This document shows, piece after piece, positions 1-64,000 of a stretch of DNA of 64,000 bases. Position numbers and translations under genes: made by a program. This stretch comes from Bauldia sp. (GTDB lineage Bacteria; Pseudomonadota; Alphaproteobacteria; Rhizobiales; Kaistiaceae), in the NCBI GenBank assembly GCA_026126025.1, contig JAHCJZ010000002.1:1-64000 (forward strand), in the 5' to 3' direction. The number at the start of each line of letters is the position of its first letter. Within the stretch, counting starts at the first letter, position 1. A model generated the notes under the pieces. That model ran no database searches. It was not told the origin of the DNA and saw only the letters and a program-made list of their open reading frames with translations.

Positions 1-60
1 GGACTAAACCGCAACCCGCAGCCCCGCCTTTTTGGGGAGGGGGGCGGCCTCTCAGTCAGC

Positions 61-110
61 CCCCTCCCCGAAACCGCTTCGCGGTTTCGACCCTCCCACA
101 AGGGGAGGGT
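61..110. repeat. Two tandem hairpins downstream of the MFS gene
   Basis: Two perfect stem-loops lie side by side: an 8-bp stem at 70-77/81-88 with loop TTC, and an 8-bp stem at 90-97/103-110 with a 5-base loop. They follow the stop of the leftward MFS gene, so they could end its transcript, but no clear T-run follows. The C-rich/G-rich second hairpin resembles short palindromic repeats dispersed in many alphaproteobacterial genomes; that is family knowledge, and only one copy is seen here. Confidence 0.5.
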
Positions 111-139
111 TGGCCGAGTCAATCTGATCCGATCACGCT

Positions 140-1615
140 CTAGCCGGTGCGCAGCGCCGCTTCCCGCATGCGCAGCAGCAGGTACCAGCCGCCGGCAAGG
201 CACGCGGCGGCGGCGAGGAAGATCGTCCGGAACGAGGCTTCGAGATCGCCGCGCAAGGCGGCGTCGGCGGTGAGCGCCGCGATGTCGCCGCTCATCAGCG
301 GACCCGCGGCCGACAGGACGACAGCGCCGAACGCGGCGATCATCAGCGCTCCGCTGAGCGTGCGGACGAAATTGAGCGTCCCGGTCGCGGTGCCGAGGCG
401 GTACGGCAGCACAGCGTTCTGCACCGAGATCGTCGTCACCGGGTAGTGCGTGCCGAGCCCGAGCCCCATGATCGTGCTGACGAGGATGATCGTCAGCAGC
501 GGCGGCGACGGAATGAGGCCGAGCGCGAGGCAGGCGGCAGCCGCCACCGGAAGGCCGACCAGCGCAGGCCGTTTGTAGCGGGACGAGCGGGTCATGTAGC
601 GGCCGGAGAGCGCCGAGCCGATCATGGCGCTGGCGGACATCGCGATCAGGGTCAGCCCGGCCTCGGCCGCAGAAAGGCCGAGGACGAGCTGGTAGTAGAT
701 CGGCATGTAAACGGAGAGGCCGAAATTCGCGCCGGTCGCGAGGACGGTCTGCGCGAAGACGTTGGCGACCGCGCGATTGCCGAGAAGCTCCAGCGGGATG
801 AGCGGCTCGGTCGCGCGCATCGAGCGGAGCACGAAAAGGCTCCAGAACAGCGCGGAGGCGAGCGCAAGGGCGGCGATCCGCCAGTCCGACCAGGCGTAGA
901 TGTGCCCGCCCCAGCTCAGCACGAGGAGCAGCGTCACGGTGGCGGTGACCATCAGGGCGGCGCCGAGGAAGTCGATGCTGTGGCGGCGCTCGTGGCGCGG
1001 AATGCGGCGCAGCACGCGGTTCGTCAGCACGAGCGCGACGAGGCCGAGCGGAACGTTGATCCAGAAAATCGACGACCAGTGGAAATGCTCGGCGAAGAAG
1101 CCGCCGAGCGCCGGGCCGGCGATCGTCGCGGCGGCGAACATCGCGGCGATGTAGCCCTGGTAGCGGCCGCGGCGGCTGGGCGGAACGATGTCGCCGATCA
1201 CGGTCTGCGCCAGCGACACCAGCGCGCCGCCGAAGATGCCCTGGAGACCGCGGGCGACGATGAGAAGCAGCATCGTCGGCGCGAGGGCGCACAGAACCGA
1301 GCCGACGATGAAGCCGCCGATCGCCGTCAGCAGCGCCGGCCGCCGGCCGTAGATGTCGCTGAGCTTGCCGAAGAGCGGCGTCGCGACGGTGGCCGTGAGG
1401 AGATAGGCAAGGACGACCCAGGACACGGCCTCGCCGCCGCCGAGCTCGCGCCCGATCGTCGGCAGCGCGGTGGCGACGATCGTCTGGTCGAGCGCCCCGA
1501 GAAGCGCCCCCATCATCACGCCGATGACGATCCGCACCGTGGCGGCGTGGTCGAGCGGCGCGGATTTGCCGTCGCTCAGGCCGCGGCCGGCTTCGGGGGA
1601 TGGAATGTCGACCAT
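140..1615 (-). CDS. DHA2-family MFS drug exporter (EmrB/QacA type)
   Basis: A 491-residue inner-membrane protein of the major facilitator superfamily, expected to exchange protons for small hydrophobic compounds. The N-terminal motif LDQTIVATALPTIGREL is the DHA2 (14-TM) signature in TM1. It is followed by the loop motif GKLSDIYGRRPALL between TM2 and TM3 and a GPALGGFFAEH motif C in TM5. Hydrophobic segments run almost to the C-terminus, as expected for about 14 TM helices. It is the last gene of a leftward set with a DszC-like and a DszA-like flavin enzyme, only 32 bp after the former, so it may export a substrate or product of that pathway. The family is clear; the substrate is not predictable. 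Confidence 0.88.
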   Translation of the reverse strand: MVDIPSPEAGRGLSDGKSAPLDHAATVRIVIGVMMGALLGALDQTIVATALPTIGRELGGGEAVSWVVLAYLLTATVATPLFGKLSDIYGRRPALLTAIGGFIVGSVLCALAPTMLLLIVARGLQGIFGGALVSLAQTVIGDIVPPSRRGRYQGYIAAMFAAATIAGPALGGFFAEHFHWSSIFWINVPLGLVALVLTNRVLRRIPRHERRHSIDFLGAALMVTATVTLLLVLSWGGHIYAWSDWRIAALALASALFWSLFVLRSMRATEPLIPLELLGNRAVANVFAQTVLATGANFGLSVYMPIYYQLVLGLSAAEAGLTLIAMSASAMIGSALSGRYMTRSSRYKRPALVGLPVAAAACLALGLIPSPPLLTIILVSTIMGLGLGTHYPVTTISVQNAVLPYRLGTATGTLNFVRTLSGALMIAAFGAVVLSAAGPLMSGDIAALTADAALRGDLEASFRTIFLAAAACLAGGWYLLLRMREAALRTG

Positions 1616-1647
1616 CGGGGGCGGACGCGGACGCAGGAGGAACGACG

Positions 1648-2886
1648 CTAGAATACGCGGCCTTCGTCGAAGTCGGTCCGCGTGCCGTTGAGGTGGTAGT
1701 CGCCGACGACCCGTGCCTTGAGGGCGAGCGGGTTGTGGTTGAGGATCGTCCGGATGTTGCGCCAGTGCCGGTCGTGGGCGAATTTTCGCGACGTGGCGGA
1801 GCCGCCGCCGGTGTCGAACAGCCGCTCGGCCGCCTGAAGGGCCAGCCTGCCGACGATGATATGCGTCTTGGCGTTGCCGAGCGCGCTCCGCATCAGGCGG
1901 TCGTCGATGTCCGGTGCGCCTGCGACGATTGCCTCGGCCGAGGCGTCGAGAAGGCGGGCGGTGTCGGCGATCGCGGCATCGATCACATGGGACGCGGCTG
2001 CAATATCGCCGACCGTCTGCTGCACGAAGGCGTCGCCGCGCGCGGTTTCGGAGGCGCTGTGCTTCGCCGACCGGGCGTGGACCACGGTGTAGCTGACCGC
2101 GTCGGCGAGAACCGCGCGGGCGATGCCGCCGACGCAGGCCGCGAGATGGAGCTGCGCCCGCGTCGCGCTGTGGCGTCGGCGAAACGGATCGTCTGCCTGG
2201 CGCGGCGCGACCTCGTCGGGAAAGACCTCGACGTCATCGAGATCGACGCCGCCGCTGCCGGTCATCGTCTGGCCGATGCCGTCCCAGTCGTCGAGGATGC
2301 GCACGCCCTTGCGGTCGACCGGGACCAGGACGCTCACCGGCCGGCCGTCCTCGCCGACCGCGATGAAGAAGGCGTAGTCGGCGTAGATGGTGCCGGTTGC
2401 GTAGTACTTCCTGCCGCTGAGGATGTAGCGGTCGCCCTTCCGGACCAGCGTGGTGCGGATCGTGTTCGGCCGCGGCGTGCCGATCTCCATGTAGGCGCCG
2501 CCGAAGAGCTTGCCCTCAAGCGCCGCAGCGGCGTGGCGCCGGCTCGTCTCCGATTGCGGGTCGATGGCGATCGACTTCAGGAAGCCGAAATGGGTGCGCA
2601 GCGCGTGCGCCACGTTGGAATCGGCGGCGGCCAGCGTGCAGATCACCTCGATCGAGTCGGCCAGCGATCCGCCCGGGCCGCCGAGCGATTTCGGCACCCG
2701 GAGCCATGTCAGGCCGGTGCTGCGGAGGCGCTGGAAGATCTCGAACGGATGCGCGCGGCCGAGTTCGCGTTCGACGGCGCCCTCGGCGATCTCGGCGGCG
2801 ATCTTGGGCAGGCCCGCGAGAATTGCCTCCCGCGTCGGCAATGCCGAGGCGGCGTCGGTGCGGGGCGCTTTCACGGTGGTGTTCAT
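1648..2886 (-). CDS. Acyl-CoA dehydrogenase-fold flavin oxygenase (DszC/SfnB-like)
   Basis: A 412-residue protein with the acyl-CoA dehydrogenase fold: a helical N-terminal domain, a central beta domain around GGAYMEIGTPRP with RYILSGRKYYATG, and a C-terminal helical bundle. It lacks an evident catalytic Glu of true acyl-CoA dehydrogenases. The C-terminal FDTGGGSATSRKFAHDRHWR stretch is typical of flavin-dependent oxygenases such as DszC (dibenzothiophene oxygenation) and SfnB (sulfone use). Those enzymes use FMNH2 supplied by a separate reductase; none is seen nearby. It starts 15 bp after the DszA-like gene, so the two are surely co-transcribed. The substrate is unknown; an organosulfur or amine compound is the best inference. 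Confidence 0.75.
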   Translation of the reverse strand: MNTTVKAPRTDAASALPTREAILAGLPKIAAEIAEGAVERELGRAHPFEIFQRLRSTGLTWLRVPKSLGGPGGSLADSIEVICTLAAADSNVAHALRTHFGFLKSIAIDPQSETSRRHAAAALEGKLFGGAYMEIGTPRPNTIRTTLVRKGDRYILSGRKYYATGTIYADYAFFIAVGEDGRPVSVLVPVDRKGVRILDDWDGIGQTMTGSGGVDLDDVEVFPDEVAPRQADDPFRRRHSATRAQLHLAACVGGIARAVLADAVSYTVVHARSAKHSASETARGDAFVQQTVGDIAAASHVIDAAIADTARLLDASAEAIVAGAPDIDDRLMRSALGNAKTHIIVGRLALQAAERLFDTGGGSATSRKFAHDRHWRNIRTILNHNPLALKARVVGDYHLNGTRTDFDEGRVF

Positions 2887-2901
2887 TACTCGCCCGTCGC
2901 G

Positions 2902-4200
2902 CTAGTTCGGATAAGGCAGGCCGTAGCGGTCGCGGATCGTCGCTTCCTCGTAGCGGCGCGGATAGACGCCGCGATCCTGCAGGATCGGGATCACCGTCTC
3001 GACGAATTCGGCGATGTCGTCCGGCGCACGCGGCGGCTGCACGGTGTAGCCGTCGACCGTGCCGTCCTCCCAGAGATCGATGATCTGGTCGGCGACTTCT
3101 TCGGGCGTGCCGAGGATCAGGCGGTGGGCGCCCTCGGTGCGGCGGACCGCCTGCCGGGCGGTCAGCGTCTCGTGGGTGAGAAGATCGACGAGGCCCATCC
3201 CCATGCCGACGGCCATGATGCGGTTGGGGTCGGGCACGAAGCGCTGCGGATCGAGCGGGGCGTCCGGATCGAAGGTATCGGGATCGAGCCCGTTCTCGGC
3301 GACGAAGCGCTTCAGCAGCCCGTCCTCCGAGCCGGCGCCGCTGAAGAGCTCGTGCTTGCGCAGCGCCTCCTCGCGCGTCTCGCCGACGATCGGCACCAGG
3401 CCGGGGACGATGCGTATCTCCGCCGGGTCGCGGCCGAACGACACGGCGCGGTCCTTCACCTTCTTGCCGAAGGCCTGCCCGGCGCCGCGCGACAGGATGT
3501 TGCAGTAGATGATCTCGCCGTGGCGGGCGGCGAGATCGATGCCGCCCTCCGACGCGCCGGCCTGGGCGAGGACCGGGTGTCCCTGCGGGCCGCGCGGCAC
3601 GTTGAGCGGGCCCTTGATGTGGAAGAACGCGCCGTCATGGTCGATCGGCTGCGCGCTCGACGCATCCCAGAACCGATCCTCCGGCACCTCGCCCTCGCGG
3701 CGCGGATCCCAGCTCGCCCAGAGCTTCTTCGCCACGTCGAGGAACTCGGTCGCGCGGGCATAGCGCTCGGGTCGCGGCGGCAGCGGCTCCTTGCCGAAAT
3801 TGGCGGCGACGTTCGGCAGGAAGGACGACACGACATTGATGATCAGCCGGCCGCCCGAGATGATGTCGAGCGTCTGAGTGCGGCGGGCGAGATTGTAGGG
3901 CGAGTTGTAGGTCGACGATGCGGTGAGGACGAGGCCGATATCCGGCACCTGCGCGGCGAGCGCGGCGAGAAGGATCAGCGGGTCGAGGGTGTGGAACGGC
4001 CGCGCCCGCGGGTCGGTGATCAGCGCCGGATGGTCGGAGAAGAAGACGGCGTCGAACACGCCTTTGTGCGCCAGCTCGGTCAGCCGCCGATAATAGTCGG
4101 GGTCGTAGATGTCGTGCCGGCTGCCGGTCCGGTAGGGCCAGGCCTGCATCAGATAGCCGGTGGTGTTGATTCCGATGTTGAGGTTGAGGCGACGGGTCAT
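2902..4200 (-). CDS. NtaA/SnaA/DszA-family FMNH2-dependent monooxygenase
   Basis: A 432-residue luciferase-like monooxygenase. The start TRRLNLNIGINTTGYLMQAW, the motif DAVFFSDHPAL, then TASSTYNSPYNLARRTQTLD and SGGRLIINVVSSFLPNVAANFG are characteristic of the NtaA/SnaA/DszA branch rather than SsuD. Members oxidise nitrilotriacetate, dibenzothiophene sulfone, dimethylsulfide and similar compounds using reduced FMN. It is the first gene of a three-gene leftward operon (monooxygenase, DszC-like oxygenase, exporter) and is divergent from a glutathione S-transferase across an AT-richer 147-bp gap. The DszA-plus-DszC pairing suggests stepwise oxidation and C-S or C-N cleavage of a xenobiotic; the exact substrate cannot be read from sequence. 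Confidence 0.85.
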   Translation of the reverse strand: MTRRLNLNIGINTTGYLMQAWPYRTGSRHDIYDPDYYRRLTELAHKGVFDAVFFSDHPALITDPRARPFHTLDPLILLAALAAQVPDIGLVLTASSTYNSPYNLARRTQTLDIISGGRLIINVVSSFLPNVAANFGKEPLPPRPERYARATEFLDVAKKLWASWDPRREGEVPEDRFWDASSAQPIDHDGAFFHIKGPLNVPRGPQGHPVLAQAGASEGGIDLAARHGEIIYCNILSRGAGQAFGKKVKDRAVSFGRDPAEIRIVPGLVPIVGETREEALRKHELFSGAGSEDGLLKRFVAENGLDPDTFDPDAPLDPQRFVPDPNRIMAVGMGMGLVDLLTHETLTARQAVRRTEGAHRLILGTPEEVADQIIDLWEDGTVDGYTVQPPRAPDDIAEFVETVIPILQDRGVYPRRYEEATIRDRYGLPYPN

Positions 4201-4347
4201 GCGGTCCGCTTGCGATGGTTCGGCTCGTGTGGCCGCACCCTAGCGTCGCGAAACCATTTAGTCTATCAACTTAATCGCCTATATGCATTGCCGACCGGGC
4301 CACGCCACCGGACCGCAGCCGGCCGGCTAAATTCAGAAAGGATTCGC
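4201..4347. promoter_or_regulatory. Divergent promoter region, monooxygenase / GST
   Basis: A 147-bp gap between divergently transcribed genes. The part at about 4250-4295 is AT-rich against the surrounding high GC, for example ATTTAGTCTATCAACTTAAT, as expected of promoter and activator-binding DNA. No exact known operator is recognised. Confidence 0.45.
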
Positions 4348-5031
4348 GTGTCGGAACGAAGGCTGACGCTGGTCAGCACCCACCTCTGCCCGTTCGTGCA
4401 GCGTGTCTCGATCGTCCTGTCGGAGAAGGGGATTCCGTTCGAGCGCGTCTATGTCGACCTTGCCGACAAGCCGGACTGGTTCGTCCGGCTGTCGCCGCTC
4501 GGCAAGGTCCCGCTCCTGCGCATCGAGCGCCCGCCGGGAGCCGAGGTCGTGCTGTTCGAGAGCGCCGTCATCTCGGAGTTCCTGGAGGAAACCGAGCCCG
4601 AGCCCCCGCTCCATCCGGCCGACCCGCTGGAGCGTGCGCTCCACCGCGGCTGGATGGAGTTCAGCTCCTCGGTCTTCGCCGATCTCTGGGCGATCCAGAC
4701 CGCGGCCGACAGCGAAACGCTGGCCGCCCGGACCGGGGTCTTCCGCGACAGGATGCTTCGGCTGGAGGACGTGCTGACGACCGGTCCCTATTTCGCTGGC
4801 GACCGGTTCAGCCTGGTCGACGCGTTCTTCGCACCGGCATTGCGCACAGTATCCGCGCTGAACGCGATAACCGAAGCGGACCTCCTTCCGACCGCACCCC
4901 GCCTCGCGGCGTGGAGCCGGGCCGTGCTGGCCCGGCCAAGCGTCATTTCCGCCGTCCCTGCCGACTACCTATCGCGCCTCGAAGCGCTGCTGCAGCGGCA
5001 GAACGGCTACCTGATCGCCAGCGCGGCGTGA
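4348..5031 (+). CDS. Glutathione S-transferase family protein
   Basis: A 227-residue soluble protein. The start is the GTG at 4348, preceded by AGAAAGGA; the frame is open far upstream, but that part is antisense to the flavin oxygenase genes. The N-terminal thioredoxin-like domain carries STHLCPFVQRVSIVLSEKG, with a CPF motif at the usual catalytic position. It continues with GKVPLL (cis-Pro) and LFESAVISEFLEE (the ES pair that binds gamma-Glu of glutathione). A helical domain with TGPYFAGDRFSLVDAFFAPAL follows. The CPF motif suggests an Omega/Beta-like cysteine GST acting in thiol transfer, deglutathionylation or ring/halide cleavage. Its divergent placement fits a helper role in the same xenobiotic pathway. 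It ends 22 bp before the convergent isomerase gene. Confidence 0.85.
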   Translation: MSERRLTLVSTHLCPFVQRVSIVLSEKGIPFERVYVDLADKPDWFVRLSPLGKVPLLRIERPPGAEVVLFESAVISEFLEETEPEPPLHPADPLERALHRGWMEFSSSVFADLWAIQTAADSETLAARTGVFRDRMLRLEDVLTTGPYFAGDRFSLVDAFFAPALRTVSALNAITEADLLPTAPRLAAWSRAVLARPSVISAVPADYLSRLEALLQRQNGYLIASAA

Positions 5032-5053
5032 GTGTCGTCGAGGTTGCCGCGCG

Positions 5054-6649
5054 CTACCCGACGCCGCAGAGATTGCACCGTATCCCGAGGCGGGTCGCGA
5101 GCAGCGCCTTGGCCGCGAGCGCCTCGTCGGCCTCCGCGGCCGAGCTGGCGTATGTGACCTGGACGTGGTTCGCCTTGTGCTTCGCCATGAAGCGGTCGCG
5201 GTCGACGCCGTCGAGGACGGCGTGCATCAGCGGCCATTCATAGGTGATGGCGCGCCAGCGCCGTTCCGTCTCCTCGTCCGGTAGGGCGATCGCGCGGCCG
5301 CGGCCGAGGTCCATCGCGAGCCCGCCCGGCTCGACATAGATCCGCGACCATACGATCTCGCCGGGCCTGGCGAGGCCGCGCAGCGTCCCGCCGCCGAGGC
5401 GGAAATACATCGGCGGCTGGCGCATCGCCGACGATCCCGCCCAGCCGCCGACATGGTGCGCCGGCGGCGCGGCGCCCGAGATCTGGAAGCACCAGACGAA
5501 GGCGTCGGTGGTGCCGGACCGGTCGACATCGCCCCAGCGGACATCGTGCAGCGTCGTCTCGACGGGCTGGCCCAGCGCGCGGTGAACGCGGTTGGTGAGG
5601 AGCGCATCGATCGCGGCGCACTCGTCGACCTCGTTGAAATGGACGATCGCCCGGCCGTCGCGGATCACGCCGTTCGGTCCGGTCACCGGCGGGCGATCGT
5701 CATTGTTCAGCATGCCCTCGACGAGGTCCGAGGCTGGGAGAAGGTCTTTGAGGCCTTGCTGATACTGGATGCCGATGGCGTCGCAGGTGAAGGCCTCGGC
5801 CATCCGCACGGCGGCGACGTACATTTTGCACTGGGTGAGGATTTGCCCCCAGGTCAGCTCGGTCGCCTCGTCGGCGCCGACGGAGAAGCGCATCCCGCGC
5901 GCGACCATCCAGTCGAGCACGGCGGTCGCTTCCGCCTCGCTCACGTCGCGCGTCGCGGCGAACAGTGCGGACTGCGACAGGCGCTCCTTGAAGAAGCCGA
6001 GCGGGTGGAGGAGCTCGTCGGGGACGATCGCGTTGTACATCCCCATGCACCCCTCGTCGAAGACGCCGAGGATGACCTTGTCGCGGTCGATCTCAGCGGC
6101 CAGCCGGTCCGCCACAGCACGCGCCCTGCCGTCGACGCCGTCGGGATCGAAGGCGCGCACATGATCGAGCCGGTGGGTCACGGTTCCCGAGGCGAGCCAC
6201 TCGCGAAGGCCCGACCGGAAGAAATCGTCGGTGAAGTCCTTGCTCCAGAGTGTCGCATAGGGCCGGCCGGCCTTGGTCAGCGACCCGTTGAGATTGAGCA
6301 TGCCGACAAGGCCCGGCCATTGCCCGGACCAGTTGGCGACGGTCAGCACCGGCCCGCGATGCGACAGGAGGCCCGGCATCACGTGATGCGAGTATTGCCA
6401 CACCGCCTCGGCGACGATGACCGGCACGTCGCGATCGAGCCTGGCGAAGGCATCGAGCCCGGCGCGCTGCGAGGAGAGGAAGCCGTGCTGTTCGTGCTCG
6501 TCGAAGGGATGCGCGCGAAGGACGGTCACCCCTTCCCCGGCGAGAACGGCGGTCAGCGCGGCTTCCATTTCCGCCTGCGCCGGCCAGCACAGGCGGTTCG
6601 CGCTCAGGCGCGAGTCGCCGCTGGCGAACAGGGCCACCGTCTTCATCAT
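5054..6649 (-). CDS. L-fucose/L-arabinose isomerase-like protein
   Basis: A 531-residue protein resembling the L-fucose isomerase superfamily in size (about 500-590 residues) and domain layout: a Rossmann-like N-terminal half with [24 protein letters not shown], a middle segment with [20 protein letters not shown] (manganese-ligand Glu/Asp region), and a C-terminal FucI-type half. Family members interconvert aldoses and ketoses; E. coli FucI also converts D-arabinose to D-ribulose. It overlaps the upstream FGGY kinase by 4 bp (ATGA), so kinase and isomerase are translationally coupled, which argues for consecutive steps. Since the kinase looks like a pentulose kinase, D-arabinose to D-ribulose is my inference. 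Confidence in the superfamily is good; the substrate is uncertain. Confidence 0.72.
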
Positions 6650-8280
6650 TCACCCTCGTCCATGATTTGCCGGTAGACGGCGAAGTCGTCCTGCATGCGC
6701 CGGTAGACGCGGTATTTGCGGTCGTGGAAGGCGCGCGCGTCGGGGTCGGGAGCGATGCGCTCGGCCGGGCCGGCCATTGCGCCCATCGCGTCCTCGAGGC
6801 TGCGATGCGCGCCGGAAGCGGTCGCGGCGAGCATGGCGCCGCCGAGGAGCACCGGCTCCTCGCTGCCGGGAACCACCACCGCGCAGCCGGTGGCGTCGGC
6901 CAGCTCGCGGAGAAACAGCCGGTTGCGCGCGAGGCCGCCGCTGACCACCAGCTCGTGGACGGCATTGCCGCTGTCGGCCATCGCCTCGATGATGTGGCGG
7001 GTGCCGTATGCCAGCGACTGCAGGCAGGCGAGATAGAGCCGCGCGAGGTCGTCGACGCCGACATCCATCGTCAGCCCGACGATGGCGCCCCGCCGTTCCG
7101 CGTCGGCGAGCGGCGAGCGATTGCCGAGGAAATCCGGCTGGACGTGGAGGTCTGCCGCAAGGGCGCTGCGAACGTCCCCGCCTCCGCTCAAAGCGGCAAG
7201 CTGCGCTTCGAGGACGGCGAATACCGACACGCCGCCTCTCTCGGCTGCGGCGCGAAGCGGCGCCGTCGCCGGATGCGCGTCGACCAGCCGGTCGATCAAC
7301 GCGCCGCCCGCGGACTGCCCGCCTTCGAGCGCCCAGATGCCGGGCAGGACGATGCCGTAATACGGGCCCCACACGCCGGGTACGGGCACCGGCCCGTCGG
7401 TGAGCGCGATGTGGCAGATCGAGGTGCCGGCGATCACCGCCATGCGGGCGCGGCCGACACCGCCCGCGGCGAGCGTACCGATCGCACCAGCATGGGCGTC
7501 GATCGATCCGGCCGCGACGGGAATGCCGGGCACGAGGCCGAGCTCGGCCGCGGCGCCCGTGGTGAGGGAACCGATGCGCGCGCCGGGCTCGGCGGCACGA
7601 TTGCCGATGGCGCGGGCATTGCCGGCGACCAGCTCGGCGAGGCCGATGCGCTCGAAGAAGGCAGCGTCCCAGCCTTCGCCGGCAAGACCGCGCTCGCCGA
7701 AATAGGTCCATTTGCAGACGATCGAACAGAGCGACCGCGCGTCCTCGCCCGTCGCCTTGTGCGCGAGCCAGTCCGGCAGGTCGTGGAAGCGGCCGGCGGC
7801 GGCGAAGGCGTCGGGCCGGTGCCGCTTGAGCCAGAGGAGCTTCGGGAGCTGCATCTCAGGCGAGATCGCCGAGCCGACCCGCTCGAGAACCGGATGCCGC
7901 GTGGCGTTGATGTCGTCCGCCTCCGCGATCGCGCGGTGATCCATCCAGCAGATCGTGTCGCGGCCGGCGGCGCCGCGAGGCGACACCGACACCGGCTCGC
8001 CGTTCGGGCCGCTGGCCACCAGCGAGCAGGTGGCGTCGAAGCCGATCCCCTTCACCCAGTCAGCCGCCACCCCGCCGCGTTCCAGCGCGGCACGGATCGC
8101 GGAGCCGCACGCCGCCCAGATGTCCGCGGATTCGTATTCGGCGAGATCGGGTCCGTCCTGGAACAGCGTGATCGGATGGCTGGCGCTGGCGACCAGCCGC
8201 CCCGCGGGGTCGAAAAGACCTGCGCGCACGCTCCGCGTGCCGACATCCACGCCAAGCCAGATGTCGGATGTGACGCCCAT
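6646..8280 (-). CDS. FGGY-family pentulose kinase (D-ribulokinase-like)
   Basis: A 544-residue sugar kinase of the actin/hexokinase-like ATPase fold. [19 protein letters not shown] is phosphate loop 1. [11 protein letters not shown] and a later [28 protein letters not shown] and [18 protein letters not shown] (adenosine-binding region) mark FGGY kinases of the ribulokinase type (FGGY homologue / YDR109C group, about 540 residues). The reaction is ATP-dependent phosphorylation of a ketopentose, giving for example D-ribulose-5-phosphate. It sits between an NTF2-like gene and the coupled isomerase gene, within the same leftward sugar operon as an ABC importer. A hairpin lies 60-90 bp upstream and may reduce its expression relative to the transporter. 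Confidence 0.82.
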
Positions 8281-8340
8281 TGCTCTAGGCCGGCTCCGCT
8301 CGTTCCGTCACGCCCGCGCGCGACGCCATGCAACGGGAGA

Positions 8341-8368
8341 AAGCGGGGCGGACACAGCCGCCCCGCTT
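8341..8368. terminator. Strong hairpin between transport and catabolic genes
   Basis: A perfect 11-bp GC-rich stem at 8341-8351/8358-8368 with a 6-base loop. Read on the minus strand it is followed by TTTCTCCC, a weak T-run, so it may work as a leaky terminator or as an RNA-stability element between the NTF2-like gene and the kinase gene of the same operon. Confidence 0.5.
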
Positions 8369-8441
8369 GCCGGCGTCAGCGACGCCGCCGCGATCCGAGC
8401 CCGGACAGGCATTGGACCGTCTTGGGACTCTCCCGGCCGCC

Positions 8442-8876
8442 TTATTTCGGCTTGTTCGGATCGGCCTCTTCGAGGCCCGGCCAGAGCGGGTATTCAGAGC
8501 CGATATTGTGGTAGCTCCGGTCGCGCTTGATCTGGCCGTTCTCGATTTCCATGATCGCCGCCATGTGCAGCTCGTACTTGTCCCCGAAGCGCTTGTCGTC
8601 GGGGTTGAGCAGCGTCACCTCGACGATGCAGGTGTTGCCGTCGGCGTGGACATGGTTGAGCCGGAACTTGCGCCGCGGCGCCGCCTTGAGGACGTCGCGC
8701 TCGATCTGCAGGAAGTGATCGGTGCCGGTATAGGTGCCGGCACCCATAGTCTTCACCACGGTGTCGGATGCGTAGATCTCCCGAACGAGACGCTCGGCAT
8801 CGTTGTTGTAAAGGTCGAGCCACCGGTGAACGACCTGGATGTTGTCCTTCTCCTGCTGGGTGTATTCCTTCGCCAT
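8442..8876 (-). CDS. NTF2-like / SnoaL-like protein
   Basis: A 144-residue protein with the NTF2-like cone fold: the helical start YTQQEKDNIQVVHRWLDLYNN, then LVREIYASDTVVKTMGAGTY, and strands ending in GNTCIVEVTLLN and YELHMAAIMEIENGQIKRDRSY. This is the pattern of SnoaL-like polyketide cyclases, ketosteroid isomerase-like and unknown NTF2 proteins. It lies between the ABC permease (73 bp upstream) and the pentulose kinase, so it presumably acts on the imported sugar or a derivative, but no catalytic residues can be assigned. Members of this fold often act as small lyases or isomerases. The function is otherwise unknown. Confidence 0.7.
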   Translation of the reverse strand: MAKEYTQQEKDNIQVVHRWLDLYNNDAERLVREIYASDTVVKTMGAGTYTGTDHFLQIERDVLKAAPRRKFRLNHVHADGNTCIVEVTLLNPDDKRFGDKYELHMAAIMEIENGQIKRDRSYHNIGSEYPLWPGLEEADPNKPK

Positions 8877-8949
8877 TTCCTTACTCCCTTCTCCCTCGTA
8901 GAATTTACCTCAGAAGCAACCGCAGGCTCTCGTCGTCTTCATCCCCTTG

Positions 8950-9975
8950 TTACTTGATAATCCCGTACTTCTTGCGGTCGATCGATAGCGCCACCGCGAA
9001 GATGATAACCACGCCCTTGATGATGCTCTGGGTGTAGTTGGTGAAGCCGAGTATCCCCATCCCATTGCCGAGGACCGCAATCACCAGCACGCCAAGGAGT
9101 GTGCGCTGCGGACCGCCGACGCCGCCGGACAAGGCCGTGCCGCCCATGACGACGGCGGCCACCGAATCGAGAAGGAGGGCGCCGCCGACATCGAGCGTGC
9201 CGGCTCCGATCTGGCCCGTCACCACCACGCCGGCCAGTCCGCACAGCACGCCGCTGAGGACGAAGGCGATGACCTTGTAGCGAAAGGCCGGGACGCCGGA
9301 CGCCGCCGCAACCGCTTCCCCACCGCCGATGGCGTACATGTAACGGCCGGCGCGGGTGCGATAGGCGGCGAAGGTGACGATGGCGAGGACCACCAGCGGC
9401 AGGATGACGACCGTCGGGATGCCCCACAGCTCGCCATTGACGATCCTGCCGAGCTCGCGGTTGCGGAACTGGACCGGGGCGTTGTTGTTGACCGCCTGGG
9501 CGATGCCGATGGTGATCGACAGCATGCCGAGCGTCACCAGGAAGCTCGGTATTCGCAGCCACTGAACGAGGAGGCCGTTCGCGGCGCCGACGAGGCCGCC
9601 GACGCCGATCGCCGCCACCACCGCAACGAGAAGCCCGGCGCGGTCGATCAGGAGCGCGCAGATGACGCCGGTCAGCGTCACCGTCCCGGCAACCGACAGG
9701 TCGATCGAGCCGATGATGATCACCACCGTCCCGGCAAGCGCGACCAGGAGGAGCACGGCCGAGCCGCGCCCGATGTTGAACATGTTGCCGAGGGTGAAGA
9801 AGTAGGGGCTGGCGATGCTGAACCAGATGATCAGCACCGCGAGCGCCACCAGCGGGTAGAGGAGGCTCGACCGGGAGCGCGCGATCCCGATCAGCCGCGT
9901 CAGCGGCGCCGCCGCGGCGGCGGTCGATTGCGGGAGAGGCGTGGTCGACATGGCGCTGCCCGCTCCCCCGGTCAA
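8950..9975 (-). CDS. Sugar ABC transporter permease, RbsC family
   Basis: A 341-residue inner-membrane protein (333 if the second ATG at 9951 is used, which has GGGGGAG upstream). Hydrophobic helices and the motif GTVVIIIGSIDLSVAGTVTL are diagnostic for RbsC/XylH/AraH permeases. It forms the translocation pore with the RbsA-type ATPase encoded just upstream; the first ATG overlaps that gene's stop by 4 bp. Together with the binding protein this makes a complete CUT2 (ribose-type) importer. The substrate is a monosaccharide, plausibly the sugar processed by the downstream isomerase and kinase. Confidence 0.9.
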   Translation of the reverse strand: MTGGAGSAMSTTPLPQSTAAAAAPLTRLIGIARSRSSLLYPLVALAVLIIWFSIASPYFFTLGNMFNIGRGSAVLLLVALAGTVVIIIGSIDLSVAGTVTLTGVICALLIDRAGLLVAVVAAIGVGGLVGAANGLLVQWLRIPSFLVTLGMLSITIGIAQAVNNNAPVQFRNRELGRIVNGELWGIPTVVILPLVVLAIVTFAAYRTRAGRYMYAIGGGEAVAAASGVPAFRYKVIAFVLSGVLCGLAGVVVTGQIGAGTLDVGGALLLDSVAAVVMGGTALSGGVGGPQRTLLGVLVIAVLGNGMGILGFTNYTQSIIKGVVIIFAVALSIDRKKYGIIK

Positions 9976-11513
9976 ACCATGCCGCGCACGAGCTGCGCCT
10001 CGGTCGGCTTGCGATCGCGGGGCGCGTCGGTGGAGCCGGTGATCCGGCCCGACCGCATGATATAGATGCGATGGGACAGCCCGATCAGCTCAGGCAGATT
10101 GTCCGACAGAAGGATGATCGCGACGCCGGATTTCGACAGGTCGCGCAGCAGCTCGTAGATGTCCTCCTTGGCGCCGACGTCGAGGCCGCGACCGGGATCG
10201 TCGAGGACCAGGAGGCGGACGTCGGCGCTCAGCCATTTGGCGAAGACCACCTTCTGCTGATTGCCGCCGGACATCGTGCGCATCATCGACCGGGCGTCCT
10301 GCACCTTGATCGACAGCTTGCGGATCCAGCTCCGCGTGAGGTCGCCCCGCTTGCGGGCGCTGAGGACCGGGCTGCGGCCGAGCCGCAGCTTGCGCAAATT
10401 CGGAAGCGCCAGGTTGAACTCGACGGTGTTGTCGGCGATGACGCCCTCGACGAGGCGCTCGGCGGGAACGTAGGCGACGCCGCGGGCCACCGCGGCGCTG
10501 ACATTGCCGCCGCGCAGCGGCTGTCCGTCGATTTCGACCGATCCGCTCGAATAGGGCGCGAGCCCGGCGATGGCGCGGACGAGCTCCGTCTTGCCGCAGC
10601 CCTGGACGCCGCCGATGCCGACGACCTCGCCGCGGCGGACGACGAGGTCGACATCGTAGAAGCGCCCGCGCGCGGTGAGCCCGGTGACGCGCGCCACGAC
10701 CCCGTCGCCGGCGTCTTCCTGCAGGGCTTCGCGGTAGTACTCGCTGTTGCGCTTCCGCCCGACGATGAGCTCGTGGAGCTGCTCCTCATTGGTCGAGCCG
10801 GCCGGAAGCGTCGCGACATTGTTGCCGTCCTTGAAGACGGCGATGCGGTCGGCGGCGCGGAAGAGATGCGCGAGGCGGTGCGAGATCAGCATGAACGACG
10901 CGCGCGAACGCCATTCCTCGATCTTGCGCAGGAAGCGGTCGGTCTCCTCTTCGGTCAGCCCGCTGGTCGGCTCGTCGAGGAGGATGATCGGGTTGGCGCC
11001 GCCGCGGGTTCCCGCCATGAAGGCCTTGGCGATCTCGACCTGCTGACGCTCGCCGAAGGTGAGCGACCCGGTGTGGGTGCCGGCGTCGATCGCGATGCCG
11101 AGATCGTCGAGCATCGCCTGCGCGGCGCGGCGCATCCGCCGCGGCCGCAGGACGCCGCCGCGCGTATAGGGGCTCTCGCGGCCGAGGAGCATGTTCTCGT
11201 AGACCGGCATCGAGGTGACGAGGCCCTGCTCCTGATAGACCGTCGAGATTCCCGCATCGGCCGAGTGACGCGGGCTGCCGAAGCGGAACCGCTCGCCGCG
11301 CACGGTCATGGTGCCGCCGTCGGGCACGACGAGCCCGTTGATGATCGAGATCAGCGTCGTCTTGCCGGCGCCGTTCTCCCCGGCGATCCCCAACACCTCG
11401 CCTTCGCGAAGCGTGAGGTCGACGTCGGACAGCGCGCGGACACCGGGATACGTCTTCGAGACGCCCTCCAGGGAGAGCACGACGGGCGCGCTCCCGGTGT
11501 CCGGTCCCTGCAT
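9972..11513 (-). CDS. Sugar ABC transporter ATP-binding protein, RbsA family (two NBDs)
   Basis: A 513-residue protein with two nucleotide-binding domains. The first has Walker [11 protein letters not shown], signature LTFGERQQVEIAKAFM and Walker B IILLDEPTSGL. The second has Walker A-like GVQGCGKTEL, signature MSGGNQQKVVFAKWL and LLVLDDPGRGLDVG. The double-domain layout and length match RbsA/MglA/AraG. In this group the second domain is often degenerate, as suggested here by the Cys in its Walker A and Asp in its Walker B. The start is the ATG at 11513, 11 bp after the binding-protein stop; the open frame further upstream is antisense or shadow. It energises import with the RbsC-like permease. 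Confidence 0.92.
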   Translation of the reverse strand: MQGPDTGSAPVVLSLEGVSKTYPGVRALSDVDLTLREGEVLGIAGENGAGKTTLISIINGLVVPDGGTMTVRGERFRFGSPRHSADAGISTVYQEQGLVTSMPVYENMLLGRESPYTRGGVLRPRRMRRAAQAMLDDLGIAIDAGTHTGSLTFGERQQVEIAKAFMAGTRGGANPIILLDEPTSGLTEEETDRFLRKIEEWRSRASFMLISHRLAHLFRAADRIAVFKDGNNVATLPAGSTNEEQLHELIVGRKRNSEYYREALQEDAGDGVVARVTGLTARGRFYDVDLVVRRGEVVGIGGVQGCGKTELVRAIAGLAPYSSGSVEIDGQPLRGGNVSAAVARGVAYVPAERLVEGVIADNTVEFNLALPNLRKLRLGRSPVLSARKRGDLTRSWIRKLSIKVQDARSMMRTMSGGNQQKVVFAKWLSADVRLLVLDDPGRGLDVGAKEDIYELLRDLSKSGVAIILLSDNLPELIGLSHRIYIMRSGRITGSTDAPRDRKPTEAQLVRGMV

Positions 11514-11524
11514 CGTCAACCGGC

Positions 11525-12790
11525 CTATTTCAGCGGGCCGGTCACGTAGTGGTCGCGGTAGAGCTGGGCGACCGCGGCGATCTCGTCGGCCATGCCCGGC
11601 GCCGTCCACAGCGGGTTCAGCGGGATGTCCGGCGGGAAGCCGTCCCACAGCGTCACCGGGTTGGCCGGCTGCACGTCGAACTGGAGGTCCCAGTCGTCCG
11701 GGTGGAGGACCTGGCTCATCTTCGCCCAGTCGAACGCCTCGGGATCGTCGTAGACCTTGGTCTGCAGCTCGGCGACGTTCTCCTTCGTCACCAGCACGCC
11801 GCCGGTCTCGAGGAGACGCTCGGGATCGCGGGGCATCCAGCCATTGAGCTTGTCGAAGACATGCACGGTCTGGAGGCCGGCGATGTAGTTGCCGAGCGAG
11901 TTGAACGAGCCGATCAGGACATCGCCGTCCCGGATTTCCGGCAGCACCTCGGGGATGGCGTCCATGCCCACCACCTTCATGCCGGTGAGGCCCTGGCCGT
12001 AGATCACCGCGAGCGCACCCTGCGCCAGCGTGTCGTTCTGGGCGAAGACAGCCTTCGCGTTCGGATTGCCCGAGATCGAGGTCAGCATCGCCTGGCGGCC
12101 GGTCTCCACGGTCCATGACGTGGTTAGGTTGCCGACCAGCCGGATGCCCGGGAATTCCGACGCGGCAAGCAGGACGCCCTGCGTGCGGAAGGTGTCGGTC
12201 GGGCCGGCGGCGCCGCGGATGTGGATGACGTCGCCCTCGCCGCCGATCGATTCGAACAGGAATTTCGCGGTCTGGTAGGCGGCGTCGCGCGATTTCGGCG
12301 TGACGAAGGTGACGTAATTGTCGCCGACATCCTGCGGCGTGAACCAGGGTGGGTTCTCGAAGGCCGGGGCGTAGGGAATGCCCTGCTCCTCGCAGATCCG
12401 CGCGATGTTCGGCACCTGCGACTGGTCGCCGGCGATGCCGACGAGCATCGAGGCGCCGGAGGCGCGAAGGCCGCGCGCGAATTCGAGCTCACGCAGCGGC
12501 TCGAAATTCGGGAGGTTCGTCTTGGTGGTGAGGCCGAGCGCGGCGGCCGCTGCCTCGAAGCCGTTGCCCCAGCTCTCGTAGAAGATGTTGGCGAGGGTCG
12601 GAACCATGTTCACGACCTGCCCGGTGACGAGATTGCCCTGCGCAAACGCCCTGGTGGCGCCGGCGAAGGTCAGCGTGATGCCGCTGGCGGCGGCGAGTTT
12701 CATGAGCGCCCGGCGGTTCAGGCTCGTCTCCATCCGCGAGAGCGTCGCGGCGATCCGCGCCTCGTCTGATTCCCTTCTGGTCACAGCCAT
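11525..12790 (-). CDS. Sugar ABC transporter substrate-binding protein (RbsB-like)
   Basis: About 420 residues. Two starts fit: the ATG at 12790, very close to GGGAGG, or the GTG at 12784 with an ideal 8-nt spacing. The N-terminus holds a twin-arginine-like signal, SLNRRALMKLAAASG followed by a hydrophobic stretch and AFAQG, so export may be Tat-dependent, which is less usual for this family. The body is a periplasmic-binding fold of the ribose type: ASMLVGIAGDQSQVPNIARIC, then NPNAKAVFAQNDTLAQGALAV and VVGMDAIPEVLPEIRDGDVL. It would deliver a monosaccharide to the adjacent RbsA/RbsC-like pair. It is the first gene after a well-formed sigma70-like promoter at 12966-12993. Confidence 0.88.
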   Translation of the reverse strand: MAVTRRESDEARIAATLSRMETSLNRRALMKLAAASGITLTFAGATRAFAQGNLVTGQVVNMVPTLANIFYESWGNGFEAAAAALGLTTKTNLPNFEPLRELEFARGLRASGASMLVGIAGDQSQVPNIARICEEQGIPYAPAFENPPWFTPQDVGDNYVTFVTPKSRDAAYQTAKFLFESIGGEGDVIHIRGAAGPTDTFRTQGVLLAASEFPGIRLVGNLTTSWTVETGRQAMLTSISGNPNAKAVFAQNDTLAQGALAVIYGQGLTGMKVVGMDAIPEVLPEIRDGDVLIGSFNSLGNYIAGLQTVHVFDKLNGWMPRDPERLLETGGVLVTKENVAELQTKVYDDPEAFDWAKMSQVLHPDDWDLQFDVQPANPVTLWDGFPPDIPLNPLWTAPGMADEIAAVAQLYRDHYVTGPLK

Positions 12791-12965
12791 TCCCTCCCTG
12801 TGAAACCCAGGGGCGCCCCATGGCTCCCCCCTCCGATGCGCCCTGCCGCAAGGCCGGCGCGACAGCCTGGTCGATCGACCCGCCACGGGTGACGAAACCG
12901 ACCTCAACCGGGCTCACCCCCTCGGCCGCAAAGCCGATCTTCCCCGGGGGTGCCCCTCGCCGGGC

Positions 12966-12993
12966 ACCATAGCCCGCTTTCAATGCCAGTCAA
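12966..12993 (-). promoter_or_regulatory. Sigma70-like promoter of the sugar operon
   Basis: On the minus strand TTGACT (12988-12993) and TATGGT (12966-12971) are separated by 16 bases, about 180 bp before the binding-protein start. The candidate ROK operator abuts the -35 element on its upstream side. The elements are seen; promoter activity is inferred. Confidence 0.55.
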
Positions 12994-13006
12994 CTTTTTT
13001 CCATTG
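12993..13006. promoter_or_regulatory. Candidate ROK operator, copy 1
   Basis: The 14-mer ACTTTTTTCCATTG sits just outside the -35 of the sugar operon. It matches 13 of 14 bases with ACTTTTTTCCAGTG at 13748-13761, between the SGNH hydrolase gene and the ROK regulator gene. The A/T-tract-plus-CCA shape is stark in this GC-rich DNA. Confidence 0.45.
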
Positions 13007-13030
13007 GAAGTAATAACTATAGCGCGATGC

Positions 13031-13681
13031 TCAGCCAACCAGCGCGACGGCCATCTCCTTGACCTTCGCGCCCAGCCGCTGATGGGCGTCGCTGTCGAGA
13101 TGGATGCCGTCGACGGCGCTCGATTCGACGATGTCCGCCGCGTTGAGGAAAGCGGCGCCGGTGCGCTTCGCGGCCTCGCCGACCAGCGCCGGCAGCAGTA
13201 CGGACTTCACCGCGCCGCCACGGAACATCTCGCCCAGCCAGTCGACCTCCTGCATCGGCGGCGGCGCGATCACCATCACCGCCGGCGGCACGCCGGCCGG
13301 CCCGGCCTCGCTGCGCTGCACGGTCCGGATCAAAACCTCAATCGAATCAGCGATATCGTTGGGCGTCACCGAGAACCTGTGCTTGAGGTCGTTGGTGCCG
13401 AGCATGAGCACCACGAGATCCAGCGGCATGTGGGATTCAAGGCATGTCGGCAGGGCGCGGAGCCCGTTCTTGTTGGCGCCCTCGATCGGGTCGTCATGCA
13501 CCGTGGTGCGGCTCGGATGCCCCTCCTCGATGACGTCCCAGCCGGGGCCGAGGAGCTTGCGCAGCACGCCCGGCCAGCGGCGGTCCGGGGCGAAGCGATG
13601 CCTGCCGACGCGCGCCAGGGTCGGGACCGCGCCATAGGTGTTGGAATCGCCGTAGCAAAGAATCGATCTGACCCGAGACAC
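13031..13681 (-). CDS. SGNH/GDSL-family esterase
   Basis: A 216-residue hydrolase. The start is placed at the GTG at 13681, with GGGAGG nine bases upstream; the 16 extra codons before it are lysine/arginine-rich and lack an SD. SILCYGDSNTYG holds the catalytic Ser of block I. The Gly/Asn oxyanion residues are in LVVLMLGTNDLK (block III), and the Asp-His pair is in VDGIHLDSDAH (block V). Such enzymes deacetylate or de-esterify carbohydrates or aryl esters in the cytoplasm or periplasm; no signal peptide is evident, so cytoplasmic is likelier. It leads the leftward sugar gene set and could remove acyl groups from the imported sugar (inference). Confidence 0.83.
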   Translation of the reverse strand: MSRVRSILCYGDSNTYGAVPTLARVGRHRFAPDRRWPGVLRKLLGPGWDVIEEGHPSRTTVHDDPIEGANKNGLRALPTCLESHMPLDLVVLMLGTNDLKHRFSVTPNDIADSIEVLIRTVQRSEAGPAGVPPAVMVIAPPPMQEVDWLGEMFRGGAVKSVLLPALVGEAAKRTGAAFLNAADIVESSAVDGIHLDSDAHQRLGAKVKEMAVALVG

Positions 13682-13747
13682 CCCTATTTCCCTCCCCCGC
13701 TTCCCGGTGCGTTTGGTTGCCACTACCACTTCTCGTCGAGGGCGGCC

Positions 13748-13761
13748 ACTTTTTTCCAGTG
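13748..13761. promoter_or_regulatory. Candidate ROK operator, copy 2
   Basis: ACTTTTTTCCAGTG in the 169-bp gap between the leftward SGNH hydrolase gene and the rightward ROK gene, nearly identical to the copy at 12993-13006. A weak rightward promoter (TTGCCC at 13776-13781, TACCTA at 13799-13804, 17-bp spacing) follows it. Confidence 0.42.
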
Positions 13762-13850
13762 ACCAGAATTAAAGGTTGCCCCTCTGGCGGTGCGCTTGTA
13801 CCTAGGCGTATGGTTCGCGTCGGCGAGCGGACGCCCAGGGATTCCCGACA

Positions 13851-15068
13851 GTGACCGGCACAACTTTCTACAGCGTCGAAGAGGCGCCGAAGGGACGTAG
13901 CGGCGGGACCACCCAGGCGGAGAGCCGGATCTACAATGAGCGCCTCGTCATCTCGCTCATCCGGCGGCACAAGGAGCTCTCCAAGGTCGAGCTGACGCGG
14001 CTCACCGGCCTTGCGCCGCAGACGATCACGACGATCGTCAACCGCGCCGCTGAAGGCGGGCTTCTGGTTCGCCGCAAGCCGCTGCGCGGACGCCTCGGGA
14101 AACCCTCGGTTCCCTACGCGCTCAATCCGGAAGGCGCCTTCTCCTTCGGGCTGAAGGTCGACCACCGCAGCGCGGACGTCGTCCTCGTCAATTTCGTCGG
14201 CGAGGTGCTCGCCTTCGAGCAGAAGACCTTCGATTCGCCGACGCCCGGCGAGGTGGCGAAGTTCACCCGCACCGCGATCGCCCGCATCTGCCGCAAGCAC
14301 CGCTCGGTTCCCGCCGAGCGGATCGCCGGCCTCGGCATCGCCTCGCCGTTCTATCAATGGAACTGGGGCGAGGAGATCGGCATCCCCGCGGCGGCGATCG
14401 AGGCGTGGAAGGAAATCGACCTTCGCGCCGAGCTCGACAAGTCGTTCGACTGGCCGGTGTTTCTCTTCAACGACGCGACGGTCGCGGCCAGCGCCGAGCT
14501 GATGTTCGGCTCCGGCCTCGGCTGCGCCGACTTCCTCTACACCTATGTCGGCTACGTCGTCGGCGGCGGCCTGGTGCTCGACCACCATCTCGTGCCGGGC
14601 CGCAACAATCTCGCCGCCTCGATCGGCCGCATCCCGGTCCAGCCGCCGCTCGGCGCGAACGCCCCGCTGGTGCCGCTCCAGGAGGTCGCCTCGGTCCACT
14701 CGCTCGCCCGCAAGCTCGACGGCGAGGCCGATCAGATCTGGGCCTCGCCGGACGACTGGGACAGCCTCGAGCCGGCGCTGTCGGAATGGACGGGCGAGCT
14801 GACCGACGGGATTGCCCAGGCCACGCAATCCGCGGTGGCGCTGATCGACGTCGACAATCTCGTCATCGACGGGGCGATGCCGAAGGGCGTGCGCACCGGA
14901 ATCGCCAAGGCGCTGCGGAGAAAACTAGCGCGCGCGCTCATGAGCCGGCCGCAGCCCTTCTCCATCCTCGAAGGCAGCTTCGGCCATCTCGGGCCGGTTA
15001 TCGGCGGCGCCAGCATCCCGCTCCTCGTCAAATACTCGAACGACAAGGACATGCTGTTCAAGGACTGA
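13851..15068 (+). CDS. ROK-family transcriptional regulator
   Basis: A 405-residue protein starting with GTG. The N-terminus (about residues 25-85) is a winged helix-turn-helix: ERLVISLIRRHKELSKVEL, then TRLTGLAPQTITTIVNRA. The rest is a ROK (repressor, ORF, kinase) domain with VDHRSADVVLVNFVGEVLAF and a sugar-kinase-like core, as in NagC/XylR-type repressors. It is divergent from the SGNH/ABC/kinase/isomerase set and is the obvious local regulator; a sugar or sugar phosphate would be the effector. Two copies of a near-identical 14-mer in the two relevant promoter regions are candidate binding sites. It ends 16 bp before the convergent P-II-like gene. Confidence 0.86.
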   Translation: MTGTTFYSVEEAPKGRSGGTTQAESRIYNERLVISLIRRHKELSKVELTRLTGLAPQTITTIVNRAAEGGLLVRRKPLRGRLGKPSVPYALNPEGAFSFGLKVDHRSADVVLVNFVGEVLAFEQKTFDSPTPGEVAKFTRTAIARICRKHRSVPAERIAGLGIASPFYQWNWGEEIGIPAAAIEAWKEIDLRAELDKSFDWPVFLFNDATVAASAELMFGSGLGCADFLYTYVGYVVGGGLVLDHHLVPGRNNLAASIGRIPVQPPLGANAPLVPLQEVASVHSLARKLDGEADQIWASPDDWDSLEPALSEWTGELTDGIAQATQSAVALIDVDNLVIDGAMPKGVRTGIAKALRRKLARALMSRPQPFSILEGSFGHLGPVIGGASIPLLVKYSNDKDMLFKD

Positions 15069-15084
15069 GCGGGCCGCGTCAGCC

Positions 15085-15405
15085 TTACTCCACGACCCGG
15101 TGGGCGACGCCCACGACCTTGTCCACGGGCAGGATGAAGGCCATGCCAGCGCCGGCTTCCTCGAGCTGCGCGGCTTCGACGATGCGGGCGAGGACGGCTT
15201 CGGCCTGGCCGTCATAGACCATGGTGAGCACGATCTCCTTCTCCGGCATGATCGGGATGCCGAAGAGCTTTTGCTGCTCGTTGACGCCGGCGCCGCGCCC
15301 GAAGAGGACGGTGCCGCCATCGGCGCCGGCCTTGACCGACGCCTCCAGCACGGTTTCACCGCGCCCCCTGGGCACGATGCTGACGATAAGCGAAGCGCCG
15401 GTCAT
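15085..15405 (-). CDS. P-II-like regulatory protein
   Basis: A 106-residue protein with the GlnB/PII ferredoxin-like fold: ASLIVSIVPRGRGETVLEASVKAGADGG, a T-loop-like segment GRGAGVNEQQKLFG, then IPIMPEKEIVLTMVYDGQAEAVLARI and a C-terminal helix. It resembles PII relatives that accompany DUF1538 transporters rather than GlnB/GlnK; the conserved T-loop Tyr of GlnB uridylylation is not seen. It overlaps the upstream DUF1538 gene by 4 bp and is the last gene of the USP/Ca-ATPase/DUF1538 operon. By analogy with GlnK/AmtB and SbtB/SbtA it probably binds a nucleotide and gates the membrane pair (inference). Confidence 0.75.
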   Translation of the reverse strand: MTGASLIVSIVPRGRGETVLEASVKAGADGGTVLFGRGAGVNEQQKLFGIPIMPEKEIVLTMVYDGQAEAVLARIVEAAQLEEAGAGMAFILPVDKVVGVAHRVVE

Positions 15406-16142
15406 TCCCGTTGCCCTCCTTGGCGTTGCTTGCGACGGACGATGGCCCCGAGGACCATCACCGAGACGATCGGCGCCACCGCGATGAGCGCGGCAAGGCC
15501 GAGGCCGCTCACCACCGGGTCGGCGTCGCCCAGCCCTGCCGATGCGCCGAGCGCCACGGCCAGCAGGAAGGTGTTGGCCAGCGGTCCGCTGGCGACGCCA
15601 CCGGCATCGACGGCAATGGCGGTGAAATCGCGGTCGCTGAGCCACAGCAGCACGATCACCGCCCCATAGCTCGGCGCCAGCACGTAGATGAGCGGGACGC
15701 CGTAGAGAATGCGCGCGAGGCCGATGGCGACGAAAACCGCCACCCCGACGCAGATCGCGGCGATGACGACGGATTTGCGGATGGCGCCGGCCGAGGCGTC
15801 CTCCACCTGGTCGGCGAGGATGCGCACCGCCGGCTCGCCGAACGCGGTGAAGAGGCCGAGGAGCAGGCCGAACAGGATGACCAGCCAGTCGCTGGCATTA
15901 GTGGTCAGCGCCTCGCCGATCGCCCGGCCGAAGGGGATGTAGGCAATCAGCACGCCGAACAGGAAGAGGAAGAGCCCGACGGCGGCGATGACCAGGCCGA
16001 GCACGATGCGCGCAGCCGCCCGGCGCGACAGCTTGAGGAAGAAGCGCTGGAAGAGAAGGAACAGCACCACCAGCGGCACCACCGCCAGCAGCGCGTCCGC
16101 CGCCGTCGTGCCGAGCGAGGAGAGGATGTCGGTCCCGGTCAC
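15402..16142 (-). CDS. DUF1538 membrane protein, second of a pair
   Basis: A 246-residue polytopic membrane protein. The start is a GTG at 16142 overlapping the stop of its homologue (TGGTGA), so the two are translationally coupled. The motif FGEPAVRILADQVEDASAGAI parallels AEPDVLVLAQQVDEISEGAI in the upstream partner, which shows that both are single DUF1538 repeats. In many bacteria the two repeats are one protein of about 500 residues. I recall paired DUF1538 proteins (UmpAB of Halomonas) reported as a cation/proton antiporter, so monovalent cation exchange is a reasonable hypothesis. Cotranscription with a Ca2+ ATPase and a PII protein supports an ion-homeostasis role. Confidence 0.72.
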   Translation of the reverse strand: MTGTDILSSLGTTAADALLAVVPLVVLFLLFQRFFLKLSRRAAARIVLGLVIAAVGLFLFLFGVLIAYIPFGRAIGEALTTNASDWLVILFGLLLGLFTAFGEPAVRILADQVEDASAGAIRKSVVIAAICVGVAVFVAIGLARILYGVPLIYVLAPSYGAVIVLLWLSDRDFTAIAVDAGGVASGPLANTFLLAVALGASAGLGDADPVVSGLGLAALIAVAPIVSVMVLGAIVRRKQRQGGQRE

Positions 16143-16834
16143 CAGAACAGCATCCCGACGACGAGGACGGCGATGATCGGCCCGATCGAGGCGATGCCGA
16201 GGAGGCCGAAGCCGTCGCTGATCGCGGAGCGGCCGGCAAGGACGGCGCTGACGCCCACGGCGAGCGCGATGATGACGGGCCCCGCGACGGCACCGGTGGT
16301 GACGCTGCCGCCGTCGAAGGCGAGCGGCACGAGATCGGCCGGCGCGATCAAAGCGAGGATCAGGGTGAGCGAGAAGATGGCGGCGAGAAGGATGATCATC
16401 GAGAAGCCGAGGATCAGCCGCGCCATCGCCAGGGCGACGAAGGCCGCCATGCCGACCGCGAGCACGAGCCGCACGGTCTGGTCGGAGATCGCGCCCTCCG
16501 AGATCTCGTCGACCTGCTGCGCGAGGACCAGCACGTCGGGCTCGGCGATGGTGGTGGCAAAGCCGAGGACGAACGCCACCATCACGATCAGCGTCAGCGA
16601 GCCGCGCCGCGGCAAATTGCTGCCGAGGGCGTTCCCCATCGGCAGGACGCCGAGCTCGATGCCGACGAAGAACACTGCCATGCCGACGACGACGAGGGCG
16701 CTGCCGCCGAGGAACTGCAGGAAGGCGCCGGCCGGGGCATGGACCACCGTCGCCTGGAGGATGCAGGCGAGGACGAGGATCGGAGCGACGCTGCGCACCA
16801 CTTCGAGCAGCTTGTCGCGCATGAGCTGGAGCAT
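16139..16834 (-). CDS. DUF1538 membrane protein, first of a pair
   Basis: A 231-residue protein, almost entirely hydrophobic helices. The repeat motif is TTIAEPDVLVLAQQVDEISEGAI, near residue 100, with charged Glu/Asp in an otherwise apolar context. The C-terminal half, GGSVTTGAVAGPVIIALAVGVSA, matches VDAGGVASGPLANTFLLAVALG of the second protein. It starts 15 bp after the Ca2+ ATPase stop and ends in a stop/start overlap with its homologue, suggesting a 1:1 heteromer. The role is presumed to be cation antiport or transport by family analogy. No signal peptide beyond TM1. Confidence 0.72.
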   Translation of the reverse strand: MLQLMRDKLLEVVRSVAPILVLACILQATVVHAPAGAFLQFLGGSALVVVGMAVFFVGIELGVLPMGNALGSNLPRRGSLTLIVMVAFVLGFATTIAEPDVLVLAQQVDEISEGAISDQTVRLVLAVGMAAFVALAMARLILGFSMIILLAAIFSLTLILALIAPADLVPLAFDGGSVTTGAVAGPVIIALAVGVSAVLAGRSAISDGFGLLGIASIGPIIAVLVVGMLFW

Positions 16835-16849
16835 CGCGACGCCCTCGGC

Positions 16850-19687
<2,838 letters not shown>

Positions 19688-19722
19688 GGCGGGTTCTCCT
19701 GCGGTCGGCGTGCCGCCGCGGT

Positions 19723-20631
19723 TCAGGCCTTCGCGGCCGAACGCATGCGCGGGTCGGGAACCACCAGGGCATCGCAGGGCAGCGCCGACAGGAGCGCCTT
19801 CGCGGTGCTGCCGATGAGGATGTCGAAGAGGGCGCTGTGGCCGTGGGTGCCGAAGACGATCAGATCGACCGGGTTGTCCTGGACGTATTGGCGCACGAGC
19901 TCGGCCGGGTCGCCGGCCTCTGCATGGACGACGATGCGCCGGCGCCGCTCCTCGTCGAGCCCGGCCTTGGCGAGAAAGACGTTGCCGTCGCTGACCGCCG
20001 CCGCGCGAAGGCCCTCGCGGTAGCTGGCGGGGTCGGCGGCCATGCCCGCCATCGGCGTGTCGAAGGCGTTGAGGAGCGTGATCCGCGCGGCGGGAAAGAA
20101 TGTGACGGCGGTCTTGAGCGCGGCAAGCGCGGCGTCCGAGAAGTCGGTGGCGACGAGGACGTTCCCGTAGGGCCCGTGGGCCCGGTCCTTGACCACGAGC
20201 ACCGGCAGCGCGGCGCGGCGGACGAGGCGGTCGACGGTGTCGCCGAGACCGAACCGGCCGAGCGCCTCGTCGCGCGCGAGGCCGACGACGATCAGCCCGG
20301 CATTGTGCTCGGCGGCGAGACGCAGCACGGTCTCGGCGGGCGTCCCGCGCTCGACGATGGCGGCGATCTTCCGGTCGGCGAAGTCGCGCGCCAGCCGGCG
20401 CTGGGCGATCATCGCCGGATCGTCCTGCCGCCATGAGGGGAGCCGGTGCGTCAGCTCGTTGGCGTAGAAATCGGCGCCCTGCTCCAGCGCGTGGACCGCC
20501 GTCAACTCCGCGCCCCAGCTGGCGGCCAGCGAGCCGGCCCGGTCGAGGGCGCGGTCGCAGCGCGCGCTGAGATCGGTGGCGAGAAGGATGGTGGTGGGCA
20601 GGCCTGGCGCCGCCGCAGTCTCGTCGGTCAT
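19723..20631 (-). CDS. Tandem universal stress protein (UspA family)
   Basis: A 302-residue protein with two Usp domains. Domain 1, TTILLATDLSARCDRALDRA, ends in AGLIVVGLARDEALGRFGLG. Domain 2, GNVLVATDFSDAALAALKTA, ends in LIVFGTHGHSALFDILIGST. The second domain has the full ATP-binding motif G-2x-G-9x-G-S/T; the first is less perfect. The start is the ATG at 20631. Tandem Usp proteins are induced by starvation, hypoxia and energy stress in many proteobacteria. It leads the operon with the Ca2+ ATPase (35-bp gap), DUF1538 pair and P-II-like gene, and lies 130 bp downstream of the phosphoketolase fusion gene, with which it could share a long transcript. Confidence 0.88.
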   Translation of the reverse strand: MTDETAAAPGLPTTILLATDLSARCDRALDRAGSLAASWGAELTAVHALEQGADFYANELTHRLPSWRQDDPAMIAQRRLARDFADRKIAAIVERGTPAETVLRLAAEHNAGLIVVGLARDEALGRFGLGDTVDRLVRRAALPVLVVKDRAHGPYGNVLVATDFSDAALAALKTAVTFFPAARITLLNAFDTPMAGMAADPASYREGLRAAAVSDGNVFLAKAGLDEERRRRIVVHAEAGDPAELVRQYVQDNPVDLIVFGTHGHSALFDILIGSTAKALLSALPCDALVVPDPRMRSAAKA

Positions 20632-20761
20632 GTTCGTGCCCTCGTCCCGCTTTGCTGTTCGTCCATCTAGAAACACGATGGCGGCGTTGTCACCCTCACC
20701 CGCCGCGCCTGGCCCCCTCCGGCGGCCCGGCGCGTCAATGTGAAGCGACGCCGCGCGCCGG

Positions 20762-23700
20762 TCACCGGCCGCCCGGCCATCGCCAGTCGCGGACCTCGGG
20801 CAGGTCCTCGCCATAGGTCCGGATGTAGCGCCGGTGCTCGGCGAGCTTCTCGTCCATCGCGCCGGGCACGTGGGCGGCGCGTTCCTTCAGTCCGGGCACG
20901 CGCTCGATCACGTCCTTGACCAGGCTGAAGCGGTCGAGCCCGTTGAGGACGGCCATGTCCAGCGGCGTCGTGGTGGTGCCCTCCTCGCGATAGCCGCGGA
21001 CGTGGAGGTTGCCGTGATTGCGGCGCCGATAGGTGAGCCGGTGAATGAGCCAGGGATAGCCGTGATAGGCGAAGAGGATCGGGCGCCCGGTGGTGAAGAG
21101 GCGGTCGAAGGCATCGTCGGCGAGGCCGTGGGGATGATCCTCCTGCGGCCGCAGCCGCATCAGGTCGACGACGTTGACGACGCGGATCTTCAGGTCCGGG
21201 ATCATGGCGCGCAGGATCGCGACCGCGGCCAGCGTCTCCATGGTCGGAACGTCGCCGGCGCAGGCCATGACGATGTCCGGCTCGCCGCCGGCGTCATTGG
21301 AGGCGAAGTCGAAGATGCCGACGCCTGCCGCGAAATGACGCCTAGCCTCGTCGAGGCTCAGCCATTGCGGCTCGGGCTGCTTGCCGGCGACGATGACGTT
21401 GACGACGTGCCGGGTGCGCAGCACGTGGTCGAGCGTGACGACGAGCGTGTTGGCGTCGGGCGGCAGATAGACGCGCACAACCTCGGGCTTCTTGTTCATG
21501 ACGAGGTCGATGAAGCCGGGATCCTGGTGGCTGAAGCCGTTGTGATCCTGCCGCCAGACATGGCTGGTGAGGAGGTAGTTGAGCGACGCCACCGGCTTCC
21601 GCCACGCCACCTCGCGCGACACGTCGAGCCATTTGGCGTGCTGGTTGAACATCGAATCGACGATGTGCGCGAACGCCTCGTAGGTCGAGAAGAAGCCGTG
21701 GCGGCCGGTGAGGAGATAGCCCTCCAGCCAGCCCTGGCAGGTGTGCTCGGAGAGGATCTCCATCACCCGGCCGTCCGGCGCGAGATGGTCGTCGCCGGGC
21801 AGGCGTTCGGCGAGCCAGGTGCGGGCCGTCACCTCGAACAGCGCGCCGAGGCGGTTCGACGCGGTCTCGTCGGGGCCGAAGACGCGGAAGTTCCGCCGGT
21901 CCGCGTTGAGCCGCATGACATCGCGGAGGAACGTCCCCACCACGCGCGTCGACTCGAACATCGTGACGCCCGGGGCCGGAACCGCTACCGCGTGGTCCTC
22001 GACCGCGGGGAGGACGAGATCCTGCAGGAGCAGGCCGCCATTGGCGTGGGGGGTCATGCCCATGCGCCGGTCGCCGTCGGGGGCGAGGCGGCGGAGTTCC
22101 GGCCGCAGCGCGCCGGCCTCATCAAACAGCTCGTGCGGCCTGTAGCTGCGCAGCCAGTCCTCCAGCAGCTTGAGATGGCCGGGATTGGTGCGCACCTCGC
22201 CGAACGGCACCTGATGCGAGCGCCAGGTGCCCTCGGTCGGAAGGCCGTCCACTTCCTTCGGCCCGGTCCAGCCCTTCGGCGTCACCAGCACGATCATCGG
22301 CCAGGCCGGCCGTTCTGGCTCCCCGCCGGCGCGCGCCTTGGCCTGGATCGCGCGGATCGTCGTGACCGCGCGATCCAGCGCGTCCGCCATCGCCCGATGC
22401 ATCATCGCCGGCTCGTCGCCCTCGACGAAGACCGGCGCATAGCCATTGCCGCGCATCAGGTCGGCGAGCTCGTCGCGGCCGATGCGGGCGAGCACGGTGG
22501 GGTTGGCGATCTTGTAGCCGTTGAGATGGAGGATCGGCAGCACCGCGCCATCGGTCGCCGGGTTGAGGAATTTCGTGCCGTGCCATGAGGCGGCGAGCGG
22601 GCCGGTCTCGGCCTCGCCGTCGCCGACGACGCAGGCGACGATCAGCTCGGGGTTGTCGAAGGCGGCGCCGAAGGCGTGCGACAGCGCGTAGCCGAGCTCG
22701 CCGCCCTCATGGATCGAGCCTGGCGTCTCGGGCGCGCAATGGCTGGGGATGCCGCCGGGGAAAGAGAACTGGCGGAAGAGCTTGCGCAGCCCGTCCTCGT
22801 CGCCCCCGATGTCGGGATAGAGCTCGGAATAGGTCCCTTCGAGATAGGTCGCCGCCACCAGCGCCGGTCCGCCATGACCGGGGCCGGTGATGTAGAGGAC
22901 GTCGAGATCGCGGGCGCGGATGATGCGGTTGAGATGGGCGTAGATGAAGCTGAGGCCGGGCGACGTGCCCCAATGGCCGAGGAGGCGCGGCTTGACGTGC
23001 TCCGGCTTGAGCGGCTCGCGCAGCAGCGGATTGTCGAGGAGGTAGATCTGGCCGACCGACAGATAATTCGCCGCGCGCCACCACGCGTCGATCGCCGCCA
23101 GCTCATCGTCGGCAAGGCTGCCGGCCGCGCCGTTGGCGACGTCGGCGACCGCAGCAATCAGGGCATCTTCCGACATGGCGAACTTCTCCACCCCTTCCTT
23201 CACCAGCGTCTCGTCGATCTCGGCAAGATCGATGCCGATCGCCGCCAGCCCGGCAAGGGCCGCCGCGGCGGCCGCCGCATCCGCTGTGACGGCCGCCTCG
23301 ACGCGCCCGTGGTTGAGGAACGCGTCGAGGGTCTTGCGCGGCAGCGTCGCGATCGTGCCCGGCAGCGCCAGCGCCTCGACATAGCGCGTGTCGGGATAGG
23401 CGTCGTCCTTGACGCCCATGCTGGCCCAGAGGAGCCGCTGCGGCGCGGCGCCGCTGCTTGCCAGCGCCTGCCAGCGCGGCGATTCCAGAAGCGCCTGCAG
23501 CCGGGCGTAGGCGAGATGGGCGAGGCTGATGGCTGCCTTCCCACGCAGCGTGTCGCCCTCGCCCCGGTCGGCAATGCGGCGGTCGACGTGGTCGTCGATG
23601 CGGCTGATGAAGAAGCTGGCGACGCTGCGCAAACCGGCCAGCGATTGCCCTGCGGCGACCCGGTCCTCAAGCCCGGCGATGTAGGCTTCGGCGACCTGCT

Positions 23701-24211
23701 GGTAGCGGTCGAGCCCGAAGATCAGCGTGACGTTGACGCTGATTCCGGCCGCGGTCAGCCGGCGGATCGCGGACAGGCCCGCGCGGGTCGCCGGCACCTT
23801 GATGAATATGTTCGGCCGGGCGAGCGCCGCCGAGAGACGCTTGCCCTCGGCGACCGTGGCGTCGGCGTCGTCCGCAAGCCGCGGCGACACCTCGATGCTG
23901 ACGAAGCCGTCTTCCCCTCCCGAGCGGTCGAAGGCGGGGTGGAAAAGATCGGCGGCGGCCGCCACGTCGGCCATCGCCAGCCGCTCGGCGATGGCGCGCG
24001 GGGCTAGCCCTTGCGCGGCGAGCTCGCGGATTTCGGGTTCGTAGGCGTCGGAGCCGCTGACGGCCCGATGGACGATGGTCGGGTTCGACGTGACCCCGGC
24101 GAGCCCCTCCCCGATCAGCCGGGCAAGCGCGCCCGACGCGATCAGCGGGCGGCTGATGTCGTCCAGCCAGACCGACTGCCCGATCCTGCGCAGCGCACCA
24201 AGTGTGGGCAC
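20762..24211 (-). CDS. Transaldolase-phosphoketolase fusion enzyme
   Basis: A 1149-residue fusion with GTG start at 24211 (GGAGGA, 7-nt spacing). Residues 1 to about 360 are a transaldolase of the mycobacterial/cyanobacterial type: [16 protein letters not shown] near 39, Schiff-base Lys138 in [12 protein letters not shown], and [18 protein letters not shown] near 265. From about 366 the chain is a complete phosphoketolase (about 784 residues): [30 protein letters not shown], the thiamine-diphosphate motif [21 protein letters not shown], and a full C-terminal part. Transaldolase interconverts S7P+G3P and E4P+F6P. Phosphoketolase splits X5P or F6P to acetyl-phosphate. An in-frame ATG at 23176 with GGAG upstream might give extra phosphoketolase alone, though that Met lies in the normal transaldolase C-terminus. 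No stop or indel at the junction. Confidence 0.93.
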
Positions 24212-24307
24212 GGCGTCGTCCTCCGTTTGCAGCGGCGATCCTCGGCGGACTCGCTCGGTGTGCCAAGCGCTCAGACTGCTTCTTGTTCCGCGGCGTGGCA
24301 TCTGCCG

Positions 24308-24321
24308 TTGATGCGCGTCAA
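24308..24321. promoter_or_regulatory. FNR/ANR-type box before the fusion enzyme gene
   Basis: TTGATGCGCGTCAA has one mismatch to TTGAT-N4-ATCAA and matches the common TTGAT-N4-GTCAA variant of FnrN/FixK sites. It is 97 bp upstream of the GTG at 24211, in a 127-bp gene-free gap, so this gene likely has its own oxygen-responsive promoter. Confidence 0.6.
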
Positions 24322-24338
24322 AGGCGGCGCGTTGAGGT

Positions 24339-24707
24339 TCAGTCGCCGACCCAGCGGATGACGAGGAGGGCGAGGCCCGCGAACATGACGCTGCCGAAGA
24401 AGCGGAAGGTGTAGCGGGTGGCGCGTTCGGGAAGGAAGGTGTCGAACGCATGGCCGCCGGTCGTCGCGCCATAGGAGCGGGCCAGCGTCGTCAGCGGGCA
24501 TTTGAAACCGTAGCCGGCAAACACCGCCGACTCGATCGCCAGGAGGCCGAGCGCCACCCACAGCCACGTCCCCTGCCGGCCGGTGATGCCGGCATAGAGG
24601 ACGACGAAGGTGGACGCCGCCATCACGACGTAGATGGCAGTGTGGACGGCGCGGACCAGCGCCAGGCGTCTCGCGAGTGTGCTGGTGTCCGCTCCGTCAA
24701 CAGCCAT
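24339..24707 (-). CDS. Small integral membrane protein with a CPLT motif
   Basis: A 122-residue protein with about four predicted TM helices: [44 protein letters not shown] and TYRFF-like [17 protein letters not shown] short loop reads [16 protein letters not shown]. The CPLT motif recalls the DUF2784 family of small membrane proteins, but the match is too short to assert. It starts 4 bp after the stop of the SHOCT-like gene, so it belongs to the arginine deiminase transcript. The function is unknown; conservation of this neighbour with ADI genes would suggest a role under oxygen limitation. Confidence 0.55.
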
Positions 24708-24711
24708 GAGC

Positions 24712-24954
24712 CTACTCGACCGAAACGACCGTCTTCTCGCCTTTGACGTGATCCTCGACCGCCGCGATCTCGCCGCGGAAATCCGGATTCTCCGACAGGC
24801 GGACGATCTCCTCGAGATCGACGCCGTCCTCCTTCAACGCGGCAGCGGCGCTCTTCGGCACCAGGCTCGACGCGATCCTGAGGATGCCAAGGGGAATCCG
24901 GATCGTGGTCCTGGGTTCCGTGCCCTTCGTCACGCGCACAACGAGGTTGGTCAT
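24712..24954 (-). CDS. Small SHOCT-like domain protein
   Basis: An 80-residue soluble protein: TNLVVRVTKGTEPRTTIRIP, then LGILRIASSLVPKSAAAALK, then a VDLEEIVRLSENPDFRGEIA helix-turn and an acidic strand AAVEDHVKGEKTVVSVE. The order (short strand, I-P-L-G/R helix, DLEEI, EVED-x-E strand) resembles SHOCT-like/DUF2089-type C-terminal modules found as small stand-alone proteins. It begins 94 bp after arcB and precedes the small membrane protein by 4 bp. The role is unknown; it may be a protein-interaction or oligomerisation module. Confidence 0.55.
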   Translation of the reverse strand: MTNLVVRVTKGTEPRTTIRIPLGILRIASSLVPKSAAAALKEDGVDLEEIVRLSENPDFRGEIAAVEDHVKGEKTVVSVE

Positions 24955-25048
24955 GGTTCTCTCCGTCGAAAGCGGGAGCTTCAGCCAATCACCGGTCGGT
25001 GCGGCCCACCTTGACCGGGCGCAAATAGCTCCGCCAGCGCGGCTGCGT

Positions 25049-26050
25049 TCACGAGCCGATCGTCGCGACCAGGATCGCCTTGATGGTGTGCATGCGGTTC
25101 TCGGCCTGGTCGAAGACGACCGATTGCCGACCTTCGAAGACCTCTTCGGTGACCTCCATGCAATCGAGCCCGAAACGCTCGCCGATCCGCGCGCCGATCT
25201 CCGTGTCGCGGTTGTGCAAGGCCGGCAGGCAATGCATGAACTTGGTGTGCGGCCGACCCGAGGCACCCATCAGCGCCGCGGTCACGCGGTAGGGTTCGAG
25301 AAGCCGGATGCGCTCCTCCCACAGCTCCTCCGGTTCGCCCATCGACAGCCACACGTCGGTGTAGATGTAGTCGACGCCGCGGACCGCCTCCTCGGGATCC
25401 TCGGTGAGGGTCAGCGTCCCGCCGGTTTCCGCGCCCATCGCCTGCAGCTGCGCGACCTGCGCGGCGTCGGGCCACAGGCTCCGCGGCCCACCGAGGCGGA
25501 CGTCGACACCGAGGCGCACGCCCGCCAGGGCCAGCGACATGGCGACGTTGTTGCGCACGTCGCCGACGAAGGCCACCGACAGGTCGGAGAGGTGGCGGTG
25601 GGTGAACTCCCGCATCGTCATGTAGTCGGCGAGCGCCTGGGTCGGGTGAAAGGCGTCGGTGAGGCCGTTATAGACCGGCACGCCGGCATTGGCGGCAAGG
25701 ATCTCGGCGTCGCGCTGCGCATAGCCGCGGAACTCGATCGCGTCGTATAGCCGGCCGAGCACCCGGGCGGTGTCGCGGATCGATTCCTTCTTGCCGATCT
25801 GGCTGCCGCTCGGGCCGAGATAGGTGACATGCGCGCCCTGGTCATAGGCCGCGACCTCAAACCCGGTGCGAGTGCGGGTGGAGTCCTTCTCGAAGATCAG
25901 CGCGATGGTCCGGCCGCGCAGCAGCTGCCGCTCGGTGCCGGCGAGGCGCGCCGCCTTCAGCTCGGCGGCAAGGCGCAGCAACAGCCGGAGCTCCGACGGC
26001 GAGAAGTCGGCCAGCGTCAGCACATGGCGGCCACGCAGATTCACGGGCAT
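25049..26050 (-). CDS. arcB: Ornithine carbamoyltransferase (catabolic, ArcB-like)
   Basis: A 333-residue cytoplasmic enzyme. The start is the ATG at 26050, 17 bp after the arginine deiminase stop, with GGGAG upstream. The carbamoyl-phosphate loop [13 protein letters not shown] (STRTRT, 57-62), then [12 protein letters not shown], and the ornithine-binding [12 protein letters not shown] (His273, Cys274) are all present. In the deiminase pathway it phosphorolyses citrulline to ornithine and carbamoyl phosphate. The long ArcB-type spacing and insertion around [13 protein letters not shown], and the position between arcA and accessory genes, support the catabolic rather than the biosynthetic (ArgF) role. 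Confidence 0.93.
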
Positions 26051-26067
26051 GGCGTCAAACTCCCTGG

Positions 26068-27279
26068 CTAGAGCGGATCGCGCAGCAGCGGGCAGCTCAT
26101 GCAATGGCCGCCGCCGCGCCCGCGGCTGAGCTCCGACCCCGGTACCGTGATCACCTCGACGCCGGCGCGGCGCAGCAGCGTGTTGGTGTGGACGTTGCGG
26201 TCGTAGCCGATGACGACGCCGGGACGCACGGCGAGGACGTTGTTGCCGTCATCCCACTGCTCCCGCTCGGCCTCCCAGCTGTCGCCGCCGGTCGTAACGG
26301 TCCGCAGCTTACGAAGGCCGAGGGCGCCGGCGACCACGTCGAGGAAGGGCGCCTTCTCCTCCACCACATCGAGGCCGGCGACGTTGTCGCCGGGGACGAT
26401 GGTGAAGGTGCGCAGGCCCTCGACCACCGGCGGGTAGCAGGTGACGAGGTCGCGGTCGCAGAAGGTGAACACCGTATCGAGATGCATGCTGGCGCGCTCG
26501 CGCGGCATCAGGGCCGCGATCACGCGCTTCGCCTGCCCCGACGCGAACAGCGCATTGGCCAGCGCGTCGACCGCCTGCGGCGTGCTGCGCTCGCCCATCC
26601 CGACCAGCACCACGCCGTCGCCGACCGGCATGACGTCGCCGCCTTCGATCGAGCCGGGGATCGGCGCATCGGCGGAAGAGAGCCGCTGCGAACCGGCGAA
26701 GCGCGGATGGAAGCGATGGATCGCCTCGATGTGCAGCACTTCGGGCCGGCGCACCGGCCAGTACATCGCCGACATCACCACCCGGTCGTAGACCGCGAAG
26801 GAGGAGTCGCGGGTGAAGAGCTGGTTGGGCAGCGGCGCGAGGATGAAGTCCTCCTCGCCGAGCGCCGCACCGAGGAGCCCCTTCGGCGCGAAAGGCAGCT
26901 CGGCGCGGGCGATGCCGCCGAGGAGGCGGCCGGCGAGCTCCACCGGGTCCATCTCGTCCAGCCAGGAGCGGAGCTCGGTCATCATGCCGAGGCCGATCAG
27001 GCCGGCGTCGAGGCGGCGATCGAGCAGCCAGTCCTGCGCCTCCTCGATCGCCATGGTCTCGGCAAGGAGGCCGGTCAGCTCTAGGACCTCGACGCCCTGC
27101 GCGGCGAGGGTATCGACGAAGGCGTCGTGTTCCTGCCGCGCCCTCGCCACCCACAGCACATCGTCGAAGAGGAAGCCGCGGCAATTGCCGGGCGTCAGCC
27201 GGCGGAGCGCGAGGTCGGGCCGCTGGACCAGAACGGTCCTGAGCCGCCCGACCTCGGAGTGAACCGCGAACCGATTCAT
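26068..27279 (-). CDS. arcA: Arginine deiminase
   Basis: A 403-residue enzyme hydrolysing L-arginine to citrulline and ammonia. Family motifs appear in order: [35 protein letters not shown] (GGD), [20 protein letters not shown] (catalytic His/Asp region), and the C-terminal [17 protein letters not shown] with the nucleophilic Cys393. The length is normal for the family. It starts 7 bp after the transporter stop and is followed 17 bp later by arcB, so the order is transporter-arcA-arcB. The reaction is the entry step of fermentative arginine use, and its ammonia also buffers acid. Confidence 0.95.
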
Positions 27280-27286
27280 CGCCGGC

Positions 27287-28744
27287 TCACAGCGGGCTGA
27301 TCGTGCCGTCGATCATCAGCCACGCCGCGACCACGGCAGCGGCGACGAGGCCGATCGCAAGGAGGATCTCGAAGAAGGTGAAGGACCGCTGCCGCTGCTC
27401 GTTGCGCGCCCAGATATAAACCGCGATGCCCGGCGCGTAGAGGAGCGCGCACATCAGGAGATATTGCGGCCCGGCGGCATAGACCAGCCACGCGCCGTAG
27501 ATCGTGGCGACGAGCCCGACGGCAATGTCGCCGCCGCGGCGTTCGCCGGCGCGATAGGCCTCGCCGGTGAGGCCGAGCTTCGCCGCATAGGCGCCGGTGA
27601 AGACATAGGGGACGAGGATCGCGGTCGAGGCGATGTAGAACAGGCCCTGATAGGTGCTCTCGGCGAAATAGGCGAACACCAGGAAGAGCTGGACCAGGAG
27701 GTTGGTGACCCACAGCGAGAGGATCGGCGTCTTGCTGACATTCTCGCGCGCGAAGACGCGCGGCATCGTGCCGTCCTTCGCCGCGGCATAGGGGATCTCG
27801 GCGGCGAAGATGGTCCAGGCGAGGAAGGCGCCGAGCACCGAGACGATCAGCGCGAGGTTGATGAGGATGGCGCCCCATTCGCCGACCACCGCCTCCATGA
27901 CGCCGGCGACCGACGGGTTGGGCAGCTCGGCGAGCTCCGCCTGGGTCAGCGTGCCGTAGGACAGCACCGACACCAGCGCATAGAGCACGAGGCAGAACAG
28001 GAAGCCGTACATCGTGGCGCGGCCGATGTCGGACCGCTTCTTCGCCCGGCCGGACACTACGCTCGCGCCCTCGACGCCGATGAACACCCACAGGGTGACG
28101 AGCATGGTGCTGCGCATCTGCTCGAAGACGCTGCCGAGCCCGTCGCCCGACCAGTTGAGGCTGAAGACGTCCGACTTGAAGCCGACGATGACCACCATCA
28201 CGAAGAGGACGATGGGGGCGAGCTTGGCGATCGTGGTGACGAGGTTGACCAGCGCGGCCTGGCGCACGCCGGCGGCGATGAGGGCGTGGATCGCCCACAG
28301 CATCACCGAGGCGCCGATGACGGCGGCGAGCGTGTTGCCCTCGCCGAAGATGTCGAAGAAATAGCCGACCGCTCCGAACAGCACGACGGCGTAGGAGACG
28401 TTGCCGATCCAGGCCGACAGCCAGTAGCCCCACGCGCTGTTGAAGCCGATGAACGGGCCGAAGCCGGCGCGGGCATAAGCGTAGGGACCGGCGTTGAGCT
28501 CAGGCTGGCGCTGCGCCAGCCGGACATAGACCAGCGCCAGGGCCGCGATGCCGATGCCGGTGACGACCCAGCCAAGGAGCACCGCGAGCACGCCGGCGCC
28601 CGCGGCCATGTTCTGGGGCAGCGAGAAGACGCCGGCGCCGACCATCGAGCCGACGACAAGGGCGGTCAGCGCAGGCAGCCCGAGCACCCGCTCCTTCATC
28701 GAGGATCGCGTTGCCGGCTCGCCGGCCAGATCGATCGAAGCCAT
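27287..28744 (-). CDS. arcD: Arginine:ornithine antiporter (APC superfamily)
   Basis: A 485-residue membrane protein of the APC basic amino acid/polyamine antiporter family. [22 protein letters not shown] is the TM1 signature with the GxG substrate loop. [17 protein letters not shown] in TM3 and [21 protein letters not shown] in the middle are typical of ArcD/YdgI-type arginine antiporters; about 12-13 TM helices follow. The start is the ATG at 28744, preceded by GGAGGAAGAGG. Exchange of external arginine for internal ornithine costs no energy and feeds arcA. It heads the ADI transcript under a perfect FNR-type box 64 bp upstream. Confidence 0.88.
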
Positions 28745-28807
28745 CGCCCTCTTCCTCCGTCCCGGGACAAGCGATTCAGCGAATACAGTGTACTGCGCCG
28801 GATGTGC

Positions 28808-28821
28808 TTGATCCAGATCAA
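28808..28821. promoter_or_regulatory. Perfect FNR/ANR box of the arc operon
   Basis: TTGATCCAGATCAA is an exact match to the FNR/ANR consensus TTGAT-N4-ATCAA. It lies 64 bp upstream of the arcD ATG. Reading leftward, 22 bases separate it from TATTCG (28780-28785), the spacing of a class II FNR-activated promoter (site centred near -41.5). Confidence 0.82.
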
Positions 28822-29067
28822 GGCTCGGAAGGTTACATGCATGCAATGGTACTATGCGGAGGTAATGACTCCTCTGAAAGCTCGGCGGCTGCTCACTCCG
28901 CCCGCGTCAGCTCTTCGGCCCTCTTTCGTCATTCCGGCGAAGGCCGGAATCCAGAGCCACATGCTCCTGCCTTCGTGTGGTCCTGGACCCCGGCCTTCGC
29001 CGGGGTGACGAGATATTGAACGGGTGGTTGGCGCGCGGTTGAGTCCGCGCCCGAGGCGGGGTCTGGC
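28822..29067. other. Gene-free stretch between arcD promoter and arcC
   Basis: With the arcD promoter this makes a 323-bp gap without a gene between arcD and arcC. It contains the FNR box at its left and a dispersed palindromic repeat at 28928-29012. No credible small gene is seen. Confidence 0.6.
28928..29012. repeat. Dispersed palindromic repeat, copy 1
   Basis: An 85-bp element beginning GTCATTCCGGCGAAGGCCGG and ending with CCCCGGCCTTCGCCGGGG and TGACGAG. It holds two GC-rich palindromes about 50 bp apart. A second copy, with only scattered base differences, is at 63068-63152 in the same orientation. This REP/RPE-like element type is common between genes in alphaproteobacteria. Confidence 0.85.
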
Positions 29068-29970
29068 TTAAGGCGTGACCTGCGTGCCGGCCTCGCCGGC
29101 GACGATCGCCGCAACGTCCTCGAGCCGGCCGATCGCGGCGCGTCGGCCGGTTTCGTTGACGAAGGCCATCGCCGCTTCGACCTTCGGACGCATCGAGCCC
29201 TCGGGAAAGTCGGAGAGGTCGAGAGCGGCCGTGCGGAGCTGCGCGATCGGCCTGGCGTCGGGCGTGCCCCAGCCCTCCTGCACCGCGGCGACATCGGTGA
29301 GGAGCAGCAGCATGTCGGCGCCGAGGAGGCGGGCGAGGAGCGCGCTGGCGTGGTCCTTGTCGATCACCGCCTCCACGCCTTCGAGCGTGCCGGTCTCGGT
29401 CTCCGCGACCGGGATCCCGCCGCCGCCGCAGCAGATCACGGTTACGTCGTGGTCCAGCAGGAGCTCGATCGCCCGCGCTTCGAGGATGTCGAGCGGCGGC
29501 GGCGACGGGACGACGCGGCGCCACCCCTTGCCGTCGACGGCGATGGTCCAGCCATTGGCGTCCGCCATGCGGCGTGCCGTCGCCTCGTCATAGGTCGGGC
29601 CGATCGGCTTGGTCGGTTTGCGGAAGGCTGGGTCGCGGCGGTCGACGCGGATCTGGGTCAGCACGCCGACGACGAGGTGCTGCGGCGTCAGCGCGCCGGC
29701 GAGCTCGCGCTCGATGAGATAGCCGATCATGCCGTCGGTCTCGGCGCCGAGGACGTCCAGCGGGTAGCTGTCATTGCTGCGCGCATCGCGCTCGGCGAGG
29801 AGGCCGATCTGCGGGCCGTTGCCGTGGGTGATCGCCACCTGATGGCCGGCCGTGATCAGCGGCGCGAGCGCGGCGCCGGCGGCGCGCACGTTGCGCGCCT
29901 GGACCGCCGCGGTCATCGGCTCGCCCCGCCGCAGAAGAGCGTTTCCGCCGAGCGCCGCAACAATCCGCAT
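29068..29970 (-). CDS. arcC: Carbamate kinase
   Basis: A 300-residue amino acid kinase-fold enzyme that makes ATP from carbamoyl phosphate and ADP, the energy-yielding step of arginine fermentation. The start is the ATG at 29970 with AAGGAGAGG. Motifs: VAALGGNALLRRGEPM at the N-terminus, ITHGNGPQIGLLAERDA, the nucleotide-binding VICCGGGGIPVAETE, and the signature VIDKDHASALLARLLGADMLL. It is separated from arcD by a repeat-bearing gap and so is probably a separate transcript. It has its own FNR-like box 63 bp upstream, the same distance as for arcD. Confidence 0.95.
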   Translation of the reverse strand: MRIVAALGGNALLRRGEPMTAAVQARNVRAAGAALAPLITAGHQVAITHGNGPQIGLLAERDARSNDSYPLDVLGAETDGMIGYLIERELAGALTPQHLVVGVLTQIRVDRRDPAFRKPTKPIGPTYDEATARRMADANGWTIAVDGKGWRRVVPSPPPLDILEARAIELLLDHDVTVICCGGGGIPVAETETGTLEGVEAVIDKDHASALLARLLGADMLLLLTDVAAVQEGWGTPDARPIAQLRTAALDLSDFPEGSMRPKVEAAMAFVNETGRRAAIGRLEDVAAIVAGEAGTQVTP

Positions 29971-30032
29971 CGTCCTCTCCTTCGTCGGCAGTCCAGCCGT
30001 GAACACACGAAGCGCCGGGGCGTTTCCTCGCC

Positions 30033-30046
30033 TTGATACTGCTCAA
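30033..30046. promoter_or_regulatory. FNR-like box between arcC and TVP38 gene
   Basis: TTGATACTGCTCAA is one base away from TTGAT-N4-ATCAA. It is 63 bp upstream of arcC and 64 bp upstream of the rightward TVP38-family start at 30110, so it could serve both divergent genes. Confidence 0.55.
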
Positions 30047-30109
30047 TCCGGCCTTTCGCCGCGCATGATTTAGTGCCATTTGGCTCGGCGCAATCGCGGA
30101 CACCGTCGA

Positions 30110-30904
30110 ATGGAAAGCCGGGCACCGGCCACTGACAACGCAGCGCCGGATGCTACCGATGCGGGCCGCCGGCACCGTCGCCGCGTGGCGATCGTCAAGA
30201 TCACGATCGCGGTGGTGCTGATCGCCGCGATCGGCGCTGCGGTCGTGGCGTTCCTTCCGATGCTCGGCGACGTCGACCGCATCGCCGAGCAGATCGACCG
30301 CGCCGGGCCGTTGGGCCCGATCCTGTTCGTCGTGATCCAGGCACTGCAGGTGATCGCGGCGCCGGTTCCGGGCCAGGTGACCGGGCTCGCCGCCGGCTAC
30401 CTCTTCGGGCCGCTATGGGGCACCATCTATTGCACCATCGGGGGCACGATCGGCTGCACGGTGGTGTTCGTGCTGTCGCGCAAGCTGGGCCGGCCCTTCG
30501 TCGAGGCGTTCGTCAGCCGGAAGGCGCTGCAGCGGTTCGACTATCTCGCCGATTCCGGCGGCGCGATCGCGCTGTTCCTGATCTTCCTGGTTCCGATCTT
30601 CCCCGACGACATCATCTCCTACATCGCCGGGCTCACCCGCGTTCCGCTGCACCGGCTGGTGCTGGTCGCCCTCTTCGGGCGCCTCCCCGGCTATATCCTC
30701 TACGCGGTGGCCGGCGAGCGCGCCGCGGCCGCCGACATGACCGCGGTCATCGTCATCGCCGTCGCGACGCTCGTGCTGCTGGCGCTGTTCTTCTGGCAGC
30801 GCCACCGGGTGGAAGGCTGGGTGCGGCGACTGGCGCACGGCCGGCATCCGGCCGAAACCGCGGCAGAGCCCGCTGGCGGGAGAAGCGCCGGCCCGGGTGA
30901 ATGA
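30110..30904 (+). CDS. TVP38/TMEM64 (VTT-domain) membrane protein
   Basis: A 264-residue inner-membrane protein; the ATG at 30110 is preferred over an upstream in-frame TTG at 30080. One TM helix near residues 27-50 is followed by the VTT domain: VIAAPVPGQVTGLAAGYLFGPLWGTIYCTIGGTIGC, then LFLIFLVPIFPDDIISYIAGLTR and a FGRLPGYILYAVAGERAA motif. The family belongs to the DedA superfamily, linked to lipid scrambling and membrane homeostasis. It diverges from arcC over a 139-bp gap carrying an FNR-like box. The C-terminal tail is polar. The specific role is unknown. Confidence 0.82.
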   Translation: MESRAPATDNAAPDATDAGRRHRRRVAIVKITIAVVLIAAIGAAVVAFLPMLGDVDRIAEQIDRAGPLGPILFVVIQALQVIAAPVPGQVTGLAAGYLFGPLWGTIYCTIGGTIGCTVVFVLSRKLGRPFVEAFVSRKALQRFDYLADSGGAIALFLIFLVPIFPDDIISYIAGLTRVPLHRLVLVALFGRLPGYILYAVAGERAAAADMTAVIVIAVATLVLLALFFWQRHRVEGWVRRLAHGRHPAETAAEPAGGRSAGPGE

Positions 30905-30952
30905 GCGGGAACCCGGGACGCCTGCCGGCCATTCCACGGTCGGAGGAACCGA

Positions 30953-31438
30953 TTGGCGCGCGCGCTCGTCCTTGTCCTGGTTGCCGTGCTTGCGGCTTGC
31001 GACCGCTTCCCCGCCGATCCCGACGGCACGACGGAGCGGGTTCGCGGCGGTGAGCTGCGCGTCGGCGCGATGCACGCGCCGCCCTTCGTCGTGCTCACGG
31101 CGGACGGGCCGACGGGAGCCGAGGCCGCTATCGCGGCCGCGCTTGCCGATGAGCTCGAGGCCGGGATCACCTGGGTCGAGGGTGGGCCAGACGCACTCCT
31201 CGCGGCGCTGGAGGACCGCGCGCTCGATCTCGTGATTGGCGGCGTGACGGCGGACACGCCGTGGAGCGAGCAGGTGGCGTTGACGCGGCCCTATCTCCGC
31301 GCGGACGACGCGCCGGACGGCAAGGATCACGTCCTCGCGCTGCCGCCAGGCGAGAACCGCTGGCTCATGACGGTCGAACGCTTCCTCGCCGAGAGCGTCG
31401 AGCCGGCGGCGCCGGAGCTCGCGGAGGCAGGGCTGTGA
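30953..31438 (+). CDS. Truncated (one-lobe) family-3 solute-binding lipoprotein
   Basis: A 161-residue protein starting at TTG 30953 (GGAGGAACCGA before it). A lipoprotein signal, LVLVAVLAACDRF, is followed by GGELRVGAMHAPPFVVLTAD and ALLAALEDRALDLVIGGVT, then VALTRPYL, which is the first lobe of amino-acid-type binding proteins. The second lobe (about 90-100 residues) is absent: the chain goes directly to a C-terminal helix, GENRWLMTVERFLAES. A normal family member is about 250 residues. The frame is intact and its stop overlaps the start of the next gene (GTGA), so it looks like a retained, coupled product rather than debris. Confidence 0.68.
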   Translation: MARALVLVLVAVLAACDRFPADPDGTTERVRGGELRVGAMHAPPFVVLTADGPTGAEAAIAAALADELEAGITWVEGGPDALLAALEDRALDLVIGGVTADTPWSEQVALTRPYLRADDAPDGKDHVLALPPGENRWLMTVERFLAESVEPAAPELAEAGL

Positions 31439-32424
31439 GAATCCGCACGCCGTTCATCTGGCCGCCGGAGAAGCAGGCGCTTCGGCAGAAGGCGATCCGC
31501 CTCGAATGGATCACGATCGCGGTCATGGGATCGGCGACGATCCTCCTCTTCTTCACCGCCGGAACCTCGCAGGCGATGCGGACGGCGTTCTTCGACGACC
31601 TCATGGGGCTCGTTCCGCCGATCGCGTTCCTCCTCGCGGTGCGCTTCGAGCGGCGCCGGCCCAACCGCGATTTCCCATTCGGCTACTACCGCGGCGTCTC
31701 GATCGCCCATTTCGTCTCGGCGCTCACGCTGTTCGCGCTGGGGGCGTTCCTCGTGGTGGAGTCGGCCAGTTCGCTGCTGCGCGGCGAACGGCCGTCGCTG
31801 GGGACGCTCACGATCTTCGGCCTCGACGTCTGGGCGGGCTGGGTGATGATCGCCGCGCTGGTCTACAGCACGATTCCGCCCGTGATCCTCGGCCGGCTGA
31901 AGACGCCGATCGCCGCCGCGCTCCACGACAAGGTGCTGGTCGCGGACGCGGCGCTGCAGAAGGCAGACTGGATGACCGGCATCGCCGCGATCGCGGGGAT
32001 CGTCGGCATCGGGTTCGGGCTGTGGTGGTTCGACGCGGCGGCCGCCGGGCTCATCGCGCTCGACATCCTCTATGACGGCGTGAAGCACCTCTCCCGCGCG
32101 GCGCGCGATCTCGCCGACGAGGCGCCGCGCACCGTGGAGGACGACCATCGCGACCCGGTGGTGACGAAGGTGCGCAATGCCGCGCTCGCCCTCCCCTGGG
32201 TCGAGGGCGCGGCGGTGAATTTCCGCGGGGAAGGGCATCTCCTCTCCGGCGTGATCTACGTCGCCCCGAAGCCGCGGACCGCGCATCTCGTCGACCGCGC
32301 GGAGGAGGTGCGCGAGGCCGCCAAGGCGGTCGACTGGCGCGTCCACGACCCCGACGTCGCTTTCGTTCCCCTCGACGCGCTGCCTTCCGGCGCCAGATCG
32401 GCCGGCGGCGCGGCGAAAGACTGA
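31435..32424 (+). CDS. Cation diffusion facilitator-like membrane protein (atypical sites)
   Basis: A 329-residue protein; the GTG at 31435 overlaps the previous stop. About six TM helices and a C-terminal ferredoxin-like cytoplasmic domain (TKVRNAALALPWVEGAAVNF onward) fit the CDF/cation-efflux family. Aligned to E. coli YiiP by eye, the TM5 metal motif HxxxD reads ADAALQKAD, with Leu where His is expected. The TM2 DxxxD reads FFDDLMGLV, with Gly for the second Asp. Zn2+ selectivity is therefore doubtful; another ion or a non-transport role is possible. It is coupled to a one-lobe binding lipoprotein. Confidence is moderate for the fold and low for the substrate. Confidence 0.72.
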   Translation: MRIRTPFIWPPEKQALRQKAIRLEWITIAVMGSATILLFFTAGTSQAMRTAFFDDLMGLVPPIAFLLAVRFERRRPNRDFPFGYYRGVSIAHFVSALTLFALGAFLVVESASSLLRGERPSLGTLTIFGLDVWAGWVMIAALVYSTIPPVILGRLKTPIAAALHDKVLVADAALQKADWMTGIAAIAGIVGIGFGLWWFDAAAAGLIALDILYDGVKHLSRAARDLADEAPRTVEDDHRDPVVTKVRNAALALPWVEGAAVNFRGEGHLLSGVIYVAPKPRTAHLVDRAEEVREAAKAVDWRVHDPDVAFVPLDALPSGARSAGGAAKD

Positions 32425-32460
32425 CGGCGGGGAACCTATCCCGGCGTTTGCGATTGCCTC

Positions 32461-32477
32461 GTTGGAAGGGTTCCAAC
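32461..32477. promoter_or_regulatory. Palindrome at the start of the oxidase operon
   Basis: GTTGGAAGGGTTCCAAC is a perfect 7-bp inverted repeat with a 3-base centre, ending 11 bp before the first ATG of the cytochrome/oxidase operon and touching its ribosome site (CGGAG). It may be a repressor operator or an RNA hairpin that modulates translation. Confidence 0.45.
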
Positions 32478-32487
32478 GGAGTGGTCG

Positions 32488-33255
32488 ATGCGGAAGCGAT
32501 CGGCATTCGGGTCCGGCATAGCGGCGGTGGCGGTGGTCGCCGCCCTGCACGCGGCCGCGCAATCGCCGGAGCCGGCGGCGGAGGTGCTGACGCCGGACGC
32601 CGAGCGCGGCCAGGCGGTCGCGGTCGGCGCCAGCGCACCAGACCAGGCTTGCATGGCGTGCCACGGGGTCGACGGCGCGGGCGACGCGGCGGCCGCCTTT
32701 CCGCGCCTCGCCGGGCAGTCCTTCGTCTATCTCGCGACGACGCTGATCGACTTCGCGTCGGGCGAAAGGCCGCACGAGATCATGACGCCGATCGCGGAGG
32801 CGCTGACCCGCCAGGAGATCATCGACGTCGCCGCCTATTACGCGACGCTGACCGACACGCCGTTCGCCCCGCCGTCTGCCGAAACCGACGCGGCGCTGCT
32901 CCAACGCGGCGGCACGATTGCCGCGCTCGGCCTCGCGCCGGCGGGCGTCCAGGGCTGCATCAACTGCCACGGACCGGACGGCGGCGGCCTCGGCTACGAG
33001 TATCCCGCGATCGGCGGCCAGCATGCGGCCTATCTCGCGGCGCGGCTGCACGCCTTCAAGACGGCCGAGAGCGTCGGCGATGCGCAGGCGATCATGCGCG
33101 GCATTGCGAGCCGCCTGAGCGACGAGGACATCGCCGCGGTCGCCGCCTACTACGCCGCGCTCCGCCCGCCGCCGCTCGCCCAGGACGACATCGCCGAGCT
33201 GCCGCCGCAGCTGATCGACGCCTTCAACGACGACGACGGGGAGGATGCCGAATGA
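32488..33255 (+). CDS. Di-heme cytochrome c (c4/c553-like)
   Basis: A 255-residue periplasmic protein with a Sec signal peptide (RKRSAFGSG, then a hydrophobic stretch ending AAAQS). It has two heme c sites, CMACH (55-59) and CINCH (157-161). Each is in a repeat of the type FPRLAGQSFVYLATTLIDFASGER / YPAIGGQHAAYLAARLHAFKTAE, with Met ligands in EIMTPIA and AIMRGIA. It carries electrons from the neighbouring flavoprotein toward the oxidase. Its stop overlaps the next start (ATGA). It leads the operon, and its paralogue lies four genes on. Confidence 0.9.
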   Translation: MRKRSAFGSGIAAVAVVAALHAAAQSPEPAAEVLTPDAERGQAVAVGASAPDQACMACHGVDGAGDAAAAFPRLAGQSFVYLATTLIDFASGERPHEIMTPIAEALTRQEIIDVAAYYATLTDTPFAPPSAETDAALLQRGGTIAALGLAPAGVQGCINCHGPDGGGLGYEYPAIGGQHAAYLAARLHAFKTAESVGDAQAIMRGIASRLSDEDIAAVAAYYAALRPPPLAQDDIAELPPQLIDAFNDDDGEDAE

Positions 33256-34076
33256 CGAAGCGCGACACGCGCGACCGCGACCGGGACGCGCCCTCCGCGC
33301 TGTCGCGGCGCGACCTCTTCAAGGCCGCGGCGGCCGCGGGCGTCGTTGCCGCGGTGCCGACGGTCGCGGCCGGGCAGGAGAGTGCTCCAGCTCCCTCTGC
33401 TTCGCCGGCCGGACCGCCAGCAGCTGCGCCCGGTGCCGGCCCGGTGGCGCAGGCTCCGGCTGCACGTCCGGTGCTGTTCTTCTTCAACGACGAGGAGGCG
33501 CGGTTCGTCGAGGCGGCGATCGACCGGCTCATCCCCGCCGATCCGGAATGGCCGGGCGCGGTCTGGGCTGGCGTCCTCACCTTCATCGACCGCCAGCTCG
33601 CGGGTCCCTATGGCGACGGCGCCAAGACCTATCTCGCCGGGCCGTGGACGCCCGACGCGCCGCCGGAGCAAGGCTACCAGCATCGCTACACGCCGGCCGA
33701 GATCTTCCGCATCGGCATCGCCGAGGTGCGGGCGCACGTCACGGAGACGCGGGACGCGGAGTTCGCCGAGCTCGGCGCCGACGCGATTGACGCGGTGCTG
33801 ACCGCGCTGGAAGCCGGCGAGATCGAGCTGCCGTCGATCCCGTCCGCGCTCTTCTTCAGCGTCCTCCTCGACAACACGGTGCAGGGCTGGTTCGCCGACC
33901 CGGTGCATGGCGGCAACCGCGACATGGTTTCGTGGCGGATGGTCGGCTTCCCCGGCGCCTATGCGCAGTACCTGGAGACTGTCGACATCTTCAATCTCGA
34001 CTACCGGCGCGAGCCGGTGAGCATCGCCGACGCCGCGGCCCGCGCCGTGCATCTCGGCGGCCACCACGAACATTGA
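33252..34076 (+). CDS. Gluconate 2-dehydrogenase subunit 3-like (gamma, Tat-exported)
   Basis: A 274-residue protein. A twin-arginine signal, LSRRDLFKAAAAAGVVAAVP, is at about residues 20-40, followed by a Pro/Ala-rich linker. The body, FFFNDEEARFVEAAIDRLIP then TFIDRQLAGPYGDGAKTY and ending GNRDMVSWRMVGFPGAYA, is the small subunit of gluconate/glucose dehydrogenase complexes. In these complexes the gamma subunit carries the only Tat signal and takes the folded flavoprotein across the membrane with it. The following GMC protein has no signal of its own, in line with that. The start overlaps the preceding cytochrome stop by 4 bp, and the GMC gene follows after 10 bp. Confidence 0.87.
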   Translation: MTKRDTRDRDRDAPSALSRRDLFKAAAAAGVVAAVPTVAAGQESAPAPSASPAGPPAAAPGAGPVAQAPAARPVLFFFNDEEARFVEAAIDRLIPADPEWPGAVWAGVLTFIDRQLAGPYGDGAKTYLAGPWTPDAPPEQGYQHRYTPAEIFRIGIAEVRAHVTETRDAEFAELGADAIDAVLTALEAGEIELPSIPSALFFSVLLDNTVQGWFADPVHGGNRDMVSWRMVGFPGAYAQYLETVDIFNLDYRREPVSIADAAARAVHLGGHHEH

Positions 34077-34086
34077 GGGGTGCACG

Positions 34087-35844
34087 ATGGCGGTCCGGCT
34101 TCCCGAGATCGATGTGGTGCTGGTGGGCGGCGGGATGACCGCGGCCATCGTCGGCAAGGAGCTCGCCGAGGCGGGGCAGCGCGTGGTGGCGCTGGAGCGC
34201 GGCCAGATGCGCCAGACCGTGCCCGACTTCCAGTCGCCCACCATGCATGACGAGCTGACCTATTCGATCCGCCATGCGCTGATGCAGAATCCGGAGCAGC
34301 AGACCATCACCTTCCGCAACCGGCCGGACCAGACGCCGCTGCCGATGCGGCGGCTCGGCTCGTTCCTTCCGGGCGAAGGCGTCGGCGGCGCGATGGTGCA
34401 CTGGAACGGCGTCACCTGGCGCTTCCAGCCGGAATGGTTCGAGCTGAAGAGCTGGACCGAGGAGCGCTACGGCCGGGGCTTCGTGTCGGACGAGGTGACG
34501 ATCCAGGACTGGGGCGTCACCTATGACGAGCTCGAGCCCTATTACGACTTCTTCGAGAAGATCTGCGGCACCGGCGGCCTGCCCTATGGCGACCTGACCG
34601 GCGGCAATCCATTCGGCGGGCGGCGCTCCAATCCCTATCCCAACCCGCCGATGAAGGAGCCCTACGCGCTCAACCTCTTCCGCACTGCGGCCGCGGGCAT
34701 GGGCTATTCGCCCTTCCCGGCGCCCTCGTCCAATGCGACGCGGCACTATGTGAACCCCTATGGCGCGGAGCTGAAGCCGTGCATGTATTGCGGCTATTGC
34801 GAGCGCCATGGCTGCGAGCATTTCGCCAAGGCGAGCCCGCAGGTTTCGATCCTGCCCGCCGCGCTCGCCAACCCCAATTTCGAGATGCGCACCGGCGCGT
34901 GGGTCACGCGCATCGAGCACGATCCCGACGCCGGAATCGTCACCGGCGTGACCTATGTCGATGCGGCGGGACGCGAGGTGTTCCAGCCCGCGTCGATGGT
35001 GGTGCTGTGCGCCTATGCCTACCACAACGCGGTGCTGATGCTGCAGTCGGGGATCGGCCAGCCCTACGACCCCGCGACGCAGACCGGCACCGTCGGCCGC
35101 AACTATTGCTACCAGACCTTCGGCGGCGCGACGGTGTTCTTCGACGGCACGGTGCGCTTCAACCCCTATATGGGCGCCGGGGCGCTCGGCGTCGTCATCG
35201 ACGACTTCAACAACGGGTCGATGGATCATTCCGAGCTCGGCTTCCTCGGCGGGGCCTCGACCTCGGTGTCGCAGGCGAGCGGGCGCCCGATCGCGTTTCA
35301 CCCGGTCCCCGGCGACACGCCCGGCTGGGGCCTCGCGTGGAAGGAGGCGGTGCGCCGCCACTACAACAGCACGCTGTCGATCAGCGCCCAGGGCTCGTCT
35401 CTGCCGCACCCGAACAATTATCTCGGGCTCGACCGCACCTACACCGACGCCTTCGGCAACCCGCTCGGGATGCTGACCTTCGATTTTCCCGACAATGACC
35501 GCCGCATGGCGGCGTTCCTGACCGAGCGCTGCGTGGAGATCGGCGAGGCGATGGGCGCGTCGGTTGTCGAAGGCAACGACCTCGCCGAGCACTATTCGAT
35601 CGTGCCCTACCAGTCGACGCACAACACCGGCGGCACGGTGATGGGCGCCGACCCGACCACCAGCGTCGTCAACCGCTATCTCCAGAGCTGGGACTGCCAC
35701 AACCTCTTCGTCATGGGCGCGGGCGTCTTCCCGCAGAACGCCGGCTACAACCCGACCGGCACGGTCGGCGCCCTCGCCTATTGGGCGGTCGACGCGATCA
35801 AGAACCAGTATCTCCGCAATCCCGGCCCGCTGGTGCAGGCATGA
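34087..35844 (+). CDS. GMC flavoprotein dehydrogenase with cysteine cluster (FAD-GDH / gluconate-DH-like)
   Basis: A 585-residue catalytic subunit. An FAD Rossmann motif, VVLVGGGMTAAIVGKELAEAG, is at residues 10-30, then GEGVGGAMVHWNGVTWRF. A cysteine set C-x2-C-x2-C-x4-C (Cys232, 235, 238, 243) lies in KPCMYCGYCERHGCEHFAK. The C-terminal GMC motifs are STHNTGGTVMGAD and QNAGYNPTGTVGALAYWAVDAI with the catalytic His/Asn. The cysteines match the place where FAD glucose dehydrogenase holds a 3Fe-4S cluster (family knowledge). It oxidises a sugar, sugar acid or polyol in the periplasm and passes electrons to the cytochromes. The substrate is not predictable. The stop overlaps the next cytochrome start. 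Confidence 0.9.
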   Translation: MAVRLPEIDVVLVGGGMTAAIVGKELAEAGQRVVALERGQMRQTVPDFQSPTMHDELTYSIRHALMQNPEQQTITFRNRPDQTPLPMRRLGSFLPGEGVGGAMVHWNGVTWRFQPEWFELKSWTEERYGRGFVSDEVTIQDWGVTYDELEPYYDFFEKICGTGGLPYGDLTGGNPFGGRRSNPYPNPPMKEPYALNLFRTAAAGMGYSPFPAPSSNATRHYVNPYGAELKPCMYCGYCERHGCEHFAKASPQVSILPAALANPNFEMRTGAWVTRIEHDPDAGIVTGVTYVDAAGREVFQPASMVVLCAYAYHNAVLMLQSGIGQPYDPATQTGTVGRNYCYQTFGGATVFFDGTVRFNPYMGAGALGVVIDDFNNGSMDHSELGFLGGASTSVSQASGRPIAFHPVPGDTPGWGLAWKEAVRRHYNSTLSISAQGSSLPHPNNYLGLDRTYTDAFGNPLGMLTFDFPDNDRRMAAFLTERCVEIGEAMGASVVEGNDLAEHYSIVPYQSTHNTGGTVMGADPTTSVVNRYLQSWDCHNLFVMGAGVFPQNAGYNPTGTVGALAYWAVDAIKNQYLRNPGPLVQA

Positions 35845-36548
35845 AGCGCGCGGCCGCCCTCGGCATCGCGGTTTCGCTGAGCGCGGCGGCGGCGCTGGCG
35901 CAAAGCGACCCGCTCGGCCTCGGCCTTCCCGAGCCCGCTGCGCGCGAGGAGGGCGACCCGGTGCGCGGCCAGGCCATCGCGCTCGGCGGGCCGTTCGAGG
36001 ATCTCGGCCGCGTCTCCTGCGCCCAGTGTCACGGCATCGACGGCACCGGCGACGACAGCGGCGCGTTCCCGCGGCTGGCCGGTCAAGGCGCGTTCTATCT
36101 CTACGAGGCGCTCAACGATTTCGCGACGGGGGCGCGGCCGAACGAGGTGATGTCGCCGATCGCGGCGCAACTCTCGGACACCGACCGCCGCGATGTCGCC
36201 GCCTATTTCGCGGCGATCGAGGACGCCGCCTATCCCGCGCCGCGCGACGCGAATGCCGACCTTCTCCAGCGCGGCGGGGCGCTCGCCGCGATCGGCGGCA
36301 TCGGCGGCGACGTGCCGGCCTGCGATTCCTGCCACGGCGCGCAAGGCGCGGGCGTGCCGCCGGTCTACCCGACGCTTGGCGGCCAGCACGAGGCGTATCT
36401 CGTCCAGCAGCTGGAACTGTTCCGCTCGGGCGAGCGCGGCAGCGATGCGCTCGGCGTCATGCGGGCGATCGCGGCGCTGCTCTCCGACGACGACATCGCC
36501 GCCGTCGCGGCCTACTACGCATCGGTCCGGCCGGAGCCGTCGCCGTGA
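35841..36548 (+). CDS. Di-heme cytochrome c, paralogue of the first
   Basis: A 235-residue protein starting at ATG 35841, overlapping the GMC stop (ATGA). A short signal peptide ends at ALAQS. Heme sites are CAQCH and CDSCH. The repeat segments AFPRLAGQGAFYLYEALNDF and YPTLGGQHEAYLVQQLELF closely resemble the first di-heme cytochrome of this operon, so the two arose by duplication. It probably acts as the cytochrome (beta) subunit of the dehydrogenase or as relay to the caa3 oxidase. Its stop overlaps the next GTG. Confidence 0.88.
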   Translation: MKRAAALGIAVSLSAAAALAQSDPLGLGLPEPAAREEGDPVRGQAIALGGPFEDLGRVSCAQCHGIDGTGDDSGAFPRLAGQGAFYLYEALNDFATGARPNEVMSPIAAQLSDTDRRDVAAYFAAIEDAAYPAPRDANADLLQRGGALAAIGGIGGDVPACDSCHGAQGAGVPPVYPTLGGQHEAYLVQQLELFRSGERGSDALGVMRAIAALLSDDDIAAVAAYYASVRPEPSP

Positions 36549-36928
36549 CGGTCGCCCGGCGGCTGGTCTCGACAGGCGTCGCCGCATCGCTCCTTCTCGC
36601 CGCAGGCTGCGACCGCGACGCGGCGCCGCAAACGCGGATCGTCGCCGACGGCGATCCGGGGCACGGCCGCCAGCTCATCGCCGAGGTCGCCTGCGGCGTC
36701 TGCCATATCATCCCCGGCGTGCGGGGCGCGGCGGGAACTGTCGGCCCGTCGCTGGCGGGCTTCGCCGAGCGGAACCTCATTGCGGGCGTCCTCCCCAACA
36801 CGCCGTCGGAGCTCGCGCGCTGGGTCCGCGACGCGCCGTCTTTGGTGCCCGAGACCGCCATGCCGCCGATGCCGCTCAGCGAGGACGAGGCCGTCAATGT
36901 CGCCGCCTATCTCCTCACGCTGCGCTAG
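36545..36928 (+). CDS. Small mono-heme cytochrome c lipoprotein
   Basis: A 127-residue protein with GTG start overlapping the previous stop. The lipobox SLLLAAGC anchors it in the membrane. One heme site, CGVCH, lies in AEVACGVCHIIPGVRGAAG, and the Met ligand is likely in ETAMPPMPLSEDEA. The fold is that of the cytochrome c domain of oxidase subunit II (GPSLAGFAERNLIAGVLPNT), so it is probably a membrane-tethered direct donor to the oxidase. The oxidase subunit II gene starts 32 bp before its stop, in another frame. Confidence 0.85.
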   Translation: MTVARRLVSTGVAASLLLAAGCDRDAAPQTRIVADGDPGHGRQLIAEVACGVCHIIPGVRGAAGTVGPSLAGFAERNLIAGVLPNTPSELARWVRDAPSLVPETAMPPMPLSEDEAVNVAAYLLTLR

Positions 36929-37880
36929 GGCCGCAGCGGTCGTCGGCGCCGCTGCCGCGCTGGCCGCCTGCGACGGCCCGCAGGCCGCGCTCGACCCCGC
37001 GGGCCCCGACGCCGAAGCGATCTCGACCATCGCCTGGGTGATGTTCGGCGGCGCCGCGATCGTCTTCATCGTCGTGCTGGTTGCCGTCGCGTGGGCGCTT
37101 CGCGCGCGGCGCGCCCGCGAGGGCCGCGGGCTCATCATCGCGGGCGGCGTCGTCTTCCCGCTGGTCGTCCTCACCGCGCTCCTCGTCTTCGGGCTCACCG
37201 TTTCGAGCCGCATCAACGCTGAGCCCGACGATGCGCTCACCATCCGGGTGACGGGCAAGCAATGGTGGTGGCAGGTCGACTATCTCGACGCCGGCGAGCC
37301 GGTGCTGACCACTGCCAACGACATCGTCGTCCCGGTCGGCGCTCCCGTCCGCTTCGTGCTGACCACCGATGACGTGATCCACTCGTTCTGGGTGCCGTCG
37401 CTCGGCGGCAAGCTCGACATGATTCCCGGACGGATCAACGAGACGGTGCTCCAGGCCGATGTCGCCGGCGCCTATCGCGGCCAGTGCGCGGAGTTCTGCG
37501 GCGACCAGCATGCGCTGATGGCGTTCACCGTCGCCGCCACCGACGATTTCGCCGCGTGGCTGGCCGCGCAGCAGCGCCCCGCCGCCGAACCGGTGACCGA
37601 CCTCGAAGCGCGCGGCGCGGCGCTGTTCCTGGAGAATGGCTGCGGCGCCTGCCACACGATCCGCGGCACCGACGCTGACGGGACCATCGGCCCCGACCTC
37701 ACCCATGTCGGCGGCCGCCCGACGATCGCGGCGGGAACGCTGCCGAACAACCAGGGGACGCTCGCGGGCTGGATCGCCGATGCGCAGGCGATCAAGCCCG
37801 GCGCGCGGATGCCGTCCTTCGACCGGCTCGCCGGCCCCGAGCTGCGCGCCCTCGCCGCCTATCTCGCGAGCCTCGAATGA
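36897..37880 (+). CDS. coxM: Cytochrome c oxidase subunit II with fused cytochrome c (caa3)
   Basis: A 327-residue protein from the ATG at 36897, the only start codon before the lipoprotein-like signal ALAACDG. Two TM helices (about 40-65 and 80-105) precede a cupredoxin domain with GKQWWWQVDY, HSFWVPSLGGKLDMIPG and the CuA loop CAEFCGDQHALMAF. A C-terminal cytochrome c domain with CGACH and PDLTHVGGRPT is fused on. This makes the enzyme a caa3 type that accepts electrons through its own heme c. It overlaps the previous gene by 32 bp and the next by 4. The gene name follows the rhizobial coxMNOP alternative oxidase and is tentative. Confidence 0.93.
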   Translation: MSPPISSRCARAAAVVGAAAALAACDGPQAALDPAGPDAEAISTIAWVMFGGAAIVFIVVLVAVAWALRARRAREGRGLIIAGGVVFPLVVLTALLVFGLTVSSRINAEPDDALTIRVTGKQWWWQVDYLDAGEPVLTTANDIVVPVGAPVRFVLTTDDVIHSFWVPSLGGKLDMIPGRINETVLQADVAGAYRGQCAEFCGDQHALMAFTVAATDDFAAWLAAQQRPAAEPVTDLEARGAALFLENGCGACHTIRGTDADGTIGPDLTHVGGRPTIAAGTLPNNQGTLAGWIADAQAIKPGARMPSFDRLAGPELRALAAYLASLE

Positions 37881-40411
37881 GCGACACCACCGCGCCCGAT
37901 CTCCCGAACCCCCTGCCGCGACCGCCAGGCGAACTGGAGGAGCTGGAGCGGGTGTGGCGGCGGCCGCGCGGCATCCGCCGGCTCACCGAGGTCAACAATT
38001 CGCAGATCGGCCTCTACTACATCGGCACCGCGGTGATGTTCTTCCTGTTCGCCGGCGTGCTGGCGCTGCTGATGCGCGCGCAGCTCGCGCTGCCGGAGAA
38101 CGCGCTGGTCGACCACGACCTCTACAACCAGCTCTTCACCATGCACGGCACGGTGATGATGTTTCTCTTCGCCGTGCCGGCGGTGGAGGCGATGGGCGTC
38201 CTTCTCCTGCCCAGCATGGTCGCCGCCCGCGACCTCCCCTTCCCGCGCCTCTCGGCCTACGCCTTCTGGGCCTATTTCATCGGCGGCACGATCTTCCTCG
38301 TCAGCCTCTTCCTCGACGTGGCGCCGCGCGCGGGCTGGTTCATGTACCCGCCGCTGTCGAGCGCCGAATACACGCCCGACGTCAGCTCCGATTTCTGGCT
38401 CCTCGGCATCGGCTTCATCGAGATCTCGGCGATCGCGGGAGCGATCGAGATCATCGTGGGCGTGCTGCGTACCCGCGCGCCCGGCATGTCGCTCGACAAG
38501 ATGCCGGTGTTCGCCTGGGTGATGCTCGTCTTCGCCGGGATGATCGTGTTCGCCTTCCCGGCGATGATCGCCGGCACGGCGCTTCTCGAGCTGGAGCGGG
38601 CGTTCGACTGGCCGTTCTTCATCGCCGAGCGCGGCGGCGACCCGCTGCTGTGGCAGCACCTCTTCTGGTTCTTCGGCCACCCCGAGGTCTACATCATCTT
38701 CCTGCCGGCGGCGGGCTTCCTGTCGATGATCGTCCCTACGCTCGCCCGACGGCCGCTGATCGGCTACCGCGCCATCGTCCTTGCGGTGATCGGCACCGGA
38801 TTCCTCAGCTTCGGGCTGTGGGTCCACCACATGTTCACCACCGGCCTTCCCGCGATCTCGATGTCGTTCTTCTCGGCGGCGTCGATGGCGGTCGCGATCC
38901 CCTCCGGCATCCAGATCTTCGCCTGGATCGCGACGATCGCGGCGGGCCGGATGCAGCTGACGACGCCCGCGCTGTTCGTCCTCGGCTTCCTCTTCATCTT
39001 CACCATCGGCGGGCTCAGCGGCGTCATGGTGGCGATGGTGCCGTTCGACTGGCAGGCGCACGACACCTATTTCATCGTCGCCCACCTCCACTACGTGCTG
39101 ATCGGCGGGATGGTCTTCCCGCTCTTCGCGGCGATCTACTATTGGGTGCCGATGATCAGCCGGCGGCGGCTGTCGGAACGCATTGGCAAGGTCGTCGCGG
39201 TCCTCCTCTTCCTCGGCGTGAACCTCGCCTTCTTCCCGATGCATGTCAGCGGGCTGATGGGGATGCCGCGCCGGGTCTACACCTACCCGGACGGGCTGGG
39301 CTGGGAGGTCACCAACCTCCTCTCCACCATCGGCGCCTTCGTCATTGCCGCCGGCGTCGCGCTGTTCCTGTTCGACCTCGCCCGCAATCTCCGGCTGAGC
39401 ACCACGCGCAATGCCGGCAATGTCTGGGATGCGGGCACGCTGGAATGGCTGCCGACCGGCACCTACCAGACCCGCAGCATCCCGATCGTCACCAGCCGCG
39501 ATCCGCTGTGGGACCAGCCGAACCTTGCCGCCGACGTCGAGGCGGGGCGCTACTACCTCCCGGGCACCGCCACCGGCCGTCGCGAGACCATCGTCACCAG
39601 CAGCGTCGACGCACGGCCGCAATATGTCCTGACGCTGCCCGGCCCGGGCTGGACGCCGTTCTTCAGCGCAGCGTTCACCGCCGCGGCCTTCATGCTGCTC
39701 ACGGTGAAGGCGGTGATCCCCGCGATCCTCTGCGGCGCGATCGCGATCGGGGGAATCATCGCATGGATGTGGCGCGCCGACATCGGACCGCGCGCACCGG
39801 TCGACATCGGTGGCGGGCTCCGGCTGCCGGTGAACATCACCGGACGCAACGCCCACGCGACCGCGGGGACCGTCGTCCTCATCCTTTGCGCCGGCACGCT
39901 CTTCGGCTGCCTCCTCTTCGCGTATTTCTTCCTCTGGACCGTCAACGCGGACTGGCCGCCCGCCGGGGCGGGCGCGCCGTCGCCGAGCTGGGCGGCGATC
40001 GCGGCCGTCCTGCTCCTTGCCGCCAGCCTCGCCTGGCGCGCCGGGCGCGGGGTGCTCACCAGCCACGACCAGCCCCGGCCGCGGCTCATGTTCCGTCTGC
40101 TCGTGCTCGGCGCCGCGGCCGCGGCGACCGCCGCGGTCGTCGCCGACGGCGTGTCGCTGTGGCAGGCCGGGCTGCGGCCGGCCGACAGCGCCTATGGCGC
40201 CATCCTCTACGCGATCACCGCCTACCAGGCGTTCCTGACCGGCGCGCTCATCATCATGGCCGGCATCGTCTTCGCCCGCTCGCTGGCCGGCCGCATCGGC
40301 GGGCCGTGGCGGCTGAGCTTCGAGGTCACCGCGCTGTTCGGCCACTATGTCGTCGTGCAGGGCCTCGTCGCCCTCGCCGTCACGCGGCTCTTTCCGGGGG
40401 TGGCGTCGTGA
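37877..40411 (+). CDS. coxN: Cytochrome c oxidase subunit I-III fusion
   Basis: An 844-residue membrane protein. Residues 1 to about 560 are subunit I: heme a ligands His90 and His405, CuB ligands His268, His317 and His318, heme a3 ligand His403. In GHPEVY, Glu270 is the D-channel glutamate and Tyr272 the cross-linked tyrosine, so it is an A1-type proton-pumping oxidase by motif. After a linker, the part from about 640 is a subunit III-like bundle with NITGRNAHATAGTVVLIL and LFAYFFLWTVNADWPPAG. The I-III fusion is known in caa3 enzymes. It reduces O2 to water using electrons from the CuA/heme c subunit. Confidence 0.94.
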   Translation: MSDTTAPDLPNPLPRPPGELEELERVWRRPRGIRRLTEVNNSQIGLYYIGTAVMFFLFAGVLALLMRAQLALPENALVDHDLYNQLFTMHGTVMMFLFAVPAVEAMGVLLLPSMVAARDLPFPRLSAYAFWAYFIGGTIFLVSLFLDVAPRAGWFMYPPLSSAEYTPDVSSDFWLLGIGFIEISAIAGAIEIIVGVLRTRAPGMSLDKMPVFAWVMLVFAGMIVFAFPAMIAGTALLELERAFDWPFFIAERGGDPLLWQHLFWFFGHPEVYIIFLPAAGFLSMIVPTLARRPLIGYRAIVLAVIGTGFLSFGLWVHHMFTTGLPAISMSFFSAASMAVAIPSGIQIFAWIATIAAGRMQLTTPALFVLGFLFIFTIGGLSGVMVAMVPFDWQAHDTYFIVAHLHYVLIGGMVFPLFAAIYYWVPMISRRRLSERIGKVVAVLLFLGVNLAFFPMHVSGLMGMPRRVYTYPDGLGWEVTNLLSTIGAFVIAAGVALFLFDLARNLRLSTTRNAGNVWDAGTLEWLPTGTYQTRSIPIVTSRDPLWDQPNLAADVEAGRYYLPGTATGRRETIVTSSVDARPQYVLTLPGPGWTPFFSAAFTAAAFMLLTVKAVIPAILCGAIAIGGIIAWMWRADIGPRAPVDIGGGLRLPVNITGRNAHATAGTVVLILCAGTLFGCLLFAYFFLWTVNADWPPAGAGAPSPSWAAIAAVLLLAASLAWRAGRGVLTSHDQPRPRLMFRLLVLGAAAAATAAVVADGVSLWQAGLRPADSAYGAILYAITAYQAFLTGALIIMAGIVFARSLAGRIGGPWRLSFEVTALFGHYVVVQGLVALAVTRLFPGVAS

Positions 40412-40743
40412 CCGCGGTTCCCGCCTCCCGGCGCGCCGCCGCGGCGCTGCCGTTCCTCTTCGCCGGGCTGATCGTCTGGGCGGTGCGGTTCCTCGCGGTC
40501 TACGGCTTCACCGCGATCGCCTGCGTGAACGGATGGTCCGGCGCGGTGCCGGTCGTAATCGTCGCGGCGAGCGTGGTCGCCATCGCCGTCAACGGCGTCG
40601 TCATCGCCGCAGGCCTTCGCCGCAACGGCTCGGAGGCCGGCCGCTTCCTCGGGCTGATCGCGGCGGCGGTCGCCGCGCTCTCCATCATCGCCATCGTATT
40701 CGAGACGCTGCCGGCCTTCCTGGTGGACGCATGCGCCGCGTGA
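40408..40743 (+). CDS. Small oxidase-associated membrane protein
   Basis: A 111-residue protein; GTG start overlapping the previous stop (GTGA). Three TM helices are clear: ALPFLFAGLIVWAVRFLAVYG, AVPVVIVAASVVAIAVNGVV and FLGLIAAAVAALSIIAIVFE. It has no recognisable cofactor ligands. Its place between the subunit I-III gene and ctaG, overlapping both, marks it as an accessory or small structural subunit, comparable with the last small product of coxMNOP clusters. Confidence 0.7.
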   Translation: MTAVPASRRAAAALPFLFAGLIVWAVRFLAVYGFTAIACVNGWSGAVPVVIVAASVVAIAVNGVVIAAGLRRNGSEAGRFLGLIAAAVAALSIIAIVFETLPAFLVDACAA

Positions 40744-41633
40744 CGCTTGTCGTGCTCCTGGCGCTCGCGCCCGCCAGCGCGGCGGCGCATGGCGGCGGCG
40801 AGATCATCTTCCCCGCCGAGGTGCTCAGCCACTGGCATCCCGACCCGCTGCCCCTCCTCCTCGCGCTCGGCGTGGTCGCGCTTTACGGCATCGGCCTCAC
40901 GCGCCTGTGGCGCCGCGCAGGTGTCGGGCGCGGCGTGCGCGGCTGGCAGGCCGGGCTGTTCGCCGGCGGCGTCCTCCTCTTCCTCTTCGCGCTCGCCTCG
41001 CCGCTGGAATCGGTGACCGGGACGCTCCTCACCGCACACATGATCCAGCACGTGACGCTGGTCGCGGCGGCGCCGGCGCTCGTCCTTCTCGGCCGTCCGG
41101 ACATCGTCCTCCTCTGGACGATCCCGCAGCGCTGGCGGCACGGGACGGCGGCCGCACTCAGCACCGCCGCGAACGTCCTCCGGCCGCTGGTCCGGCCGGT
41201 GCCCGCGGCGCTGATCCACGGCGCGGTGATCTGGGCGTGGCACGCGCCGCCGCTCTTCGAAGCCGCGCTCGCCAGCGACCTCGTCCACGACCTCGAGCAC
41301 GCGACCTTCGTGGCGACCGCCTTCCTGTTCTGGCAAGCGATCTTCCTGGCGATGCGGCGCAGCGCATGGCGCCTCGCCGGCCTCGTGGCGATCGTGCTGA
41401 CCGTCATCCAGAGCGGCCTCCTCGGCGCCCTCCTCACGCTCTCCAACCGCGTGCTCTACCCCGCCTATGGCGACGGGCCGCTCGCCTGGAACCTCACGGC
41501 CCTGGCGGACCAGCAGCTGGCCGGGCTCGTCATGTGGGTTCCCGCTGCCGCGGCCTATCTCGCGGCGGGCGTTGCGCTGGGCGCGGCCATCCTCGGCTTC
41601 ACCGGCATGCCGCGTCCGCAAAGACTCACCTGA
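40731..41633 (+). CDS. ctaG: Caa3-type oxidase assembly protein CtaG
   Basis: A 300-residue protein overlapping the previous gene by 13 bp. A signal-like segment ends at ASAAAHGGG, followed by about seven TM helices and the conserved features LSHWHPDPLPLLLALG, LTAHMIQHVTLVAAAPALVLLG, GAVIWAWHAPPLFEAAL and LVHDLEHATFVATAFLFWQ. These His-rich motifs define the Caa3_CtaG family, needed for assembly (copper insertion) of caa3 oxidases, distinct from Cox11-type CtaG. It is the last gene of the operon. Confidence 0.88.
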   Translation: MRRVTLVVLLALAPASAAAHGGGEIIFPAEVLSHWHPDPLPLLLALGVVALYGIGLTRLWRRAGVGRGVRGWQAGLFAGGVLLFLFALASPLESVTGTLLTAHMIQHVTLVAAAPALVLLGRPDIVLLWTIPQRWRHGTAAALSTAANVLRPLVRPVPAALIHGAVIWAWHAPPLFEAALASDLVHDLEHATFVATAFLFWQAIFLAMRRSAWRLAGLVAIVLTVIQSGLLGALLTLSNRVLYPAYGDGPLAWNLTALADQQLAGLVMWVPAAAAYLAAGVALGAAILGFTGMPRPQRLT

Positions 41634-41788
41634 GACCGTCCCGCGATCCGGCAAGGCCGGCGTCCGCGCCAAGCCCACTTCAGAACGCAATCGGGCCAAC
41701 GCGGTCGGCAGACGGTGACCGAGGTATTCCTCACCACGGTTCGTTCTGGTTGGCCATCTCAACGCGCGAGCGACGCTGAGGACGACGC

Positions 41789-42922
41789 CTATTCCGTCGA
41801 AAGGGGCGTCGCCGGGCCGATTCGGCTGACGAGTTCGACAAGCTGAACCTGGCGCGTGATCTCGAGCTTCGAGTAGATCCATTTGAGGTACGTCCGCACG
41901 GTCGCTTCCGTCAGACCGAGCTCACGCGCCACCTGAGCGGCCGTCATTCCGGCACCGACGAGCGCGGCGACCTGGGCCTCCGATGGAGGCAGGCCAAGGA
42001 GGATCAGTGCATCGATAGCGGTCGAATGGCGACGTCGCGGATCGGGATCGACCAGGATCAGGATCGTTGCAACGGGCCCCCGCGCGAAGACCCATTCGGG
42101 CTCCGACGACGCTTCGTCGACCGGAACGGCGCGCGCGAGGAGAGGTCGCTGCCCATGATCGCGGGGAATCCTGACAGAACGCCGAGGCGGCCGTTCGACA
42201 AGCATTCGGTCCAGAGCGGACTGGCTGTCGGGCGACCGGCAGCGGAGCCGGCCGCCCACGATCCTGAGGCCATCGGACAGAATCCGGTCAGCCCATTGTG
42301 TGGTCCTGACAACGAAACCATCCGCGGTCAGGAAGATCGCAGCCACACCAGCATCATCGAGCGCCGCCGACCAAGCCACGGCGTCGCTGGACGCCAGGGT
42401 TGCGCGGTCGACCAGGGCGAGGCTCATTTCGAGATGGTCGGTGAACAGGGCAATGCCCGCCAGCTCATCCGAGCTGAACGCGCCGGTGCCGGCGTTCCGG
42501 TCGAGGATGAGGACTGCGCGTCGACCCTCGCCAAGCGACAGCAAGGTACCCGCGAAGTCACCGAAACCGACCGGATTCAGGAACTCCTTGTAGAAGCCAC
42601 GCAGCGCGTTCTCATGCAGCGTGCCAACCACTTCGTCCGTAATGATCCGGGCACCGAAGTACGGATCGGTCAGGCTCTTGGCGATGACATGGACGCGCGG
42701 ACAGCGGATGTGCCACTCGTCCTCGAAATAGGTCTCGATGAAGCTTTCCTGCCCCGGAGAGCAAAGGTGCGGTCGCTCCGGATCGAGCGGGTATCTCAGG
42801 AGCGACGCGAAGCGCGCCCCGGTCGCCTCTGCGACCGCCCCCAGCGTTGTTGACCAGGACTGGCGCCCCAGCGCCGCGGCATAGATGAGCCGTATCGTGT
42901 CGTGCACAGCATTTGCCCGCAT
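41789..42922 (-). CDS. LuxR-type transcriptional regulator
   Basis: A 377-residue protein (the ATG at 42922 has GGGGAG close by; another ATG lies 18 bp upstream without an SD). The C-terminal 65 residues form a LuxR/GerE helix-turn-helix: LGLPPSEAQVAALVGAGMTAAQVARELGLTEATVRTYLKWIYSKL. The long N-terminal part, TIRLIYAAALGRQSWSTTLGAV onward, resembles the GAF/PAS-like input of rhizobial LuxR regulators that sense unknown ligands. It is divergent from the orphan binding-protein gene, which it probably controls. An inverted repeat TCCCA-N4-TGGGA lies between them. Confidence 0.85.
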   Translation of the reverse strand: MRANAVHDTIRLIYAAALGRQSWSTTLGAVAEATGARFASLLRYPLDPERPHLCSPGQESFIETYFEDEWHIRCPRVHVIAKSLTDPYFGARIITDEVVGTLHENALRGFYKEFLNPVGFGDFAGTLLSLGEGRRAVLILDRNAGTGAFSSDELAGIALFTDHLEMSLALVDRATLASSDAVAWSAALDDAGVAAIFLTADGFVVRTTQWADRILSDGLRIVGGRLRCRSPDSQSALDRMLVERPPRRSVRIPRDHGQRPLLARAVPVDEASSEPEWVFARGPVATILILVDPDPRRRHSTAIDALILLGLPPSEAQVAALVGAGMTAAQVARELGLTEATVRTYLKWIYSKLEITRQVQLVELVSRIGPATPLSTE

Positions 42923-42996
42923 GCGCTCCCCTCGGGCCATGGCTGGGCCGGCACCCAGGAACCAAGCGGCCGCCTAGCGCGCCGCATCCCGCGATA

Positions 42997-43010
42997 TCCC
43001 AATTCTGGGA
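42997..43010. promoter_or_regulatory. Inverted repeat TCCCA-N4-TGGGA, copy 1
   Basis: A perfect 5-bp inverted repeat, TCCCAATTCTGGGA, preceded by CGATA, in the divergent LuxR/binding-protein region. A similar sequence, CGATATCCCAATCTGGGG, occurs just after the binding-protein gene (44339-44351). It is a candidate site for the LuxR protein. Confidence 0.4.
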
Positions 43011-43062
43011 TGCTGAAGCGTCGCAGCGTCCGCTACCGACCGTCAAGCCCGTTGAAGTACCT

Positions 43063-43095
43063 GCCCGTGGGCCTCAGCCCACGGGCTTTCTTTTT
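43063..43095 (+). terminator. Terminator in the 5' leader of the binding-protein gene (attenuator-like)
   Basis: A perfect 10-bp stem GCCCGTGGGC / GCCCACGGGC with loop CTCA is followed by TTTCTTTTT, a textbook intrinsic terminator on the plus strand. It ends 38 bp before the ATG at 43134. An upstream segment AAGCCCGT (43045-43052) can pair exactly with ACGGGCTT (43081-43088) inside the terminator, giving a mutually exclusive anti-terminator. Alternatively it ends a short RNA. Confidence 0.7.
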
Positions 43096-43133
43096 GCGGG
43101 TGGACATCTCGGACAACCAAGGGAGGGGCAGTT

Positions 43134-44312
43134 ATGGCTACCAGGCGCGAAGTCATGGTGGGCGCGGGAGTGGCTGCGGCAGCGGCGACGCTTCGCGGCT
43201 TTCCGGCGATTGCACAGCCGAGGCTATTCCGCATTGGCGTGTTTGTCAGCGAAACCGACTTCTACGATGCGGCGATGTCGACCGGGGTGGAGCCGTATGT
43301 TTCCCAGATGCGCCTTGGTCTTGAGCTTGCAGCCGCCGAGATCAATGCCGAAGGCGGTTTGTTGGGACGACCGATCGAACTTGGCTACGTCAACGACGGC
43401 GGTAGCCCGCCGACAGCCGATTCCGTCGTCCGCACGATCGACGAATTGGGTGCAGAGGCATTCGTCAGCGGCTTCGTCCAGGCGTCTCCCCGTCTGGTTG
43501 CGCTGCGATCGGACAATCGGATTCCGGTCCTTCATGCATCATGGGTCGACGCTTCCTACTGCGGACCGGTCGCGAAGCATTTCGGCCCGACGCTGCAACA
43601 GGTCGTGCCGGCAATCCACGCCCATGTTCCGGACGCCGCCCGAGAGCACCCGTTCTCCATCTCGACCTGGACCCCGTCCGGCCGCGCCATCTCGCAATAC
43701 CTCTCCGGCGCCCTCGGGGCGACGCACACAGGCGACGCTCTCGTGACCACGCCCTATCCGGGCAACTTCCCCGGCGAGTATCGCGGCGTGATGGGGTGGG
43801 CAGCCGAGATGGGGTCGACCGTCATCTGGCAGGCCGACCCTCGGCCCTACGCGGTCAATGTCGTCAACCAGGCAGTCGAACGCGGCCTCGCAGATGGACG
43901 CGTCTTTGCCTTTGTCGATTTCTCGGAGTGGCAGGCGGCGCAGCTACAGCCGGGCGCATCCGTCGTGACCTGCCTCCCCTTCATTGCAAGCGATCCAAGC
44001 AGCGGCGTCCGGGATTTCGTCGGGCGCGCCGGTGCCATGGCTTCCGACGGGCTCGTGACTCACGTCGCCTTTACACACTACAACGCGATCCTCGCCCTCA
44101 AGGCCGCGATCGAGCGTTCCGGAGAAGCCACATCGGCGGGCGCCATTGGCGGGTTCGAAGGCGGGCTGACGATCGAGACCGCGACCGGACCGCTCACGCT
44201 GGAAGCCGGCGGTTACGCCACAATGCCGCTATTCGTCGCGACGGCATCGGGCGGCGGCGGGCTGGAGATTGTGGAGCGGCTTGAGGCGGTTCCTTCTGGC
44301 GCCACCTGCTAG
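43134..44312 (+). CDS. Orphan periplasmic binding protein (amide/urea/branched-chain amino acid type)
   Basis: A 392-residue protein. The signal peptide, TRREVMVGAGVAAAAATLRG, has a twin-arginine-like start and ends near FPAIAQP. The mature part is a Peripla_BP_6-type fold: FRIGVFVSETDFYDAA, LGLELAAAEINAEGGLLGRPIELGYVNDGG, and a C-lobe with VTHVAFTHYNAILALKAAIERSG. The type binds amides, urea, amino acids or aromatic acids, either for ABC import or for sensing. No permease or ATPase gene is adjacent, so it either works with a distant transporter or serves as a sensor with the divergent LuxR protein. GGGAGGGG precedes the ATG. Confidence 0.82.
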   Translation: MATRREVMVGAGVAAAAATLRGFPAIAQPRLFRIGVFVSETDFYDAAMSTGVEPYVSQMRLGLELAAAEINAEGGLLGRPIELGYVNDGGSPPTADSVVRTIDELGAEAFVSGFVQASPRLVALRSDNRIPVLHASWVDASYCGPVAKHFGPTLQQVVPAIHAHVPDAAREHPFSISTWTPSGRAISQYLSGALGATHTGDALVTTPYPGNFPGEYRGVMGWAAEMGSTVIWQADPRPYAVNVVNQAVERGLADGRVFAFVDFSEWQAAQLQPGASVVTCLPFIASDPSSGVRDFVGRAGAMASDGLVTHVAFTHYNAILALKAAIERSGEATSAGAIGGFEGGLTIETATGPLTLEAGGYATMPLFVATASGGGGLEIVERLEAVPSGATC

Positions 44313-44338
44313 CCGTTGTCGCGATCCACGGATCGATA

Positions 44339-44351
44339 TCCCAATCTGGGG
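44339..44351. promoter_or_regulatory. Inverted repeat, copy 2
   Basis: TCCCAATCTGGGG directly downstream of the binding-protein stop, sharing CGATATCCCAAT with the copy at 42997-43010. It is less symmetric than copy 1. Confidence 0.3.
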
Positions 44352-44431
44352 AGGGCGCCACAACCGCCGCTCGCGTAAGACGGTCCGGTTGTACGTAACG
44401 GTTACCGATCCCGGCTGCGGCCTGGTACCTT

Positions 44432-44459
44432 GGATGGGGTGCAGCACTGCACCCCATCC
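44432..44459. terminator. Bidirectional hairpin between convergent genes
   Basis: A perfect 13-bp inverted repeat (44432-44444/44447-44459) with GGATGGGGTGCAG as left arm and only two bases between the arms. It lies between the convergent binding-protein and SulP genes. No T-run on either strand, so termination would be by structure or Rho. Confidence 0.5.
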
Positions 44460-44488
44460 CTCTTCCTGCCGGAAACCCCAAACGATCG

Positions 44489-46219
44489 TCAGGCTTTGGC
44501 CGGTGAAGCGGCGCGCGCCATGCCCGCCGCCGCGAGCGCCTGCTCGATGGTGGGCTCGTAGGCCACCAGCGGCGGCTTGACGCCATGGGCGAACAGTTCG
44601 CGCCGTCCGGCATGGGTGGTCCCGGTCAGGACGACCTTGACCCCGCGGCGCGTGGCTTTGGCCGCGAGCCCTTCGATCATCTGGACGCCCGTCGAATCGA
44701 GGAACGGCACACCGGAGAGGTCGAGGATGAGGGTACGGCTGGTCTCGGGGATGCGCTCCAGCACCGAGCCGATCGACGCGGCGGCACCGAAGAAGAGCGC
44801 CCCGCTGATCCGGTAGACGATCACGTCGGGATTGGCGGCGATGGCGCCATCGTAGGGGCGCCGGTCGGCCGGGTCGCCGTCGGCGCGGTCCTCCCACTGG
44901 GCTTCGCCCTGCGCTTCCACCGCGGTCGCCTTGGACATGCGATGGATGAAGAGGAGAGACCCGAGGGCAAGGCCGACGACGATCGCCTCGGTGAGGTCGC
45001 GGAAGACGGTGAGCGCCAGGGTGACGACGAACACCGCGGCCTCGCCGCGCGAGGCGCGGAAGAACGCGATTACTGCGTGCTTCTCCACCATGTTCCACGC
45101 CACGACGACGAGGACGCCGGCAAGGCTCGCCAGCGGGATGTAGCTCGCCAGCGGCGCGGCGATGAGGATGAAGAGCAGGAGAAACGCGGCGTGGAGGATG
45201 CCAGCGACGGGCCCGTGCGCGCCAGCGCGGACATTGGTCGCGGTGCGCGCGATCGTCCCGGTGACCGAGATGCCGCCGAAGAGGCCAGAGGCGACGTTCG
45301 CGACGCCTTGTGCGGCGAGCTCACAGTTGGAGCGGTGGCGACGGCCGGTCATGCTGTCGGCGACCACCGCGGAAAGCAGGGATTCGATCGCGCCGAGGAG
45401 CGCAAAGCCGATGGCGCTCGGCAGGACGGCACCGATCCGTTCGAGGCTGATCTCGGGAAAGGCCGGGACCGGCAGGCTGGACGGGATGCCGCCGAAGGCA
45501 CTGCCGATGGTGGCGACCGGCAGCCCGAACAGGGCGGTGATCACGGATGCGGCGGCGACCGCGATGAGGAGGCCGGGCCATTTCGGCAGCGCCCGGCGAA
45601 ACACCGCGATGGTGGCGATCGTACCGAGCGCGAGGCCGACGGCGCCGAGATTGACGGTGTCGAACGCCGACCAGAGGAAGGGCAGCTTCTCGCCGAGCGG
45701 TCCGGGCTCGGTTCCCGGCAGGGTGAGGCCGAGGAGATCCTTCAGCTGGCTCGCGACGATGATGATGGCGATGCCGGCGGTGAAGCCGATGATCACCGGA
45801 TAGGGAATGAACCGGATGTAGCTGCCGAGCCGGAAGAGGCCGAGGGCGAGCAGCAGGATTCCGGAGAGGATCACGGCAAGGAACAGCCCGTCCATGCCGT
45901 GTTGCTGCACGGTCGCCGCGACAAGCACGATGAACGCGCCGGCCGGGCCTCCGATCTGGAACCGGCTCCCGCCGAGGGCCGAGACCAGGAAGCCGCCGAT
46001 GATCGCGGTGTATAGGCCCTGCGCCGGCGACGCTCCGGACGCGATCGCAATGGCCATCGACAGAGGAAGGGCGACGATCGCGACCGTCAGCCCGGCAATC
46101 GCGTCGGCGCGGAACTGGCGGAGGCCGTAGCCTTCGCGCAGCACCGTCACCAGCTTCGGCGTGAACAGCTCGACGAAGCTCGGCTTGAGCGGTGGTGGCG
46201 GAACGGTGATGTGGACCAT
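44489..46219 (-). CDS. SulP-family anion transporter with STAS domain
   Basis: A 576-residue transporter. The SLC26/SulP core has RADAIAGLTVAIVALPLSMAIAIASG near residue 40, ALGGSRFQIGGPAGAFIVLV, and MTGRRHRSNCELAAQGVANVASGLFGGI. It ends in a cytoplasmic STAS domain from about residue 455, with RTLILDLSGVPFLDSTGVQMIEGL. Substrates in the family are sulfate, bicarbonate or dicarboxylates. The N-terminal length and STAS fit either sulfate or BicA-like bicarbonate uptake; sequence alone does not decide. An FNR-like box lies 65 bp upstream of the ATG. Confidence 0.88.
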   Translation of the reverse strand: MVHITVPPPPLKPSFVELFTPKLVTVLREGYGLRQFRADAIAGLTVAIVALPLSMAIAIASGASPAQGLYTAIIGGFLVSALGGSRFQIGGPAGAFIVLVAATVQQHGMDGLFLAVILSGILLLALGLFRLGSYIRFIPYPVIIGFTAGIAIIIVASQLKDLLGLTLPGTEPGPLGEKLPFLWSAFDTVNLGAVGLALGTIATIAVFRRALPKWPGLLIAVAAASVITALFGLPVATIGSAFGGIPSSLPVPAFPEISLERIGAVLPSAIGFALLGAIESLLSAVVADSMTGRRHRSNCELAAQGVANVASGLFGGISVTGTIARTATNVRAGAHGPVAGILHAAFLLLFILIAAPLASYIPLASLAGVLVVVAWNMVEKHAVIAFFRASRGEAAVFVVTLALTVFRDLTEAIVVGLALGSLLFIHRMSKATAVEAQGEAQWEDRADGDPADRRPYDGAIAANPDVIVYRISGALFFGAAASIGSVLERIPETSRTLILDLSGVPFLDSTGVQMIEGLAAKATRRGVKVVLTGTTHAGRRELFAHGVKPPLVAYEPTIEQALAAAGMARAASPAKA

Positions 46220-46283
46220 GGAGGCGGGAATCGGCGAAGGCCGGCAGAGACGGCCTACATCATTCCGGCCTGCCGTTCACGCC

Positions 46284-46297
46284 TTGATTTGCATCAC
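46284..46297. promoter_or_regulatory. FNR-like box before the SulP gene
   Basis: TTGATTTGCATCAC differs from TTGAT-N4-ATCAA only in the last base. It is 65 bp before the SulP ATG, almost the same distance as the boxes before arcD (64) and arcC (63). Confidence 0.45.
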
Positions 46298-46318
46298 GCC
46301 GCGCCACGGCGCGCCGGG

Positions 46319-47338
46319 TCAGCGCCAGCCGAGGGCCGGCGCGACATGCGTCAGGATCGCCTCGATGACGTGGGCGTTGTAGGCGACGCCGAGCTGGTTG
46401 GGCACGGTCAGGAGCAGCGTGTCGGCCTCCTTCAGCGCCTCGTCCTCCTTCAGCTGCTCGACGAGAATGTCGGGTTCGGCGGCGTAGCTCCGGCCGAAGA
46501 CGGCGCGCGTGTTCGCTTCGATGTAGCCGAACTGGTCCCTGTCGTCGCGGCCGCCGAAATAGGCGCGGTCGAGGTCGTTGACGAGCGCGAAGATGCTGCG
46601 GCTCACCGAGACGCGCGGCGTGCGCGTGTGGCCGGCGGCTGCCCAGGCGGCGCGGTAGGCGCGAATCTGCTCGGCCTGCTGGATGTGGAACGGCTTGCCG
46701 CCCTCGTCGAATTTCAGCGTCGAGCTCTGGAGGTTCATGCCGAGCTTCGCCGTCCATTCCGCGGTGGCATTGGTAGCGGCGCCCCACCAGATGCGGTCGC
46801 GCAAGCCCTCGGAATGCGGCTCGAGGCGCAGCCGGCCCGGCGGATTGGGAAACATCGGCCGCGGATTGGGCTCCGCGAAGCCTTCGCCGCGAAGAAGCTC
46901 GAGGAAGACTTCCGCATTGCGGCGCGCCATGTCGGCGTCGCTCTCTCCCTCGGGCGGCGCGTAGCCGAAATAGCGCCAGCCGTCGATCACCTGCTCCGGC
47001 GACCCGCGGCTGATGCCGAGCTGGAGGCGGCCGCCGGCGATGAGGTCGGCGGCGCCGGCGTCCTCCACCATGTAGAGCGGGTTCTCGTAGCGCATGTCGA
47101 TCACCGCGGTGCCGATCTCGATGCGTTTCGTCCTCGCGCCGACTGCCGCAAGCAGCGGAAACGGCGACCCGAGCTGCCGGGCGAAATGATGGACCCGGTA
47201 ATACGCCCCGTCCGCGCCCAGCTCCTCGGCGGCGACGGCGAGCTCGATCGACTGCAGCAGCGCGTCGGACGCAGTCCACGTCTGCGACTGCGCCGAAGGC
47301 GACCAATGGCCGAAGGAGAGGAAGCCGATCTTCTTCAT
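46319..47338 (-). CDS. Luciferase-like (LLM class) flavin oxidoreductase
   Basis: A 339-residue TIM-barrel flavoprotein: KKIGFLSFGHWSPS at the N-terminus, ELGADGAYYRVHHFARQLGSP, TKRIEIGTAVIDMRYENPLYMVEDA and GGRLQLGISRGSPEQVIDGW are typical of the alkanal monooxygenase-like LLM family. Members use reduced FMN or F420; alphaproteobacterial ones generally use FMN. It is a single gene between the SulP transporter (99 bp) and the sulfotransferase (132 bp). No substrate can be predicted. Confidence 0.85.
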   Translation of the reverse strand: MKKIGFLSFGHWSPSAQSQTWTASDALLQSIELAVAAEELGADGAYYRVHHFARQLGSPFPLLAAVGARTKRIEIGTAVIDMRYENPLYMVEDAGAADLIAGGRLQLGISRGSPEQVIDGWRYFGYAPPEGESDADMARRNAEVFLELLRGEGFAEPNPRPMFPNPPGRLRLEPHSEGLRDRIWWGAATNATAEWTAKLGMNLQSSTLKFDEGGKPFHIQQAEQIRAYRAAWAAAGHTRTPRVSVSRSIFALVNDLDRAYFGGRDDRDQFGYIEANTRAVFGRSYAAEPDILVEQLKEDEALKEADTLLLTVPNQLGVAYNAHVIEAILTHVAPALGWR

Positions 47339-47470
47339 GGCGCTATGGAGGCTGGTGGCCGCTGGGCGGGATCGCGTTCATGACGCGAACGGGCGGCAAA
47401 TGGAAGGGCGCGGCGGTCCTGTTGCGGGCGGACAGCTCCAGCCGGCGTGGGGTCTTCTCTTGGGCGTCCG

Positions 47471-48334
47471 TCAGGCACGCTCATATCCGAGGGTTTCCAG
47501 CGCTTCGCCGTGCGCTTCGAAAAGGCGCGCGAACCGCGAGCCCGGTATGACGCCCCGCCACCGATCGACAGAGTCGCTCGCATCGGCGCTGGTCATGTGA
47601 TCGAGCGCCGCGGCGTCGACCAGAGCGATCCGCTCGGCCATCGCCTCCGCCACGCCAGGCGCAGGCTCGATCCCCAGCCACGAAAGCAGCGCCGCGAAAG
47701 CCGATGCCGGCGCGCGGATCATGTCCTCGTAGCGGAGGATGAGAACCTGCCCCGGCCGGGCCTGGGCGGTGGCCAAAGCGCCAAGGCCGAACGCGATGAT
47801 GGCGCGCAGCATCGCTTCGTCGCCGCCCGGTTCCCCCGATTCGCCAAACGAAAGAAAGCCCCTACGCCGGTTGAATGCCTTCGCCGAAATGAAGATGTCC
47901 CGCGGGTCCCGCAGCAGGAGAACCGCGCGGCGGCGCGGGTCGGCTTCGAGCGCCGGCCGGACAAGGCCGAGCCCCATCGCCTTTTCGGCCAGGAAGCGCG
48001 GCGGGCTGCCACCGGCATTGACGAAGAGCATGGCGTAGTCTTCGAGCAGATGCGGGCGGGCGAAGAAGCCGCTCCGCCGCTCTTCGAACCATTGGCCGGC
48101 GACCTTGTCGAACGGCTGATGCGGGACGTAGGTCACGCGCTCCCATTCGAGTGCTGCCGGCGCATCCCCGGCCAAGCCGAGCATTTGCCCGGCCACGATG
48201 TACTGGGCCATCCGCGTTTCGTGAGGAAACGCCGGGGGCACGCCGATGTGGTCTGAGACGCCCAGCGCGCGCATCAGCGCGGTGCTGCCCGAGCGCCCGT
48301 AAGATACCACAAAGAGAGGCACAACGTACTGCAT
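47471..48334 (-). CDS. Sulfotransferase-family protein
   Basis: A 287-residue protein with the P-loop of PAPS-dependent sulfotransferases, PLFVVSYGRSGSTALMRALG (5'-phosphosulfate loop, residues 6-25), and the 3'-phosphate motif AVLLLRDPRDIFISAKAFN. The C-terminal half, GQVLILRYEDMIRAPASAF, is also typical. It would transfer sulfate from PAPS to a hydroxyl on a glycan or lipid. It is last in a leftward run of four glycosyltransferase genes (29 bp after the GT4 gene), so the acceptor is probably the glycan they build. Confidence 0.82.
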   Translation of the reverse strand: MQYVVPLFVVSYGRSGSTALMRALGVSDHIGVPPAFPHETRMAQYIVAGQMLGLAGDAPAALEWERVTYVPHQPFDKVAGQWFEERRSGFFARPHLLEDYAMLFVNAGGSPPRFLAEKAMGLGLVRPALEADPRRRAVLLLRDPRDIFISAKAFNRRRGFLSFGESGEPGGDEAMLRAIIAFGLGALATAQARPGQVLILRYEDMIRAPASAFAALLSWLGIEPAPGVAEAMAERIALVDAAALDHMTSADASDSVDRWRGVIPGSRFARLFEAHGEALETLGYERA

Positions 48335-48363
48335 CGTCGGTCCGTCGAGTCACCCCGGAAGTG

Positions 48364-49641
48364 TCAGCGCGCTGCCGACGCTTCCCGATAGACCTCGACA
48401 ATACCGGCCGTGAGCTCGATGGGGGAGAGCGGAACAGGCGGGTGCGGCGTTTCTATCTCGCCGCTCACGATCGCGAGGAGCTTTTCCGCAAGGTCGCGGG
48501 CATCGCCCGCCGCGAAATGGAGTCCGTCGGTCCCGGGGCGGATCTTCTCGCTCATGCCGCCGATATCGGCGCAGAGGACAGGCACGCCCGCCGCCTTCGC
48601 CTCCTGGATGACGACCGGCGAGTTCTCCCACCAGATCGAGGGAACGACGACCCAGTCGACACGCCGCATGAGGTCGATCACCTCCTCGTTGCGATAGGCG
48701 CTCCGCTTCACCGCGGGGCCGAGCGCGGCGATCCTGGCTTCGATCGCCGCCCGGAACTCGGGCTGCCAGATCTCGAGGTTGCCGCCGAAGAGGCCGAGCT
48801 CGATGGCCCCGGGTGGAAGCGAGGACTGAACGATCAGCATGGCGTCGAGCAGCACGTCGACGCCCTTGAACGGGTTGAACTGCCCAAAGAAGCCGATGAC
48901 CACCGGCCCTCCTGAGCGGCGTGGCGCGGTGCCGTTCGCCGTAGGCGTGCGCGACGCCGGAAGCGGGTTCTCGGCGACGACGATCCGGTCACGCGGCAGG
49001 CCCCATGCACCGTAGCGATCGGCAAGGAAGCGGCTGGGCGAAATGAAGCGATCGACCGATGCCATGCATTCCAGGAGGAGCTGCTTGCGGAGGAAGAACT
49101 TGCCCGAGGAATAGTCAGGGAAGCAGGTGCCGCAGTCGGCGTAGTATTCCTCGTGACAGAGACCGCCGGTGACTTTCACCATCTGGCCGTGGTTGTGGCA
49201 GATCGCGAGGTACTCGTGGAGCGTCGCCACGATCGGCACCTGCCCGACCTCGGCAAGGATCGGGAAGAGGTCCGCGCCGAAACCCCCATAGTGGTGGACG
49301 TGGACGATGTCGGGCTGCGTATTGGCGAGGAGCTCGGACACCTGACGGCGGAGCCGGTCGGGCGAGAAGCTGACGACCCGGAAGCTGTCGATGGCGGGCG
49401 GCGCCCAGAGAATTTCGTCGGTGCGACCGTGAAACAGGCCGAAATCCCCGTCATGGCCGAGATGGCGGGGCTCGGCGCGGGCGACGAAGGTCGGCAGCAC
49501 ATCGTCCGCTGCCTTGAGGTTCTCGAACAGGGAAAGCGCCGAGCGCTCGGAGCCGCCGATCGACAGCGCCGGATGACCGTGGCTGACGATCGTCACACGC
49601 AGCGGCCGCTCGGCGTGCCGGGCAGACGGATCTAGAACCAT
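48364..49641 (-). CDS. GT4-family glycosyltransferase
   Basis: A 425-residue GT-B enzyme; the ATG at 49641 overlaps the stop of the GT2 gene by 10 bp. The N-terminal domain begins RVTIVSHGHPALSIGGSERS with the GG loop that binds nucleotide sugar phosphate, then PDIVHVHHYGGFGADLFP. An extra insertion, GLCHEEYYADCGTCFPDY, carries Cys residues. The C-terminal domain has PVVIGFFGQFNPFKGVDVLLDAM and the E-x7-E motif ENSPVVIQEAKAAGVPVL. It is retaining by family. It builds part of a surface glycan with its neighbours. Confidence 0.87.
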   Translation of the reverse strand: MVLDPSARHAERPLRVTIVSHGHPALSIGGSERSALSLFENLKAADDVLPTFVARAEPRHLGHDGDFGLFHGRTDEILWAPPAIDSFRVVSFSPDRLRRQVSELLANTQPDIVHVHHYGGFGADLFPILAEVGQVPIVATLHEYLAICHNHGQMVKVTGGLCHEEYYADCGTCFPDYSSGKFFLRKQLLLECMASVDRFISPSRFLADRYGAWGLPRDRIVVAENPLPASRTPTANGTAPRRSGGPVVIGFFGQFNPFKGVDVLLDAMLIVQSSLPPGAIELGLFGGNLEIWQPEFRAAIEARIAALGPAVKRSAYRNEEVIDLMRRVDWVVVPSIWWENSPVVIQEAKAAGVPVLCADIGGMSEKIRPGTDGLHFAAGDARDLAEKLLAIVSGEIETPHPPVPLSPIELTAGIVEVYREASAAR

Positions 49642-51326
49642 GTCTGGTTGAACCTGACGCAATTCATCACCGTAAGGAACCGGTGGCCGGCGCTTGCACG
49701 GATCGACTGGCGCTCCAGGTGAAAGATGGCATCGGACTCGACCAGCATGACGCGACGGCCCTGCCGCTTGAGCCGCATGCAAAGGTCGGCGTCCTCGAAA
49801 TCGCCGCCGACATAGCCGGGATCGAACAGCCCGTCGGGAAAGTCGCCGCGGCGGACGACGATGCAGGCTGCCGTCACCGCCTCCACCTCACGATGGGTGA
49901 CGGGTCCGCGGACGGGCGCTGCCGGACGCAGCCCCTTGCCCGGGTGGACGGCGACCATCAGGCCGCCCAGCTCGCTCGACGGCTTCAGCTCCATCCCGGC
50001 GTGCTGCACCGTGCCGTCCTCGAAATAGAGCCGGAAGCCGACGACGCCGACATCCGGTTCCGCCTTGAGAAGACCGACGGCGTAGGCGACGGGATCGAAC
50101 CGCGACCAGTAGATGTCCGAGTTCATGATGACCGCATAGTCGGTTTCGACCTGCCGAAGCGCGTAGTTGACCGCCGCGCCGAACCCGACATTCTCGCTAA
50201 GGGCGAGGAGCCGCGTCGGCAGCACGAGGTCCGAGCCGCGGCTCTGGATCGCGGCGATCATGGGCTGAGTGAGCTCGGGATCGTCGGACACGAAGAGGAA
50301 CTCGGCAGGCACCGTCACGCGCCGCTGCGAGGCGAGGTGATCGAGCATGAAGAAGTCGTCGCGGTAGAACGGAAGGATGACTGTCAGCTCCGCGGGACGT
50401 GACGGGCCAAAGCTGCGCAGCGTGCCCTCTGCGGTTCGCGTGAAGCCGGCGACGACCTTCTGGAAGACCGGACTGGATGCGATGCGGATCTGCTCCGGCA
50501 GCGGGATTGGGCCGTGGAGCTCGTTGAGGATGCGCGCGAACTGGCGCGGATCGAGCGGCACGGGAGCCGAGCGGAAGATGCCGTCGGCCCGCTTTGCGAT
50601 GAGCTGGATGTTGTCGGGCGCGCCGGGTATCGCCTCGAAGATCGTCACGCCGTGGAGCCGGGTCTCTTCCATTCCGCCCTTGCGATGAATATCCGCCGAA
50701 ACATCGGGGCGCGCGTTGAAGGCGACCTGATCGTCGGGAACCAGCAGCCGGCAATCCGCAAGCAGGAAGAACGAGGTCCCCGCGCCGGCATTCGCTGCCC
50801 AGCCATGGGCGATGAGGCCGGCATCGACGACGAGCGAATAGAAGTCGATGCGAAAATCGGCCGGCCTGGCGCTGGCAGGATCGGACAGTGTCTTGAGGAA
50901 GAGCCCGAGTGGCGGATCGGACCGCTCGGCTTCGACCGACAGAAGCTGGAGCTCGATGGCGAGGTAGGGAAGGAAGGCACCCATCGGCTCGCATTCGAGC
51001 TCCGCCGCGGCGATTTCGACCCCGCCTCGAACCAATCGGCAGGCGATGGTCTCCCCTTCGGTGATGAGGGTGCGCGCGAGATCGTGCGGGAGCCGGACCG
51101 CGCTCATGAACGCCACACGGCTGTCATCGCCGGCCTCATGCCCGGCCTGGGTGGCAAATCGGCTGATGGCGATCGAAACGGCGCTCTGCGCCACCACCGG
51201 CAGCTGCAACTCAGCGCTGTCCGGTATCGACACGTCGACGCGGTCCGGAAGCGTTCCCTCAAGTCCGACGCCAAGAAGAATCAGGCGATCCGCGAGAAGA
51301 ATCGCTCTGTGCACGCTACAGGTCAT
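49632..51326 (-). CDS. GT2-family glycosyltransferase with N-terminal extension
   Basis: About 564 residues (ATG at 51326; an in-frame ATG at 51353 would add nine). The first about 300 residues match no family I recognise; they are beta-rich with Asp/Arg motifs such as DFRIDFYSLVVDAGLIAHGW. The GT-A domain follows: ELTVILPFYRDDFFMLDHL, LLALSENVGFGAAVNYALRQ, AVIMNSDIYWSR (DxD-like NSDI), and VGGDFEDADLCMRLKRQGRR (catalytic ED). It is in the middle of a GT61, GT14, GT2, GT4, sulfotransferase run. Confidence 0.82.
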   Translation of the reverse strand: MTCSVHRAILLADRLILLGVGLEGTLPDRVDVSIPDSAELQLPVVAQSAVSIAISRFATQAGHEAGDDSRVAFMSAVRLPHDLARTLITEGETIACRLVRGGVEIAAAELECEPMGAFLPYLAIELQLLSVEAERSDPPLGLFLKTLSDPASARPADFRIDFYSLVVDAGLIAHGWAANAGAGTSFFLLADCRLLVPDDQVAFNARPDVSADIHRKGGMEETRLHGVTIFEAIPGAPDNIQLIAKRADGIFRSAPVPLDPRQFARILNELHGPIPLPEQIRIASSPVFQKVVAGFTRTAEGTLRSFGPSRPAELTVILPFYRDDFFMLDHLASQRRVTVPAEFLFVSDDPELTQPMIAAIQSRGSDLVLPTRLLALSENVGFGAAVNYALRQVETDYAVIMNSDIYWSRFDPVAYAVGLLKAEPDVGVVGFRLYFEDGTVQHAGMELKPSSELGGLMVAVHPGKGLRPAAPVRGPVTHREVEAVTAACIVVRRGDFPDGLFDPGYVGGDFEDADLCMRLKRQGRRVMLVESDAIFHLERQSIRASAGHRFLTVMNCVRFNQTWF

Positions 51327-51438
51327 GCGACTGACGGCCCCCAAGTCCCCCATGACTTAGGACACGGACAGGCTGCTGACACAAGATCAGCAGCGTTCCC
51401 GTCCGGTTGGCGGCTTCCCGGTGGGCAGGCTGGGTCCA

Positions 51439-52296
51439 TCAGCCCAGAAAGCGCACGAACTCGGCGATCACGGGTTCGCCAAGGGCCACCTTTCGCAGGA
51501 AGAGATGACGTCCGGTCTTCGCGGAGATGATCTCGTCGGCCGTTCGGTAAACGTGCGGGCGCAGGTCCCGGCTGAAGTCCGCGAAGACGGCTCCGCCGGA
51601 GCTGTTGGGTATCTCCCCCAGGATCGTGTGGAAATACTGTTCCTCCGGGACGAGAGAGAACTCGAACGATTCCCGGAGCCACGGATCACCGTGATAGGCC
51701 GCCAGCAGTCGCTCGACATGGGGCTTCGATAGACCCCACCATCCCGGCCCGTGATGGAGCACGTTCACCGGAGCCTTCCCGCGACCGTGAAGAGCGAGAA
51801 GGCGCCGGATGTTCTCGAAGTCGCTCGGGGAGAGGCTGCAGCTGTCCATTCGAACGCCGCGCAGCGATGTGGCAGGCGAGTCCGGGTAGCAGAACTTGTC
51901 ATAGCGCGCGGCCCGAAGCTCCGCTGGGGCCGGGAGACTCCAGAAGAACTCCTCGGAGCTGGTCGCCCGCTCCCACATCTCGGCGCGCGAGCGCAGCGGG
52001 ATGGTGTCCTCGCTAAGAACGAAGAAACGAGTGTAGTCGCTGCGCGTTGCGTTGGCTGTCTCGAGGCCGCCGACGATCGCCCTGACGATACTGAAACCGC
52101 CCCAGAAGATCGGCCGACGTTCGGAAAGCAGCGTGACGTTGCTGCGCTTCGATGACAGGTCGGCATAGGGAGATATGTCTATCTTGGCATCGATATGCAC
52201 GTAGAGGTCGACATCCATGCCCGAAAAATACTCGGCAAGAACATCGATCCCGCTGGGATTGCCCAGATAACCCAAACAGACGATCGCGACCCGCAT
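51439..52296 (-). CDS. Core-2/I-branching-like glycosyltransferase (GT14)
   Basis: A 285-residue protein beginning MRVAIVCLGYLGNPSGID, then DVDLYVHIDAKIDISPYADL, RRPIFWGGFSIVRAIVGGLE and TRFFVLSEDTIPLRS, with VNVLHHGPGWWGLSKPHVER and LVPEEQYFHTILGEIPN. This W/S-E-D pattern is that of the Branch family (beta-1,6-GlcNAc or xylosyl transferases), whose bacterial members decorate surface glycans. The DUF-like N-terminal signal anchor of eukaryotic members is absent, so it acts in the cytoplasm. Confidence 0.8.
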   Translation of the reverse strand: MRVAIVCLGYLGNPSGIDVLAEYFSGMDVDLYVHIDAKIDISPYADLSSKRSNVTLLSERRPIFWGGFSIVRAIVGGLETANATRSDYTRFFVLSEDTIPLRSRAEMWERATSSEEFFWSLPAPAELRAARYDKFCYPDSPATSLRGVRMDSCSLSPSDFENIRRLLALHGRGKAPVNVLHHGPGWWGLSKPHVERLLAAYHGDPWLRESFEFSLVPEEQYFHTILGEIPNSSGGAVFADFSRDLRPHVYRTADEIISAKTGRHLFLRKVALGEPVIAEFVRFLG

Positions 52297-52378
52297 TCCG
52301 GCGTCCTATCACGCGCATTGCATGCGATGAAATCCCCAGCACGGGACGTTGCACAGTCCGCGAGAATGGCCCGGCGGC

Positions 52379-53590
52379 TTACGCCGTTGCGAGGTCCAGC
52401 GCCCAAGCGATCGCTTCGCGCACCAGCGTGCGGGAAGCCGTCCAAGGGCGCTGCCAGTTCGGAGCGTCCGACGGGACAACGAAGTTGCCGAACACGAACG
52501 CATAGTCCTTGTCCGTCGATGCGTAGACCTTGGCGTGCTGACGCACCGTGTGTGAAAAGGACTCGATATCGACCACGGTCGTGCCGGGCGGGGAGAAGAT
52601 GCTGTTGAGCATGCCCGAACCGGAGGGGCCGACGATCGTTCGCGCATGGGCAAAGATGCGCATCTGCTCATGAAGCGAATGCACCTCCGGGTGCACGATC
52701 GAAAACCCGAGCCCGGTCACCATCGTTTCAATCAGGCCCTCATTGACGAGCTGGCGGACTCTTGGCCGAGACGGGCCGGTCAACGCGCGCGAAATGTAGA
52801 GCCGGGCCGGCCGGGCCGCGTCTTCCGGGCCGGCGGCTAGGCGACGCAGCCGCTCCTTCGTCCGGGCGTCGAAGAACCCCTCCTCGGGCTCCCCGTGGAC
52901 GAAGTGGATCGTGCGAAAGATGTCGCCACATACTTCACGGACAGAATACACCGGGCGATCGGGCAGTTTCAGCAATCGCATCGCTTCGAGGGCCGCCGGC
53001 GTGCGCTCCGGAAGGACATACACATCGAAGGGCGGCAACTGTGCTTCCTTGAGGAAGAGGAAGAGCGGAAGGCACCGGATCAGGAACGCGCCATGATTGC
53101 CGGGTTCTAGGTAGGGGATGAACAGCGCGACACGATCATAGACGCGAGGCGCGTCCGGCCGACCGGCGAAGAAAGCAGCTCCGTCGTCGGTGAGGACGAA
53201 CCCCTCGTGATTGTGGCGGTTCGCCACGCCGAGGCGCTCAAAGGCGTCGCCGTTTCGCAGGCCGGCGCCGCCGACGCGGCCGTTCTCATCCAGAACCGTC
53301 CGCCAGCCGATGATGCGCGCGCGATCGACACGGTGAATCCGGCGCGACGGAACTGCGAGCCGTCCGCTGCCCGTTCCCCGCAGGCATGACGAATCCTCGG
53401 GTGTGCCGAAGATGCGCGATGGAGGACGAAACTCCTCAATCGCCCCTTCTTCCTCCCAAACGATGGTCCGCTCGTCGAAAGCGAACTCGCGGGCGACGGG
53501 CAGCTTGTGGATGTGGAGATTATCGAGGCGGAAGCCGCCATCGGAGGGCGCGCTCTCGCGGAGCGTCAGAACCTGATGAGGGTTGAGCAT
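52379..53590 (-). CDS. GT61-family glycosyltransferase
   Basis: 403 residues from the ATG at 53590 (weak ribosome site). The C-terminal half is DUF563/GT61: LFIPYLEPGNHGAFLIRCLP (W-N-H-like), FDVYVLPERTPAALEAMRLL, RLYISRALTGPSRPRVRQLVN, and VHPEVHSLHEQMRIFAHARTIVGPSGSGMLN with the conserved G-x-G-x2-N. Family members transfer pentoses or hexoses in capsule and glycoprotein synthesis. It is the first gene of the glycosyltransferase run; the gap to the upstream peptidase frame is 92 bp and could hold the promoter. Confidence 0.8.
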   Translation of the reverse strand: MLNPHQVLTLRESAPSDGGFRLDNLHIHKLPVAREFAFDERTIVWEEEGAIEEFRPPSRIFGTPEDSSCLRGTGSGRLAVPSRRIHRVDRARIIGWRTVLDENGRVGGAGLRNGDAFERLGVANRHNHEGFVLTDDGAAFFAGRPDAPRVYDRVALFIPYLEPGNHGAFLIRCLPLFLFLKEAQLPPFDVYVLPERTPAALEAMRLLKLPDRPVYSVREVCGDIFRTIHFVHGEPEEGFFDARTKERLRRLAAGPEDAARPARLYISRALTGPSRPRVRQLVNEGLIETMVTGLGFSIVHPEVHSLHEQMRIFAHARTIVGPSGSGMLNSIFSPPGTTVVDIESFSHTVRQHAKVYASTDKDYAFVFGNFVVPSDAPNWQRPWTASRTLVREAIAWALDLATA

Positions 53591-53682
53591 GAACCGTCCG
53601 CCGCCCGACGGCGGCGATCCTTCCCCAGCCAAGGTATGCCTGACTTTAGGGCGCGGCGGGTTCGCGCGGTCAAGCCCATTGC

Positions 53683-54630
53683 CTACCGGCTCGCCAGCTC
53701 GTTCAGCGCGGCCTGGACGGCGGCGAGGACGCCGGGTTCGGACAGAGCGTGGCCGGCGTTTTCGGCGATGACGACGCGCGCGGTCGGCCATGCGGCGGCG
53801 AGGGCGAAGGAGGTTTGCGGCGGGCAGAGGAGGTCGTAGCGGCCCTGGACGATCACGCCGGGAATGCCCGCGAGGCGGCCGGCGTCGCGAAGGAGCTGGC
53901 CGGGCTCGAGGAAGCAGTCATTCGCGAAATAGTGCGCCTCGAACAGCGGGGTTCGCGGCAGCGGTTCGTGCGGGGCGTGGCTGACATTGCTCCGGCTCAC
54001 GACCGGCCGGACCTCGGAAAGAACGCGCTCGGTGTCGTGCCAGCGCCAGCGCGCCGGGCGATGGATCGCCGGGTCGGGATCGAGGATGCGCCGCCAGTAG
54101 GCGCGGAGCGGGTCGGCGCGTTCGGCGTCCGACAGAAGCTCCAGGAAATCGGCGTGAAGCTCGGGCCGGAGGCGCGCCGGCGCTTCGAGGAACGCCCATT
54201 CGAGCTCCGCTCGGGTTCCGAGGAACACCGCGCGCAGCACGAGGCCCGCGACGCGCTCGGGGTGGCGCTCGGCATAGGCGAGCCCGAGCGTGGCGCCCCA
54301 GGAGCCGCCGACGACGATCCAGCGCTCGATCGCCAGTGCCGCACGGATGGCTTCGATGTCGGCGACAAGCCGCCAGGTGTCGTTGGCGTCGAGACGATCG
54401 GCGGGGGTCGACCGGCCGGCGCCACGCTGGTCGAAGAGGACGGTGCGGAACCGCGACGGGTCGAACAGCGCCCGCTGCGCCGGACGGCAGCCGCTGCCGG
54501 GGCCGCCATGCAGGAAGAGGAGCGGGATGCCGGCCGGGTTGCCGACCTGCTCGACATAAATCTCGTGGCCGCCGCCGACGGCGAGCCGGCGGACGTCGAA
54601 CGGATCGGGCGGCGGACGATCGGTATCGAT
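53683..54630 (-). CDS. pip: Proline iminopeptidase-like alpha/beta hydrolase, start unresolved
   Basis: The open frame runs from a TAA at 54667-54669 to the stop at 53683. It encodes a full alpha/beta hydrolase: GHEIYVEQVGNPAGIPLLFL, HGGPGSGCRPAQRALFDPS, FDQRGAGRSTPADRLDAND, the nucleophile elbow GGSWGATLGLAYAERHP, and the C-terminal VIVQGRYDLLCPPQTS and ENAGHALSEPG with Asp and His. This is the prolyl aminopeptidase pattern. However, no ATG, GTG or TTG occurs in frame before the GTG at 54240, far inside the domain. The coordinate given starts at an ATC where the family's N-terminus should begin. A rare start codon, a small indel near 54600-54640, or decay are all possible. Confidence 0.65.
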   Translation of the reverse strand: MDTDRPPPDPFDVRRLAVGGGHEIYVEQVGNPAGIPLLFLHGGPGSGCRPAQRALFDPSRFRTVLFDQRGAGRSTPADRLDANDTWRLVADIEAIRAALAIERWIVVGGSWGATLGLAYAERHPERVAGLVLRAVFLGTRAELEWAFLEAPARLRPELHADFLELLSDAERADPLRAYWRRILDPDPAIHRPARWRWHDTERVLSEVRPVVSRSNVSHAPHEPLPRTPLFEAHYFANDCFLEPGQLLRDAGRLAGIPGVIVQGRYDLLCPPQTSFALAAAWPTARVVIAENAGHALSEPGVLAAVQAALNELASR

Positions 54631-54704
54631 GGAGGCACCCGTGGGTTCGGAGCGCGGTCGGCGGACTTACGCCACCGGATTGCGGCCTTCGCAAGCCCCT
54701 CGGC

Positions 54705-55721
54705 TCAGCCGACGGGCTCGACCCGGCCGCTCGCGGCCGAGCGGGCGACGGCGTCCAGCACCATCATGTTGTCGATGGTGTCCGCATTGGCGAGCGGCAC
54801 CGGCCTTTTCTCCAGCACCGCGTCGGCGAAGGCCTCGACCATCAGCCGGTACTGGTCGACCGCTGGCAGCTCCTCGACGGTGCGGTGGCCCTTTGTGTCG
54901 GACACGACGATCAGCGTCTCGGGGACGCGGTCGCCCTGCCCCGGGATGATGGCGCGCGGCACCTCGATGACGCCCTTCCGCCCGATCACGGTGTAGAAGC
55001 CGAGCCCCTCGGCGGCGAAGGACGCGGTGACGAGGCCGACCCGGCCGGCGGAGAATTCGAGGATGGCGCCGGCGGTGACGTCGACGCCGAAGCGCTCGTC
55101 GCGGTGCCACCAGCCCCGCACGGCGGCCGGCCGCTCGCCGAAGATCATGCGGCAGACCGAGATGCCGTAGCAGCCCATGTCGAGAAGCGTGCCGCCGCCG
55201 AGCGCGGCCTTGAAGCGGACGTTCTCCGGGTCGTCGCGGCCGACGATGTCGGCGGAGAGATGCGCGCGGACTTCGACCACATCGCCGATCGCGCCGGCGG
55301 CGATCAGTTGGCGGACTCGCTCGTGCTGCGGGTGGAAGCGATACATGAACGCCTCCATCAGCGGCGCTCCGGCGGCCGAGCAGCCGTCGATCAACGCGCG
55401 CGCCCCCGCGGCGTCGACGGTCAGCGGCTTCTCGCAGAGGACGGCCTTGCCGGCCTTAGCCGCCCGGAGGCTCCACTCGGCGTGGAGCGCGTTGGGGAGC
55501 GGGTTGTAGATCGCGTCAACATCAGGATCCGCGATCAGCGCCTCGTAGGACGGCAGCGCCCGCTCGATGCCGAGATCGGCGGCGAAGCTAGCGGCCGCAT
55601 CGGGGTTCCGGCTCGCCACCGCGGCGAGGACGCCGTTCCGCGAGGCGGCGATCGCGGGCACCACGGCCGACCGGCCGATCGCCGCGGTGCTGAGGATGCC
55701 CCAGCGGAGCTTCCGGCTCAT
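54705..55721 (-). CDS. Gfo/Idh/MocA-family sugar dehydrogenase
   Basis: A 338-residue NAD(P)-dependent oxidoreductase: the Rossmann start [21 protein letters not shown], then [41 protein letters not shown] (Lys of the EKP motif) and [19 protein letters not shown], and a beta-sheet C-terminal domain with [21 protein letters not shown]. The CEKP and YRFHPQ motifs fit aldose dehydrogenases such as NADP-dependent D-xylose dehydrogenases. It starts 13 bp after xylG, so it is part of the xylose operon and may oxidise an aldose or a related derivative as a side route. Confidence 0.85.
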
Positions 55722-55734
55722 CGGGCGAACCGCG

Positions 55735-56514
55735 TCATTGGACCCGAGCCTCCGGGCGCCTGGCGCCGGCGGGAAGCGCGCCGCTGATGATCATGCCGAG
55801 CACCTCGTCCTTGGTGACATCGCTGGTCATGGCCGTGCCGATGAGGCGGCCGTTCTTCATCACCGCGACGCGGCCGGCGAGATCGAACACGTCGTGGATG
55901 TCGTGGCTGATGAGGAAGATGCCGATGCCCTCGCGCTTCAGCTGCTTGACGAGGTCGGCGACCTGCTTGGTCTCGGCCGGGCCGAGCGCCGCGGTCGGCT
56001 CGTCCATGATCAGGATGCGCGCGTTGAAATGCACCGCGCGGGCGATCGCGACCGACTGGCGCTGGCCTCCGGAGAGCGCCTTTACCGGCTCCTTGAACCG
56101 GCGGAAATGCGGATTGAGCCGGCCCATCACCTGGCGCGTCGCGGCCTCCATGGCGGCATCGTCGAGCGTGCCCCAGCGCGACCGCAGCTCGCGGCCGAGG
56201 AAGAGGTTGGCCGAGGCGTCGATATTATCGGCCAGCGCCAGCGTCTGGTATATCGTCTCGATGCCGTAATGCTTGGCGTCGCGCGGGTTGTTGATGTGCG
56301 CGGACGCGCCGTTGACGAGTATGTCGCCGGAGTCGCGGCGCACCGCGCCAGACAGCACCTTGATCAGCGTCGTCTTGCCCGCGCCATTGTGGCCGACGAG
56401 CCCGAGCACCTCGCCGCGGGCGAGCTTCAGCGAGACATCCTCCACCGCATGGACGCCGCCGAAGGCGACGTGGATGTTGCGGAGCTCGACGAGCGGCGTG
56501 TCCTTCGCGTCCAT
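55735..56514 (-). CDS. xylG: Xylose-type ABC transporter ATP-binding protein (single domain)
   Basis: A 259-residue ATPase with Walker [19 protein letters not shown], signature [19 protein letters not shown] and Walker [14 protein letters not shown]. Unlike classical XylG/RbsA it has only one nucleotide-binding domain, the form found in rhizobial sugar importers, where it must act as a homodimer. It follows the XylH-like permease by 11 bp. The start is the ATG at 56514. Confidence 0.9.
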
Positions 56515-56525
56515 CTCCGCCTCCC

Positions 56526-57899
56526 TTAGGCCGTGCGTCGCCGATAGTAAGTGTCGATCATCACGGCGAGCACCAGCACGACGCCGACGACGATCTGCTG
56601 GATCGGCGTCTCGAGGCCCATCAGCACCATGCCCGACTGCAGCGACTGCATCAGGAGCGCGCCGAGCAGCGCGCCGGCGATCGTACCGACGCCACCGCCG
56701 AGCGATGTGCCGCCAATGACGGCGGCGGCGATGGTGTAGAGCTCGTCGAGCGTGCCGGTGTTGTTGGTGGCGGCGTTGAGACGCGCCGTCGCGATCGAAG
56801 ACGAGATGCCGATGAGCGCGCCCATCAGCATGAACACCTTCATGGTGACCCATTTGGTGTTGATGCCGGCAAGATTCGCCGCCTCGGGGTTGCCGCCGAT
56901 GGCGAAGACGTAGCGGCCGAAACGAGTGCGCCGCGCGATGAAGGTCATCGCCACGGCGACGCTGAGCGCGATCAGCACCGGATAGGCTAGGCCGTGCGGG
57001 ATGAAGAGGCTGCCCTCCTCCGGCCATTCGATCCCGTTCTGCGCCGCGTAATTGCGGGCGATGTTCACCGGCCAGGGGTAGTTGTTGACCACCAGCACCA
57101 CGCCGATGACGATCGCGCAGCCGATGACGGCGAGCGTCACCTCGGCCCAGACCGGGCGCGGCGTGAACTTGAAGCGGAGGCGCTGGCGCCGCGCCATGAA
57201 CAGCGCGCCGGCGATCAGCCCGCAGGCCAGCAGTCCGACCGCCCAGGTGAGATTGGCGCCGAGCGCGCCCGACGGGCCGCCGCCGATCAGCCGGTAGGTC
57301 GGGTCCATCGGCGCGATGGTCTGGCCGCTGGTGACCCACCACGCCGCGCCGCGCCAGATCAGCAGGCCGCCGAGCGTGGTGATGAAGGCAGGGACGCCGA
57401 GGAAGGCGATGATGAAGCCGTGGAGGCCGCCGATGATCGCGCCGGCGACGATGCCGACGAGGACGGAGATGATCCAGATCGACCAGTGGCCCAGCTCCAG
57501 CCATTCCGGCAGGAGCCGGACCTGGGTGAAGGCCATCAGCATGCCGACGAAGCCGAGGACGGAGCCGACCGAGAGGTCGATGTTGCGGGTGACGATGACC
57601 AGCACCATGCCGGTCGCCATTACCGCGATCGACGAGAACTGGACGGAGAGGTTCCAGAGATTGCGCGGCGTCAGGAACGCGCCGGCGTCCCAGTCGAAGG
57701 GGCCCGAGCCCAGCCGCCAGGCGGAGAGCATGTGGAAGGCGATCCAGATGACGGCGATGGCGCCGACCATCCCGATCAGCCGGACGTCGATTTCGGTCGC
57801 GCCGACGAAACCGCGCAGCACGCGCGCGGGACCGCTACCCTGCTGATGCGCACGCGCAGCCGGCGGCAGCGCCGCCCCGGCGTCGTCCTTGTTTGCCAC
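56526..57899 (-). CDS. xylH: Xylose-type ABC transporter permease
   Basis: A 457-residue permease of the CUT2 class with the signature [23 protein letters not shown] and [21 protein letters not shown] near the C-terminus. The length (over 400) and the long cytoplasmic/periplasmic insertion in the middle match XylH rather than the about 330-residue RbsC. It pairs with the single-domain ATPase downstream and the binding protein upstream (70 bp). It imports D-xylose or a related pentose. Confidence 0.9.
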
Positions 57900-57969
57900 G
57901 GTCAGCCCTCCCCGACCGAAGTGGCGATCCGGCGCCGCGAACGGCGCCGGACCTCCTTTCTACTATGGC

Positions 57970-59007
57970 TCAGTCGCAGGCCGCGACCTGACCCGCCGGC
58001 ACGCCGGCGCAGACCACGGCCTGCGTAACCCAGCCGGCATCGATGACGATGTCGAGGTTGTCACGGGTGATCGGGACCGGGGCGAGCAGGACCGAGGTCA
58101 TGCTCTCGCCGCGCGGACCGTCGGTGAAGATCACCGCGCCCGGAATGTCGGCCATGGCGGTCCCGCCGGCCAGCAACAGGGCGATCTCCGCCGCGTTGCG
58201 GCCGAGCTCGCGCGCGTCCTTCCAGACCGACACGGTCTGGGTGCCGAGCGCGATGCGGTTCAGCGCGGCGTGATCGCCGTCCTGACCGGAGACGAAGACC
58301 GAGCCTGCGAGGCCCTGCGCTTCCAGCGCGGCGATGGCGCCGCCCGCGGTGCCGTCATTCGACGCCACCACCGCCTGGACGTCGTTGTCCGCGGCGGTCA
58401 GGAACTGCTCCATGTTGCGCTGGGCGTTGGCCGGCAGCCAGCCGTCGGTATAGGCCTCGCCGACGACATTGATGTCGCCCGCGTCGATCGCGGCCTGGAG
58501 CACTTCGAGCTGACCCATATGCAGGAAGTCGGCGTTCGGGTCGGCCGCGTTGCCCTTGATGAAGATGTAGTTGCCGGTGGGCTGACGCTCGAACACTGCC
58601 CGGGCCTGCATCCGGCCGACCTCGACATTGTCGAAGGTGATGTAGAAGGCGTCCGGATTCTCGATCAGGCGGTCATAGGCTATCACCGGGATTTCCTCGG
58701 CCACCGCCTGCTCGACCGCAGGCATGATGGCGTCGGTGTCCCAGGCGACGATGATCAGCACATCGGCGCCCTGGGAGATCAGGTTCTCCACGTCGGTGAG
58801 CTGCTTGGCCGCGGACGACTGCGCGTCCGCAGAAATGTAGGTGGCGCCTGCGGCCTCCAAGGCGGCAACGATCGCCGCTTCGTCGGTCTTCCACCGTTCT
58901 TCCTGGAAATTCGCCCACGAGACGCCGACGATGGTCTGCGCCTGGGCACCGCCCGACAGGGCGGCCATCCCGGCCGCCGCCAAGCAACCTATCAGTACCT
59001 TTCGCAT
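57970..59007 (-). CDS. xylF: Xylose ABC transporter substrate-binding protein
   Basis: 345 residues from the ATG at 59007. Sec signal peptide [23 protein letters not shown]. The mature part has the XylF order: [80 protein letters not shown] and [20 protein letters not shown], then [20 protein letters not shown]. These are close to known xylose-binding proteins. It lies 44 bp after xylA in the same operon. Confidence 0.93.
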
Positions 59008-59051
59008 GTCCTTCTCCCTGTCCCTCGCATGACGACCGCCCGGCTGGGCGG

Positions 59052-60359
59052 TCACTGGTACCGAAGCAGCAGGTTCTCCAAGTATTCCTGCTGACCGGAT
59101 CTCGGTTGCGGCTCGACCGGCTTCCTTCCGAGCCTTGCGGCGATCGCCTCGAGGCTTTCCTTGCCGGAAAGCATCGCGCGCGCCTCCGCAGAGTCCCAGC
59201 CGGCGTAGCGCTCATCGACGAAGCGCTGCAGCGCTCCGTCCTCGATCATCGCGGCCGCGGCGATGGCCGCTTTGGCGCAGCCGTCGAGCCCGCCGATATG
59301 GCCGAGAAGCACATCGCGCGGATCGATCGACTGGCGCCGGATCCGCGCATCGAAATTGAGGCCGCCCGTGGTGAAGCCGCCGCCGCGCAGCAACTCGTAG
59401 AACGGCATGACCAGCTGGGCCGGGTTGGTGGGGAACTGGTCGGTGTCCCAGCCCGACTGGTCGTCATTGCGGTTGATGTCGATCGAGCCGAACACGCCGA
59501 GCGCGGTCGCCATCGCGATCTCGTGCTCGAAGCTGTGGCCGGCGAGGACGGCGTGCGCCGCCTCGATGTTGACCTTCACCTCGTCCTGCAGGCCATAGCG
59601 GCAGAGGAAGCCGTAGACGGTCGCGACATCGAAATCGTACTGGTGCTTGGTCGGCTCCTGCGGCTTCGGCTCGATCAGGATCGTGCCCTTGAAGCCGATC
59701 CGGTGCTTGTGCTCGACGAGGAGCGCGATGAAGCGGCCGAGCTGGTCGAGCTCGCGCCCGAGGTCGGTGTTGAGGAGGGTCTCGTAGCCCTCGCGCCCGC
59801 CCCAGACGACGTAGTTCTCGCCGCCGAGCTGGTGCGTGACCTCGATCGCTGTCTTCACCTGCGTCGCGCCATAGGCGAACACGTCCGGGTCAGGATTGGT
59901 GGCGGCGCCCGCCATGAAGCGCCTGTCGTAGAAGAGATTGGCGGTGCCCCAGAGGACGCGCTTGCCGGTCCGGGCCATGCCCTCGCCGAGATAGCCGGCC
60001 ATCTCGCGGACGTTGCGCTCATACTCGGCGAGGCTCGCTCCCTCCGGCGCGATGTCGCGGTCGTGGAAGGTGAACCACGGCACGCCGAGCAGCCTCAGGA
60101 ACTCGAAGACCGCGTCGGCCTTCCGCCTGAAGTCGGCGATCGTGCCGCCAGCCCAGGGCAGGCTCATCGTCCGCCCGCCGAACGGGTCGAGCCCGTCATA
60201 GCCGAAGCTGTGCCAGTAGCAGACCGCCGGCCGCAGCAGGTCCTCCAGCCGCTTGCCGAGCACGACGCGATCGGGGTCGTAGAACCGGTAGGCGAAGGGA
60301 TCGCGGCTCTCCGCACCCGCAAAGACCACCGGCTCGCTGCGGCCGAACAGTGCGCTCAT
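59052..60359 (-). CDS. xylA: Xylose isomerase
   Basis: A 435-residue TIM-barrel enzyme that converts D-xylose to D-xylulose (and glucose to fructose). Key segments: [15 protein letters not shown] with the catalytic His and Asp, [41 protein letters not shown] with metal-ligand Glu, and [18 protein letters not shown]. The length is typical of class II isomerases. It overlaps xylB by 4 bp (ATGA), so kinase and isomerase are translationally coupled. The product feeds the transaldolase-phosphoketolase fusion through xylulose-5-phosphate. Confidence 0.96.
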
Positions 60360-61810
60360 CGGCCGGCTCCCTTCAGGGCGGGGTAGAGACGCCTGAACCG
60401 GGCGTGGGCTTCTTCGTAGGCCGGCACGAGCGCGGGTTCGGGCGCCACCGTTTCGCGGATGGCCGGAGGGGTGCAGACCGCCGCAGGGTCGGCGCCGGTC
60501 GCGGCGATCAGGCCGAGGCGCGCGGCGCCGAAGGCAGCGCCGAAATCGCCGTCGGCGGGGACGGCGATCGGCAGGTCGAGAACGGTGGCGAGCAGACGCG
60601 ACCAGTAGCGAGAGCGCGCACCGCCGCCGACGATGGTCAGGCGTTCGATGCGCGCTCCCGTGCCAAGAAGGGCGTTCAGGCTGTCCCTGAGGGCGAACGC
60701 CACTCCCTCGACCACCGATCGGGTCAGATCGTTCCGCGTCGTCGCCAGATCGAGGCCGGCGAACGCGCCGCGGATCGACGCGTCATTGTGCGGCGTCCGC
60801 TCGCCGCCGAGATAGGGCAGGAACGTCACCGGCGACGGCGGCGCGAGCGCGTCGCCGAGCTGCTCGACCAGCGCGCCCGGCGGCGCACCGGTGACGCCCG
60901 CCAGCCATTCCAGCGAAGCGGCGGCGGAGAGGATCACGCCCATCTGGTGCCATTTGCCCGGGAGCGCGTGGCAGAAGGCGTGGATGGCGCTTTGCGGGTC
61001 GGCGAGGAAGCGGTCGGTGACGACGAAGAGGACGCCCGACGTGCCGAGCGAGACGAAGCCGGCGCCGGCTTCGACCGCACCGACGCCGCAGGCGGAGGCG
61101 GCGTTGTCGCCGGCTCCGCCCGCGATCGGGATGCCGGGCGGCAGGCCGAGGCGCTCCGCGATCGAGGGCCGTAGCGCTCCGGCCTGCGCGGTGCCCTCGG
61201 CGAGCGACGGCATTTGCTCCTCAACCATGCCGGTGGCTTCCAAAAGCGTTTTGGACCATTGACGACGGCCGACATCGAGCCAGGCGGTGCCCGACGCGTC
61301 GGACATGTCGCTGATCGCCTCGCCCGACAGCCACAGCCGGACGAAATCCTTCGGCAGCAGGACGCGCCGCATCGCCGAAAACGTTTCGGGACGGTGGCGC
61401 TGCAACCACAGCAGCTTCGGCGCGGTGAAGCCGGGAAAGACGATGTTGCCGGTGATCTCGCGGAAGGCGGGATCGGCGTCGAGGAGCGCGGCTTCATCCG
61501 CCGCGCGCACGTCGTTCCACAGGATCGCCGGCGCCAGCGGCTCGTCGTCGGCGCCGAGCACCGTCGCGCCATGCATCTGGCCGGAAAGGCCGATGCCGCG
61601 CGCGGCCGCATAGGCGTCGGGGCTCGCTTCCCGCACGGCGGAGAGCGCCTGCTCGACCGCCGCGAGCCACGCCTTCGGATCCTGCTCGGACCACCCGGAG
61701 CGCGGGCGCAAGACCGTCAGCGGCGACGACCCGGCGGACAGCACTTCCCCGCTGTCGCCGATGAGCACCGCCTTCACCGACGACGTCCCGATGTCGATGC
61801 CGAGATACAT
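60356..61810 (-). CDS. xylB: Xylulokinase
   Basis: A 484-residue FGGY kinase; the ATG at 61810 has GGGAGG ten bases upstream, and a GTG two codons earlier is too near the [21 protein letters not shown] is phosphate loop 1. [20 protein letters not shown] and [17 protein letters not shown] are the xylulose-binding region with the catalytic Asp, and [20 protein letters not shown] is the adenosine motif. It phosphorylates D-xylulose to xylulose-5-phosphate. It lies 34 bp after the regulator gene and overlaps xylA. Confidence 0.95.
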
Positions 61811-61844
61811 CAGCACGTCGCCTCCCTGGCTTTCGCGATGCCGG

Positions 61845-62876
61845 TCACGGGAGGTTCTCCCGGAAATAGACGTCGATGCGGATCCGCTCCTGGCCAGGCA
61901 CCAGCGGTCGGCCGTCGGCCTTCGCCTGGATGACGCGGATGGCGCTGCGGACCTCGTGGCCGGCGTCCTGGTTGATCAGCGCGTCGAGCGTGCCGGACAT
62001 CAGCGCCTTGCGCGAAGCCGGCGTCAGCTCATGCGCGATGGCGACGATCTCGTTGGCGCGCCCCGACCGTTCCAGCGCCTCGATGACGCCGCGCGTTCCG
62101 GCGCCGAGGCTGTAGACGCCCACGATGTCGGGGTGGCGCTCGAGAAGACCGGCAAGCGCGGCGGCGGTCGGGCCGGCCTCGTCCCGCCCTTCGACCGGCG
62201 GCAGGATATCGAGGTCAGGGAAGGACGCCCGCAGGACCTGCTCGAAGCCCATGCGCCGCTCGACATGGTCGCGCAGCAGCAGCGAGCCGGCGACGATCGC
62301 GACCCTGCCGGGCTTGCGGATGAAACGGCCGAGCAGCGTCCCCGCGGTGCGGCCGGCGGCGGTGTTGTCGATGCCGGCAAAGTGGAGGCGGCGCGAGGTC
62401 GGCACGTCCGACACCAGCGTCACGACATGGATGCCGCGATCGGCAAGGTCGTTGATCGCCGCGCGCACCAGCGGCGCGTCGGTGGCAACCACGACCACGC
62501 CCATCGTATCGGCCGGGTCGACCGCGCCGAGCGCCTCGACGAGCTTGGCGCCGTCGAAGGCGGGCACGACCTTCATGTCGACATGCACCCGACTGGAATC
62601 GGGGTGCTGCGCGATCGACCGCACCTCGGCCTCGAGGCCGCGCATGAAGGTGCCGGGGCCGTCAGGCACGACGAAGGTGATCGGATAGGTGCGCTTGCGC
62701 GCAAGATTGGTGGCGGCGAGGTCGCGCCGATAGTCGAGCCGGTCGATCGCGGATTCGACGCGCTGAACCGTCGCCGGCCGCACCCCGGCCCGCCCGTTCA
62801 GGACGCGGTCGACCGTCGCCAGGCTCACGCCCGCTTCCTTCGCCAACTGGTGGATCGTCACCCTGCCCAAGCGCAC
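61845..62876 (-). CDS. xylR: LacI-family regulator of the xylose operon
   Basis: About 343 residues (GTG at 62876; a TTG at 62870 has a better distance from GGGAGG). The N-terminal LacI helix-turn-helix reads VTIHQLAKEAGVSLATVDRVLN, followed by a hinge. The periplasmic-binding-like effector domain starts YPITFVVPDGPGTFMRGLEA and ends NQDAGHEVRSAIRVIQAKAD, typical of the rhizobial sugar-binding branch of LacI proteins that sense the transported pentose. It is the first gene of the xylose transcript and thus probably autoregulated. A 13-bp palindrome upstream (62983-62995) is a candidate operator. Confidence 0.88.
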   Translation of the reverse strand: MRLGRVTIHQLAKEAGVSLATVDRVLNGRAGVRPATVQRVESAIDRLDYRRDLAATNLARKRTYPITFVVPDGPGTFMRGLEAEVRSIAQHPDSSRVHVDMKVVPAFDGAKLVEALGAVDPADTMGVVVVATDAPLVRAAINDLADRGIHVVTLVSDVPTSRRLHFAGIDNTAAGRTAGTLLGRFIRKPGRVAIVAGSLLLRDHVERRMGFEQVLRASFPDLDILPPVEGRDEAGPTAAALAGLLERHPDIVGVYSLGAGTRGVIEALERSGRANEIVAIAHELTPASRKALMSGTLDALINQDAGHEVRSAIRVIQAKADGRPLVPGQERIRIDVYFRENLP

Positions 62877-62982
62877 CCCTCCCCCGCGGACTAAACACCG
62901 GCGTGTGAGGTACGTCAATCAGAAGCACTCGCAGAATGGCTGGTAACGAGGACCAATGCTTGCGGGACTTGGCTGATAAATG

Positions 62983-62995
62983 TGCTGATTCAGCA
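62983..62995. promoter_or_regulatory. Palindrome upstream of xylR
   Basis: TGCTGATTCAGCA is perfectly symmetric (6-bp arms, one central base), about 107 bp before the xylR start. It has the size of a LacI-family half-turn operator, but lacks the central CG usual for that family, so the binder is uncertain. Confidence 0.35.
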
Positions 62996-63067
62996 GATTA
63001 TGTTGTGATGTGCGCACCTCATTCTGATGGCCTCAATGAGGTTAATGCGGCCCGGTCTCCCTCTTCC

Positions 63068-63152
63068 GTCATTCCGGCGAAGGCCGGAATCCAGCGCCAC
63101 ACGCTCTGATCTTCGTGTGGTCCTAGACCCCGGCCTTCGCCGGGGTGACGAG
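63068..63152. repeat. Dispersed palindromic repeat, copy 2
   Basis: The second copy of the 85-bp element at 28928-29012, same orientation, with the same two palindromes conserved and most differences in the spacer between them. This conservation pattern suggests selection for the hairpins or recent spread as a unit. Confidence 0.85.
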
Positions 63153-63195
63153 GGGTGAGTGTGAAGAGGTTGGTAGGCGAGCGCGCGGCTTGCGC

Positions 63196-63969
63196 TCAGG
63201 CCATCAGGCGCGCGGTGAGCGCCGCCGCCGCGGACTCAACGCCGAACTCGCGAAGCAGCTTGGTCAGGCGGACGCCCCAGCGGGCGATGCGGTCCGCGCT
63301 GGCGTAGGAGCCGTCGATCTCGCAGCGCATCGCCTGGACCACGTCCTCGATGACGAGGCGCTGGTCGATCGGCAATTGCCTGACCGCGTCGCATTCGACG
63401 AGCTGCGCGAGAGCGGCGCTCAGGCTGCCCTCGGCGGTGCGGAAGGGATGCTCTTCGGACGGCGTGGTCGTCGCCATGGCGGCAACGATCTTGTCCGTGA
63501 TGTCCGGTCTCAGGGCGACGATGCCGTCGATGCGGAACGCTTCGACCACGATGCCGTGAATCTCGGAGAAGCGCGAGCGCAGCTGTGCCAGCGCCTCTTC
63601 CTCGACCTCGACGGTCGACTGGCGGAGCGCGGCGCCGCCGGTCCGGGTGTGCACCCGGTTCTCGGTGATCTTGCCGGCAAGTTCGGCGGCCTTTTCCTGA
63701 AGCAGGAGAAGGCCTTCGGACCCGTTCTCGACGGCGTGAATCAAGCTGGCGATGCGCTCCAGGCCCTGGCGATACGCCGTCTCGGCGGCGACGTTCAGCA
63801 TCGTCGACAATTGCTCGTCGCCGACGCCGCCGGTCGAGACGACCCGGTCCTTCACTTCAAGGAAGGCTGACCGGAATGCCGTCAGGCAATCGGACTCCAG
63901 GCTTTGAAGTTTACGCTCGAGGATATCGCGCTTGTCCGTATCCACGGGTGACACCACGCAACGACGCAA
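63196..63969 (-). CDS. Unrecognised helical protein
   Basis: Up to 257 residues (TTG at 63969 with GGAGG upstream; in-frame GTG codons a few positions later are alternatives). The composition is soluble, Ala/Glu/Arg-rich and predicted almost all helical, for example LERKLQSLESDCLTAFRSAF, AAETAYRQGLERIASLIHAV and STVEVEEEALAQLRSRFSEI. No signal peptide, TM helix, Cys cluster or catalytic motif is seen. Codon usage looks like its neighbours, so it is a genuine gene. It could be a signalling or phasin-like scaffold protein, but I cannot assign it. It is isolated by a repeat from the xylose operon. Confidence 0.65.
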   Translation of the reverse strand: MRRCVVSPVDTDKRDILERKLQSLESDCLTAFRSAFLEVKDRVVSTGGVGDEQLSTMLNVAAETAYRQGLERIASLIHAVENGSEGLLLLQEKAAELAGKITENRVHTRTGGAALRQSTVEVEEEALAQLRSRFSEIHGIVVEAFRIDGIVALRPDITDKIVAAMATTTPSEEHPFRTAEGSLSAALAQLVECDAVRQLPIDQRLVIEDVVQAMRCEIDGSYASADRIARWGVRLTKLLREFGVESAAAALTARLMA

Positions 63970-64000
63970 CGCACGGCCCCCTCCCCAAGGAACACCGCCA

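Follow-up and report, generated by a model that had tools for sequence, protein, structure and literature searches.

Does a gene cluster of Bauldia sp. that encodes a GMC flavoprotein beside a caa3 oxidase specify a periplasmic chain to O2 that by-passes quinone and the bc1 complex, and is the dehydrogenase dedicated to that one oxidase? Both had been proposed in a sequence-only reading of the 64,000-nt stretch of DNA analysed here (the window). We find that the nine-gene cluster is real, conserved and functionally sensible, and we weigh below the routes by which its electrons could reach O2.

Organization of the gene cluster

The nine genes lie on the forward strand at 32488-41633. Their eight junctions are, in order, a 4-bp overlap, a 10-bp gap, two 4-bp overlaps, a 32-bp overlap and three more 4-bp overlaps, i.e. 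4 bp at 6 of 8, in agreement with the earlier description of overlaps or gaps of at most 10 bp; the genes are presumably co-transcribed. The first gene (cytc4a, 32488-33255) encodes an exported, c4-like diheme cytochrome c with the motifs CMACH and CINCH (domain search and hydropathy). It is followed by a gamma, or hitchhiker, subunit of the gluconate 2-dehydrogenase subunit 3 family (33252-34076; PF13618, 1.8e-28), which carries a twin-arginine (Tat) signal, and by the catalytic GMC flavoprotein (34087-35844; PF05199, PF00732). Then come a second diheme cytochrome, cytc4b (35841-36548; CAQCH, CDSCH), whose closest match is cytochrome c4 (6q2u, 7.7e-31), in support of a c4-type carrier; a monoheme cytochrome c (36545-36928; CGVCH), predicted to be a lipoprotein from its lipobox LAAGC; the oxidase subunit II, CoxB (36897-37880; PF00116), with the CuA motif CAEFCGDQHALM and a C-terminal heme c domain (CGACH); and an 844-aa CoxA-CoxC fusion (COX1-3; 37877-40411) that scores above the cut-off of TIGR02891. 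The last two genes encode a 111-aa protein with three transmembrane segments (40408-40743) and the copper-insertion factor CtaG (40740-41633; Caa3_CtaG family, PF09678).

Domain searches agree with the placing of GMC, gamma, three cytochromes c and caa3 in a single operon, and the CxxCH motifs (two each in cytc4a and cytc4b, one each in the monoheme protein and CoxB) add up to the six c-type hemes counted before. The oxidase had also been called complete, which holds for the oxidase subunits and CtaG only, because the genes for heme A synthesis are outside the cluster. The GC content is 0.70 in the cluster and in the remainder of the window, so base composition lends no support to a recent horizontal gain. 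An Rfam search returned nothing. A LuxR-type regulator gene at 41789-42940 is convergent with the operon, and nothing points to its control of the operon.

The dehydrogenase

In sequence searches the best solved relatives of the GMC protein were fructose dehydrogenase (FDH; the 7w2j group, ~1e-34) and Burkholderia glucose dehydrogenase (BcGDH). An AlphaFold model, built from the window protein and its relatives (36 sequences; pLDDT 85.6, pTM 0.90), had FDH and BcGDH as its top structural matches, with a TM-score of ~0.7 to the query and 23-25% identity. Two histidines, His512 (catalytic-type) and His105 (FAD-linking-type), do not vary among the 36 sequences, and neither do the four cysteines of the motif C232-x2-C235-x2-C238-x4-C243. 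In BcGDH, Cys212, Cys218 and Cys222 hold a 3Fe-4S cluster, and electrons pass from FAD through this cluster to heme c (PMC6719666). The cysteine spacing of the window protein (C-x2-C-x2-C-x4-C) differs from that of BcGDH (C212-x5-C218-x3-C222); a cysteine-bound Fe-S cluster is a putative, though likely, feature of the window protein. The earlier reading named a sugar, polyol or sugar acid as substrate. This class is a tentative assignment, taken solely from distant homology (~25% identity to the solved relatives). The gamma subunit gave no convincing solved relative in a single-sequence search, and its gene is the only PF13618 gene of the genome, which thus has no second gamma subunit.

Conservation of the operon in a GMC clade

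Scanning GTDB genomes yielded 80 loci, and those with a GMC identity of at least 60% have the operon. Of the 101 GMC sequences placed in a tree, 16 form a single clade (SH-aLRT 96); 14 of these have the operon and two are incomplete, and the operon label changes only once on the tree. One incomplete locus ends with its contig (L036). The other, in Aquabacter (L026), was considered as a full operon and then counted as incomplete, as no recognisable coxAC was found after coxB. The conservation of the operon, which the earlier reading suggested checking, was observed: the gene set is present again at 13 other loci and partly at two more, and because of this recurrence the arrangement is not a product of chance.

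The clade spans Methylobacteriaceae, Xanthobacteraceae, Nitrobacteraceae, Rhodospirillaceae, Acetobacteraceae/Roseomonadaceae and the window's own family, along with a further family of the class (G075) and one Hydrogenophilales MAG. The order of the genes varies little, with the exceptions of Rhodoplanes (L041), where the two halves are divergent, and of Roseomonas-type loci, where ctaG is upstream. Within the class, close relatives of the GMC protein are uncommon, being present in 15 of 385 genomes. None of the 16 clade loci has a triheme subunit, and many GMC relatives outside the clade have the order gamma-GMC-triheme typical of fructose and gluconate dehydrogenases.

Outside the clade, linkage of gamma-GMC to a COX1-3 oxidase was seen at L024, L081 and L103 (with triheme) and on Sulfitobacter pontiacus plasmids. 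One such plasmid (L174) has in a row gamma-GMC-cytochrome c, DedA, an APC permease, coxB and ctaD, with Dps and SOD genes nearby. Three betaproteobacterial MAGs (L063, L064, L085) have a tandem pair of GMC-family genes with one gamma gene. Among the neighbours of the operons we found no widespread recurrent partner gene, bar Cu,Zn-SOD near several copies.

The pairing of dehydrogenase and oxidase is one-sided

The GMC clade retains an adjacent caa3 oxidase, but GMC is not the sole electron source that the caa3-cytochrome module serves. In other members of the class, the closest oxidases have no GMC gene beside them. Neighbours of such GMC-free oxidases include genes for PQQ-type dehydrogenases (L158, L162), for a GSDH-type protein (L152) and, at L187, for an alternative-complex-III-like set (pentaheme, Fe-S/Mo and NrfD proteins); the variety of neighbours, GMC among them, suggests a plug-in design. 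In a sister species (G002, locus L185), compared with window positions 31449-39966, cytc1-coxB-coxAC-ctaG and the cation-efflux gene keep the order they have in the window, and the 4.3-kb cytc4a/gamma/GMC/cytc4b stretch is replaced by 1.35 kb with an inverted c4 homologue. The oxidase tree pairs the window enzyme with that of G002 as its sister (100/100) and spreads the GMC-linked oxidases over several branches, with 5 label changes, at least 4 of them forced by starred branches. From this scatter it follows that caa3 stays with GMC though the oxidase lineage differs; repeated GMC loss and oxidase exchange would both fit. Of the claim that the two enzymes are hard-wired, the dehydrogenase's half is upheld and the oxidase's half is not.

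The operon might then be one of convenience, in which caa3 would be a general oxidase, fed mainly by bc1 through the c4 and monoheme cytochromes, and GMC would deliver electrons to a shared cytochrome c pool with neither physical nor exclusive coupling. The occurrence of the oxidase and related cytochromes without GMC, also at the syntenic locus of the sister species, fits such a view, as does the bc1 complex of the genome. However, caa3 is kept by the GMC clade across several families and oxidase lineages, and the tight overlapping arrangement of all nine genes likewise argues against this view, so that we consider a mere convenience unlikely.

Electron route

We infer that the operon probably encodes a modular, quinone-independent periplasmic chain ending in caa3. 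A Tat-exported gamma-GMC heterodimer would use FAD to oxidise a substrate of the alcohol, sugar or sugar-acid type; the electrons would pass by way of the probable Fe-S centre to the diheme cytochromes of c4 type and the monoheme cytochrome with its lipid anchor, from there into CoxB (heme c and CuA), and finally to O2 at heme a3-CuB. The absence of a subunit like the triheme of quinone-linked relatives leads us to propose that quinone and bc1 are by-passed, and a route free of both is the best reading because the Tat-exported GMC of FDH/BcGDH fold, the c4-like cytochromes and caa3 share one conserved operon, the whole clade lacks the triheme and the genome offers no second gamma subunit. The by-pass put forward in the earlier reading thus stands as the preferred account of the operon's content, and its strict dedication does not. 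Against such a chain, and against its exclusivity, the same genome also encodes bc1 and an ordinary aa3 oxidase, by which c4, once reduced, could pass its electrons to aa3, or caa3 could be supplied by bc1. The GMC-free syntenic locus of G002 and the cysteine spacing unlike that of BcGDH also count against it.

Alternatively, the dehydrogenase could reduce quinone through an unrecognised cytochrome, e.g. the first diheme, with the oxidase joined for co-regulation only. Relatives outside the clade do use a triheme subunit, and related flavoprotein-cytochrome dehydrogenases operate in ubiquinone-linked chains (PMC9171043). In the window, however, the operon has no triheme gene, the dihemes have no C-terminal transmembrane segment by hydropathy, and the second diheme matches c4, which makes this route very improbable. 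If the quinone-independent chain is correct, a single operon would specify a compact path from sugar or alcohol to O2 outside the quinone pool, and its coupled enzymes might be of use for electrodes and biosensors.

An oxidase with glutamine in the K channel

We class the oxidase as caa3 by its sequence and its other features, the K-channel lysine excepted. The features of an A1-type enzyme that we found are CuA and the C-terminal heme c in CoxB, the D-channel Asp and Glu, and the His-Tyr pair (HPEVY). Lys354 (Paracoccus numbering) is part of the K channel of A-type oxidases (PMC3084760), and in the window CoxA-CoxC its place is taken by Gln. Equivalents of Ser291, Tyr280, Asp124 and Glu278 are kept, and Thr351 is replaced by Ser. 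The position is Gln in 39 of 39 distinct COX1-3-type sequences and in nine further fused oxidases, and Lys in 10 of 10 single COX1 proteins, the genome's own aa3 included. These counts leave out the divergent, ~650-aa proteins of L144-L146. The latter three (L144, L145, L146) are COX1-like; they have Trp at the Glu position of HPEVY, and their K-channel residue is Ala, Gly or Ser. K-channel variants have been discussed for archaeal oxidases (PMC8239418), and in the open-access literature searched we found no statement of a Lys-to-Gln change in the K channel of COX1-3. Since the change occurs naturally in every COX1-3 fusion examined, the role of the lysine can be tested in natural enzymes.

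The 111-aa protein encoded beside the COX1-3 gene has a position like that of CtaF/COX4, a conserved W..HF..VY and two Cys, and no Pfam or NCBIfam match; it is possibly an unnamed oxidase subunit.

Upstream region and possible stress regulation

The consensus recognized by sigma-EcfG, the general stress sigma factor of alphaproteobacteria, is GGAAC-N15..17-CGTT. On the forward strand at 32431-32454, 57 bp before the first ATG, the window has a weak candidate promoter of this type, GGAAC-N15-CGAT, with one mismatch. In four Microvirga copies of the operon a perfect GGAAC-N16/17-CGTT lies 65-74 bp ahead of the first gene; a further two copies have a one-mismatch site at 74-75 bp. Eight of 84 units are preceded by a perfect site (L028, L029, L030 and L032, 65-74 bp upstream; L024, L082, L099 and L103, near the unit start), compared with 0.55% of random windows. 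Such frequencies, together with Cu,Zn-SOD genes near several copies, speak for an EcfG-driven stress module that would mainly maintain energy or remove O2 in non-growing cells, a role compatible with the quinone-independent chain. Four of the eight units are near relatives, however, gene-upstream controls have perfect sites at 2.6%, the window's own site is mismatched, and the Sod_Cu gene of its genome is on another contig. A stress module of this kind is accordingly possible but rather doubtful, and the link of the operon to EcfG, read from these sites, is suggestive only. No paper describing one was found in the open-access literature searched.

A bolder version would make the operon a stress-induced, quinone-independent unit, in which a GMC protein of a distinct clade is complexed with the c4 cytochromes and with a caa3 that works without the K-channel lysine considered indispensable in A-type enzymes, so that its proton uptake and pumping would be altered; we regard this combination as unlikely.

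Cu,Zn-SOD genes were seen near GMC-oxidase clusters at L027, L028, L032, L103, L167 and L174; copies in Microvirga, Pseudorhizobium, G075 and Sulfitobacter have them nearby. Immediately ahead of the operon (32460-32478, unstranded) lies a perfect 8-bp inverted repeat with a 3-nt loop, CGTTGGAA-GGG-TTCCAACG, a candidate operator or 5′ hairpin. Scans for sigma-70 promoters and terminators gave no more hits than in shuffled sequences.

Relation to known systems

In an open-access search, which covers part of the literature, we found no published description of a GMC-caa3 operon. Dehydrogenases of the PQQ type in oxidase operons are already known from COX operon type a-II (PMC4013037), which resembles the window in encoding a periplasmic dehydrogenase within an oxidase operon. 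The window, however, has a flavin GMC enzyme instead of a PQQ enzyme (a domain search found no PQQ-dependent dehydrogenase in its operon), and COX1-3 instead of the COX1-COX4 type.

The dehydrogenase half is related to FDH (7w2j), BcGDH (6a2u) and gluconate dehydrogenase, with which it shares the Tat gamma subunit, the GMC subunit, the catalytic His and a group of cysteines in the corresponding loop; identity is ~25%, and the cysteines are spaced differently. The triheme c electron-transfer subunit of the FDH, GADH and BcGDH heterotrimers is absent from the window operon, which has c4-like dihemes and caa3 instead. The oxidase half resembles COX operon type a caa3 with its COX1-3 fusion (Degli Esposti 2014, PMC4013037) in the fused CoxA-CoxC, the heme c of CoxB, CtaG and a small membrane protein; the window adds upstream cytochrome and dehydrogenase genes, and has the K-channel Gln that is also present in the other COX1-3 relatives examined. 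Thermus thermophilus caa3 (2yev) likewise combines an I+III fusion with a heme c on subunit II. The Thermus enzyme has been described as A2 type (PMC6431628), whereas the window oxidase has the A1-type Glu in HPEVY, and chains other than those of 2yev are closer to it in sequence.

Follow-up and report, generated by a model that had tools for sequence, protein, structure and literature searches.

A terminator hairpin and a putative LuxR-type operator in the spacer before a binding-protein gene of Bauldia sp.

What does an intrinsic terminator do in front of a gene? The window, by which we mean the whole stretch of 64,000 nucleotides of Bauldia sp. DNA that was analysed, raises this question in the spacer at 42941-43133, between a divergent LuxR-type gene and a binding-protein gene. 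The spacer contains, in order, a palindrome, an 8-mer, a hairpin, a T-run and GGGAGGGG. The original prediction had placed a terminator with a 10-bp stem and a T-run upstream of the start codon of the binding-protein gene, and this terminator is present in the sequence with all its parts as described. The features of the region are:

41789-42940, minus strand: divergent LuxR-type regulator, 383 residues, with a C-terminal GerE helix-turn-helix (Pfam GerE, E 9.8e-10)
42996-43011, no strand assigned: palindrome ATCCCAATTCTGGGAT, a putative LuxR-type operator, based on its genome-wide distribution
43045-43052, plus strand: 8-mer AAGCCCGT, proposed as an anti-terminator and disfavoured by folding
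43063-43072 and 43077-43086, plus strand: perfect 10-bp stem GCCCGTGGGC / GCCCACGGGC with loop CTCA, an intrinsic terminator hairpin, based on sequence, folding and shuffles
43087-43095, plus strand: T-run TTTCTTTTT, eight of nine positions T, which completes the terminator (sequence)
43121-43128, plus strand: GGGAGGGG, which we read as the likely ribosome-binding site (sequence)
43134-44312, plus strand: Peripla_BP_6 binding protein, 392 residues (Pfam E 1.1e-25), with what we read as an N-terminal export signal

Nine of the ten stem pairs are G-C, the loop has four nucleotides, and the isolated hairpin (43063-43086) has a folding energy of -22.1 kcal/mol. A GC-rich stem-loop followed directly by a T-rich tract is the sequence pattern of an intrinsic terminator. 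The terminator ends 38 bp before the ATG (43134) of the Peripla_BP_6 gene, and the hairpin does not directly follow the end of any same-strand gene. A simple scan of 14 kb gave six terminator-like sites against 5.2 expected, so that the class as a whole is not enriched; 43063-43086 is the sole site in the scanned region with ten pairs, nine of them G-C. Across 264 kb of contig C12 (the window plus 200 kb from the same contig) we found seven hairpins with at least eight perfect pairs and at least six T in eight positions, four of which, the leader hairpin included, have stems of at least ten. Ten dinucleotide shuffles of the 264 kb gave 0-2 such hairpins each (mean 0.7), with a stem of ten once. 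The quality of the hairpin exceeds chance expectation. When the two arms were searched for as a pattern throughout the genome, with three mismatches at most, the leader site and one other were returned.

By our judgement five of the other six strong hairpins in C12 lie directly 3' of a same-strand ORF, which suggests that hairpins of this class mark transcript ends in the genome. Those at 99077, 214139, 154110 and 218951 are placed just past an ORF stop by the ORF map, and a binding-protein ORF ending at L028:145, where the map chose overlapping ORFs, precedes the one at 80135; the hairpin at 243244 falls outside these five judged gene ends. The leader hairpin is the odd one out of the seven, as it stands in front of a gene. 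The terminator is real in sequence and probably ordinary in kind. Another hairpin lies at the far end of the binding-protein gene:

44432-44459, plus strand: 12-bp hairpin whose tail is poor in T, located where the binding-protein and SulP genes converge, found by the scan

This is a probable true 3' end, shared by both convergent genes. We also considered, and rejected, a terminator of the upstream cytochrome-oxidase genes that had been kept in a relative: ctaG was matched in two of seven genomes, and at the one of these two matches that was examined, in the same-genus genome G002 (the other is L083), only a single 8-column imperfect stem follows the gene.

If hairpins of this kind generally end transcripts, the one before the binding-protein gene might do so for RNA arriving from elsewhere. 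The gene would then start downstream of 43095, and the hairpin would act as an insulator that halts plus-strand transcription entering from further upstream; the source might be the cytochrome-oxidase genes, which end near 41633, or antisense transcription over luxR. This reading fits the behaviour of the contig's other strong hairpins, most of which end transcripts, as well as the finding that 41501-43200 has just one other plus-strand terminator-like site, a weaker hairpin at 41717. However, for transcription to begin between 43096 and the ribosome-binding site, the promoter boxes would have to lie within the hairpin, and the candidate that we found there, a sigma54-like match across the T-run, agrees with only seven of the 12 consensus positions. 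Because 990 of 3273 comparable sites in the 264 kb score at least seven, we rejected this sigma54 promoter as commonplace; the other two copies of the palindrome in the genome have no better sigma54-like match nearby. Furthermore, untranslated antisense RNA is normally terminated by Rho, which weighs against an antisense RNA of ~1.4 kb as the target of the hairpin. We regard an insulator with a downstream start as unlikely.

The start may instead lie upstream. No sigma70-like -10 element (at least four of six positions) starts on the plus strand between 42990 and 43094, and no promoter pair was found between 36 and 50 kb of the window. On its lux box, whose centre is near -42, LuxR activates transcription. 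If this spacing held for the palindrome, one would expect a start at ~43045, with the hairpin at ~+20 and a terminated RNA of ~50 nt. The hairpin would fall inside the leader if the promoter lay between it and the palindrome.

Such a transcript could also be a product in its own right, namely an independent, trans-acting small RNA of ~50-100 nt running from after the palindrome to 43095. The terminator and the upstream spacer, which is free of plus-strand genes, would suit such an RNA, and the accessible part of PMC7815308 documents small RNAs of E. coli that derive from leaders and have intrinsic ends. Against it, Rfam gave no small RNA here, and matches to the spacer in 100 relatives are short and partial (the best covers 31 bases, E 6e-5), leaving no conserved RNA visible. 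We think a small RNA of this kind distinctly improbable.

A terminator in leader position also invites the idea of a regulated attenuator, in which a protein, a small RNA or a ligand would mask the 5' arm or stabilise an alternative structure and thereby make read-through depend on a signal. The original prediction had named AAGCCCGT as the anti-terminator, and the complementarity on which this was based is exact: the 8-mer is the reverse complement of 43081-43088 (ACGGGCTT in the 3' side of the hairpin). A complement to the 3' arm and tail of the same length is found in 71 of ~5000 random same-length stretches of the window, which makes it only mildly unusual, and it arises because GCCCGT is common to the 8-mer and the 5' arm of the terminator. 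The proposed function did not fare as well as the complementarity. We modelled transcripts from starts at 42975, 43012, 43030, 43040 and 43044 with six end points each, and the terminator had a mean pair probability of 0.997-0.999 in every one that reached 43086 or further. When the 8-mer pairing was forced, the resulting structure was 6-19 kcal/mol worse in all modelled transcripts, with a probability of at most 3.1e-4. Folding therefore gave no mutually exclusive anti-terminator of similar stability; a protein could nevertheless stabilise a competitor. In favour of more structure in the leader, the pairing between 43036-43062 and 43087-43113, on either side of the hairpin, was matched by only 43 of 2000 shuffles, which could point to a larger structured element, and the whole leader folds with z = -3.04, a value that the hairpin itself seems largely to carry.

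The regulators that might work such a switch were also looked for. A known riboswitch, which the original prediction had listed, found no counterpart in Rfam, where no covariance model matched the window at gathering score and the leader gave chance-level matches only (E up to 5). The same holds for ANTAR-like antitermination. The ANTAR target, as given in the accessible part of PMC3369931, consists of tandem short hairpins upstream of a terminator, with hexaloops that bear A1 and G4, and no A1/G4 hexaloop hairpin with a perfect stem of at least three pairs is present in 42941-43133. A search of the genome for ANTAR proteins returned no match, but its controls were equally silent and it carries no weight here. 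We rejected leader-peptide attenuation as well, since the spacer has no short ORF that closes before the hairpin; the frames from 43010, 43052 and 43067 all reach 43322. Given the weak competing pairing and the lack of an Rfam match, an ANTAR-type hairpin or a leader ORF of this kind, attenuation at this terminator is possible but unsupported.

Comparison with homologous genes bears on the same point. The binding protein is rare: four of 101 genomes of relatives have it at E 1e-20, its own included, the non-self matches are 27-30% identical, and both same-genus genomes in this sample lack it. At E 1e-30, and with at most four first-look candidates scored per genome, matches were found in five of 397 genomes of an order sample and 15 of 385 of a class sample, each count including its own genome. 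A scan of genome contigs with the single binding protein gave no match, and a two-sequence profile recovered the homologues L076 (63%), L077 (60%) and L078 (44%), the last apparently the contig of L036, as match coordinates and length agree. None of 24 homologous genes has a comparable hairpin near its start; 22 of them are less than 50% identical to the window gene product, and the closest ones (63%, 60% and 44-46%) are included. Within 500 bp upstream of 22 homologous matches, a terminator-like hairpin of any kind occurs in two, L044 (AT-rich, at -213) and L047 (at -496). Neither L076 nor L077, which were scanned separately, has one; the L076 homologue has no leader of its own, because its ORF opens at most 8 bp from where the preceding ORF ends. 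The hairpin is thus a local feature, which argues further against a regulated attenuator, an explanation that we hold to be improbable. At L036 (540-1274), the 44-46% homologue is divergent from a gene for a carbon-nitrogen hydrolase, a hint of an amide-like ligand in that branch.

The strongest lead in the spacer is the palindrome, a clearer control element than the hairpin. With up to one mismatch, TCCCAATTNTGGGN has three matches in the whole 3.2-Mb genome (two for the reversed control), at 42997 of the window, C12:84640 and C44:77852. The second lies ~200 bp upstream of a luxR paralogue whose product is 46% identical to the LuxR of the window, and the third ~190 bp before a gene with a PQQ dehydrogenase domain (E 6.7e-51); all three sites thus adjoin luxR or PQQ genes, a position that fits a LuxR/GerE operator. 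Among 101 genomes, exact YCCCAATTNTGGGR occurs three times in this genome and once each in nine others (reversed control, three). LuxR or PQQ homologues adjoin 3/3 of the sites in this genome versus 0/9 elsewhere, as judged for the nine by tblastn on ~1.5 kb each side. The pattern CCCAAT-N(0-3)-TGGG has three sites in the 264 kb: one on each side of the binding-protein gene, of which the 3' one follows it closely, and one ahead of the second luxR. A profile of the three LuxR paralogues at E 1e-40 picked out this genome alone among 347. By association, the palindrome is a putative operator of the divergent LuxR-type regulator. The site behind the gene is:

44339-44352, no strand assigned: TCCCAATCTGGGGA, a palindrome variant just 3' of the binding-protein gene (sequence)

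The 12-mer CGATATCCCAAT at 42992-43003 recurs around this variant, and together with a TGGG half it flanks the gene at 42992-43010 and 44334-44352. Random pairs of window stretches had some 12-mer in common in 77 of 2000 draws, and the flanking copies could be two operators or the trace of an insertion. By eye, CGCTA (43031-43035) lies exactly 20 nt after the window palindrome and likewise at C12:84640 (L028, ~4675), where it is on the side that points away from the luxR paralogue.

Quinoprotein genes recur around these loci. A PQQ-domain gene lies ~2 kb from the second luxR (C12), and another follows the third luxR paralogue (C2, 41%). The latter locus (L029, G000:C2, 52.3-56.3 kb) also encodes an SBP_bac_3-like protein, and no copy of the palindrome was seen in the 400 bases upstream of its luxR. 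Among the homologues of the binding protein, the gene for the closest (63%) comes immediately after those for a PQQ dehydrogenase and a copper protein, which ties the subfamily to quinoprotein oxidation, and a cytochrome c gene lies a few kb away from that for the 60% homologue. This arrangement suggests that the LuxR-type proteins may control a gene set for quinoprotein alcohol oxidation. No description of such an arrangement appeared among the papers listed for LuxR with quinoproteins or PQQ.

In our reading, the binding-protein gene of the window is under LuxR control, linked to quinoproteins and preceded by an ordinary leader terminator, and we tentatively favour a genuine, unswitched intrinsic terminator that stands between the gene and a LuxR-dependent promoter, with control at initiation. 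Transcription would probably start past the palindrome (42996-43011) and ahead of the hairpin; at ~43095 many polymerases would stop and free a short RNA of ~50-80 nt, and the remainder would read through into the binding-protein gene. The divergent LuxR-type regulator would turn initiation on and off from the palindrome, the gene may belong to a small set tied to PQQ-dependent alcohol oxidation, and the terminator would serve as an unswitched damper or insulator. A strong leader terminator that is not regulated would be costly, however, which argues for some regulation. In a bolder version, three paralogous LuxR-type regulators found in this genome only would share the operator YCCCAATTYTGGGR and couple PQQ genes to an alcohol- or metal-sensing orphan periplasmic binding protein, and the terminator would be a second, undescribed antitermination checkpoint for the same signal; we consider this very unlikely. 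If the terminator were regulated, an orphan binding-protein gene would be under leader control in a setting other than AmiC/ANTAR. The palindrome is a candidate binding site for a LuxR-type group linked to quinoprotein alcohol oxidation, and could tie to that process a binding-protein subfamily of unknown ligand.

AmiC of P. aeruginosa is cytoplasmic and has the kind of binding-protein fold seen in the product of the window gene. The AmiC/AmiR amidase operon, an ANTAR system, thus resembles the window in its binding-protein fold and in the terminator before the gene. In contrast to it, the window spacer has no ANTAR-type hairpin loops and no adjoining ANTAR gene, the neighbouring regulator is of the LuxR/GerE type, and the binding protein carries what we read, from MATRREVMVGAG, as a twin-arginine-like export signal. 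GerE-type regulators of PQQ-dependent alcohol dehydrogenases, PedR2/ExaE of Pseudomonas putida and the exaA regulator of Azospirillum brasilense, are covered in the accessible part of PMC6115532 and likewise tie a GerE-type regulator to quinoprotein genes. In contrast to these regulators, the one in the window has in Pfam a C-terminal GerE domain and no receiver domain, and no sensor kinase was identified beside its gene; the palindrome and a binding-protein target are not described for them in that part of PMC6115532. As for the intrinsic leader terminators of bacterial 5' UTRs, the window differs in that no switching element, ligand or regulator was identified and the hairpin is unconserved in homologues, but it shares with them a GC-rich hairpin and T-run between a likely promoter and the start codon.
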